From contig MHOK01000009.1 of NCBI GenBank assembly GCA_001820055.1, forward strand, positions 1 through 44,133: DNA of 44,133 nucleotides, written 5' to 3'. The notes beneath the pieces are model-generated. The model worked only from the letters and a program-made list of their open reading frames with translations, did no database searches and had not been told where the DNA came from. The translations under genes and the position numbers were made by a program. Below, one piece after another: positions 1 to 44,133 of this stretch. Within the stretch, counting starts at the first letter, position 1. Each line of letters begins with the position of its first letter. This DNA comes from Candidatus Spechtbacteria bacterium RIFCSPLOWO2_12_FULL_38_22 (GTDB lineage Bacteria > Patescibacteriota > Minisyncoccia > Spechtbacterales > 2-12-FULL-38-22).

Positions 1-96
1 CAAAGGAGGCGGGGCGACGGACTCGCCCGCGCGGAGGAGGGGTCTGGGGAGGAATCCGCGCGGGCTTCGGCTTTCTTTTTTTAAAAAATCGGCGGC
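1..96. repeat. Left arm of a perfect 96-bp inverted repeat (GC-rich); may extend beyond the window
   Basis: Reverse complement of 1-96 is identical to 1644-1739; internal 10-bp stem GCCCGCGCGG (25-34)/CCGCGCGGGC (56-65). Confidence 0.97.
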
Positions 97-165
97 TAAA
101 AAATTAGAAAATGTCATAGTGTATTTTAGTATAACATTGTCTGTAAATATAACAAAGTGTAAAAT

Positions 166-501
166 ATGGATAATATGGCTGATAAGTTCAGATCAGATAA
201 ATACCGCAAGGCGAGAGATGGGTACTCTCGGTTTTTGAATGTTCTTTGCGAACATTGTGGCGCAAAAATCCTTGTTTATCAGAAAGACGGCCCCGGCCCT
301 CTGAAACGTCTTTACCTAGATAGGATTTTTGCGCCAGAAAATTTGGCAAATTTTCAAAAACTCTCAATAGGTAATGTGCCGAATTTAATTTGTCAAAAAT
401 GTAAATCTGTTTTGGCTATTCCATATATTTACAAAAAGGAGCAACGAAAAGCATACCGGCTTTTTGTGGGTGCAGTCACTAAAAAAATTACAAAAGTATG
501 A
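166..501 (+). CDS. Hypothetical protein with two CxxC motifs (possible zinc ribbon)
   Basis: ORF; CEHC ... CQKC motifs; overlaps next ORF by 4 nt. Confidence 0.7.
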   Translation: MDNMADKFRSDKYRKARDGYSRFLNVLCEHCGAKILVYQKDGPGPLKRLYLDRIFAPENLANFQKLSIGNVPNLICQKCKSVLAIPYIYKKEQRKAYRLFVGAVTKKITKV

Positions 502-704
502 ATCCAGCTTCCGAAAAATTAGGCCTAAACATGAAGCGCATCAGAGCCAAAAAGAAAATGTCGCAAGGTGATATTGCTCGCGCTTTAGAGGTTGATAGGG
601 GTTATATTAGTAATATTGAGAACGGCAAGAAAAATCCAACCCTTGCGACAATCCAAAAGTTGGCTGATGCGCTTGGAGTATCGGCTGATGAACTTTTGAA
701 ATAA
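498..704 (+). CDS. XRE-family helix-turn-helix transcriptional regulator
   Basis: Protein LGLNMKRIRAKKKMSQGDIARALEVDRGYISNIENGKKNPTLATIQKLADALGVSADELL is a classical HTH_3 pattern. Confidence 0.93.
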   Translation: MNPASEKLGLNMKRIRAKKKMSQGDIARALEVDRGYISNIENGKKNPTLATIQKLADALGVSADELLK

Positions 705-708
705 ATTT

Positions 709-1245
709 ATGAATATGTTATACGAACAAATTGCAAAAATCATAGAGCCCTCAATCTGCGACAGTGAAAACACTCGCATAAATTTCCTTAAGAGATTAGA
801 AGAAGGAAATTTTACTAGAGACGAAAATCCGCAAACTCACTATTGCGCCTATTTCCTTCCTTACGACCAGAAGGAGAAAAAAGTTTTTATCGTCCATCAT
901 AAAAAGTCCGATCTTTGGCTTTCTCCTGGCGGACATATTGATAAAGGCGAAGGACTTTTAGAAACTTTGAATAGAGAAATTGATGAGGAGCTTGGAGTAA
1001 AAAACTTTTTTAAAGAAGCCCAATCTCCATTTTTATTGACTATCACTCCGATTGAAAATAAGGTTCAACCTTGTAAAGTTCATTATGATATTTGGTATTT
1101 AGTTCTCACAGACGGTTCAAATTTTAATGTTGATCCGAAAGAATTTCACGAAACAAGATGGCTAACGATTGAGGAAGCAGAGAAAATCGTTACCGATGGA
1201 CCAAACAGGAAAGCATTAGAAATTGTAAAGAAAAAATATGAATAA
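709..1245 (+). CDS. NUDIX hydrolase
   Basis: Nudix box GHIDKGEGLLETLNREIDEELGV matches Gx5Ex7REx2EExGU. Confidence 0.93.
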   Translation: MNMLYEQIAKIIEPSICDSENTRINFLKRLEEGNFTRDENPQTHYCAYFLPYDQKEKKVFIVHHKKSDLWLSPGGHIDKGEGLLETLNREIDEELGVKNFFKEAQSPFLLTITPIENKVQPCKVHYDIWYLVLTDGSNFNVDPKEFHETRWLTIEEAEKIVTDGPNRKALEIVKKKYE

Positions 1246-1639
1246 AAAATCACTAGACCCAGCTGGACATTTAACGCTCGCCGTTAGTAATCTTGAAAAA
1301 AGCAAAAAATTTTATAAATCCTTGTTTGGAAAACTGAAATTCAAACAGATTCGAGACGGCGAGCGTAGCGTGGCTTGGGCTACGCGAGAAGGTTTTGGTA
1401 TTTGGATTAGGCAAGCAAAACATGCCAAGCCGCGCTATAAGTATTTTGCGCCTAGCCTTCAACACTTATGCGTAAAAGCAAAAACGAGGAAAACAGTTGA
1501 TGAAATCTACAAGCTTATGTCGGCAAAGAAAATTTTCGTCTTTGACGAACCAAAAGCTTATCCTGAATATACGCCGAAATATTATGCCGTTTTCTTTGCC
1601 GACCCAGATGGAATAAAAATTGAGATTGCCTATTATTAA
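1238..1639 (+). CDS. VOC / glyoxalase-like family protein
   Basis: HLTLAVSNLEKSKKFYKSLFGKL ... FFADPDGIKIEI typical of VOC domains. Confidence 0.88.
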   Translation: MNKKSLDPAGHLTLAVSNLEKSKKFYKSLFGKLKFKQIRDGERSVAWATREGFGIWIRQAKHAKPRYKYFAPSLQHLCVKAKTRKTVDEIYKLMSAKKIFVFDEPKAYPEYTPKYYAVFFADPDGIKIEIAYY

Positions 1640-1643
1640 TGTT

Positions 1644-1739
1644 GCCGCCGATTTTTTAAAAAAAGAAAGCCGAAGCCCGCGCGGATTCCTCCCCAGACCC
1701 CTCCTCCGCGCGGGCGAGTCCGTCGCCCCGCCTCCTTTG
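1644..1739. repeat. Right arm of the perfect 96-bp inverted repeat
   Basis: Exact reverse complement of 1-96. Confidence 0.97.
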
Positions 1740-1945
1740 CCCCAGAAAAATAGTGGCGGGGCGCATCATTTCAGATTTCGCTCTGCGCCCGTCCATAGCT
1801 TTACGCGAAGGAGGGTTTTGGATTTGTGTATCAAATTTGGTAAAATAATTTCAAAAGTTTGTGAAGGTTTTAATTCGGGAGCCAATTTTTGAATCATATT
1901 TTGTAATAGTTGTTTTTAATACCCCCCCCGCAGGGTTTATATATT

Positions 1946-1954
1946 TGATATACT
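1946..1954 (+). promoter_or_regulatory. Extended -10 box TGATATACT, 6 nt before ATG at 1961
   Basis: TGATATACT-TAGAAT-ATG read directly. Confidence 0.6.
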
Positions 1955-1960
1955 TAGAAT

Positions 1961-2428
1961 ATGAAAAAAATAGTGTTGCTAGGTCGTGGTGGGGCAGGTA
2001 AATCAACCACAGCTAGAAAGATCGGTGAGATAGCAAGCTTACCCGTTATTGAATTAGATAAATATTTTTGGCAACCAGGCCTAATACCATTAAGCAAAGA
2101 GAGGTGGATATTAAAACAAAGAGAACTTGCTATTAATGATAGGTGGATTATGGACGGTGACTTGGGCAAATACGATGTTTTAAATGAAAGATTAAAACTA
2201 GCTGATACAATAATAATTTTAAACTTTCCTTTTTGGACCTGTTTTCTTCGTGCATCAAAACGCTCAAAAGAAAGAATGGATTTTTGGTGGTGGCTATTCA
2301 CTTGGCGCTTTTTAGAACTACCTAAAATTATGAAAATGATTAAAGATTATTCGCCGACATCTGCAGTTATAATAATAAAAAGTCAGAAAGAATTAGACAA
2401 TTTTTTAATGAAAATTAAAAACAACTAA
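1961..2428 (+). CDS. P-loop kinase (adenylate kinase / FlaR-like topology modulation family)
   Basis: Walker A GRGGAGKSTTARK; DKYFW and WIMDGDLGKYD patterns of this small-kinase family. Confidence 0.75.
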   Translation: MKKIVLLGRGGAGKSTTARKIGEIASLPVIELDKYFWQPGLIPLSKERWILKQRELAINDRWIMDGDLGKYDVLNERLKLADTIIILNFPFWTCFLRASKRSKERMDFWWWLFTWRFLELPKIMKMIKDYSPTSAVIIIKSQKELDNFLMKIKNN

Positions 2429-2497
2429 ATCATTTTTTATTTTTATCCAATCCAAAGTTCTAAATCTGTCTAACAATGCGAGCCAAGAAACTAGATA

Positions 2498-2506
2498 TGT
2501 TAAAAT
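2498..2506 (+). promoter_or_regulatory. Extended -10 box TGTTAAAAT, 6 nt before ATG at 2513
   Basis: TGTTAAAAT-GAAAAC-ATG. Confidence 0.6.
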
Positions 2507-2512
2507 GAAAAC

Positions 2513-3967
2513 ATGAATAAAGTTTTTAACACAAGATATTTAGTACATTTGGTATTGGCTGGTTTGTTTAGTTTTTTAGTTTTTAACTTGACTTATGCTG
2601 TTAGGCCAAGCGACTATGATCTAAAAGAAGGTGACACTACTAGCGCATCCGGATCTGATGACCCAGACGTTTATATAATTAACGAACATGGATATAAAAG
2701 GTTATTTTTGAATCCAGTCATTTTTAATTTTTATGGACATTTAGGGGGCTTTGCAAAAGTAAAAGCAATTTCTCCAAGTACTCGAGATGCATTTATAACT
2801 TCAGGGCTGTTTCGCAATTGTGAAGCAAACGACGAGAAAGTATACGGGTTAGAATCAACTGGCGAAGATACTTCAATACTTCACTGGATTAACACCACCG
2901 GCGCTCAAGCGGTAATTGACGACCCTAATTTTTTCAAAAAGGTATTTTGTATTAATAATAATGAGTTTAATTGGTATTTAAAAGGCTCAGATTACAACTC
3001 TGTAAACCAAATACCCGTTTACTCTCGAGATACTACATCAACGTCTACTGTAAGAGTGGGAATTATAGAATTTGTGCCACAAAATGTTGTTTATGGTGAT
3101 GTGCACTATGCTTATTTGAAAAAAACATCTGGGTGTTGGCTTAGCTCCGGTGGAGAAATTGGAAACTATTATTGGGTGTCCGGCTCAAATCAATCCATTC
3201 ACTCAAGTGATTGTTACGACATACTAGAAACGTATTCTTTCCTTGATATTTTTAATAACCTCAGTAAGGGCATATCCAAAAATGTTCAGAGGACAATATA
3301 CGGGGAGGAGGATACTATGGAAACACTACATTCTGTTTATTACATTAAAGATTTCTATGAAAAGGAAGCATTAAAATACGGCGTTTCCGACCTAGCAATT
3401 GATATTGATGTAAAGGGTCCTTATATGCTTGCAAGCGATCCACCGTTAGGTGGCCGGTGGGGTGTGGGGGAGGGGGTATGTAACGCCAGTCTAACGGAGT
3501 TTTTTGTCAACGAGGCGATAAGTAGAGGGGTTGATGAAAGCCAATATGATGTAATCGCATACGTATATTTGGGCGATTGGCAACTGTCTGGTAGATCGTA
3601 TGAAGGATTTACGAGTTGCGCAACTGGTTCAAAAAGTTTTATGACAGTTACTACGTGGCGACTTCCACAAGAGGATGAGGGCGTAGTGACACTCGCTCAT
3701 GAATTAGGTCATAGTTTTGGAGCGAGCGATTATTACACATCGCCTTGCCCTCAAAATCCTACATTGTGGTCTTGCGTGAAGGACCCGGAAGGCATACCGG
3801 AGCCAAATAAAATACCTAAGTATCCACAAACAAAGGGCTGCTTGATGGCTCAGATTATAGCATACAATAAACCAGGGTCAGATGAAGCAGGCGACGCAAC
3901 TAGTATTTCCAATCTTAATCAGGCTGTAATATGTGACGCCACAGCCAGAGAGTTTGGCTGGAGATGA
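2513..3967 (+). CDS. Secreted zinc metalloprotease (metzincin-like)
   Basis: N-terminal signal/TM; HELGHSFGASD (HExxHxxGxxD) followed by a Met-turn-like GCLMA. Confidence 0.75.
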   Translation: MNKVFNTRYLVHLVLAGLFSFLVFNLTYAVRPSDYDLKEGDTTSASGSDDPDVYIINEHGYKRLFLNPVIFNFYGHLGGFAKVKAISPSTRDAFITSGLFRNCEANDEKVYGLESTGEDTSILHWINTTGAQAVIDDPNFFKKVFCINNNEFNWYLKGSDYNSVNQIPVYSRDTTSTSTVRVGIIEFVPQNVVYGDVHYAYLKKTSGCWLSSGGEIGNYYWVSGSNQSIHSSDCYDILETYSFLDIFNNLSKGISKNVQRTIYGEEDTMETLHSVYYIKDFYEKEALKYGVSDLAIDIDVKGPYMLASDPPLGGRWGVGEGVCNASLTEFFVNEAISRGVDESQYDVIAYVYLGDWQLSGRSYEGFTSCATGSKSFMTVTTWRLPQEDEGVVTLAHELGHSFGASDYYTSPCPQNPTLWSCVKDPEGIPEPNKIPKYPQTKGCLMAQIIAYNKPGSDEAGDATSISNLNQAVICDATAREFGWR

Positions 3968-4049
3968 TACTAAACTGTTTGCTCTCCGGACTGGAATTTT
4001 ACATAAACACATATTTGTGCGGGGTAGTTAAAAATAACCCAATAAGTTG

Positions 4050-4058
4050 TGTTACAAT
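4050..4058 (+). promoter_or_regulatory. Extended -10 box TGTTACAAT, 6 nt before ATG at 4065
   Basis: TGTTACAAT-TAGGTT-ATG. Confidence 0.6.
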
Positions 4059-4064
4059 TAGGTT

Positions 4065-4523
4065 ATGAAAAGCAATTTTATTTCAGCAGTTGTTAATATC
4101 ACCATTCTTTCTGTTACTATTTTTGCTGTCAGTATTTATTTTATTTCTAACAATGAACTGATTGGCGTAATAATTTTTGGATTAGGTATTCTTTGTCTTA
4201 TTTCTTTAATTCCCTTTAAAATATCCATAAGTAAGATTTGGCCAGATATCATTTTTGGGTTAATTGATGACGGAATTTTAGCAATATTAGCTATTTTTGG
4301 AGGAAAGATAGCCGGAGTTGCCGGCGCGGTTATCGGCGGTGTTGTTGGCAACGCAATAACAGACGGTATCGCCGGAGTATTCGAGGGATATGCGGCGGAA
4401 AAAATGAGAGCAAAGAACATTTCTGACCAACGGACAATGTTAGGTTCGGCCGTAGGGAAAATGGCAGGATGTCTATTGGGTGCAGGAGCGGTTTTAATCG
4501 TAGCGAACCTGTTTAATATTTAA
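4065..4523 (+). CDS. Hypothetical membrane protein with glycine-rich TM region
   Basis: ORF; hydrophobic segments, GGKIAGVAGAVIGGVVGNAITDGIAG. Confidence 0.7.
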   Translation: MKSNFISAVVNITILSVTIFAVSIYFISNNELIGVIIFGLGILCLISLIPFKISISKIWPDIIFGLIDDGILAILAIFGGKIAGVAGAVIGGVVGNAITDGIAGVFEGYAAEKMRAKNISDQRTMLGSAVGKMAGCLLGAGAVLIVANLFNI

Positions 4524-4561
4524 GTCTGGTATATAAATATAATTATTTTGCCATTTAAAAT

Positions 4562-5023
4562 ATGAATCTCACAAACTTTTTTCAAAAAAATACTGTTTGG
4601 AAGAAACTTTTTTTCGTATCGTTCTTCCTTTTTCTATATTGGCCCCTAACTAATATACTAGAGGGAGATTACATATCAGCTTTGTGGACTTTTGGAGTCG
4701 GCACGATGCTTTATGCAGGTTCGTATAGTTTACTTAGGTTAGATGGAAAGATACAAATGTTTTGTGGAGTGGCAATTGTTAGCGCAACAGTTTTAACAAT
4801 GTTTATGCTTTTTAGTTTAGGATTAGGTACAGCGACTGAGATTAATTACATAGAATTGGCACCATATATTTTTTCGTCGATTTTTATGTTCATAGCTAGC
4901 TCTCTTAGATTTATTCAAAAATGGGGCTTGAAAACCTTACTTTTGATTTTGTTGATTGCCTGGTTTTCAATAAGGGTACTTAGCTACGTAAAGAGTAAGA
5001 GTATGTTTTATTTGGGATTATAA
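4562..5023 (+). CDS. Hypothetical polytopic membrane protein
   Basis: ORF with several hydrophobic segments. Confidence 0.7.
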   Translation: MNLTNFFQKNTVWKKLFFVSFFLFLYWPLTNILEGDYISALWTFGVGTMLYAGSYSLLRLDGKIQMFCGVAIVSATVLTMFMLFSLGLGTATEINYIELAPYIFSSIFMFIASSLRFIQKWGLKTLLLILLIAWFSIRVLSYVKSKSMFYLGL

Positions 5024-5075
5024 AGATAAACTGTTTTGCAACGCTCATAATTCGGAGATATAATAAATTTTTGTT

Positions 5076-5102
5076 ACTGAACCCGAGGTTAGTAGGTTCA
5101 GT
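5076..5102 (+). terminator. Hairpin ACTGAACC/GGTTCAGT downstream of 4562-5023
   Basis: 8-bp stem, 11-nt loop, weak T tract. Confidence 0.45.
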
Positions 5103-5113
5103 TTAAAATATAA

Positions 5114-5141
5114 AAAAACCACCTTTCACTTGGTGGTTTTT
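5114..5141. terminator. Bidirectional intrinsic terminator between convergent genes
   Basis: AAAAACCACC ... GGTGGTTTTT. Confidence 0.85.
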
Positions 5142-5156
5142 GATGTGTCGTTTTTG

Positions 5157-5723
5157 CTACTCGGAAGGTGCAATTTGGATACGCACAGGTTCTGTATTCA
5201 AAATAAGTGGCTGGTCAAAAACCAGAAGGTTATCACCGTAGATTATTCCCATAGCATCTGTTGCCGCATCTTTAACAATCCAACCAGTACACGATGCACT
5301 TGCGCCCGCCCCGCCGTAGTAGATGCCATCAAGCGACGGCGCTGTAAGGATCATGTTTCCCCATTGACTTTCTTTTATATCCTCCGTAGAAGAAAGAAAA
5401 GCGCATACATTAACAGGGATAGTAGTGCTTACAAAGTAGAGGACCGCATTCCCATTCTCTCCAAGAACATATATATACCACGGATGGTTTATAAGATCTT
5501 GGCGCTGTGTATACTCTACTAAAAGTTCGCGTAAAGGGAAGTTCTCTTGCATGGGTGCTGGGTATAACGCTTCAGCACGTTCAAAGTTCTTCCAACGTGC
5601 GGAGATTGCATCCTTGCGGCTTTCCTCTCCACCCGGAGTTTCTGTAGTGTCACCACATGCCGTACCAAGTAACAAAAAGGCAAGTATTGCTAACAGGAGC
5701 TTGATTCCTAGTTTATTGCGCAT
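5157..5723 (-). CDS. Hypothetical lipoprotein
   Basis: Signal peptide plus lipobox LLLGTAC-G. Confidence 0.7.
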   Translation of the reverse strand: MRNKLGIKLLLAILAFLLLGTACGDTTETPGGEESRKDAISARWKNFERAEALYPAPMQENFPLRELLVEYTQRQDLINHPWYIYVLGENGNAVLYFVSTTIPVNVCAFLSSTEDIKESQWGNMILTAPSLDGIYYGGAGASASCTGWIVKDAATDAMGIIYGDNLLVFDQPLILNTEPVRIQIAPSE

Positions 5724-6151
5724 CTGGTTTTACCTCCTTCGGGGTAGTTTGTGTCTGGAATCTGGTAAGGAAGATCTGTATCGCGGAATTGTCCTTCGGT
5801 CCAGTCTTTCAAAGCGTCCTGGTTGTATCGTGCGATCGCCTGATGGCGTGCGCCCTTAACTCCGGCGATACTCGTTACTGTGATATTGTATTCACGCGAT
5901 CCAGATTGGTAATATCCAAGTGCAGTAGTAAGTTCATCGATCTGTCCTTCAAGGCCCTGAATGGAAGCACATTGGTTGAAAAAAGTCTGATATGCCTGAA
6001 TCTGGAAGTCTGCCGACTGGATGTCTTTGTGGGCTTCACCACGGCCATAGATGCCCGCGGTTGCAACACCAAGACCCCAAATCGCAACGACTACTAACCA
6101 CAATGCAAGAAAAACGAGTATGACAGTTGTTACTGCTTTACGGTTACTCAC
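5708..6151 (-). CDS. Hypothetical single-TM protein (GTG start)
   Basis: SD GAAAGGAG upstream of GTG; N-terminal TM; overlaps downstream lipoprotein start. Confidence 0.65.
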   Translation of the reverse strand: MSNRKAVTTVILVFLALWLVVVAIWGLGVATAGIYGRGEAHKDIQSADFQIQAYQTFFNQCASIQGLEGQIDELTTALGYYQSGSREYNITVTSIAGVKGARHQAIARYNQDALKDWTEGQFRDTDLPYQIPDTNYPEGGKTRCAIN

Positions 6152-6268
6152 GTTTTCTCCTTTCGGTGATGATTATAGCAAAATATTAAAAAAAGTCAAG
6201 AGCTCACGATAATTTGACTAACTGTCAGTTTTGTGATAGTATTTTTTTAGTTGTTAGGAGCTGAGAAA

Positions 6269-6586
6269 ATGTCACAAGAAGCTTACAAGGTATTAAAAGA
6301 AGATCTAACAAACGTAGGACTTTTAAATGCTCCCCAAATACAATACGCTTTTGGAAGATGGATTAGCCCCATAGAGCCACTGTCCACTCATGCAAGAAAA
6401 GGTGGCGGGCTGTGGGTAGCTCCGACGCTATCTGTTGCTAGGCAATATGTTAGATATTTAAGAAAAAAACATGGTATTACGGCCAGAGTATTTAAGTGCC
6501 GTATAGGAAAAATTCTTTACAGATCATCGTGCAGAATAAAGACAGATAAGTTATTTTTTACAAAAGCGGACGAAATAAAAATATAG
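6269..6586 (+). CDS. Hypothetical protein; start moved to ATG 6269 (ORF track 6251)
   Basis: SD-like TTAGGAG before ATG 6269; upstream TTGACT-17-TAGTAT promoter. Confidence 0.65.
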   Translation: MSQEAYKVLKEDLTNVGLLNAPQIQYAFGRWISPIEPLSTHARKGGGLWVAPTLSVARQYVRYLRKKHGITARVFKCRIGKILYRSSCRIKTDKLFFTKADEIKI

Positions 6587-6678
6587 AGCTCATGCGTTCA
6601 CTCGATATGGGCTTTTTTATTGCGAGGGTGCTGTTTAGTATGGTATGCTCCAAATAGCACCTATACAGGGGAAAGAAA

Positions 6679-6954
6679 GTGAGTTCTCTCGATATGTTCG
6701 GGGTATTTAATACTCCATGTCCTAATTGTGGTAGTAAAGTGGAATATAAATACTATTCTCCTGGATGCGACACCCCGCATCCCCAAGGTGGTATTTACTG
6801 TACGAACGAAAATTGTTGTAACGAATATTCTATTACCGAGTGGTTAGAAATTTCTGCGGGAGAAATAATTGATAAAAGATTGATATCTAGTTTACTAGAT
6901 ATCGAACGAGATAGGGCGTTTAGAAAGCATGGATTAACATGTTGTCCCATCTAA
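6679..6954 (+). CDS. Hypothetical small Cys-rich (zinc-ribbon-like) protein, GTG start
   Basis: CPNCGSK ... CTNENCC; upstream promoter-like TGGTATGCT. Confidence 0.6.
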   Translation: MSSLDMFGVFNTPCPNCGSKVEYKYYSPGCDTPHPQGGIYCTNENCCNEYSITEWLEISAGEIIDKRLISSLLDIERDRAFRKHGLTCCPI

Positions 6955-6960
6955 CATATT

Positions 6961-6987
6961 TAGTCGTCCGTTAGGGCGACTTTTTTC
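6961..6987 (+). terminator. Intrinsic terminator
   Basis: AGTCGTCC-GTTA-GGGCGACT followed by T tract. Confidence 0.85.
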
Positions 6988-7004
6988 TTTGAGCACAAGA
7001 ATCG

Positions 7005-7013
7005 TGTTAAAAT
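7005..7013 (+). promoter_or_regulatory. Extended -10 box TGTTAAAAT, 6 nt before ATG at 7020
   Basis: TGTTAAAAT-AAAATT-ATG. Confidence 0.6.
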
Positions 7014-7019
7014 AAAATT

Positions 7020-8231
7020 ATGAATCTGAAATTTCCAGAGAATTTTTTTTGGGGATGCGCTACAAGCGCGCATCAAGTGGAGGGCAATAATAAAAACAAT
7101 GATTGGTGGCGCGCAGAACAGATAGGAGAAGTGCCATATAAATCAGAAGAGGCGTGTGATTCATATAATCGCTATCAAGAAGATTTTGATTTAGCAAAAA
7201 AAATGCACAATAACGCGCATCGCTTTTCTATTGAATGGAGCAGAATTGAACCACGCGAAGGAAATTTTAACCAAAATGAAATAGAGCATTATCGTAAAGT
7301 AATTCATGCGCTCAAAGAACGCGGTATGGAGCCGTTTGTTACACTTCATCATTTTACAAACCCTATTTGGTTTGCTGACATCGGTGGTTGGGCAAACAAA
7401 AAAGCGCCTTTTTATTTTGCGCGCTACGCAGAATATGTGGTTAAAAATTTAGGAGAGGAGGTTAAATATTGGATAACCATAAACGAGCCAAATGTATATG
7501 TGGGTATGTTGGCCTTAGGATATGGTCCCTGGACACATTGGCCCGACCAATCTCGTAAAAATTTTTTTAGGTTTATGCGTTTAGCAAAGAACATGACTAA
7601 AGCGCATAAAAAAGCTTATAAAAAAATAAAAAAGTTACAGCCCAATAGTTTTGTAGGGCTTAACCACGGGAATGTTTTTGTTGGTCGCGCTAACAATAAT
7701 CTTGTTACTTATTTCGTCTGGTTTTTAGTTAATTGGTTTAAAAATAAGTTATTTTTAAATAAAGTAGCAAGGTATTTGGATTTTGTAGGTTTTAGCTACT
7801 ATACACGAGTTATAATCACCCCCAGTTTTTCTAATCCGGAAACGTGGGTAAGGTGGGAGCATAAAGATGACAGACCGGTCGCAGATGGTGGCTGGGAAAT
7901 ATATCCGCAAGGTATATATTTTGTTACTAAACAGGCCATGCGCTACAAAAAACCAATTTTTATTTTTGAAAATGGCATAGCCGACGCAGACGACGACCAA
8001 CGGTCTATGTTTATAAAAAACCATTTACGTTGGCTTCATAAGGCAATAAGCGAAGGGGCGGATGTGCGCGGATATTTTTATTGGTCGCTACTGGACAATT
8101 TTGAGTGGGCAGAAGGTTTTAAGCAGAAGTTTGGATTAGTGGAAGTTAATTTTAATACGTTTGAACGTAAAGCGCGCCCAAGCAGTATTTTTTATGCGCA
8201 AATATGTAAAGATAATGAGTTAAAAATTTAA
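7020..8231 (+). CDS. Glycoside hydrolase family 1 (beta-glucosidase-like)
   Basis: FPENFFWGCATSAHQVEG; acid/base TINEPNVY; nucleophile FIFENGIAD. Confidence 0.95.
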   Translation: MNLKFPENFFWGCATSAHQVEGNNKNNDWWRAEQIGEVPYKSEEACDSYNRYQEDFDLAKKMHNNAHRFSIEWSRIEPREGNFNQNEIEHYRKVIHALKERGMEPFVTLHHFTNPIWFADIGGWANKKAPFYFARYAEYVVKNLGEEVKYWITINEPNVYVGMLALGYGPWTHWPDQSRKNFFRFMRLAKNMTKAHKKAYKKIKKLQPNSFVGLNHGNVFVGRANNNLVTYFVWFLVNWFKNKLFLNKVARYLDFVGFSYYTRVIITPSFSNPETWVRWEHKDDRPVADGGWEIYPQGIYFVTKQAMRYKKPIFIFENGIADADDDQRSMFIKNHLRWLHKAISEGADVRGYFYWSLLDNFEWAEGFKQKFGLVEVNFNTFERKARPSSIFYAQICKDNELKI

Positions 8232-8241
8232 AATAAGTTTT

Positions 8242-9315
8242 ATGTTTCAAGTTTTAGGTTTTAAGAAATTTAAATACGGGTTTTTTAAAATTTTTTTCGG
8301 ACTACTTTTGATAGTTTATTTTTTATTTGTAGCTATATATGCTTTTCTTTTTGTTGGTCCCGCACCCAAACCAACAAACATAGAAGAAGCGACTTGGGGA
8401 ATTAATTTTTCACACAGGCAAGCGGAAACACTGGGACTTGATTGGCAAGAAACATTTTTAGCTCTTGCCGATGACTTAAGTGTTGAGTACTGGCGTATTC
8501 CTATTTACTGGGATGAACTAGAACAAGTAAAAGACGAATATGATTTTACAAAGTGGGATTGGCAGATACAAGAGTTAGAAAAAAGAAACGCGAAAGCAAT
8601 TTTAGCAATAGGAGCTAAACTGCCCCGATGGCCTGAATGCCATGTTCCAAATTGGCTTGATGAAGCAAGTCAGGCGACATATGAACAACAGTTATTTCAG
8701 TATATTCGCGAGGTCGTAGCGCGTTATCGTGATAGTAAGGCTGTTTTAATGTGGCAAGTAGAAAACGAGCCATTTCTTTGGCCCTTTGGTGAATGTCCAA
8801 AGCCAGACAGCAAACTATTGGATAAAGAAATTCAACTTGTCAAAGTTTTAGATAAAAAAAATACTTTTGGGGTTCAACATCCAATAATGATTACAGACTC
8901 TGGTGAGTTATCTGTTTGGCTCCCCGCAGGAAAGCGAGCGGATGTTTTTGGTTCAACTTTATATCGCATAATACATAACCCAAAAATTGGATTTTTAGAA
9001 TATACATTTTTTACACCAACTTTTCACGCAAGAAAGGAGGTGTTTTTACATTGGTTTTATCCAGATTTAGAAGTTCAAATTGTTGAGCTTCAGGCAGAAC
9101 CGTGGGTTACTGAGTTGCCAATTAGTGATGTATCTATAGAAGATCAATATAAAACCTTGTCGCCCGAACAATTTGATAAAAATGTTCAATTTGCGCTCGC
9201 CATAGGCACAAAGACATTTTATTTATGGGGAGCTGAATGGTGGTATTGGTTAAAAACTGAAAAAGATATGCCAGAGATTTGGAATAAGGCCAAAAATCTG
9301 TTTTATAAAAATTAG
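8242..9315 (+). CDS. Membrane-anchored clan-A-like glycoside hydrolase
   Basis: N-terminal TM; WQVENEPF and VELQAEPW as likely acid/base and nucleophile. Confidence 0.7.
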   Translation: MFQVLGFKKFKYGFFKIFFGLLLIVYFLFVAIYAFLFVGPAPKPTNIEEATWGINFSHRQAETLGLDWQETFLALADDLSVEYWRIPIYWDELEQVKDEYDFTKWDWQIQELEKRNAKAILAIGAKLPRWPECHVPNWLDEASQATYEQQLFQYIREVVARYRDSKAVLMWQVENEPFLWPFGECPKPDSKLLDKEIQLVKVLDKKNTFGVQHPIMITDSGELSVWLPAGKRADVFGSTLYRIIHNPKIGFLEYTFFTPTFHARKEVFLHWFYPDLEVQIVELQAEPWVTELPISDVSIEDQYKTLSPEQFDKNVQFALAIGTKTFYLWGAEWWYWLKTEKDMPEIWNKAKNLFYKN

Positions 9316-9359
9316 TTTGATTGAGGGAATAGCTAAATTTTGTTAAAATTATTTAAACT

Positions 9360-9884
9360 ATGGTGTTGGATATAAAATTATTCTATTTTTTTAATAACCT
9401 TGTTGATAAGTTTCAGATTTTTGACACTCTCGTTGTTTTTTTCGCCGCTTATTTGCAGTATTTTTTTGTCGCATCATTTTTTATATTTTTGTATTTTTCA
9501 GCGTATTCAAAACGGAAAAAACTTTATATATTGGCAGTAACCACTTTTTCTAGCATTTTTGCTCGCTTGGGAGTAACCGAAATTATTCGCTTTTTTTATC
9601 ATCGTCCTCGTCCGTTTATTACATACCAAATTCATCAACTTATCCCTGAAAACGGCTGGTCGTTTCCATCAGGTCATTCGGCTTTCTTTTTTGCAATAGC
9701 AATGTCTGTGTATTTTTATAATAAAAAATGGGGTATTGGATTTTTTGTTGGCGCAATTTTAATGAATATAAGTCGTATTATCGTAGGAGTACATTACCCA
9801 TCGGATATTATTGGTGGCGCAATTGTGGGCGTGCTTGTTAGTTTTATTGTTTTTCGTATTACCAAAAAATTATCTAAAAAGTAG
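9360..9884 (+). CDS. PAP2-family phosphatase (undecaprenyl-diphosphatase-like)
   Basis: RPRPF ... PSGHSAFFFA ... SRIIVGVHYPSDIIGG. Confidence 0.92.
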   Translation: MVLDIKLFYFFNNLVDKFQIFDTLVVFFAAYLQYFFVASFFIFLYFSAYSKRKKLYILAVTTFSSIFARLGVTEIIRFFYHRPRPFITYQIHQLIPENGWSFPSGHSAFFFAIAMSVYFYNKKWGIGFFVGAILMNISRIIVGVHYPSDIIGGAIVGVLVSFIVFRITKKLSKK

Positions 9885-9938
9885 GAAAAGGTGTATACTA
9901 AAGTATAAAATAAATAGTAATTTAATCTTAGTATATTT

Positions 9939-10061
9939 ATGTCAAAAAGAAGAACTGGTGTTGAAAAGCATAGAAAGTCACGCTCTCACAAAACCCAAAA
10001 ACGTTTAGAGATAAAACGACTTATGCTTGAAGCTAAAAAAAGTAAGAAAAAGCAAAAATAA
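9939..10061 (+). CDS. 40-aa highly basic small protein (not in ORF track)
   Basis: ATG...TAA: MSKRRTGVEKHRKSRSHKTQKRLEIKRLMLEAKKSKKKQK. Confidence 0.6.
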   Translation: MSKRRTGVEKHRKSRSHKTQKRLEIKRLMLEAKKSKKKQK

Positions 10062-10126
10062 GGTCCTAGCTCTTGCAATTTTTTAAGAAGTATTGTATAA
10101 TTAAGCTAGAAAAGGAGGGAGCCAGA

Positions 10127-10393
10127 ATGCTATTTGGAGTAAGCCTAACTCTTTTTTTACTTAGCTATCACCTCTGCAAATTCACCGATATTCACGCTAA
10201 GGGCATGCGGCGCTTTGTGCAGACTCTCTTGCTTCTAGGGTTTTTGTTTTTTCTAGCAGGACTTGTCGCCCTTGGGCTAAATCACTGGCTTACACGCATT
10301 ATTGCCAATGTTGTCACTGTGGGTTTCGGCGTTTGGTTGTTGTGGCATAGTCCATGGGCAAAACCCAGAGCAACAGTGCAGGATATTCGATAA
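10127..10393 (+). CDS. Small membrane protein; start moved to ATG 10127 (ORF track 10073)
   Basis: Strong SD AAAAGGAGGGA before ATG 10127; hydrophobic segments; terminator follows. Confidence 0.7.
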   Translation: MLFGVSLTLFLLSYHLCKFTDIHAKGMRRFVQTLLLLGFLFFLAGLVALGLNHWLTRIIANVVTVGFGVWLLWHSPWAKPRATVQDIR

Positions 10394-10398
10394 GAGCA

Positions 10399-10426
10399 AG
10401 TCCGCCTTCTGAGGTGGACTTTTTTT
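10399..10426 (+). terminator. Intrinsic terminator
   Basis: AGTCCGCCT-TCTG-AGGTGGACT-TTTTTT. Confidence 0.92.
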
Positions 10427-10430
10427 GTGC

Positions 10431-10459
10431 TTGAAAAGCATACTAAACAGTGGTATTCT
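10431..10459 (+). promoter_or_regulatory. Promoter TTGAAA-17-TATTCT
   Basis: -35 10431-10436, -10 10454-10459 preceded by TGG; SD AAAGGAGG and ATG at 10490 follow. Confidence 0.7.
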
Positions 10460-10489
10460 TTTTTTAGTTCTTGAAAAGGAGGTTGACCT

Positions 10490-11287
10490 ATGTACAAAGT
10501 TGGAAATCCGAGTCAGTTAATTATCGTAAGGCATGCGGAATCAGAATTAAATGTTTTATTACAGGATATAGTAAATGATCCAGAATTTAGAAAATTAAAA
10601 GAACTACTTAGAACAAACCCCTATTCTGGTGTAGTAAGGAAAATCGCCGAAAAATTAAGGCAAAAATATGCTGGTCGCATGGTTGCGGACTATTTGGTTG
10701 GCTTAACGGCGGAGGGCGAACGTCAAGCTCTTGAGACGGGCGTAAAATTAGGACAGATTATTGAACCTTCGGAGATTAATGTTATTTTTGTGTCACCCTA
10801 CGCCAGAGCGTTGCAAACACTAGAAAAACTGAAGGAAACATGGCCAAAACTCAATAACGTACGCACTAGTAGTGTTTTTGTTGAGGACGCGTTAAGAGAA
10901 CAAGAAATGGGCTTAGCGCATACGTATGGCAGTTTTGTTTTATTTTTTGCTCTTAACGATCAAGATAGAAATATGTATTATGTAGACGCGTACGCCCCGT
11001 ATTTTTACAGATTTCCTAACGGAGAAAGCGTGGCTGACTTAAGAGCACGAGTAAATAGTTGGTATGACAGAGTAATGCTTGAACACAGAGGTAGAACGGT
11101 TTTGGTTGTGTCGCATGGTCGTACGATATCCGCAATTAGGGCAAGAATAGAGAATTGGAGTTCTCAAAGGTTTATAGACGAACATGTGGACGGCAAAGTT
11201 CATAATTGTGGTGTTAGTATCTATAGAGATATAAAACAACAACGTGGAATGGAATTAGTGGATTTTAATATGAAACTTTGGGATTAA
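10490..11287 (+). CDS. Histidine phosphatase (phosphoglycerate mutase-like) family protein
   Basis: IIVRHAESELN ... VVSHGRTISAI. Confidence 0.9.
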   Translation: MYKVGNPSQLIIVRHAESELNVLLQDIVNDPEFRKLKELLRTNPYSGVVRKIAEKLRQKYAGRMVADYLVGLTAEGERQALETGVKLGQIIEPSEINVIFVSPYARALQTLEKLKETWPKLNNVRTSSVFVEDALREQEMGLAHTYGSFVLFFALNDQDRNMYYVDAYAPYFYRFPNGESVADLRARVNSWYDRVMLEHRGRTVLVVSHGRTISAIRARIENWSSQRFIDEHVDGKVHNCGVSIYRDIKQQRGMELVDFNMKLWD

Positions 11288-11310
11288 AACGGCTTTAAAA
11301 GCCGTTTTTT
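11287..11310 (+). terminator. Intrinsic terminator
   Basis: AAACGGCTT...AAGCCGTTTTTT. Confidence 0.88.
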
Positions 11311-11311
11311 A

Positions 11312-11320
11312 TGGTATTAT
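11312..11320 (+). promoter_or_regulatory. Extended -10 box TGGTATTAT, 7 nt before ATG at 11328
   Basis: TGGTATTAT-CAGTAGT-ATG. Confidence 0.6.
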
Positions 11321-11327
11321 CAGTAGT

Positions 11328-11795
11328 ATGGTTATTGTTTTAGACAATATCAGAAGCATACAAAATGTTGGTACAATTTTTCGTACCGCCGACGCCATAA
11401 ATGTAGAAAAGATATACTTATGCGGAATTACGCCCAGTCCGTTGGACGAATTTGGAAGAAAGCGCCAGCAGTTAGTAAAAATTTCTTTAGGCGCGGAAAA
11501 TTCTATAAAATGGGGGAAATGTAAACAGACATATCGCGTGTTGGATGATTTAAAAAAACAGGGTTACAGAATTTATGTAGTAGAACAAGCTAAAAATTCT
11601 ATCCCGTATTTTAAGGTTAAAATATCAAATAGGAAAAAAATAGTTTTAGTTTTGGGGCATGAGTTGGGAGGAGTATCCAAAAGTACTCTTAAAAGAGCGG
11701 ATAAGATTTTGGAAATACCTATGGCGGGCTCTAAACAGTCGTTGAACGTAGCAATCGCAGGAGCAATTGTTATGTTCCATCTTGAATATACCTAA
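11328..11795 (+). CDS. TrmH/SpoU-family RNA methyltransferase
   Basis: VLDNIRSIQNVGTIFRTADA ... LVLGHELGGVS ... IPMAGSKQSLNVAIAGAI. Confidence 0.95.
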   Translation: MVIVLDNIRSIQNVGTIFRTADAINVEKIYLCGITPSPLDEFGRKRQQLVKISLGAENSIKWGKCKQTYRVLDDLKKQGYRIYVVEQAKNSIPYFKVKISNRKKIVLVLGHELGGVSKSTLKRADKILEIPMAGSKQSLNVAIAGAIVMFHLEYT

Positions 11796-12055
11796 TGGAT
11801 ATTGAAACAGAGTTGGGAAAATTAAAAAACTGGAAATTGCAGGATAATAAAATTATTAAGGATTTTGTATTTAAAAATTTTGCCCAAACAATGATATTTA
11901 TAAATAAGGTAGCAGAGTTTGCAGAAGAACTAAATCACCACCCCGATATGTATATATCGTATAACAAGGTAAAAATAGAATTAACAACTCATGAGGTTGG
12001 TGGGGTCTCTGAGAAGGATTTTGTATTGGCTAAAAAAATAGATGATACTAACTAA
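11795..12055 (+). CDS. 4a-hydroxytetrahydrobiopterin dehydratase (PCD/DCoH-like)
   Basis: FAEELNHHPDMYISYNKVKIELTTHEVGGVSEKDF. Confidence 0.88.
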   Translation: MDIETELGKLKNWKLQDNKIIKDFVFKNFAQTMIFINKVAEFAEELNHHPDMYISYNKVKIELTTHEVGGVSEKDFVLAKKIDDTN

Positions 12056-12314
12056 AAAAAATAGAAGGTTAAAGAAAAATTTTAAACATCATAACGACAA
12101 ACCTCGTATTTTTACTATTATCCGAAAAGAAGATGAAAGCGGTGTAAGTGGTCGTGGCAGAGTTTTGGATGGAGTTGTATTTACTGACGGAAAAACCGTA
12201 GTCAATTGGAGAAGCGACAAACCGAGTATAGCGGTTTACGGCAGTTTTGAAGAGTTTAAAAAAATACACATAGACAGCCATCCCAAAAATAAGACAGAAA
12301 TAGTATGGTTATAG
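12042..12314 (+). CDS. Hypothetical protein
   Basis: ORF overlapping neighbours in an apparent operon; SGRGRVLDGVVFTDGKTVVNWRSDKPSIAVYGSFEEF. Confidence 0.7.
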   Translation: MILTKKNRRLKKNFKHHNDKPRIFTIIRKEDESGVSGRGRVLDGVVFTDGKTVVNWRSDKPSIAVYGSFEEFKKIHIDSHPKNKTEIVWL

Positions 12315-12886
12315 ACAAAAGACTATTTGTAGCGATTGAAATATCAGAAGAATTAAAAAATGAACTTCTAAAAATCAGTTCAAAATACCAAGATAAGGAT
12401 ATCCGTTGGACGAAAGATAAAAATCTACATATCACAGTACAATTTTTAGGTAACATTAAAAGTGTATACACAAAACAGATAGAACAAGAATTAGATGATA
12501 TTGCTCAAAACACAAATCGATTTAGACTAACCATAGATAAAATTATATATGCGCCGCCTGGGGAAACAAAAAATATGATTTGGGTTGTGTTGTCTGACGG
12601 CAGTGGGTATAAAAATTTAACGCTAAAAATATCCAATGCGTTAAGAAAATATATAGATAATAATTTATTGACGAAAGATAAAAATGTAATGCGCGAACAA
12701 AGGACTGCGCATATAACTCTAGCTCGTTTTAAAAGCTATTTAAAATTTGACGATCTTAATTTAGAAAATATCAGAATACAAAATAAGGAGCTAGAGGTAG
12801 GCGGGTATTCCTTGTGGGAGTCATTCCGTGGAAGCAGGGGGACTGAATATAAAATTTTAAAAAAATTTAAATTTAAAAATGTTTAG
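12305..12886 (+). CDS. thpR: RNA 2',3'-cyclic phosphodiesterase / 2'-5' RNA ligase
   Basis: RLFVAIEIS; two HxT motifs (LHITVQFLG, AHITLARFK). Confidence 0.92.
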   Translation: MVIDKRLFVAIEISEELKNELLKISSKYQDKDIRWTKDKNLHITVQFLGNIKSVYTKQIEQELDDIAQNTNRFRLTIDKIIYAPPGETKNMIWVVLSDGSGYKNLTLKISNALRKYIDNNLLTKDKNVMREQRTAHITLARFKSYLKFDDLNLENIRIQNKELEVGGYSLWESFRGSRGTEYKILKKFKFKNV

Positions 12887-12924
12887 ATCGCAAGAGTAAC
12901 TTTAAGAAATTTGTATTATTTTTT

Positions 12925-12942
12925 TATAATATTAGTACTAAT
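12925..12942 (+). promoter_or_regulatory. TATAAT box followed immediately by perfect palindrome ATTAGTACTAAT
   Basis: TATAAT 12925-12930; palindrome 12931-12942. Confidence 0.4.
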
Positions 12943-12954
12943 TTCTATATTTAT

Positions 12955-13194
12955 ATGAAGACACCAGAATTTTTTCCAGGGAATGAATTACAAGGTCCAT
13001 TAAAAAATGTTCAAGAATTACTACAGCAACAAATACAAGTTGATCAACAACTTACAGAAACTGATCCAGCGTATCGCAGAATTAAATCAGAAATGGAAAC
13101 AATTCAAATGCAACTAGAACAAGTTACGCAATGCATTGCACTTTTGGAAGCACATAAAAAATTTCTTGAAGGAAGAAGAAGTAAGAAAAAATAA
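12955..13194 (+). CDS. Hypothetical coiled-coil protein
   Basis: ORF; Q/E-rich helical sequence. Confidence 0.65.
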   Translation: MKTPEFFPGNELQGPLKNVQELLQQQIQVDQQLTETDPAYRRIKSEMETIQMQLEQVTQCIALLEAHKKFLEGRRSKKK

Positions 13195-13203
13195 AGGAAT
13201 AAT

Positions 13204-13458
13204 ATGCATAAAACATTTGCGCAAAAGGTATATCAAGTTGTACACGATATACCAAGAGAAAAAGTTTTGACCTACAAAGAAGTGGCACAACACGCAGGAA
13301 GTCCTCGCGCTTATAGAGCTGTGGGTAATTTAATGAATAAAAACTACGACAATACTGTGCCATGTCACAGGGTGATTAGGAGTGATGGAAAGATAGGCGG
13401 TTTTCGCGAGGGTACTACAAAAAAAGTTGCCTTACTTAAAAAAGAGGGCGCAATATAA
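13204..13458 (+). CDS. MGMT-type DNA alkyltransferase domain protein
   Basis: VPREKVLTY-like IPREKVLTYKEVA; PCHRVIRSDGKIGGF with catalytic Cys. Confidence 0.9.
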   Translation: MHKTFAQKVYQVVHDIPREKVLTYKEVAQHAGSPRAYRAVGNLMNKNYDNTVPCHRVIRSDGKIGGFREGTTKKVALLKKEGAI

Positions 13459-13485
13459 AAGTCCACAGCAATGCGGACTTTTATT
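13457..13485. terminator. Intrinsic terminator
   Basis: AAAAGTCC...GGACTTTT. Confidence 0.8.
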
Positions 13486-13753
13486 AAGTAGGTATTATTC
13501 TTATCACTCCGCTTACTTGGCTTCTAGGTTCTTGGTTAGAGTATTGTTTCCATTGTCCATACGGACCGTCAGAAGTTAGAAGTTCTTTTATCGTAATACC
13601 ACGCGCAAGATCATGACCGCAGCTCAAACCATTTTCAGTTCTGATTTTGTCACAAAAAAAGTAAGGATCCCATCGAATATTTCCACTCCGCACTGTAATA
13701 GAAACATCAGTATCGCTTGAAAGTTCCTGTGGTAGATCTTGACCGACTAACAT
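13484..13753 (-). CDS. Hypothetical protein
   Basis: ORF only. Confidence 0.5.
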   Translation of the reverse strand: MLVGQDLPQELSSDTDVSITVRSGNIRWDPYFFCDKIRTENGLSCGHDLARGITIKELLTSDGPYGQWKQYSNQEPRSQVSGVIRIIPT

Positions 13754-13816
13754 ACTCCCCCCTAAGACACAAGCTGTGTATAGCGTAACATATTTTAATT
13801 ATTTAATCAAGTTTTT

Positions 13817-14263
13817 ATGGATAAATACATTTGGACTTCACATGCTCAATACAAGATGCGCTATTATAGAATGTCAGAAAGTCTGGTAAAAAGAGTGGTT
13901 CGTTACCCCACAAGGGTAGAGGAGGGGGTGATAGAAAACGCAGTTGCATGCATGAGACCTGCGCATTTAAATAGTACTTCGACCCGTTCGGTACCAGTAG
14001 GCGTTTTGACTGTGGGCTCCCAGCCTTCTCCGCCAGCTGGCGGATTCGGCGGGCAGGCGAAACAGGCCAAGCCTAAAAGATATTCTGAACTGTGGGTAAT
14101 GTATTTGTTGACTTCGTCGACGGGTAACAAAAAACAAACAGAAAGTAATAAACAAAAGCAAGTAAAGATTATCACTGCATGGAGATATCCTGGACTTAGT
14201 CCAAAACGCAATCCAGTACCAGCAAACATACTAGAGGAGGCCAAGAGAATAATTAGTATATAA
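13817..14263 (+). CDS. DUF4258-like protein with an apparent in-frame insertion
   Basis: TSHAQYKMRYYRMSESLVKRVVRYPTRVEEG ... ELWVMYLL ... VKIITAWRYPG, interrupted by a low-complexity GC-rich segment. Confidence 0.65.
   Translation: MDKYIWTSHAQYKMRYYRMSESLVKRVVRYPTRVEEGVIENAVACMRPAHLNSTSTRSVPVGVLTVGSQPSPPAGGFGGQAKQAKPKRYSELWVMYLLTSSTGNKKQTESNKQKQVKIITAWRYPGLSPKRNPVPANILEEAKRIISI
14029..14044. repeat. Perfect 16-bp palindrome TCCGCCAGCTGGCGGA inside the coding region
   Basis: Read directly. Confidence 0.9.
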
Positions 14264-14272
14264 TTCTCAAGG

Positions 14273-14731
14273 TTAATTTATTTCTAAAATAATATATTCT
14301 TTAACTCCAGAAGGGAGTTTTATTTTTATTTTTTCTTTTATTTCATGTCCCATAAAAGCGTTGCCGATGGGGGAGTCGTAGGAAATTTTGCCACTACTGG
14401 GGTCGGAATTTTGGGCTGAAACAATAGTAAAGCCTTGTTCCTTTCCGTCGGAATTTTTTACTTTTAGAATTGAACCGACCTGCACCTTTCCACTGTTAGT
14501 TTTTTCAACTATTATCGCTTGTTTAATAATTATCGCTAGTTCTCTTATACGCATTTCTAATCTAGCCTGACGATCTTTTGCCTGATGGTAGGCATCGTTT
14601 TCGCCCAAATCTCCTTGTTCTATAGCTTCCTTTAAAAGTTTTGCAACAACGGCTCTCTCGTCTTTTTCAAGTTTTTCAAGTTCTTTCTTTAGCTCGTCGT
14701 ATTCTTTTTTTGTAAGTTTAATTTTATCCAT
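14273..14731 (-). CDS. greA: Transcription elongation factor GreA
   Basis: LTKKEYDELKKELEKL...ARLEMRIRELAIII...GKISYDSPIGNAFMGHEIKE. Confidence 0.97.
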   Translation of the reverse strand: MDKIKLTKKEYDELKKELEKLEKDERAVVAKLLKEAIEQGDLGENDAYHQAKDRQARLEMRIRELAIIIKQAIIVEKTNSGKVQVGSILKVKNSDGKEQGFTIVSAQNSDPSSGKISYDSPIGNAFMGHEIKEKIKIKLPSGVKEYIILEIN

Positions 14732-14770
14732 ATAGGGATCAGGATTTAAGCTAGAGTTAATTTAGCGGAA

Positions 14771-14881
14771 TCAATTTTATAAAAAATAGTACAATTTATT
14801 CCACGCTGCCACTTCGTTCCCGCCTGCCTACGGTAGGCAGGCTTACGACGGAATAAATTGTACTATTTTTTATAAAATTGA
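14771..14881. repeat. 32-bp perfect inverted repeat around a GC-rich palindrome
   Basis: Arms 14771-14802 and 14850-14881; central near-palindrome GCCTGCCTACGGTAGGCAGGC 14822-14842. Confidence 0.95.
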
Positions 14882-15027
14882 CCCGTCCTAGAGAGAAACT
14901 AAATTCTGGTTTGAATCCCGCTCCTTAAATACTAGCACATTCTCAAGGAAGTTAAAACTTGATTTACTATTCTGCGGGCTTGACTAGCATGGTATAATAA
15001 GAAAGTATAATTATTAACATTTTAATT

Positions 15028-15264
15028 ATGACTAACGTATTAATCTATTCAACGTCAACGTGTCATTATTGTCATATGGCTAAGGAGTTTTTTAAAGAAA
15101 ATCACATAGAATATAGCGAAAAAGATGTTGGTACGGATATGGATGCAAGGCGCGAAATGATAGAAAAAACAGGTAGTTTAGGGGTACCCGTTATTCAAAT
15201 TGGGGAGGAGACTATTTTAGGATTTGACAAAAAATGGTTACAGGAAAAACTAGGAATTAAGTAA
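15028..15264 (+). CDS. Glutaredoxin-family protein
   Basis: STSTCHYCHMAKEFF ... TGSLGVPVIQIGEETILGFD. Confidence 0.92.
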   Translation: MTNVLIYSTSTCHYCHMAKEFFKENHIEYSEKDVGTDMDARREMIEKTGSLGVPVIQIGEETILGFDKKWLQEKLGIK

Positions 15265-15406
15265 GCTCGCGCTATGCGCTCGCAGTAACCAGTAACTAGT
15301 AACAAGTAAAAATTTTAACGCGTTAGAACAAAAAACATTTCGCCGTAGACGGAATAAAGATTATTAGTTACTTATTACTTTTTATGAGCTTAACAAAATA
15401 AAAGTT

Positions 15407-15853
15407 ATGAAATTTTTAGGTAAGGTTATTGATGCAGGAAATGTATACGCGCATTGTGATTTAATGTGCGGGGTTTACGATCCTGCTCAGGCACGGATTG
15501 AAGCGCAATCTGTTTATAATGCGGTAAAACTATATCAGACAGCACTCAATGACGAGGCGTTTAAACAGCGCACAATTCTTATAAAGGAAGAACGAGCACA
15601 AATAGTTAAGCACCATTTGTGGGTTTTGTGGACGGATTATTTTAAAGAGGAGCATGCGAAAAAATTTAAAAACCTGCATGATTTATTTTGGCAAGCTACA
15701 AAAGCCGCTGGGGATATAAAAAAATCCGTAGAGCTGGCGGATGCGCAGAAATTAATTGATTTGATAGACGAAATTGGTTATATTTTTGAACAAACTAAAG
15801 AAGGATATAATTACAGCGCAGTGAAAAAGAATTTAGAAATTCAAACTAAATAA
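15407..15853 (+). CDS. sodN: Nickel-type superoxide dismutase precursor
   Basis: HCDLMCGVYDPAQARIEAQSV nickel-hook region after a 15-aa leader; rest matches the NiSOD helical pattern. Confidence 0.92.
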   Translation: MKFLGKVIDAGNVYAHCDLMCGVYDPAQARIEAQSVYNAVKLYQTALNDEAFKQRTILIKEERAQIVKHHLWVLWTDYFKEEHAKKFKNLHDLFWQATKAAGDIKKSVELADAQKLIDLIDEIGYIFEQTKEGYNYSAVKKNLEIQTK

Positions 15854-15879
15854 AAATAAGTTTACTTAATATGGAATAA

Positions 15880-16182
15880 ATGGCGTGGAAATTATCTCCC
15901 ATTTTTAGATATACAGTAGTAGGAAACAGTATGGAGCCAACTTTTTTTGAGGATGACAAAGTCCTTGTAAACAGGTTGGCTTATTTGTTTAAAAAACCAA
16001 AAGTAGGGGACATTGTTGTCGTGAAGCATTCTGGATATACAGACAGGAGCATAATTAAAAGAGTAAAAAACGTAAAAGGTTCTAAGTTTTTTTTGGTGGG
16101 AGATAATATAAGCAATAGCACCGACAGCAGACATTTCGGAGAGATAAGCGAGGAGTATGTTGTAGGAAAAGTAGTAATATAG
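15880..16182 (+). CDS. sodX: NiSOD maturation protease (signal-peptidase-like)
   Basis: VVGNSMEPTFFEDDKVLVNR...GDIVVVKH...IIKRV...FLVGDNISNSTDSRHFG; adjacent to sodN. Confidence 0.88.
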   Translation: MAWKLSPIFRYTVVGNSMEPTFFEDDKVLVNRLAYLFKKPKVGDIVVVKHSGYTDRSIIKRVKNVKGSKFFLVGDNISNSTDSRHFGEISEEYVVGKVVI

Positions 16183-16262
16183 TTTTTATTCTATGATATT
16201 TAGAGTTGTTTTTTAAATTTTGTATGGTATACTGCTTCCAGCACTAAATACGAGGACGAACC

Positions 16263-17276
16263 ATGCGCAGATTAGCGGTAGTTCTGGTGGTAATGGCTAT
16301 AGTTGCAACAGCTTGTTTCAGCGAAGCCGAAACGACCACAACCACTACACAATCGTTTCATAGCTTGCTTGAATTTCCTGATACACTTACGATTCATTAT
16401 GCCGATGGAGTAACTCCGCATGAAAAAGAAATAATAGAATTTGCTTTAGATAGCGTAGATAAATACATATTTCAAGCGAGTGGTATTGAAATGGTGGGCG
16501 AGATGTACATAACTGTAAGTTGGTTGGATTATAAGGATAAGGCGCAACAAATACTTGGCCAAGACGAAGAAACTGCAGAAAGAATGGGTATGAGTTCAAA
16601 GGGCGTTACTGTAACAAAAAGAGGTATAGTTATTATCAACTTGGAGCTTATAAGAGCACTACACGCTAACGATGACCCACGACAAAAAGAGCTTTCTTTT
16701 GACTATGACTTATTCTATGTTATAGCACATGAGTGGTATCACGCTGCGCAGGGCGCTCTATCGTTTGGATGGGACGGTTTGGCTAATTTGCCATCTTGGT
16801 TTACCGAATCTACAGCTAACATGGCAGCTGAATACACAATGAATGCCGCAACTTGTATGGATCTAGGCGAGTTATCAAAAGCGGGACAGCTCAAAGCGAA
16901 AGATTGTACTGACCAAGAAATTATGGAAAAAACCTATAACAGCTTGGCGTATAGATACATGACTTCTTCAGATGAAAGCTACCGTATGTTACGAGCTTTA
17001 TTCCTCTACTTGGTTCCCAAATATGGAGTTCTGCCGGTAAACGATTTTTATAAGATGCTGGGGGATTATGCAGCCCGCCTACATTTAAGCGGGGGTAGTA
17101 GCACTCAACAGAAGTCTTTTCAAGTTTTTGTAAACTCTGTGTGGCAAAAAACACTATTAAGCGCGTATGGTGTACAAGATCAAGCTGAGTTGTTCAGGGT
17201 CGCTAGTAGTTTTGTTGACGAACAGAGCCAGTCGATAGAAGGCAGAGCTATAATCGTTTTAGAACATACACAATAA
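16263..17276 (+). CDS. Putative lipoprotein with HExxH motif
   Basis: Lipobox-like VATAC; VIAHEWYHAAQGAL; SD-like GAGGACG; promoter TTGTTT-16-TATACT. Confidence 0.65.
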   Translation: MRRLAVVLVVMAIVATACFSEAETTTTTTQSFHSLLEFPDTLTIHYADGVTPHEKEIIEFALDSVDKYIFQASGIEMVGEMYITVSWLDYKDKAQQILGQDEETAERMGMSSKGVTVTKRGIVIINLELIRALHANDDPRQKELSFDYDLFYVIAHEWYHAAQGALSFGWDGLANLPSWFTESTANMAAEYTMNAATCMDLGELSKAGQLKAKDCTDQEIMEKTYNSLAYRYMTSSDESYRMLRALFLYLVPKYGVLPVNDFYKMLGDYAARLHLSGGSSTQQKSFQVFVNSVWQKTLLSAYGVQDQAELFRVASSFVDEQSQSIEGRAIIVLEHTQ

Positions 17277-17284
17277 AAAAATAC

Positions 17285-17310
17285 ATCCCCGAGTAAAGTC
17301 GGGGATTTTT
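17285..17310 (+). terminator. Intrinsic terminator
   Basis: ATCCCCGA-GTAAAG-TCGGGGAT-TTTT. Confidence 0.92.
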
Positions 17311-17349
17311 ACTTGTTTTTTACTTTTTTTGCGCTAGAATGTACATTAT

Positions 17350-18126
17350 ATGGACAACACAGTACAAATACAGGGTTTGCCTGTATTTTATCGTGATAAG
17401 GGGCAAGGAGCGCCTATTTTAATATTACATGGATGGGACTCAAAGTCTGACACCTGGGTAAAGGTACAAGGAAACTTAGTAAATGCGGGTTTTAGAGTTA
17501 TTATCCCGGACTTACCAGGTTTTGGACAGACACCCCAGCCTCCGCGTGTTTGGAGCTTAAAGGATTATTGTGAATTTATACACGAGTTTACTCATAAATT
17601 GAATGTCAGTAAATTTACACTTGCAGGACATTCTTTTGGTGGTAGGATTTCCCTTGCTTATTGTGTCCGCTACCCAGAGGACTTAGATAAGCTCGTTTTG
17701 ATTGCGACAGCTGGAATTAAGCGATATAAACAGTGGAAAGTAAAAATATTTTTATTTCTAGCAAAAATAGGTAATGTTATTTTTTCGGTTCCAATTTTAA
17801 AATATTTTAAATCAATGACAAGAAAAGTTGCCTATAAACTTACAGGAGGACATGACTACGAGAAAGCAAGTCCTAGAATGCGGGGCATAATGAAAAACAT
17901 TTTGAATGAAGATTTGCGCGCTTTTTTGCCTCAAATTACAATACCCACGCTTATTCTGTGGGGGAATAAAGACAAAATGACTCCAGTTAAGGACGCTAGA
18001 ATTTTAAACACAGAGGTAAAAAATAGTCACTTGTATATTTTCCCCAATCAACCTCACGCCCTACAGTTAACAATGCCGGAAGAACTAGCCAGTCGTATGG
18101 CGGACTTTTTAAAAATTGAAACCTAA
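17350..18126 (+). CDS. Alpha/beta hydrolase
   Basis: LHGWDSKSDTW; AGHSFGGRISL; LILWGNKD; PNQPHALQL. Confidence 0.93.
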   Translation: MDNTVQIQGLPVFYRDKGQGAPILILHGWDSKSDTWVKVQGNLVNAGFRVIIPDLPGFGQTPQPPRVWSLKDYCEFIHEFTHKLNVSKFTLAGHSFGGRISLAYCVRYPEDLDKLVLIATAGIKRYKQWKVKIFLFLAKIGNVIFSVPILKYFKSMTRKVAYKLTGGHDYEKASPRMRGIMKNILNEDLRAFLPQITIPTLILWGNKDKMTPVKDARILNTEVKNSHLYIFPNQPHALQLTMPEELASRMADFLKIET

Positions 18127-18138
18127 AAACTACTACAC

Positions 18139-19776
18139 ATGTCTATTTTAATTCCAATAATTTTTACACTCTGGGCTACAACCACATTAAAAAATGTATT
18201 ATTTTGGACATACATATGGCAAGTAAAAGAGTACCGCTTGGACAGAATGAGGGTTCACTTTGAAATGCCAACTAGCGGAAGGTTGGTACTTAATAAACGC
18301 AATCTGGGGTTATCTATATTTTTACTATTTAGTTTTTTGCCATTCAACTTCACAACAGTACTAACTGCGGTTTTAATGCTCGTTTTATACGGATTTTTCA
18401 GTATACGAGTAGTGCAAGAGTTTCAAAACACAGCTCTAAAATTACCTCGTTTTACACTGCGAGGCAGTTTAATTGTCTCGCTGACGGCTGTAATATATAT
18501 ACTTTTAAGCACGGTCGTGTTTTTGTACTTCAATAAATTCATTCTAAACTGGTTTTTACTGGCAGATATTCTAACGCCTCTATTTGTTGCAGGTTCCATT
18601 TTATCTACCCATCCCTTAGCGCTTTGGTCTAAAAATAGGATTATAGCAAAAGCCACGAAGCGCAGAGAAAAATTTAGAAATCTTTTGGTTATTGGCGTAA
18701 CAGGCAGTTACGGTAAAAGCAGTGTTAAAGAGTTAATTGCTGCTATGTTAAAAGATAATTTTCAGGTTGTAAAAACCCCTGCAAATATCAATACGGACAT
18801 AGGAATCGCTCGTATACTGTTAAATAATGTAACCGACAAACACAACGTATTTGTAGTTGAAATGGGAGCCTATAGAAAGGGGGAGATAAAAAAAGCTGCA
18901 CAAATAGTAAAACCCCAAATTGGAATTTTAACTGGAATTAACCCTCAACACATTTCTTTATTTGGCAGTTTGCAAAATATACAAAAAGCTAAGTACGAAC
19001 TTATTGAAGCACTGCCAGATAAAGGTCTTGCGGTATTTAACGGAGATAACGAAAATGTTTTGTCTTTATTTCGTCAGTGTAAAAAACCCAAACGATTATA
19101 TACAACCGCTGGTACATTAGAAAAAATTTACCAAACCATTACTGTTAATTCGCTAAAAAATACACCTCGCGGGCTAGAGATTACTATAGCGGAAAAGGAA
19201 GAAGGAGAGGTTGTATTAAAATCTTCTCTTTTGGGTTTACATAACGCAACAAATATCATCGGTGCGGCAACGGTTGCTCGTGAATTAAATATCAAATATA
19301 GCGACATTAAAAAAGCTCTACTTAAAGTTAAAGCACCACCGCACACTTTACGTATTAGAAAAGGAATAAAAGATTCGACTGTAATTGATGATGCATATGC
19401 GGCAAACGAAGACGGCGTTTTAGCCGCGCTGGAGGTACTGAATAATATGAAAGAAGGATATGGTAAAAAAATATGTATTATGCAACCCCTCATAGAACTG
19501 GGTGATAACGCCGAAAGAGTGCATAAAAGAATCGCATCTCGCGCGGCCGAGGTTTGCGATTATTTAATAATGACATCCCGAGATTATTTTTCTATTGTAT
19601 TTAAAGAAGCTTTGGATAATGGAATGGATAAAGAAAAAATATTTTGTCTGCCAAAATCACAAGAAGCCCTTCGTAAAGCTCAAGAGATAATAGAAAAAGG
19701 TGATATTGTATTAATAGAAAATAGAGTGCCAGATGTAGTATTGAATGGAGTCATACTTCATTCAGCTGACAAGTAA
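18139..19776 (+). CDS. murF: Mur ligase (MurF-like) with N-terminal multi-TM domain
   Basis: About 150 aa hydrophobic N-terminus then VIGVTGSYGKSSVKELIAAML (ATP loop), TPANINTDIG. Confidence 0.85.
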   Translation: MSILIPIIFTLWATTTLKNVLFWTYIWQVKEYRLDRMRVHFEMPTSGRLVLNKRNLGLSIFLLFSFLPFNFTTVLTAVLMLVLYGFFSIRVVQEFQNTALKLPRFTLRGSLIVSLTAVIYILLSTVVFLYFNKFILNWFLLADILTPLFVAGSILSTHPLALWSKNRIIAKATKRREKFRNLLVIGVTGSYGKSSVKELIAAMLKDNFQVVKTPANINTDIGIARILLNNVTDKHNVFVVEMGAYRKGEIKKAAQIVKPQIGILTGINPQHISLFGSLQNIQKAKYELIEALPDKGLAVFNGDNENVLSLFRQCKKPKRLYTTAGTLEKIYQTITVNSLKNTPRGLEITIAEKEEGEVVLKSSLLGLHNATNIIGAATVARELNIKYSDIKKALLKVKAPPHTLRIRKGIKDSTVIDDAYAANEDGVLAALEVLNNMKEGYGKKICIMQPLIELGDNAERVHKRIASRAAEVCDYLIMTSRDYFSIVFKEALDNGMDKEKIFCLPKSQEALRKAQEIIEKGDIVLIENRVPDVVLNGVILHSADK

Positions 19777-19786
19777 CTAAAAACAC

Positions 19787-21031
19787 ATGGTTCATATATC
19801 TCTTTCACCAAATTTAGAAAAAGATGACCTTTTAACTGCTTTGAGTAGATTATTTTTTGTTTGGGAATGGAAGGGGAGTAAATATCTAAACAAACTAAAA
19901 AAAATGTTTGCAGATTATTTTGCAAACGATAGTATATATTTTTTTAATAGTGGCAGAAGCGCTCTTTTTGTTTTTTTAAAATCTCTACATCTTAAAATAG
20001 GGGATGAAGTAATAATGCAATCTTTTACTTGCAACGCAGTTGTAAACCCAATCTTGTGGGCTGGCGGTAAGCCAATGTATACAGATATAGATGAAACTTT
20101 TAATTTAGACATACAATCTTTAGAAAAAAATATAACACAAAATACAAAGGCGATAATCGTACAAAACACATTTGGCATTCCGGCGCGCATAGATAAAATT
20201 TTGGAAATCGCAAAAAAACATAGCATTTTAGTAATTGAAGATTGCGCGCATGCTCTAGGAGCTACATACAAAAAACAAAAAGTTGGCACGTTTGGAGATG
20301 TTGCTTTTTTCAGTTTTGGCCGCGATAAGGTTATATCTTCGGTTTATGGCGGAGCGCTTATGATAAATAATGACCTTTTGAAAAAAAACTTTGAAAACGA
20401 ATATAAAAATATTCAACGGCCCTCTGTTTTTTGGACACTTCAACAGTTGTTACATCCTTTAATCACGTATGTTGCTTTGGGCATGTATAATTTTGGAGGC
20501 AAATATGTATTGTTCGGCGCACAAAAAATACATTTATTATCCAAGGCGGTAAGTAAAATAGAAAATTTTGGTAAAAAACCGCAGTACCTTCCATGTTTTT
20601 TGCCCGACTCATTAGCCGCATTGGCATTGAACCAATTTAAAAAACTAGATAATTTAAATCTACACAGACGCAACTTGGCGCGTATTTATGAAAAAAATTT
20701 TAAAGATAGAGACGATGTTTTATATATTGAGCATTACGACGAGGGTACTATATGGTTGCGTTATCCAATAATGCATAGCGATGCAGACAAGATAAAAAAA
20801 GAGGCAGAATTGCGGGGTATGATTTTAGGAGATTGGTATAGAGAGGTTATAGCGCCAGACGGTACAAATATGGAAACTATGAATTATCAACTAGGCAAAA
20901 ATAAAACGGCAGAATATGTGGCTTCAAAAGTGCTTAATTTGCCGACAAACATCAGAACTAGCCAAATGGAAGCGCAAGAAGTTGCTAGTCTTGTAAAAGC
21001 GTATAACTGGAAACAGCAATTTAAAAAATAA
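19787..21031 (+). CDS. DegT/DnrJ/EryC1/StrS-family aminotransferase
   Basis: FFNSGRSALFVFLKSL; IVQNTFGIPA; VIEDCAHALGA; DVAFFSFGRDKVISS. Confidence 0.93.
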   Translation: MVHISLSPNLEKDDLLTALSRLFFVWEWKGSKYLNKLKKMFADYFANDSIYFFNSGRSALFVFLKSLHLKIGDEVIMQSFTCNAVVNPILWAGGKPMYTDIDETFNLDIQSLEKNITQNTKAIIVQNTFGIPARIDKILEIAKKHSILVIEDCAHALGATYKKQKVGTFGDVAFFSFGRDKVISSVYGGALMINNDLLKKNFENEYKNIQRPSVFWTLQQLLHPLITYVALGMYNFGGKYVLFGAQKIHLLSKAVSKIENFGKKPQYLPCFLPDSLAALALNQFKKLDNLNLHRRNLARIYEKNFKDRDDVLYIEHYDEGTIWLRYPIMHSDADKIKKEAELRGMILGDWYREVIAPDGTNMETMNYQLGKNKTAEYVASKVLNLPTNIRTSQMEAQEVASLVKAYNWKQQFKK

Positions 21032-21057
21032 AAATCCCCGTGGTTTACGAGGATTTT
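21031..21057. terminator. Intrinsic terminator between convergent genes
   Basis: AAAATCCCCGT...ACGAGGATTTT. Confidence 0.7.
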
Positions 21058-21072
21058 GCAAGAAGAGTACAA

Positions 21073-21252
21073 TTACCGTAAATTTTTACTATTTCCGATA
21101 TCCCTCCCAATCATGTATGCCAAACCAAGAACAACAACTACTGCAAAACTAATTATCGAGTAAGTGACCCAAAGTACCAATAATGCGCAAAATAAACCCA
21201 AACCAATCAGAACTAAAAGCCCCAAACCTAAGTCTTTAAGCGCAGTAAGCAT
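21073..21252 (-). CDS. 59-aa small membrane protein (not in ORF track)
   Basis: MLTALKDLGLGLLVLIGLGLFCALLVLWVTYSIISFAVVVVLGLAYMIGRDIGNSKNLR; SD GGAAAAGG upstream. Confidence 0.65.
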   Translation of the reverse strand: MLTALKDLGLGLLVLIGLGLFCALLVLWVTYSIISFAVVVVLGLAYMIGRDIGNSKNLR

Positions 21253-21310
21253 TGTGCCTTTTCCTGGCTAGACGGCCGATCTAAAACCACATTAGCATAC
21301 TATATATTTT

Positions 21311-22360
21311 ATGTCAAGTACATCTCTAAAAATCTACGAAATAAGAGAAAAACAAGTTTGGGAAAACTTTGTAACCTCGCAAGAGGAACATTCTTTTTTG
21401 CATTCTTGGGCATGGGGAGAGTTTAATAAAAGCATGGGGGATAAAATATGGCGTCTTGGGGTTTATGAAAGTGGTGAATTAATTGCTGTAGCGTTACTTA
21501 TTAAAGTTCATGCAAGGCGCGGAGATTTTTTATTTGTACCACACGGACCGATCATAGAAAACCAAAAGTATAATTTAAAATTTAAAATTTTAGAAATTTT
21601 GACTAAAGAATTTAGAAAAGCGGCTAAAGAAGAAAAAACTAGTTTTGTTAGAGTAAGTCCGTTATTTAAAAATACTGAAGAAAACGCAGAAGTATTTAGA
21701 AAATTACAGTACAGACCAGCGCCTATATATATGCACGCTGAAGTTACCTGGACATTGTCCTTGAAGAAATCTGAAAATGAACTGCTGTATGGCATGCGTA
21801 AAAATACGCGAAATTTGGTAAGGCGTGCAGAAAAAGAAGAGGTTAAAATAGAGTTTGGCACCAGCCCCGATGCGCTCGATGAATTTATGAAATTATATAA
21901 ACAAACCTCTCACAAGCACTCTTTTATTCCATTTTCTAAGCGTTACATAGAAAATGAAATAAAAGCATTCGATCAAGAAAAAAAATGCAGTATAAAAATT
22001 TATCTTGCCAAATATAGCGGACAATGCATATCGGGTGCTATAATTGTGTTTTACGGAAATAGCGCCTTTTACCACCATGGAGCAAGCGGAAGCGGTTTTT
22101 CAAAGATTCCGGCATCGTACTTATTGCAGTGGGAAGCTATGAAAGATGCAAAAAAAGAAAATAAAGAGTTTTATAACTTTTGGGGCATAGCAAAAAATGA
22201 AGAAGATAAAAAACATCCATGGTATGGACTTAGCTTATTTAAAAAGGGGTTTGGCGGAGAACGAAAAGATTATTTGCATGCGCAGGATTTAGTTATATCG
22301 CCATTGTATTGGTTAAGTTATGCTGTAGATAAAGCAAGACTATGGAAAAGGGGGGTATAA
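21311..22360 (+). CDS. FemAB-family peptidoglycan bridge aminoacyltransferase
   Basis: FLHSWAWGEFNKSMGDKIWRLGV...MRKNTRNLVRRAEKEEV...YYHHGASG-like FYHHGASGSGF...NFWGIA. Confidence 0.92.
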   Translation: MSSTSLKIYEIREKQVWENFVTSQEEHSFLHSWAWGEFNKSMGDKIWRLGVYESGELIAVALLIKVHARRGDFLFVPHGPIIENQKYNLKFKILEILTKEFRKAAKEEKTSFVRVSPLFKNTEENAEVFRKLQYRPAPIYMHAEVTWTLSLKKSENELLYGMRKNTRNLVRRAEKEEVKIEFGTSPDALDEFMKLYKQTSHKHSFIPFSKRYIENEIKAFDQEKKCSIKIYLAKYSGQCISGAIIVFYGNSAFYHHGASGSGFSKIPASYLLQWEAMKDAKKENKEFYNFWGIAKNEEDKKHPWYGLSLFKKGFGGERKDYLHAQDLVISPLYWLSYAVDKARLWKRGV

Positions 22361-22404
22361 AAAAGTTAAAAGTTAAATACAAACTTAAAAAATAAAAACC
22401 AATG

Positions 22405-22413
22405 TGCTAAAAT
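22405..22413 (+). promoter_or_regulatory. Extended -10 box TGCTAAAAT, 8 nt before ATG at 22422
   Basis: TGCTAAAAT-AGATTGAT-ATG. Confidence 0.55.
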
Positions 22414-22421
22414 AGATTGAT

Positions 22422-23828
22422 ATGACGCAAAGAATACCAATTAAAGATATAGTTAATAACAAAGATAACTCGGTTACACTCGCTGGATGGGTAAATACTA
22501 GAAGAGACCACGGTAAACTCATTTTTTTAGATTTGAGAGACAGAACTGGTATAGTTCAGCTTGTGATTTCTCAAAAAAATAATCCAGAACTTTATAAATC
22601 CGCCCAAGACATTAAAGACGAATGGGTTATTGAAGTAAGTGGAATGGTAAAGGAGCGTCCTGATAATATGAAAAATCCGCAATTAGAAACAGGACTTTTT
22701 GAGATACCAGTTGCCCAATTAAAAATTCTAAGCAAGGCTGAAACTTTACCCTTTTCAGTAAATACAGACGGATATGATATCTCCGAAGACTTGCGTTTAA
22801 AATATAGATACTTGGACTTGCGCAGGCCAAGAATGGTAGAGCTTCTAAAAATAAAAGATGCCTACAAAGCGGAGATTTCATCTTTTCTTAGAAAAAAAGG
22901 GTTTATGCATATTGATACTCCAATTTTAACCAAATCTACGCCCGAAGGAGCGCGAGACTTTCTAGTGCCTTCACGCAACTACCCAAGTAAGTTTTACGCG
23001 CTACCGCAGTCACCTCAACAATATAAACAGTTGCTTATGGTGGCGGGCGTTGAAAAGTATTTTCAATTTGCAAGATGTTTCCGCGATGAAGACTTGCGTC
23101 AAGACAGATTATTGGAATTTGAACAAATAGATATAGAAATGTCTTTTGTAGATCAGGAAGATGTTTTGAAGTTAATAGAGGAACTCGTTATTTATGTGTC
23201 AGAGAATGTGCTGGGTAAAAAAATTCAAGACAAACCGTTTCCGCGTTTCAGTTACGAGGAATCTATAAAAAAATTTAAAACAGACAGGCCAGACTTAAGA
23301 AAAAATCCAGATGATTCTAGTGTTTTAGCTTATACATGGGTAACCGACTTTCCTATGTTTGAAAAGTCGCAAGACGGAACTATAAACCCCGCGCATCATC
23401 CTTTTACCGCGATTCAAGATAAAGATATACAAAAACTAGACGATAAAAAAGAAGTTTTAAACATAAAAGCAAAGCAGTACGACTTGGCCCTCAACGGTTC
23501 TGAAGTATTTGGAGGAAGTATTAGAACGCATCAATCGGATATTTTACAAAAAGTTTTTGAAGTTTTAGGACATACAAAAAATGAAATTGAAAAAAAATTT
23601 GGACACCTCTTAGAAGCTTTTTCTTATGGAGTTCCGCCCCACGGAGGAATTGCCGCCTCTGATAGGTGGCTAATGGTAATGCTGGGAGAACGCAGTATAC
23701 GAGAAGTATTTGCTTTTCCAACTACAGGAACTGGGCGCGCGGCGATAATGGATGCTCCCAGTGATGTAGATAGCGAACAACTTAGGCAGTTGGGTTTAAA
23801 AATAGTTAAGGCTAGTAAAAAGAAATAA
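22422..23828 (+). CDS. aspS: Aspartate--tRNA(Asn) ligase, bacterial type without GAD insertion domain
   Basis: GWVNTRRDHGKLIFLDLRDRTG; FRDEDLRQDRLLEFEQID; GVPPHGGIAASDRWLMVMLG; only 468 aa. Confidence 0.96.
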   Translation: MTQRIPIKDIVNNKDNSVTLAGWVNTRRDHGKLIFLDLRDRTGIVQLVISQKNNPELYKSAQDIKDEWVIEVSGMVKERPDNMKNPQLETGLFEIPVAQLKILSKAETLPFSVNTDGYDISEDLRLKYRYLDLRRPRMVELLKIKDAYKAEISSFLRKKGFMHIDTPILTKSTPEGARDFLVPSRNYPSKFYALPQSPQQYKQLLMVAGVEKYFQFARCFRDEDLRQDRLLEFEQIDIEMSFVDQEDVLKLIEELVIYVSENVLGKKIQDKPFPRFSYEESIKKFKTDRPDLRKNPDDSSVLAYTWVTDFPMFEKSQDGTINPAHHPFTAIQDKDIQKLDDKKEVLNIKAKQYDLALNGSEVFGGSIRTHQSDILQKVFEVLGHTKNEIEKKFGHLLEAFSYGVPPHGGIAASDRWLMVMLGERSIREVFAFPTTGTGRAAIMDAPSDVDSEQLRQLGLKIVKASKKK

Positions 23829-23829
23829 T

Positions 23830-24924
23830 ATGTTTAGAATCCATCTAAGAAAAATAAAATATAAACTTCAGGACATAAGCAGAAAACACAGAACAAAAAT
23901 AAAAGTCTTAGGCCCCCTTTCTGCGTTTATATTAGTAGTAGGGGGTACTATACTACTACTAAACAATTTTGGACAAAACAATGTGCGTCATGACGCTTTA
24001 GAGGACAATGAGTTTAAATTAAGCTTAGTTTCCAGAGAGGATTTTTTAAAAAAGTATCAAAATTTGCGACTAAATACCTTGCCCCAAGGTGATACGCTAA
24101 GCTCGTCCATAAGCGGATTCATAAAAAATAATACTGTAGATGCTCTTTTGCCTGCGCGAAACTGGCAGGTGCAGTTTGAAGATGTTGAAGCAACTAGCGC
24201 ATTAGCAATTTATATGCCCGAAAAAAGAATTTTGTATGGAAGAAACATATTTGAAACACGGCCTATCGCAAGTTTAACAAAACTAATGAGCGCGCTTGTA
24301 ATAATGGATGAATTTAACCTGGATGATGTAATTACAATAACCAATGAAGCAATACTGGAAGAGGGGGATTCCGCGAATTTAGTTGCAGGAGAACAATTTA
24401 GCGTAAAAGAACTACTATACGCACTGCTTTTGGAAAGCAGTAACGATGCAGCCACTGCTTTTAAAATACAACTTGAAAAAAACAAACCTCAAACAAGTTT
24501 TGTTGCCTTAATGAATCTTCGCGCGAAAAATATGGGGCTTCAAAATACTTTGTTTGTAGAACCGTCCGGACTTAGTGAAAAAAATGTATCAAGCGCATAT
24601 GAGCTATCACAAATTTTTTATACAGCGTTTGAAAACCCAATACTCGCCCAAACCATGGCAGAAAGTAGCTACACAACAAAATCTTTAAATAAGGACATTA
24701 CTCATTTTTGGGTTAATTTAAATAGTTTACTGGGCGCTTACGAAGGCTTGCTAGCTGGTAAAACCGGTTTTACCAATGAAGCAGGACCTTCAATGGCCGG
24801 AATCGTTGCCTCACCCATAAAAGACACACATGTTGTTTCTGTAGTGCTTGATGCCCAGGATAGAATAGAAGCAACCCGTCAACTTTTTGACTGGGTAAAA
24901 AAAGCATACATTTGGGAGGAGTAA
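23830..24924 (+). CDS. D-alanyl-D-alanine carboxypeptidase (peptidase S11)
   Basis: SxxK ASLTKLMSALV; SSND (SxN); KTGFT. Confidence 0.95.
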   Translation: MFRIHLRKIKYKLQDISRKHRTKIKVLGPLSAFILVVGGTILLLNNFGQNNVRHDALEDNEFKLSLVSREDFLKKYQNLRLNTLPQGDTLSSSISGFIKNNTVDALLPARNWQVQFEDVEATSALAIYMPEKRILYGRNIFETRPIASLTKLMSALVIMDEFNLDDVITITNEAILEEGDSANLVAGEQFSVKELLYALLLESSNDAATAFKIQLEKNKPQTSFVALMNLRAKNMGLQNTLFVEPSGLSEKNVSSAYELSQIFYTAFENPILAQTMAESSYTTKSLNKDITHFWVNLNSLLGAYEGLLAGKTGFTNEAGPSMAGIVASPIKDTHVVSVVLDAQDRIEATRQLFDWVKKAYIWEE

Positions 24925-24946
24925 ATAAATATAACAAGTATTTATA

Positions 24947-25984
24947 ATGGAAACATTAGAACTAGTTAGAATAATCATTTTAGGAGCTACTGCGTTTGGT
25001 GTGGCATTTTTTTTAACACCTCTTGCAACCCATTTTTTATATAAATATAAATTTTCAAAACAAATAAAATCAGAAAAGGTTGCGCCAGTGTTTAATAAAT
25101 ATCATAAACATAAAGTTGGCACACCTACAATGGGCGGCGTACTTATATGGGGAACTGTTTTATTGTTGTTAGTATTTTTTTACTTAGTTCATCTAATATT
25201 TCCAAACTCTGATTTAGCAAGTTTAAATTTTTTAGATAGAGGTGAAACCTATTTGCCAATTGCTGCTTTAATAATCGCCGCCCTATTTGGATTAGCAGAT
25301 GATATTTTAGGAGTATTACATATCGGTCCTCGGGGTGGGGGATTGCGAATGTCCCATCGCATACTTTTGTATACTGTTGTAGGTGCGCTTGGGGCACTCT
25401 GGTTTTTTTTCAAATTAGATTTGACAACTCTCAACGTGCCTTTCTGGGGTGAGTTTAATATCGGCATATGGTACATACCATATTTTATATTTATTATCGT
25501 TGCTACGGCTTTTTCCACTAACGAGACTGACGGTTTAGATGGATTAAGTAGTGGGATACTTATGGTTGCTTTTGCCAGTCTTGGTATTTTTGCATTTTTA
25601 CAAGGCCATTATCATCTTACGAGCTTTATTGCGATAATATTGGGCGCTTTACTTGCATTTTTGTGGTTTAACATTCCACCCGCCCGTTTTTATATGGGCG
25701 ACACGGGGTCAATGAGTTTAGGAGTAACATTAGGGGTTATAGCTATGCTTACGAGTGCGTCTTTATTGCTTCCATTTATTGGATTTGTATTGGTTATGGA
25801 ATCTTCATCCGTAGTAATTCAAACAATTTCAAAAAAATTTTTTAAAAAGAAAATTTTTCATTCAACTCCAATTCATCATCATTTCGAAGCTCTTGGATGG
25901 CCAGAAAGCAAAATTGTAATGAGATTTTGGATAGTAGCTGTTGTTATGGCCGGATTTGGAATTGTTATTGGAATAGTAGGATAA
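24947..25984 (+). CDS. mraY: Phospho-N-acetylmuramoyl-pentapeptide-transferase
   Basis: GTPTMGGVLI; NETDGLDGLSSG; FMGDTGSMSLG-like YMGDTGSMSLG; STPIHHHFE. Confidence 0.98.
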   Translation: METLELVRIIILGATAFGVAFFLTPLATHFLYKYKFSKQIKSEKVAPVFNKYHKHKVGTPTMGGVLIWGTVLLLLVFFYLVHLIFPNSDLASLNFLDRGETYLPIAALIIAALFGLADDILGVLHIGPRGGGLRMSHRILLYTVVGALGALWFFFKLDLTTLNVPFWGEFNIGIWYIPYFIFIIVATAFSTNETDGLDGLSSGILMVAFASLGIFAFLQGHYHLTSFIAIILGALLAFLWFNIPPARFYMGDTGSMSLGVTLGVIAMLTSASLLLPFIGFVLVMESSSVVIQTISKKFFKKKIFHSTPIHHHFEALGWPESKIVMRFWIVAVVMAGFGIVIGIVG

Positions 25985-26011
25985 ATTTAATAAAAATATA
26001 AAACTTTTTAT

Positions 26012-26800
26012 ATGCGGCCAATAATACTTTTGGATTCCGGGGTTGGTGGTTTTTCTGTATATAAACCAGCAAAAGAGCTTCTTCCAAACGAAGATTTTAT
26101 TTATATTGCGGATAAAAAATATTTTCCTTATGGTGACCAGCCTGCAAAAATTGTGCAGGAAAGAGTGTTTTCTATAGCCCAGTGGGCTATAGAAAACAAA
26201 GCAAAGATGTTTGTTTTAGCTTGCAATACAGCTACAGTTACCGCAGTCAAAAAATTACGCAAAAAATACTCCAGCATACCAGTCATTGGAATGGTCCCTG
26301 TTATAAAAACTTGTGTGGAACAAACAAAAAATGGAAAGATTGGTGTTATTTGTACACCGCGAACTGCTCGCAGCGCCTACCAAAAGGAATTAATTACCCG
26401 CTTTGCAAACGATAAAAACGTTTATATTAGAAGCTGTCCAGGACTTGTAGAATCAATTGAAAGCATAAAAGGACATGCGGTTGATAATTTATCTGAACTG
26501 CAAAAAGCTCTTTTGTATTTAAAAAATAAAAATATAGATACTTTAGCGCTTGGGTGTTCTCATTTTCCACTTGTTAAAGATAACATCCAAAACTTAGCAG
26601 GAGAAAATGTTTTAATTTTGGATTCGGGGGGGGCTGTATCTAGGCACATAAAAAGAGTCCTAAAAAATAACAAGGATTTGTATAAAAGCAACCACAAAGG
26701 AAGAACACAATTTTACACAACCGCAAAACCGAGTGAATTTGATATAATGATAAAAAGGTATCTGAATCTTAAATCACGCTCTAAACTACTTAGAGTTTAA
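26012..26800 (+). CDS. murI: Glutamate racemase
   Basis: LLDSGVGGFSV; VLACNTATV; LALGCSHFPLV. Confidence 0.96.
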   Translation: MRPIILLDSGVGGFSVYKPAKELLPNEDFIYIADKKYFPYGDQPAKIVQERVFSIAQWAIENKAKMFVLACNTATVTAVKKLRKKYSSIPVIGMVPVIKTCVEQTKNGKIGVICTPRTARSAYQKELITRFANDKNVYIRSCPGLVESIESIKGHAVDNLSELQKALLYLKNKNIDTLALGCSHFPLVKDNIQNLAGENVLILDSGGAVSRHIKRVLKNNKDLYKSNHKGRTQFYTTAKPSEFDIMIKRYLNLKSRSKLLRV

Positions 26801-26806
26801 TAAAAC

Positions 26807-28357
26807 ATGTTAATAAAAAATGGAACAATAATTGATGGATCGGGTAGCAAACGATTTGCTGCAGATATTCGAATAGAAAATAAAAAAATAAAAGAAACCG
26901 GCAGGTTAAATAACAAGGGCAATGAGGATGTTTTAGATGCAAAAGGATTATATATAACTCCCGGATTCGTTGATGTTTTGAATCACTCTGATGCTTATGC
27001 TACGTTATTTAGCAATCCCGAACAGGAAAGCTTACTACAACAAGGAGTTACTACTATTTTGATGGGTAATTGCGGAGCTTCTTTGGCGCCTCTTGTTGAT
27101 GGAGTTTTTGTAAACTCTGTACAAAAATGGGGGAGGGTATCAAAAATAAATGTGAACTGGCTAAGCGTTGCTGAATATCTGGAGGAACTAAAAAAGCATA
27201 GTTTTGGCGTAAATGTAGCAACCCTTATTGGCCATTCTACAATTAGAAGAGCACTAAGTGGAGATGAAACTCGCAATTTAAATAATTTTGAACAAAAACA
27301 GCTAGAATATATGGTAGAAACAGGAATGCGGGAGGGAGCTTTTGGCGTATCAAGCGGACTTGCCTATAGTCACGGAGCAAGCGCAACCGCAAAAGAACTG
27401 CGAGCAATTATGGGTATAGTTAAAAGCTATAACGGATTACATTCTATTCATATAAGAAATGATGCGGATAAATTTACCGAATCTGTTAAGGAGGCGCTAA
27501 GCCTTGCAAAAGAAACAGGTGTTAATACAGAACTTTCACATTTTAAAGTGGTGGAAAAAAAATTCTGGGAAAATTTTAAGGGGGCTTTGTCATTGATAGA
27601 AAAACTTAAAAACATTAACTTCGATATTTACCCATACAATTTTACAGCGAGTGTCCTTTATTCATTTTTGCCCGCATGGGCAATAAAAAACGGCAATACT
27701 AGTCTTTTACCAGCGATAAAAGATAAAGTAAAAAAAGCTGAACTAGTAGAGGATATGAAAAAAGATCCCTATTCTTATGGGGAAATGACTGTTGCGATGG
27801 GCTCTATAGCTAATACATATTTTGGTAGAAAAATAGCAGACATTGCCAAAAATCAAGAAAAAGAAGTAGAGGAAGTGGTTTTAGATCTTATTTTAGCTTC
27901 CCACAACAGATTAATTGTGTTTAGCCCAAGCATAGACGAATCTAATATAGAGCTTGCAATAAAAAATCCGAAAAGTTTTGTGAGTTCTGACGGTGTTGGT
28001 TATAAAGAAGAAAATAGAATTGAAGCTGGGTTTGCTCATCCAAGATATTTTGGGGCTTTTCCTAAATTTTTGAATGAATATGTATACAATAAAAAATTAA
28101 TAAGTTGGGAGGAAGCAATAAATAAAATTACCTTAGGACCCGCGCAAAAAATTGGTTTAAAGGATAGAGGAAAAATAGAAAAAGGTTATTTTGCAGATTT
28201 AGTTATATTTAATCCTAAAAAATTACAAAGTAATTCAGATTTAAACAACCCTTATCAATATCCATCCGGCATACATTGGGTTTTGGTAAATGGTCAAGTA
28301 GCTATAAAGGATAAAAAATTAAAATCAAAAGCCGGAACTGTATTAATTAGAAAATAA
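26807..28357 (+). CDS. N-acyl-D-amino-acid deacylase (D-aminoacylase)-like amidohydrolase
   Basis: PGFVDVLNHSDA; GNCGASLAPL; HIRNDAD; LSHFKV; SSDG. Confidence 0.9.
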   Translation: MLIKNGTIIDGSGSKRFAADIRIENKKIKETGRLNNKGNEDVLDAKGLYITPGFVDVLNHSDAYATLFSNPEQESLLQQGVTTILMGNCGASLAPLVDGVFVNSVQKWGRVSKINVNWLSVAEYLEELKKHSFGVNVATLIGHSTIRRALSGDETRNLNNFEQKQLEYMVETGMREGAFGVSSGLAYSHGASATAKELRAIMGIVKSYNGLHSIHIRNDADKFTESVKEALSLAKETGVNTELSHFKVVEKKFWENFKGALSLIEKLKNINFDIYPYNFTASVLYSFLPAWAIKNGNTSLLPAIKDKVKKAELVEDMKKDPYSYGEMTVAMGSIANTYFGRKIADIAKNQEKEVEEVVLDLILASHNRLIVFSPSIDESNIELAIKNPKSFVSSDGVGYKEENRIEAGFAHPRYFGAFPKFLNEYVYNKKLISWEEAINKITLGPAQKIGLKDRGKIEKGYFADLVIFNPKKLQSNSDLNNPYQYPSGIHWVLVNGQVAIKDKKLKSKAGTVLIRK

Positions 28358-29751
28358 TGAGCTCTAAAAGCAAAACTCGCTATTTAAATACCTGGCGAGG
28401 TAAAACAATAACCCTCATGGGATTTGGTTTATTTGGTGGCGGCACAGAAGACGCCATTTTTTTTATTAAAAACGGTGTTAAAAAATTAATTATTACAGAT
28501 TTAAAGACGAAAAAAGAATTAGAATCTTCAGTTCGAAAGGTAAACCAATTTTTATCCACCATAGAGCAATCCGATCGCCCAATGGTGGAATGGGTGCTAG
28601 GAAAACACAGAGAAAAAGATTTCATAAACACTGATTTAATTATAAAAAATCCCGGAATACCAAATAACTCCATATATCTACAAATTGCAAAAGGTCACAA
28701 TGTAAATGTCGATACATCTATTGGAATATTTTTTAAACTTATGAATCCCAAGAAATTGATTGGTATAACGGGAACAAAGGGTAAAAGCACTGTTTCAAGT
28801 TTAATATACGAAATTATAAAAAATAAATATTCTAATAGCTACATAACGGGAACGCCAGGGACTTCACCGTTAAGTTTTGTAGATAAAAAAGGTTGGGGGG
28901 TTTTAGAATTATCAAGCTGGCGGTTGGAAGGGGTAGATCGCTATAAAAAAAGTCCACATATCGCAGTAATTACGAATATAGAACAGGATCACCTCAATAT
29001 GCATAAGTCTTTTGAAGAGTACAAAAAGGCAAAGAAAATAATATTTAAGTATCAAAATAAAGATGACTATTTAATACTAAACAAAAAATTAAAAACTTTG
29101 GCAAAGAGGACTTTTTCAAAAGTACATTATTTTTCTGGGACACGGGGCTCTGATACTCCCGCAATAGGAGAAGTCTACGCTGAAAATGTAAATGCTGTAC
29201 TACAGGTGGCCAAAGTTTTAAATATTAATAAAAGAGAAGCTATTAACATAATAAAAAAGTTTAAGGGGTTGCATGACAGAATGGAGTTGGTAAGTACAAT
29301 TAATAAAACTAAAATTTATAATGATACAACAGCAACAAATCCGTTTGCGACATTACGCGCTTTAGATAGATTTAAAAACAAAAAAGTTGGTTTGATTATT
29401 GGTGGAGAAGATAAAAATTTAGATTATACTAAGTTGTCAAATGCACTTAAAAAACTTCATTTTGTAACTTTGTTGCCTGGCTCTGCAAGTGATAAAATAT
29501 ATAATACATATAACTTGAAACTTACCGCGTCCGTCCGAAGTTCGCTAACTGGCGGACGAAGGAGGAAAACTTACAACAAAAAACTAACCCAAGTCAAGAC
29601 TCTTCATCAAGCGCTAGCAAAAAGCATTGACTCGAATCCGGAGGTAATTTTATTTTCACCTGCGGCGGCTAGTTTCAATATGTTTAAAAACGAGTTTGAT
29701 AGGGGTCAAAAGTTTAAAGAAACAGTTTTTGAATATAAAAATTCTTTGTAA
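28357..29751 (+). CDS. murD: UDP-N-acetylmuramoylalanine--D-glutamate ligase
   Basis: GITGTKGKSTVSSLI; TNIEQDHLNMH; LIIGGEDKNLDY; LFSPAAASFNMFKNEFDRG. Confidence 0.95.
   Translation: MSSKSKTRYLNTWRGKTITLMGFGLFGGGTEDAIFFIKNGVKKLIITDLKTKKELESSVRKVNQFLSTIEQSDRPMVEWVLGKHREKDFINTDLIIKNPGIPNNSIYLQIAKGHNVNVDTSIGIFFKLMNPKKLIGITGTKGKSTVSSLIYEIIKNKYSNSYITGTPGTSPLSFVDKKGWGVLELSSWRLEGVDRYKKSPHIAVITNIEQDHLNMHKSFEEYKKAKKIIFKYQNKDDYLILNKKLKTLAKRTFSKVHYFSGTRGSDTPAIGEVYAENVNAVLQVAKVLNINKREAINIIKKFKGLHDRMELVSTINKTKIYNDTTATNPFATLRALDRFKNKKVGLIIGGEDKNLDYTKLSNALKKLHFVTLLPGSASDKIYNTYNLKLTASVRSSLTGGRRRKTYNKKLTQVKTLHQALAKSIDSNPEVILFSPAAASFNMFKNEFDRGQKFKETVFEYKNSL
29531..29566. repeat. GC-rich partly palindromic in-frame insert in murD
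   Basis: CCGTCCGAAGTTCGCTAACTGGCGGACGAAGGAGGA; stem CGTCCG/CGGACG; resembles 14024-14052 in reverse orientation. Confidence 0.65.
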
Positions 29752-29752
29752 A

Positions 29753-30847
29753 ATGCCTAAGAAAAAAACACAAATTCCAGATAAAATTTTGCTTTGGACT
29801 GTCGTGGCCTTAATTATTATTGGGCTTATTGTATTAATTTCTGCCTCAATTTCTGAAAGTAAAAAAAACTTTAATAATATATATAGTTATTTTTTACACC
29901 AGATAATCTATGGGCTTGGCGCTGGAGGAATACTAGGTTATATCATGTATCGTTTTCCGTACAAAAATTTAAAAAAACTAGCGTTGCCGTCATTTTTAAT
30001 TTCCCTTTTACTAATGCTATTAGTATTTGTACCTGGAATTTCTATAACGACCCGCGGAGCACATCGATGGCTCAATCTCGGTTTTATAACAGTTCAACCT
30101 TCTGAATTTATAAAACTTACTTTTATTATATACCTTTCTGCATGGCTATCCACGCACATAAAAGAGGTGGGCAAAAAATCTAGTTTAATACCTTTTTCAG
30201 CTCTACTAGGTATTTTAACCTTGCTTTTGATATTACAACCAGATCTAAGCACATTGGGTATTATAGTAGCTACTGCGGTTTCTATGTATTTTGTGGCAGG
30301 AGCTAGGTTTAAATACTTGGCCATAATGGGCCTTGCAACCGCAAGTGCATTATTTTTATTCATTAAAACTTCGCCATATCGCTTAAACAGGGTTCTGACA
30401 TTGCTTAATCCATCTAGCGACCCCTTGGGGGTGGGCTACCAAATAAATCAAATTCTAATCGCCGTCGGATCTGGTCGGTGGTTTGGAACAGGTTTATTGC
30501 AGGGAGAACACAAAAAGTTTCTTCCTCTTGCTATGAATGACTCAATATACGCAGTTTGGGCAGAAGAAACAGGATTTATCGGTTCTATTATTTTGATAGT
30601 ATTATTTTTACTACTAGCAGGCCGCGGTTTTAAAATAGCTACATTAATTAAAGATAATTTTGGAAAATTTATAATGACAGGAATTGTAGTTTGGTTTTTC
30701 TTTCAAGCATCTATAAACGTTGCCGCAATTACGGGCATTTTCCCGCTAACCGGTGTTACGGTTCCCTTTATCAGTTATGGGAGTAGCTCCATGGTTATTA
30801 CATTAATGGCAACAGGGCTGATGTTGCAACTGTCAAAAAATGTCTAG
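29753..30847 (+). CDS. ftsW: FtsW/RodA-family cell division glycosyltransferase; start at ATG 29753 just after murD stop
   Basis: RGAHRWLNLGFITVQPSEFIKL; FPLTGVTVPFISYGSSSM. Confidence 0.94.
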   Translation: MPKKKTQIPDKILLWTVVALIIIGLIVLISASISESKKNFNNIYSYFLHQIIYGLGAGGILGYIMYRFPYKNLKKLALPSFLISLLLMLLVFVPGISITTRGAHRWLNLGFITVQPSEFIKLTFIIYLSAWLSTHIKEVGKKSSLIPFSALLGILTLLLILQPDLSTLGIIVATAVSMYFVAGARFKYLAIMGLATASALFLFIKTSPYRLNRVLTLLNPSSDPLGVGYQINQILIAVGSGRWFGTGLLQGEHKKFLPLAMNDSIYAVWAEETGFIGSIILIVLFLLLAGRGFKIATLIKDNFGKFIMTGIVVWFFFQASINVAAITGIFPLTGVTVPFISYGSSSMVITLMATGLMLQLSKNV

Positions 30848-31973
30848 AAAAAAAATAAAAATAGCGTTAACCGGAGGAGGCACTGGGGGACATACTATTC
30901 CTTTAATTGCTGTTGTAAGGGAACTTAGTAGGCGAAGGCAGGTTGAAGCTTTGAATTTAAACTTTACCTATATAGGTCCGAGGCAAGGTTCACAACAAAT
31001 TAAATTAGAAAAAAATATCCAAATAAAACTAATAGTAACAGGTAAATTTAGAAGGTATATAACATTTTCTAGTATTCTTTTTAACTTTATAGATCTTTTT
31101 AAAATACTAATCGGATTTCTTCAAACATTTTTTTACTTAATTTTTGATAGACCAAGTGTGATATTTTCTAAGGGTGGGTATGGTAGTTTTCCCACAGTAG
31201 TAACAGCTTGGATATTAAAAGTACCAGTGATTTTACACGAATCTGATAGTATCTTGGGAGCAACAAATAAAATCTTATCTAGATTTGCAAAAAAAATTGT
31301 TTTATCGTTTTCAACAACTACTAGTTACTTACCAAAAGAAAAACTTATTGTTCTGGGAAATCCCATTAGAACAGAGCTATTTGGAGGAAACCTGCAAGAA
31401 GCAAAAAAAGAGTTTGCCATACAAAGTGATAAACCTGTTTTACTAGTTACGGGAGGTAGCCAGGGCGCGCGTCAAATTAATGATCTAGTGTTAAAAAATT
31501 TAAAAACTTTAGCACAAAATTATGAGATAATACATCAAGCGGGAGAAAAAAACTATTCATCCATTCAAAAAACAGTGTCCGATTCAATAGATAGCTACCA
31601 TGTTTACGCTTTTTTAAACGAAAACCAAATGAAACTTGCCTATGCAATTTCCCAACTTATCGTAGCTCGTGCTGGAGCTGGGATATTTGAAAAAGCTGCT
31701 TTGGGAAAACCGAGCATACTAATTCCACTTCCAACATCTGCAGCTGGGCATCAATTAAAAAATGCGCAAATTTACGAAGAAGCAGGGGCATGTATAGTTT
31801 TAGATCCATTTTCTGTAACACCAAACCAACTTTTAAATACTATTAACCAACTAATGGCCAATAAACAAAGATTGCAAACTATGAGCGAGGCAGCGTTACG
31901 ATTTTCTAAACCAAACGCAGCGCGAGATATAGCAAAACTTATTTTAAAAACCGTAGATGACAAACAAAAATAA
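30840..31973 (+). CDS. murG: UDP-N-acetylglucosamine--N-acetylmuramyl-(pentapeptide) pyrophosphoryl-undecaprenol GlcNAc transferase
   Basis: LTGGGTGGHTIPLIAV; GGYGSFPTVV; HESDSILG; VTGGSQGARQIN; ARAGAG. Confidence 0.97.
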   Translation: MSRKKIKIALTGGGTGGHTIPLIAVVRELSRRRQVEALNLNFTYIGPRQGSQQIKLEKNIQIKLIVTGKFRRYITFSSILFNFIDLFKILIGFLQTFFYLIFDRPSVIFSKGGYGSFPTVVTAWILKVPVILHESDSILGATNKILSRFAKKIVLSFSTTTSYLPKEKLIVLGNPIRTELFGGNLQEAKKEFAIQSDKPVLLVTGGSQGARQINDLVLKNLKTLAQNYEIIHQAGEKNYSSIQKTVSDSIDSYHVYAFLNENQMKLAYAISQLIVARAGAGIFEKAALGKPSILIPLPTSAAGHQLKNAQIYEEAGACIVLDPFSVTPNQLLNTINQLMANKQRLQTMSEAALRFSKPNAARDIAKLILKTVDDKQK

Positions 31974-33408
31974 AAAAGTGGTTGTTCGCATAGCGCCATC
32001 ACCGACTGGCGCTCTTCATGTAGGAACCGCAAGGACTGCACTTTTCAATTATTTATTTGCAAAACACTATAGGGGTAAATTTATACTTAGAATAGAAGAT
32101 ACTGACAAAGAACGCAGTGATAAAAAGTGGGAAAAGGATATTTTAGACGGATTGCGTTGGCTTGGTATAGATTGGGACGGAAAAATTCATCATCAAAGTA
32201 AAAGAATAAAAATTTATAAAAAATATCTCGATAAAATGCTCAAAGAAAAAAAAGCGTTTTATTGTTGGCACACAAAAGAAGAACTAGATAAAGAACGCGG
32301 TGAACAAACAAAACAAAAACAAGCCCCAAGACATATTTGTAGCTATAGAAATAAAGATGCAACTAAAAAAAATTTAAAAGATGCTATTATTCGTTTTAAA
32401 AACGATACTAAGGATACTTTAAAATTTAACGATCTAATACGCGACGAGATTAAATTTGAATCAGAAAATTTTGGCGACTTTTCAATTGCAAAAAGCCTAA
32501 CCGAACCATTATATAACTTTGCAGTTGTAATAGATGACTACCAAATGAAAGTTACCCATATAATTAGAGGCGAAGACCATATACCCAACACTCCTCGCCA
32601 AATATTGCTACAACAAGCACTGGGTATGCCGATGCCGAAATATGCACATCTTCCGTTAATACTGGGCTCAGATAAAAGTAAACTAAGCAAGCGACATGGC
32701 GCGACTTCTGTCACAGAATATAAAAAACTTGGATATTTGCCTGATGCTCTTTTCAATTTCTTAGCTATTTTAGGCTGGCGCGGAAAAAACGACGAAAAAG
32801 AAATATTAGATCGCAAAGAAATAATACAAGAATTTCTTCTTGAAGATGTGCAAAAATCAGGAGCTATTTTTGATGTAGAAAAACTAAACTGGATGAACGG
32901 TGAATACATAAGAAAAATATCATTAAAAGAACTAACACAATTGTCTATTCCTTATCTCACTGAAGCTGGTTACTTAGACGGAATCAAAAGAAATACTCTA
33001 CAAAAAATACAAAAAATCATAGCGCTAGAACAAACAAGAATGAAAAAGTTATTAGACATTGTAGATACAGCCGATTTCTTTTTTAAACAAAACGACTACG
33101 ACATAACCAAACTATTATGGAAGGACATGAGGAAATTGGAATTGCAAAACATTCTTTTTAGTCTGGATGATATAATAAAAAATATAGATCTAAAAAGTTC
33201 TTGGGATAAAGAAAATTTAGAAAAAATTATCATGCCAGAAGCTGAAAAACTTGGTGACAGAGGAAAAATGTTGTGGCCGTTAAGATACGCCCTTTCAGGA
33301 AAAGACAAATCTCCCGGACCTTTTGAAATAATGGAAATTATAGGTAAAGAAGCAACAATCGCAGTTATAAAAAAGGCCCAAAATAAAATTGCGAAATTAC
33401 AAAAATAA
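31957..33408 (+). CDS. gltX: Glutamate--tRNA ligase
   Basis: RIAPSPTGALHVGTARTALFNYLFAKH; KLSKRHGATSV. Confidence 0.97.
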   Translation: MTNKNKKVVVRIAPSPTGALHVGTARTALFNYLFAKHYRGKFILRIEDTDKERSDKKWEKDILDGLRWLGIDWDGKIHHQSKRIKIYKKYLDKMLKEKKAFYCWHTKEELDKERGEQTKQKQAPRHICSYRNKDATKKNLKDAIIRFKNDTKDTLKFNDLIRDEIKFESENFGDFSIAKSLTEPLYNFAVVIDDYQMKVTHIIRGEDHIPNTPRQILLQQALGMPMPKYAHLPLILGSDKSKLSKRHGATSVTEYKKLGYLPDALFNFLAILGWRGKNDEKEILDRKEIIQEFLLEDVQKSGAIFDVEKLNWMNGEYIRKISLKELTQLSIPYLTEAGYLDGIKRNTLQKIQKIIALEQTRMKKLLDIVDTADFFFKQNDYDITKLLWKDMRKLELQNILFSLDDIIKNIDLKSSWDKENLEKIIMPEAEKLGDRGKMLWPLRYALSGKDKSPGPFEIMEIIGKEATIAVIKKAQNKIAKLQK

Positions 33409-33410
33409 TT

Positions 33411-34676
33411 ATGCGCAAAATTTTAATATTGTGTGTTGTAGTATTTTTAATTACAACCCCGTATTTAAATAGGGGAGAGGTTAACGCGCAAACAGACCAG
33501 GAAATAGAAGATATCCAAACAGAAATTGAAGAACAAGAACGCATACTGCAAGAATTACAAAAAGAACATGAAAGTCAGCAAAAAAACTTACAAGAAGTAC
33601 AAGAGTATGCCGGAAGTTTAAAAGCGCAAATAAATAATTTTGCCGGCCAGGTAAATTTATTGCAAGGCAAAATAAATATTAAAACACAAGAAATTTATAC
33701 CCTGCAGTTAGCGGTACAGAAGTTAGAACTTCAAATTCAACAACAAGAAGAAGAAATTCAGAATAGCAAGGTTCAAATGGCTAGTTTATTTCAAGAAATT
33801 TATAAAAACGATGAAGAAAGTGTCGTAGAGTTATTGTTTAAATACGAAAGTTTTTCTACATTTTACAATCAAGTATATGCCCGCAAAACCCTTAATGATG
33901 CAATCAGTTTAAAACTAGACGAACTAAAGGTGCTGAAAGAAGAACTTGGAAAAGCCCAGGACTCTATAGGGGAAGAACAGCAAGTACTTAGACAAGAACA
34001 GCAAGGCCTACGAGGGCAAAAAATAATTTTAGACGGTCAAAAAATTAAACAGCAGGAACTATTATCTGAAACAAAAAACAGGGAGTCGGCATACCAGGAA
34101 TTAATAATAAGTATACAAGAAAAAGAGCAAGCAATTGAAAGAGAGATATTTGAGCTAGAAGAACAACTTCGTCTTGCTTTAGACCCAAATAGTGTTCCTC
34201 GTTCTTTTCCGGGGTTATTTATGTGGCCAGCAGAAGGACTAATGACTCAAGAATATGGATGTCTTCATACTAAGTGGGCTAAACGCGCATATCCTGCTTG
34301 CGATGAAGGAAAAGGAGGTTTTCACAATGGCGTAGATGTCGCAGCCGCACTCGGAACACACATTGTCGCCGCCAACGACGGTAGGGTAGTGGCAATAGGT
34401 TATGCTCCTTATGCATATGGATATTGGCTCGCGATAGAACACACAAACGGTCTTGTCAGTGTGTATACACACATGTCCTCTTCCAGACCGGTTTCTATAG
34501 GATATAATATAAATAGGGGAGAGGTTGTAGGTTACATGGATAGTACAGGGTTTTCTACAGGTTCGCATACACATTTTATAGTATACGCGCCAAATACATT
34601 TGTTGTAAAACCAAGTAAGCTTTCGGGAACTTTGCCTATTGGAGCAACTGTTAATCCTTTTAATTACCTTCCATAA
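33411..34676 (+). CDS. Secreted coiled-coil M23 (LytM) peptidase, EnvC-like
   Basis: Signal peptide, long coiled coil, GGFHNGVDVAAALGT...YTHMSS...GSHTHFIVY. Confidence 0.95.
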   Translation: MRKILILCVVVFLITTPYLNRGEVNAQTDQEIEDIQTEIEEQERILQELQKEHESQQKNLQEVQEYAGSLKAQINNFAGQVNLLQGKINIKTQEIYTLQLAVQKLELQIQQQEEEIQNSKVQMASLFQEIYKNDEESVVELLFKYESFSTFYNQVYARKTLNDAISLKLDELKVLKEELGKAQDSIGEEQQVLRQEQQGLRGQKIILDGQKIKQQELLSETKNRESAYQELIISIQEKEQAIEREIFELEEQLRLALDPNSVPRSFPGLFMWPAEGLMTQEYGCLHTKWAKRAYPACDEGKGGFHNGVDVAAALGTHIVAANDGRVVAIGYAPYAYGYWLAIEHTNGLVSVYTHMSSSRPVSIGYNINRGEVVGYMDSTGFSTGSHTHFIVYAPNTFVVKPSKLSGTLPIGATVNPFNYLP

Positions 34677-34707
34677 GAAATAGCCATAAAAATTAATAAA
34701 TGTCAAT

Positions 34708-34998
34708 ATGCTTAAAATTATTCGTTTAATTGCAACAATTCTAATTTTATTAGTGCTGGTAACGATAGTAGCACCAGATAGTTTTATTGCCAAAATACCT
34801 TTTCTTTCTAGTTTAAAAATTTTTGTATATGACTTGGGTAGCAATGCCTGGGATTTTTTCACAGATTTATTTGGTAACTTCGGTGACTGGTTAGACCAAC
34901 GCACGGGAAACATAATATCAGATACATTTGATAAAGCCGAGGAAACTACTCAAAATGCCGCAAAAGATACTCTAAATAATATTATCCCTAGTGAGTAG
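34708..34998 (+). CDS. Hypothetical small membrane protein
   Basis: ORF with N-terminal TM. Confidence 0.6.
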   Translation: MLKIIRLIATILILLVLVTIVAPDSFIAKIPFLSSLKIFVYDLGSNAWDFFTDLFGNFGDWLDQRTGNIISDTFDKAEETTQNAAKDTLNNIIPSE

Positions 34999-35128
34999 TG
35001 TTAGTATGTAAAACGATTACTTTTGTACATGGGATTTACGATAACTTTCCACAGGGTAGTGATTGAATAAGATAATAAAGTTATTGTATTATAGAGATAT
35101 AGATACATTCAAATAAATGTGTACGCTG

Positions 35129-35170
35129 GGTAAAGCGTATTATTAAAAGGATATTATAATACGCTTTACC
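35129..35170. repeat. 15-bp perfect inverted repeat with 12-nt spacer upstream of the Xer gene
   Basis: GGTAAAGCGTATTAT-taaaaggatatt-ATAATACGCTTTACC. Confidence 0.95.
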
Positions 35171-35199
35171 TATATTGTGCGAATAATACTGTACCTACT

Positions 35200-36162
35200 A
35201 TGCAACACTCCCCTAAACCTATACTAGACCACATTCCTGACTTCTTAGATTACTGCGAAATAGAAAAGGGATTAGCATCTAAGACGCAAGAAAATTATCA
35301 AAGGTATTTAAATATATTTGTACTTTGGTTAAAGCAAACTAAAAATGAGGGTTTACTCCCCCACCAGCTTACAGCAGAGAACATATGGGATTATAGATTA
35401 TTTCTTTCCCGTAAATATAAAACACAGCAGGGCGGAACTCTTAAAAAAATAACTCAAAATTATTATCTTGTAGCGCTTAGAGCATTACTAGATTACTTTA
35501 CGGACCGCGATATTACTTCCCTGCCCTCTGGCAAGATAAAATTGCCGAAAGATGCAAAACAAAAAACTATAAAATTTCTAAACTTGGAACAAATACGTAA
35601 ACTACTAGAAACTCCTGATATTAAAACTAAAAGCGGGCTTCGTGATAGAGCTATAATTGAAACGCTTTTTTCAACCGGTTTACGCATTGCAGAGCTTACT
35701 GCCCTAAACCGCAATCAAATACATTTTAAGGACAAAGATGGCCTAGAATTGACTGTTGTGGGCAAAGGAAATACCCCTAGAACTGTCTATTTTTCGCCCA
35801 GAGCCCTCCAATGGCTAAAAAGGTACTTGGATAGCCAAAATGACATGGATGAGGCCTTGTTCGTCCATTTTAGAGCTAAAAACAGTGCTGAAAGCAAGCG
35901 ATTATCGGCCCGCTTCATAGAATCGGCTATAAAACGCTATTCCCAGCTTGCAGGGCTTCCCATAAGTGTCACACCACATACATTGAGGCATTCCTACGCC
36001 ACCGACCTTTTAACGCAAGGCGTAGATCTCCGTACGGTGCAGGAATTTTTAGGGCATAAAAATATAACAACTACTCAAATTTATACCCACATTACAAGCA
36101 AGCGCCTAAAGGATATTCACAGAAAATTCCATGGCGGTAATAAGTTAGACAATGAAGAATAA
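35200..36162 (+). CDS. XerC/XerD-type tyrosine recombinase
   Basis: FSTGLRIAEL; TPHTLRHSYATDLL; LGHKNITTTQIYTHI. Confidence 0.95.
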   Translation: MQHSPKPILDHIPDFLDYCEIEKGLASKTQENYQRYLNIFVLWLKQTKNEGLLPHQLTAENIWDYRLFLSRKYKTQQGGTLKKITQNYYLVALRALLDYFTDRDITSLPSGKIKLPKDAKQKTIKFLNLEQIRKLLETPDIKTKSGLRDRAIIETLFSTGLRIAELTALNRNQIHFKDKDGLELTVVGKGNTPRTVYFSPRALQWLKRYLDSQNDMDEALFVHFRAKNSAESKRLSARFIESAIKRYSQLAGLPISVTPHTLRHSYATDLLTQGVDLRTVQEFLGHKNITTTQIYTHITSKRLKDIHRKFHGGNKLDNEE

Positions 36163-36240
36163 AAATCAAAATGCAGTATCTTGGCATGAAGCCGAGGCTA
36201 AAATATATAAGGAGGATGTTTGTTTATATTCTCTTTGACA

Positions 36241-36474
36241 CTAAGATTCGTTTCGATGTGAAGGGAACCAGTCAATCACCTTTTTTCGATGTTGGTCTAT
36301 AGACCACATATTATTGCGTTTAAATAGCGCCGGATGTGTTGTTTGAAATTTCTTTAATGCTGTCGTAGTTACGCGGGGAAATCCTGTTGGAATATTTTTA
36401 TTATAAGTTCGTAAAAACTCCGCAAGCGATACTTGTATTTGATTTAATTCTAAATTTTCTTGATTTCCTTGCAT
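36241..36474 (-). CDS. Hypothetical protein
   Basis: ORF only. Confidence 0.5.
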   Translation of the reverse strand: MQGNQENLELNQIQVSLAEFLRTYNKNIPTGFPRVTTTALKKFQTTHPALFKRNNMWSIDQHRKKVIDWFPSHRNES

Positions 36475-36565
36475 TATAAGTAATTGTACAATACATTAAT
36501 TAAAAAATCAAGGTGTTTCCATTATTTATATAATAAAAATGTCACATGGTTTTACCACATGACAT

Positions 36566-36799
36566 TTACCAACGCGCTTCTCCAAATCTGTTATGCCTCT
36601 CGTCTCCATTTGGATCAGGAAGTACAAGCAACGCTAACTGGGCAAATCCCCTACTCCGAGCAAGTTCAGCTGAAGATAATTTCAACTTTTCTTTATCAGG
36701 TAGGTCATAAAAATTACCTCCGCTATTCATACCATACCTGCGTGCGGCTAGCTCCACAGCTTCTAGCGGAGTAATGAACCTCGGTGTTCCTAAAAACAT
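36566..36799 (-). CDS. Hypothetical protein
   Basis: ORF with SD-like GAAGGTG; hairpin AAATGTCA/TGACATTT plus T tract downstream on minus strand. Confidence 0.6.
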   Translation of the reverse strand: MFLGTPRFITPLEAVELAARRYGMNSGGNFYDLPDKEKLKLSSAELARSRGFAQLALLVLPDPNGDERHNRFGEARW

Positions 36800-36889
36800 T
36801 GAGCACCTTCTTTCTTTTTAGAGCGTAACCTTTTCTAATATAGCACTCGGAATTAGTATGTCAACAATACACAATATTAAACTAACTTA

Positions 36890-36914
36890 AAACTCCTCTA
36901 GTTAGGAGGAGTTT
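36890..36914 (-). terminator. Intrinsic terminator at end of HD-domain gene
   Basis: AAACTCCTC...GAGGAGTTT. Confidence 0.65.
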
Positions 36915-37503
36915 GTGAATTACCTTGCGAGACACGGTCAAGAATTTGGACCGCAAATCCCAATTCAACCGTCAAAGGGTTTCTTGGCCATTTTTTTAGC
37001 AACTTCTCAACGATTCTTCTTTGATTTGCAATATATTTTTCTTTTCCTGTGTTAAATCTGCTGAACGCGCTTTCACCTTCTCTTGCGTAATCTTCAAGCA
37101 AATCGTTCAAGTTTGAAATTAAATCAGCAGATTTTATTAAAAATACACGCCAGTCATCACATCTGCCCAAATCATCCAACATTATTTGTTTACGCTCGTC
37201 CCATGACAAGCTCTTGTCTTTTTCTGTAACACTATGTACCAGATATGCGACCGTTGGCCCAAATCTTGTCATTAATTGTTCTTTGGTAACTTTTCTCTCG
37301 ACAATACTGTCTTCTATGGTATCGTGTAAAATTCCTGCGGCAATTGTTTCTTCGTCGTCAGTTACTCGAGCTAAAATTAAACCCACAGCCAACGGATGCA
37401 CAATATAGGGAATATCTTTGCCTTTTCTTCTTTGTTTGCGGTCTATTTCGTGAACCTGAATCGCAAAATTTATGGCGTCCTTAACTAAACCGCTAAAAAT
37501 CAT
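36898..37503 (-). CDS. HD-domain (p)ppGpp hydrolase-like protein (SpoT/small alarmone hydrolase-like)
   Basis: FAIQVHEIDRKQRRKGKDIPYIVHPLAVG; AAGILHDTIEDS; SD GGAAAGGGG. Confidence 0.85.
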   Translation of the reverse strand: MIFSGLVKDAINFAIQVHEIDRKQRRKGKDIPYIVHPLAVGLILARVTDDEETIAAGILHDTIEDSIVERKVTKEQLMTRFGPTVAYLVHSVTEKDKSLSWDERKQIMLDDLGRCDDWRVFLIKSADLISNLNDLLEDYAREGESAFSRFNTGKEKYIANQRRIVEKLLKKWPRNPLTVELGFAVQILDRVSQGNSQTPPN

Positions 37504-37572
37504 GGTCCCCTTTCCTGTTTTGTAAACTATGTTTAATATAACTTATACAACTAACTTTGTCAATATAAAAAT

Positions 37573-37593
37573 AAAAGCGGTACAACCGCTTTT
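37573..37593 (-). terminator. Intrinsic terminator
   Basis: AAAAGCGGT-ACA-ACCGCTTTT. Confidence 0.85.
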
Positions 37594-38182
37594 AAGGAAC
37601 ACTATTCGTGGGAAATGGAACTTTTGTATTTACAGTACCAAGCGGAACTACAACAGTATAACGATCTAAATATTTATCGTGGATATGCCACATTTGCAAA
37701 AAATCTTTAGTATCCTGCGATATAGTAACCCGTGGACTTGCGCCATCCTCTTCAACTATGTTTATTCTTCCTGGACTTATTGAATATCTAAACGGAAGAC
37801 CATCACCATCCTTGTCAAAATAAATAATATAGTAATAATAACCATCTGTTTCAAGATTAATATCAACATAGAATGGATTTCCCTCTACTCTTTGCAATGG
37901 GTATGTTCCCGTAATTTCGAAATTAGGTTGAGGTGCTCCCATCCCAATTAAAAGATTAAGCAGTAAAGCAAGTACAAGGCTCGCAAAAGACAGTAAAAAG
38001 AAATCAGTAAGAACCTGCCCTATTTCATAGTCAATGTTTGCAGAAATTGAAAAGATCAACGCTATCACGAAAGCTAGCATGAACCAACCCATCGGCGACC
38101 TCTTTCCATTGGCCACATTTACTAAAAAGAGTATATCATATAATAATTCCTCTGTCCAGTACATTATCCCTAAGTTCGACAA
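37592..38182 (-). CDS. Hypothetical membrane protein
   Basis: ORF with two hydrophobic segments; exact start uncertain. Confidence 0.6.
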   Translation of the reverse strand: MSNLGIMYWTEELLYDILFLVNVANGKRSPMGWFMLAFVIALIFSISANIDYEIGQVLTDFFLLSFASLVLALLLNLLIGMGAPQPNFEITGTYPLQRVEGNPFYVDINLETDGYYYYIIYFDKDGDGLPFRYSISPGRINIVEEDGASPRVTISQDTKDFLQMWHIHDKYLDRYTVVVPLGTVNTKVPFPTNSVP

Positions 38183-38274
38183 GAAAGTGCAACAACACGT
38201 TTCCAGCTGATTAACGCCGATGAGTTACAAAACGTTTACTAACAATAACTAAACCAAGGATAACATAATAAAAA

Positions 38275-38296
38275 AAATCCTACACTAGTAGGATTT
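38275..38296 (-). terminator. Intrinsic terminator
   Basis: AAATCCTA-CACTAG-TAGGATTT; T-rich on minus strand. Confidence 0.8.
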
Positions 38297-38744
38297 AAAT
38301 AGAAAAAAGTATAATTAATGTAACTACTATGGCGTTGTGGGTCGCATGGGCTATAACAGATGTAAAATAACCTCGTTTCAAGTACACATACGCATATAAT
38401 AAACCTGTAACTCCCTGTATCAACATAAACTGTGGTCCTCCGTGTAACCAACCAAAAAGTACAAAGGAGGTTAAAAATATAACAATATTTTGAACAATCT
38501 TTGTATGAGACGCAAATAATTTTATGGGGAGCGTTCGAAAAAGAAATTCTTCTATAATCGGGGCCGCCACGACAGCTGTAATAAATACCCTTACATAATT
38601 TACGTTCTTATCTCCTAAAATTCCTCCTGAAAAGTTTAAACCCAAAGCGCTTAAGATTGATACGGCTATCGATGAATAAACGACACTTAGTACTCCGAAT
38701 CCAATACCAAACTTCATTCTTTCTGCGTAGCTATACTTTTCCAA
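38295..38744 (-). CDS. CPBP-family intramembrane metalloprotease
   Basis: APIIEEFLFRTLP; FVLFGWLHGG; multi-TM. Confidence 0.9.
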   Translation of the reverse strand: MEKYSYAERMKFGIGFGVLSVVYSSIAVSILSALGLNFSGGILGDKNVNYVRVFITAVVAAPIIEEFLFRTLPIKLFASHTKIVQNIVIFLTSFVLFGWLHGGPQFMLIQGVTGLLYAYVYLKRGYFTSVIAHATHNAIVVTLIILFSI

Positions 38745-38787
38745 TTAGCACCATCTTGTAGAAACTGTACAAATTATATCACAAAAA

Positions 38788-39318
38788 TCAAAAATCCAAA
38801 CCTTTTCTGCGCATTTTCCAACTTTGAAGTTTTGGAAATAATAAACTTAGAAAATCAAATACTATAGCGAACACACACTGTTTTACGTATTCTTTCCAGG
38901 AAGTGGCGTGACTAGTTGCCCTGACACTTACTTTATTAAATGGTTTCATCAAGAACAAGCTTAGTAATTTAACCTTCAGCCACCAAGGACGCTTACAGTA
39001 AATTACAATTTCGGGTTTAAAATTTAAATCTGGAAATAGTGTAAGCAAAATCTGTTTTGAGTATCTTAGATTATCTATACTGCTCAAGGCTTGTTCTTCT
39101 CTAAATATAACCAAACTAGAGTTTCTCTTTAATAAATATTCCTCCATAACTGCCGCTTCGCTCAAATTCTTATTTTTTGGATTTGTAAATCCCCCAGAAA
39201 CTAAAACAAAATCAAACTTATCCGCATCTTTTGCAACAGCGTCTAAGTGTTCTCTATAAGTATCGTCTAGTTGCGTTCCGTACCCGCACACTATTCCAAC
39301 ACAAAGTTTCCTGGGCAC
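38788..39318 (-). CDS. YdcF/DUF218-like protein
   Basis: IVCGYGTQLDDTY...VLVSGGFTNPKNKNLSEAAVMEEYLL. Confidence 0.75.
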   Translation of the reverse strand: MPRKLCVGIVCGYGTQLDDTYREHLDAVAKDADKFDFVLVSGGFTNPKNKNLSEAAVMEEYLLKRNSSLVIFREEQALSSIDNLRYSKQILLTLFPDLNFKPEIVIYCKRPWWLKVKLLSLFLMKPFNKVSVRATSHATSWKEYVKQCVFAIVFDFLSLLFPKLQSWKMRRKGLDF

Positions 39319-39566
39319 CCTCTGCTTGCTTTCTAAAAAACTAAATCAACCTTAGCACAAAGTTATCTGCGTGTCTATATTGACATAGGTGGACAAATTG
39401 TGGATTAATTGCACTTGACTTAGGTAAAAAATGATAAAATGAAAGTACGGACAAAAATAAACTATACTAATAATTTGTCTGTCAGATGCTACTCTAGATA
39501 AAACTTATCAAGTTTGTAGCATAATATGCACCATGATGTGAGAAAGAAGCCGTTTTTAACACACCA

Positions 39567-40544
39567 ATGCAAGCGCCATTAAAATTTAATAAGCGCAGAA
39601 AAAGTAAAGTAAATAACTTTTTAATAAGGATCTTTCAGCGTCTTGAAAGATGGACCACGCTTGCAGGGTTTAAAGAATTTTTAAAGCATAGAGCAAAAAC
39701 GTTACTTTACGCAGACGGCTTCAACAAAACTTTAGGAGCTATTGGAATTTATGGATTGTACTTATTGGTAACTGTTATACAATTTACAACTCTTATCATA
39801 CTGGTACTCTCTATAGTCGGAAATATCGCCGGAAGCACGGCTCCAATGCTTGCGACCATTGTAAACTCGGACTTAACAGTATTAGAAAAAGTAAAAACTG
39901 TCACGGGATTCACAAAAATTATATCGGCGGATAACGACGACGAAAAGAAAGGAGAACTGAATTGTTCCGATAGCTCACTCCAGTGGAGACCAGACTTAAA
40001 TACTTACATAAAGGAAAATAGAATATACTTAAAAGACGATAAACACGCAGGAACCATAATCTTAAAAGATCCGGTTAGCAGTTTTCTAGGATTTGAGATA
40101 AGTTTTAAATCTTCCATGAGTACCGGAATAAATACAATTCTTTCTTTCAAAAATAGCGAAGGTACACTCAAATACGCCATAGGAGACGGTGATTTTAAAA
40201 CAATCAGATATTCCTTCACTGACAAAACTGGTATTTTGCAAATTCTAGAAACAACAAAGCTTCCCACAAGCATTAATAACCAAGAAGAAATCGGTTTTAA
40301 ATTAAATACACTGGAAAAAGCGCAAGGTACGCTAGTATCAAGCACAATAAGTTACACAGATTTATACAATCAAAACAACAACAAGGACTTAAATGATATT
40401 AACATAACGAGTCCAAAACAATTATATCTTAATATAGGTTTTGGAATTGACGCAAACTTAGAAGATAGTGCTTCGCAAGCGTACCTAGAGATAACGAATT
40501 GTTCTATTGAACAAAACGAACCCTCTAAGTTGCTAAATATCTAA
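39567..40544 (+). CDS. Hypothetical protein with N-terminal TM and large predicted extracellular domain
   Basis: ORF; single hydrophobic segment then beta-rich looking sequence. Confidence 0.65.
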   Translation: MQAPLKFNKRRKSKVNNFLIRIFQRLERWTTLAGFKEFLKHRAKTLLYADGFNKTLGAIGIYGLYLLVTVIQFTTLIILVLSIVGNIAGSTAPMLATIVNSDLTVLEKVKTVTGFTKIISADNDDEKKGELNCSDSSLQWRPDLNTYIKENRIYLKDDKHAGTIILKDPVSSFLGFEISFKSSMSTGINTILSFKNSEGTLKYAIGDGDFKTIRYSFTDKTGILQILETTKLPTSINNQEEIGFKLNTLEKAQGTLVSSTISYTDLYNQNNNKDLNDINITSPKQLYLNIGFGIDANLEDSASQAYLEITNCSIEQNEPSKLLNI

Positions 40545-40577
40545 CAAATTGGAGGATTATAATTAATTACGGCTTCG

Positions 40578-40608
40578 GGAAAACACGCATTAAAACCGCG
40601 TGTTTTCC
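40578..40608 (+). terminator. Intrinsic terminator
   Basis: GGAAAACACGC...GCGTGTTTTCC. Confidence 0.85.
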
Positions 40609-40687
40609 TTTTATATATAAATATAATCATTGTGCGACTAATTGGTTCATGATATTCTTAGTTTTAGTTCCGCATACGGAGTTAAAA

Positions 40688-41680
40688 GTGAAAAAAGCAA
40701 ACATCGTAATTGTGGGTGCAACAGGTAATGTAGGCAGAGAGATGATTGCAGTTTTGGAAGAAAGAAACTTTCCAATTGCTAGATTAAAACTGGTAGCTTC
40801 TGAAAAATCTAGTGGAAAATTTATGAGATATAGAGGCTTTTCACAAGGTGTGGAAGGTTTAAGTAAAGAAATCTTCCACGGCTACGATATCGCACTCTTT
40901 TCTGCAGGAGAAGCTGTAAGCCGTACATGGGCCCCTGTTGCGTGGGAAAGTGGTTGTGTAGTTATTGATAACTCAAACGCATGGAGAATGGACGATGAGG
41001 TTCCTCTTGTTATTCCCGAAGTAAATCCAGAAACTATCGCCGACTACATACGTAAAGGCATTATCGCAAACCCGAACTGTTCTACAATTCAGATGGTTAT
41101 GGCTTTATCACCTTTAGACAAAAATCCTCATCACTACGGGATACAAAACATTATTGTTTCTACATATCAATCCGTATCTGGCGCAGGAGCAGAAGCTGAA
41201 GCAAGGCTCGCAGAAGGCTCTCATGAATTTGATGTAATTCCTCAAATCGGCGAATTTTTAGAAGGTGGCACATGTGAAGAAGAGGCTAAAATGATTAGGG
41301 AAACCAAAAAAATAATGGAAAAGCCCCATTTAAATATTGTCGCAAATACGGTACGAGTTCCTATTTTAAGAGGGCATAGCGAATTTGTATTATTTAACTT
41401 TGATTATTCTTATATCTCTATTGAGGTTGTTAAAGCTTTACTTGCTAGCGCTCCGTGTATAAAACTGACAGATTCATACCCTATAGCACAAGACGCAGTT
41501 GGTACAGATTATGTACTAGTTGGAAGGGTTAGAGAAGAAAAAATATCAGGAGCTGACGATAACCAAAAATGGTTCAGTATGTGGGTTGTAGCAGATAATA
41601 TAAGAAAGGGTGCTGCGACCAATACTGTCCAAATTGCAGAACTACTGTGGAACGGCTATTTAAAAAAGGCATCTAATTAG
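40688..41680 (+). CDS. asd: Aspartate-semialdehyde dehydrogenase; start likely GTG 40688 rather than ATG 40649
   Basis: VGATGNVGREMIAVLEERNFP; NPNCSTIQMV; GAGAEAEARL; SD GGAG before GTG; TTGTGC-17-TATTCT promoter overlaps the ATG of the track. Confidence 0.93.
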   Translation: MKKANIVIVGATGNVGREMIAVLEERNFPIARLKLVASEKSSGKFMRYRGFSQGVEGLSKEIFHGYDIALFSAGEAVSRTWAPVAWESGCVVIDNSNAWRMDDEVPLVIPEVNPETIADYIRKGIIANPNCSTIQMVMALSPLDKNPHHYGIQNIIVSTYQSVSGAGAEAEARLAEGSHEFDVIPQIGEFLEGGTCEEEAKMIRETKKIMEKPHLNIVANTVRVPILRGHSEFVLFNFDYSYISIEVVKALLASAPCIKLTDSYPIAQDAVGTDYVLVGRVREEKISGADDNQKWFSMWVVADNIRKGAATNTVQIAELLWNGYLKKASN

Positions 41681-41689
41681 ATGCCTTTT
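41664..41689. terminator. Perfect 26-bp palindromic bidirectional terminator
   Basis: AAAAGGCATCTAATTAGATGCCTTTT contains stop codons of both convergent genes. Confidence 0.92.
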
Positions 41690-42366
41690 AAATTTTCCCT
41701 TATAGAGTTTTGGATATTTCTAAGAAGCTCAATCTCTGTGTCATTGGGAAATGTAATACTTTTTATCCTGGAGGGAAGTTGGTGATACATTAAGTCACCC
41801 TTATCCCCTCCGTGACCTAAACCCAAACAGTGTCCGACTTCGTGATTTAAAATTGAAAAAAAATAACGGAAATTTGAAATTGCAGGATACCTTCCAAACG
41901 GAGTACTGACGTAGGCGATCACGGGTGGTGGAACATAGATATTACATACATACCCCACGTCTGACCAGTAAAACATATAAGCACAAGCCACAGCATCTTT
42001 AATATTGTTACACAGTTTTATTATATCTTGAGGTGAAGCAAGTCTAATTGCAATACGAGCATCGCTTAAATTATCTATTTTTTGAAAAGATAGGTCTCCT
42101 GCCCTTCCCCAATTTTGTGGGTGATTCAATACAAATTCTATAACGACCTCACTGCCTTCATATACTTTGAGATCCAACCCATTATCAATAAAGTACCCTT
42201 CATCTACAGCCCATGTAACTATAAATTCGTTTGTACTTTTGTTATGCTGTGCGTCAACAAGAACGCTAGCTCTATCAACAGCAAAAGAAACTCCTGTCAA
42301 GGTAGTTGCCAATATAAATACCAAAAATCCAACCATCCTAGTACTCTTATACCTTTTCGCCACCAT
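41677..42366 (-). CDS. Secreted matrixin-like zinc metalloprotease
   Basis: Signal peptide; HEVGHCLGLGHGG; Met-turn GDLMYHQLP. Confidence 0.9.
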   Translation of the reverse strand: MVAKRYKSTRMVGFLVFILATTLTGVSFAVDRASVLVDAQHNKSTNEFIVTWAVDEGYFIDNGLDLKVYEGSEVVIEFVLNHPQNWGRAGDLSFQKIDNLSDARIAIRLASPQDIIKLCNNIKDAVACAYMFYWSDVGYVCNIYVPPPVIAYVSTPFGRYPAISNFRYFFSILNHEVGHCLGLGHGGDKGDLMYHQLPSRIKSITFPNDTEIELLRNIQNSIRENLKGI

Positions 42367-42458
42367 ACTCCTTTTATGAAATAACTATACTCATACTAAC
42401 ATAAAATGCCGCCTCTTTGGACGGCTTTTATGTTAAGTAAGGGGGCTCTATGAAGATG

Positions 42459-43514
42459 TTAAATCTGTAGTATCAGCACCAGAAATGTAAGGGAAAGCGC
42501 CCGTTGCACAAAATTGGGCATACCTCGTTTCAATATATATTCTGAAATTAAAAGCCAAGCCAATATAACCCCTAAAAATCCACTTAAACTTATTTTTAAC
42601 ATACTTGGCAATTTGCTAACTAAAATTGTGCGTATATTTAGAAAAAAATCGCTATCCCCCTCTTGCGTAAAGGCTGGTTGATTTTGACTAGTTTGAATTA
42701 AATTATTTTCTTCCTGTAAAATTTTATCTGTAGCTTTGCGCACAACGAACAATTTATCCGGAGACGGAGCATCCTGAATTGGTTCTTGGGTTTTGGGGTT
42801 AGCTAAATCCGGTTGTGGTTTATTCGATTCTTGGGAAGTTTCTTCCCCTAAAATTTCCTCACCGGCTTTCTCATTGGTAACTACTGGTCCTTCTTTTATA
42901 ACCTCCTGTAAAGAACCGCCAGATTGGACAGCCAATGTTTCAAGTACGGGGGTTATCGGGCGCGCAACAAACATTGCAACTACAGTGGTTTGCACCCCAT
43001 TCATATCTCCTGTTGCTACCCCCACTCCAATTTCGGTAAAATAATCGTTTAATATATTGCGCGCGTGGGATGGAGAATTTAACCATGCGGTCACAAGAGG
43101 TTCAACATCATAAAAATCTTTTGCTAAATTTTCTCCAGCAAGAGCATACTTATATCCTACCTTATCTAACCATTGCCATGGCCTTTTACCATCGGGGTCG
43201 TTATGTGAAAAATAATTCCTATCCAACATATCTTGGGCTTTCATTTCTGCGGCTTTAGTAAGTAGATTGCTAGTTCCAAGAGGCAACAAACTTTGAATTT
43301 CGCGAGCAGGATTAACTTGTGAAATAATTATATCTTTTGTAAGCGAGGCTCGTAAAGAATCGGTGTAAAAACTATAAAATGGAGAAACAACCCCTATTAA
43401 AAACATAGAAATAAAAGCGTAACTAATGAACGCCTTTCGTGTATAAGCTCTGGGTATCATATTGTCTTGTGTCTGAACAAAAAATGTTTTCATAAAATTT
43501 ATAAAATTTTTCAT
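42459..43514 (-). CDS. CAP (SCP/PR-1)-domain protein with N- and C-terminal TM segments
   Basis: KAQDMLDRNYFSHNDPDGKRPWQWLDKVGY...GENLAKDF...WLNSPSHARNILN...IGVGVA. Confidence 0.93.
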   Translation of the reverse strand: MKNFINFMKTFFVQTQDNMIPRAYTRKAFISYAFISMFLIGVVSPFYSFYTDSLRASLTKDIIISQVNPAREIQSLLPLGTSNLLTKAAEMKAQDMLDRNYFSHNDPDGKRPWQWLDKVGYKYALAGENLAKDFYDVEPLVTAWLNSPSHARNILNDYFTEIGVGVATGDMNGVQTTVVAMFVARPITPVLETLAVQSGGSLQEVIKEGPVVTNEKAGEEILGEETSQESNKPQPDLANPKTQEPIQDAPSPDKLFVVRKATDKILQEENNLIQTSQNQPAFTQEGDSDFFLNIRTILVSKLPSMLKISLSGFLGVILAWLLISEYILKRGMPNFVQRALSLTFLVLILQI

Positions 43515-43579
43515 AAAATAAATACATTATCCATACTTATATTATGCCATACATTCAAAAATTCTCGCCAACCTTACGC

Positions 43580-44133
43580 TTAGTAAATTAATTCTGCTCT
43601 TACAACTAAACGCTCCTTGGTAGAAAATAATGGATTACAGGTAATAAGAGTAATTGTTGGATTTTGAGTTGGATCTAAAACCTCTATCGCATCTGGAGTT
43701 ACTATTTTGCTCTCTACCACCTTATAATCATACTGCCTGCCTTCCCAAATTATAGTTATACTATCCCCTATCACTAACTTATCTAAAAGATAAAAAGTAT
43801 CCGAACTAGGAGGGCGATACTGATATCTGTGAGCGCTAAAGGCAGAATTGCCACCATTGTCCGGAGTTGATGTGCTTGGAAAATGCCACGCTCCATTGCT
43901 TAGCGCATACTTTTCATCATCATTTGAGATAACATCAATATCCACGCCAATTTTAGAAATAATTATTCTGTTTTGATTTTCATTAGCAATAACACCGCTA
44001 TCTACAGCGTTTGCTACTGGGCTTGGATCAAAATTCCCCAATGTAACAACCTGCGGAGTGCTTTCCACGTAAGGAATAGAGCCTGACGAGTTTATTTTAT
44101 ATACAACAATAGGGATAAACGGATAAATAACCA
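43580..44133 (-). CDS. Sortase, N-terminus truncated by window end
   Basis: SAHRYQY (His), TLITCNPLF (Cys), ERLVVRAEL (Arg); frame stays open upstream of GTG 44068 encoding a TM-like VIYPFIPIVVY. Confidence 0.9.
   Translation of the reverse strand, partial: VIYPFIPIVVYKINSSGSIPYVESTPQVVTLGNFDPSPVANAVDSGVIANENQNRIIISKIGVDIDVISNDDEKYALSNGAWHFPSTSTPDNGGNSAFSAHRYQYRPPSSDTFYLLDKLVIGDSITIIWEGRQYDYKVVESKIVTPDAIEVLDPTQNPTITLITCNPLFSTKERLVVRAELIY

What the first reader, a model, noticed from the sequence alone, without database searches (positions are those of the whole stretch)
1..1739. Perfect 96-bp inverted repeat bracketing a four-gene XRE/NUDIX/VOC cassette with no transposase
Bases 1-96 and 1644-1739 are exact reverse complements. 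The arms are strongly GC-rich in an AT-rich window, and the right arm starts 5 nt after the VOC stop codon. Between them lies a compact co-directional cassette (CxxC protein, XRE regulator, NUDIX hydrolase, VOC protein). Perfect arm identity implies recent duplication, gene conversion or mobility. The window starts exactly at the repeat, so the arm may be longer; an assembly break at a multicopy repeat or a fold-back artefact are alternatives.
Basis: partly seen in the sequence, partly recalled or inferred. Interest (0 to 1): 0.72.

Follow-up and report, generated by a model that had tools for sequence, protein, structure and literature searches.

The report
tRNA-targeting element with mirrored attachment sites
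The 96-bp inverted repeat is one visible piece of a mobile DNA element that spreads between ultrasmall (CPR) bacteria by inserting at the ends of tRNA genes, and the full-length relatives carry an unusual second, mirror-image copy of their attachment site.

Summary
The repeat is real (1-96 / 1644-1739, exact) and lies at a contig start. It is the inner part of a longer arm (1644-1884). The arm belongs to a patchy family in Patescibacteria: its 28-nt core is exact in 83 GTDB stretches, and paired arms are always inverted, bracketing variable cargo. In type-B relatives a large serine recombinase (LSR) lies just outside one arm, and the other side of the LSR gene abuts the 3' end of a tRNA. Nine such loci show the same anatomy: tRNA-core-[LSR]-inverted core-[arm-cargo-arm], closed by a third core copy where the far arm was delimited. 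The core is the tRNA 3' terminus. The arm carries a GTTCG motif, most often 5 bp further from the core than in the tRNA, as expected of serine-integrase attP versus attB. Two congeners of one carrier show the 4.8-kb empty site. Arm and LSR-side repeat together form a ~500-bp inverted repeat holding a complete second attP (yeast 2-micron-like circle, inferred). The arm hairpin has an invariant 19-nt loop and a covarying stem. The window shows only the cargo half (attR at 1877-1884). Its LSR and target, probably tRNA-Asn, are not in the assembly. Known kind, new variant.

The parts
1..96 (-). left arm, truncated by the contig start (visible part of a P arm expected to be about 241 nt, reading outward to the left)
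   Evidence: exact reverse complement of 1644-1739; contig starts here
25..65 (-). hairpin H in the left arm: 11-bp stem, 19-nt loop at 36-54 (minus strand)
   Evidence: loop position
97..166 (+). leader/promoter-like segment of the cargo operon, shared with other elements (83-92% identical pieces in eight other loci)
166..501 (+). cargo gene 1: 111-aa CxxC protein (only sub-threshold zinc-ribbon hits); 83-87% identical proteins in L077 and L038
498..704 (+). cargo gene 2: XRE/HTH_3 regulator, the commonest cargo gene (XRE-type proteins in 23 loci)
709..1245 (+). cargo gene 3: NUDIX hydrolase (92% aa identity to L044)
1238..1639 (+). cargo gene 4: VOC/glyoxalase-fold protein (93% aa identity to L044)
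1644..1884 (+). complete right arm (P arm): inner end, hairpin H, hairpin 2, LSR half-site, core
   Evidence: identity with the left arm to 1739; remainder by homology, about 82-84% to L049, L077, L051, L074 and the type-A end motif
1675..1715 (+). hairpin H: GCCCGCGCGGA-(TTCCTCCCCAGACCCCTCC)-TCCGCGCGGGC; loop 1686-1704
1725..1763 (+). hairpin 2: CGCCCCGCC-loop with CCCCAGA-GGCGGGGCG
   Evidence: read from the sequence and from the arm comparison
1857..1876 (+). putative recombinase half-site (GTTTG motif 28 nt from the core end)
1877..1884 (+). core GGGAGCCA = attR; type-A loci diverge right after it (tRNA-Asn 3' end GGGGAGCCA in L056)
1885..1960 (.). right host flank, unrelated to other loci; next gene (P-loop kinase-like) at 1961-2428

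Best explanation
The window holds the cargo half of a site-specific integrative element of Patescibacteria. Shown in relatives: a large serine recombinase (LSR) gene lies beside the cargo unit; the element sits exactly at the 3' end of a tRNA gene; copies of the tRNA's 3' terminus (core) lie at the outer ends; and a complete arm-half/core/LSR-half attachment site lies inside in inverted orientation. Inferred: the LSR recombines the element's attP with the tRNA 3' end (attB), keeping the tRNA intact; the excised circle consists of an LSR segment and a cargo segment separated by two ~500-bp inverted repeats each holding a full attP, so either site could be used and the cargo could invert. In the window, 1877-1884 is attR, 1644-1884 is the P arm, and the left arm leads off the contig towards the missing LSR and its target, most likely tRNA-Asn. 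Hairpin H is under strong structural selection; its function is not known (a single-stranded-DNA role in replication or transfer is my guess).
For: 28-nt core exact in 83 stretches, nearly all Patescibacteria; every same-contig pair found is -/+. In the FLYARKS-type LSR clade the gene is itself inside a 93-153-bp inverted repeat starting at a tRNA 3' end and abutting an arm. Nine loci (tRNA-Gly, Leu x2, Ser x3, Glu, Ala x2) show attL and an inverted internal attP with matching core, seven of them also attR. In two, arm+core+LSR half form one perfect inverted repeat of 522 and 492 bp. GTTCG-like motif 4-6 bp (mode 5) further from the core in arms than in tRNAs, matching the 5-bp ZD-motif shift of serine integrases (PMC3783163). 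LSRs have Resolvase, Recombinase and zinc-ribbon domains. Empty site for the 4,831-bp L118 element in two congeners. Horizontal transfer: window cargo 92-96% aa identical to L044/L077 for NUDIX, VOC and XRE while ribosomal L20 is 51-52%. Type-A end motif with core GGGAGCCA in 16 loci including the window; type-A arms lead into an LSR gene in L077 and L013; tRNA-Asn borders a type-A arm in L056.
Against: The window's own LSR, left flank and tRNA are not in the assembly, so its membership rests on homology of the arm. No type-A locus was seen complete from tRNA-Asn through LSR to both arms; in G383:C37 a tRNA-Asn with an LSR of another subfamily shows no adjacent arm. Most type-A loci have no LSR within the flank held (11 of 64 loci with >1.5 kb outward flank have one), so many may be non-autonomous. 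No empty site could be tested for the window. The excised circle and any inversion are inferred, not observed.
Confidence: 0.8

Rival explanations
1. A non-autonomous DDE-type transposon (mobile insertion cassette): terminal inverted repeats around passenger genes, moved in trans by a transposase.
For: Inverted arms around variable cargo without a transposase inside.
Against: Ends coincide with tRNA 3' termini, with target-derived core copies of differing sequence, one of them inverted inside; LSRs sit at the arms; no target-site duplication of DDE type seen at paired arms.
Confidence: 0.06
2. Cargo cassettes are exchanged mainly by homologous recombination (after DNA uptake) between conserved arms that act as a fixed platform; the recombinase only placed the platform.
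For: Same or similar genes occur in different combinations (NUDIX+VOC in window and L044; CxxC+XRE in window, L077, L038); stacked cassettes sharing one hairpin in L038/L242; arms within an element nearly identical but divergent between elements.
Against: Does not explain tRNA-end insertion, core copies or the 4.8-kb empty site. May well operate on top of LSR integration.
Confidence: 0.3
3. Assembly artefact at a contig end (fold-back or chimera).
For: Left arm is at the contig start and perfectly identical to the right arm.
Against: Same inverted pairs in many independent assemblies, including inside contigs of 320 kb (L229) and 57 kb (L118); inner boundary is the family-wide one; relatives have matching empty sites.
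Confidence: 0.04
4. An invertible switch: the inverted attP sites let the LSR flip the cargo to change its expression.
For: Two complete attP-like sites in inverted orientation; cargo reads towards the LSR in L116 and L072 and away from it in L115, L118, L225, L228 and others.
Against: Serine integrases normally do not recombine other pairings than attP x attB without a directionality factor (abstract of PMC3783163); orientation differs between loci with different cargo, not shown within one population.
Confidence: 0.12

Closest known systems
Dehalococcoides ssrA genomic islands (DsiB, CcrB-like serine recombinase)
   Same: Serine-recombinase islands at the 3' part of an RNA gene, direct repeats of the target at the boundaries, variable cargo (PMC3146451).
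   Different: A single target (tmRNA), direct repeats only; the term 'inverted repeat' does not occur in that paper; six-gene integration module; no inverted second attP or hairpin arms described.
SCC elements (SCCmec, CcrAB/CcrC)
   Same: LSR-borne cassettes with swappable cargo at one conserved site (CcrB relation cited in PMC3146451; rest own knowledge).
   Different: Target is the rlmH 3' end, not many tRNAs; no duplicated inverted attP region known to me.
Yeast 2-micron plasmid (own knowledge)
   Same: Circle layout inferred here: two unique segments separated by inverted repeats, each holding a recombinase site.
   Different: Flp is a tyrosine recombinase, the plasmid does not integrate at tRNAs, and no replication genes were seen here. 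Analogy of layout only.
Mobile insertion cassettes (e.g. MIC231) and TIMEs
   Same: Passenger genes between terminal inverted repeats, no transposase inside.
   Different: Depend on IS or Tn3 transposase; no tRNA site, no LSR half-sites.
Integron gene cassettes
   Same: Exchange of small gene units bounded by structured hairpin sites (stacking in L038/L242).
   Different: No tyrosine integrase seen; sites are inverted pairs, not a row of direct attC sites.

Membership tests
Serine-integrase integrative element at tRNA genes | encodes a large serine recombinase (Resolvase + Recombinase + zinc-ribbon domains) | tested here: met
   met in relatives L118, L225, L227; for the window itself the LSR part is missing from the assembly
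Serine-integrase integrative element at tRNA genes | element boundary at a tRNA 3' end with matching core at both junctions | tested here: met
   for relatives; window has the attR side only
Serine-integrase integrative element at tRNA genes | empty site in relatives | tested here: met
   L118 versus L177 and L178; not testable for the window
Serine-integrase integrative element at tRNA genes | recombinase motif 5 bp further out in attP than in attB | tested here: met
   offset 4-6, mode 5, in 12 comparisons; criterion from PMC3783163
Serine-integrase integrative element at tRNA genes | excised circle exists | not testable with these tools
   needs reads or PCR
DDE transposon / mobile insertion cassette | target-site duplication and transposase-type terminal repeats | tested here: not met
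   no duplication at paired arms; ends are tRNA cores
Integron cassette array | tyrosine integrase and direct attC sites | tested here: not met
   adjacent recombinases are serine-type; repeats are inverted
2-micron-like inverted-repeat plasmid | circle with two inverted repeats holding recombination sites | tested here: inconclusive
   follows from the integrated sequence (522- and 492-bp perfect repeats); free circle not observed
Temperate phage / plasmid | matches in phage, viral or plasmid collections; structural or replication genes | tested here: not met
   no match; no capsid or Rep genes noticed among the cargo

The most novel reading that the evidence does not exclude
A lineage-wide family of gene-capture elements of Patescibacteria in which one serine recombinase clade uses features common to tRNAs (T-loop GTTCGA and the 3' end) as a near-universal attachment site, travels as a 2-micron-like circle with two inverted attP sites, and exchanges cargo cassettes at a hairpin with an invariant mirror-repeat loop, a functional parallel to integrons built on different parts.
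Probability: 0.3. Interest if true: 0.9.

Novelty: new variant of a known kind. Interest (0 to 1): 0.78.

Why it matters
How CPR bacteria, with tiny genomes and few known plasmids or phages, acquire genes is an open question. This gives a concrete vehicle with defined ends, an enzyme and a target, present by its hairpin loop in about 6% of sampled Patescibacteria genomes (22 of 380), moving genes that are 80-96% identical in protein between hosts whose ribosomal L20 proteins are 42-52% identical. The mirrored attachment site is an unusual architecture that can be tested directly with purified recombinase. A recombinase clade that accepts many tRNA 3' ends could also be a genetic tool for these hard-to-manipulate bacteria.

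Tried and rejected
DDE transposon reading (no target-site duplication; ends are tRNA cores). Arm ends as outward promoters: TATAAT-like boxes recur but vary, while the GTTCG motif and core are constant, so I read them as recombinase half-sites; promoter activity is not excluded. Rfam search: no family on the arms. Viral, phage and plasmid searches: no match. Looking for the missing left half in the own genome: no third arm copy and no outer-arm copy; the one resolvase (C21) belongs to another group and has no arms. tRNA-Asn and tRNA-Phe were not found among the tRNAs read from the own genome, consistent with the prediction but not proof. Window empty site in relatives: too divergent. A first estimate of the LSR association used raw adjacency; the inverted-repeat and core anatomy is the stronger evidence. 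Literature searches found no description of this architecture in the held library; subscription papers and preprints are not covered.

Full report
Observation. Bases 1-96 and 1644-1739 are exact reverse complements; arm GC is 0.65 against 0.36 for the window, and Markov shuffles reach only 15-18 nt. The window is one whole contig, G000:C9, of a 24-contig, 623-kb, 94%-complete genome, and its start lies inside the left arm. Only these two arm copies exist in that assembly. Between them lie a CxxC protein, an XRE regulator, a NUDIX hydrolase and a VOC-fold protein.

The arm is a family. The arm's 28-nt core is found exactly in 83 stretches of the GTDB set, nearly all Patescibacteria of many named lineages. 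A profile of the arm shows pairs in 22 loci, and seven more pairs are split over adjacent stretches (positions). All pairs are left-minus/right-plus, and the inserts are mostly 1.4-4.9 kb. Cargo differs: XRE regulators (23 loci), methyltransferases, HNH nucleases, PEP synthase-like, NUDIX, VOC, HIT, copper ATPase, DNA cytosine methylases. There is no match in IMG/VR, phages or plasmids. The core (27 nt, up to one mismatch) is in 5 of 380 sampled Patescibacteria genomes, and the 19-nt hairpin loop (up to one mismatch) in 22 of 380.

A serine recombinase sits outside the arm. In about 14 loci an LSR lies next to an arm, usually just outside it. I then fetched other LSR loci from the same genomes. 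In the FLYARKS clade the LSR gene is, in most loci, itself enclosed by an inverted repeat of 93-153 bp. One copy begins at the 3' end of a tRNA gene and overlaps the LSR 3' end. The other abuts the outer end of a cargo arm with 2-6 nt overlap. LSRs of other clades in the same set lack such repeats. Loci chosen only by the hairpin loop gave the same anatomy in five further genomes.

Junctions. In nine loci the core is the target tRNA's own 3' terminus: CGCACCA, CACCA, CCGCCA, GCACCA, TCAC, CCGC, CCACCA. The order is tRNA-core-[LSR half ... LSR ... LSR half]-inverted core-[arm ... cargo ... arm]-core-host (the last junction was delimited in seven of the nine, and in some the far core is shortened, for example CGCAC in L115). 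The internal junction is a complete arm-core-LSR-half site in reverse orientation. Joining the outer ends would make a second, matching one. In L118 and L225 arm, core and LSR half form a single perfect inverted repeat of 522 and 492 bp. The implied circle has two unique segments between two long inverted repeats, each carrying an attP. This circle is an inference.

Recognition. The arms carry GTTCG (or a close variant) 27-30 nt from the core end. The tRNA T-loop GTTCG/A lies 22-24 nt from it. The difference is 4, 5 or 6, mostly 5. Serine integrases are known to bind the zinc-ribbon motif 5 bp further out in attP than in attB (PMC3783163). This supports the reading arm = attP half, tRNA = attB half, and suggests how one clade can use several tRNA isotypes.

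Empty site. In two congeners of the L118 carrier, tRNA-Ser(CGA) and the downstream gene are adjacent; L118 has 4,831 bp inserted exactly at the tRNA 3' end.

The window. Sixteen loci including the window share the type-A arm end GTTTGCGAAGGTTTTAATTCGGGAGCCA or a near variant, and most diverge right after it. Some continue into a second half-site (ATACGARTTC), others into unrelated host DNA, as the window does at 1885. In L077 and L013 the half-site leads into an LSR gene. In L056 a tRNA-Asn ending GGGGAGCCA is followed by the half-site and a type-A arm. So 1877-1884 is read as attR, and the LSR and tRNA-Asn are predicted to the left of the contig start. tRNA-Asn was not found in the assembly. 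This part is inference by homology: no type-A locus is complete from tRNA to far arm, and one tRNA-Asn/LSR locus shows no arm next to it.

Hairpin. Around the invariant loop TTCCTCCCCAGACCCCTCC (the G may be A or C; the C/T run is a mirror repeat) the stems are unrelated in sequence yet complementary. In six representative stems 97% of cells pair, all 12 pairs have double-sided changes, and no slide comes near. A hairpin with a recognised loop is therefore under selection. Its role is unknown. L038/L242 shows two cassettes sharing such a hairpin, which hints at cassette stacking there.

Transfer. The window's NUDIX and VOC proteins are 92 and 93% identical to L044, where they have different neighbours. 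Its XRE is 96% and its CxxC 83% identical to L077. The ribosomal L20 proteins of these hosts are 51-52% identical to the window genome's. The cassette is a mosaic that moved between distant hosts.

Verdict. The element is a serine-recombinase integrative element targeting tRNA 3' ends, a known kind, with a mirrored second attachment site and a covarying hairpin that I did not find described in the papers available.

Noticed in passing
L242 (=L038) 411-5126: Two cargo cassettes back to back share one hairpin H, with inner 42-nt ends inverted on both sides, suggesting cassette stacking at the hairpin.
   Followed up: partly
L018 36-1596; L030 1916-2941: An IS110-like element appears to split the left arm in L018, and an IS630-like transposase ORF lies inside the L030 cassette (both read from sequence, not profiled).
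   Followed up: no
G000:C21 (L172:7436-9136): The genome's only resolvase-family gene ends in a tRNA-antisense-like tail (MAGIEPACRRGKNS) but no tRNA or long inverted repeat was found beside it.
   Followed up: partly
L012, L060/L079, L067, L076: Arms on contigs binned as Gammaproteobacteria, Polynucleobacter and Bacteroidetes; mis-binned CPR contigs or transfer to hosts, not resolved.
   Followed up: no
L087, L237: Elements carrying a C5 cytosine methylase with a small HTH regulator: restriction-modification-like cargo.
   Followed up: no
L064:4306-4431: LOOT RNA (RF03000) about 1.3 kb outside an element; relation unknown.
   Followed up: no
window 14771-14881: A 32-nt exact inverted repeat with a short spacer, longer than chance; probably a local hairpin.
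   Followed up: no
L227:6988-8084: A second inverted repeat abuts the far arm, as if another element had inserted next to it.
   Followed up: no
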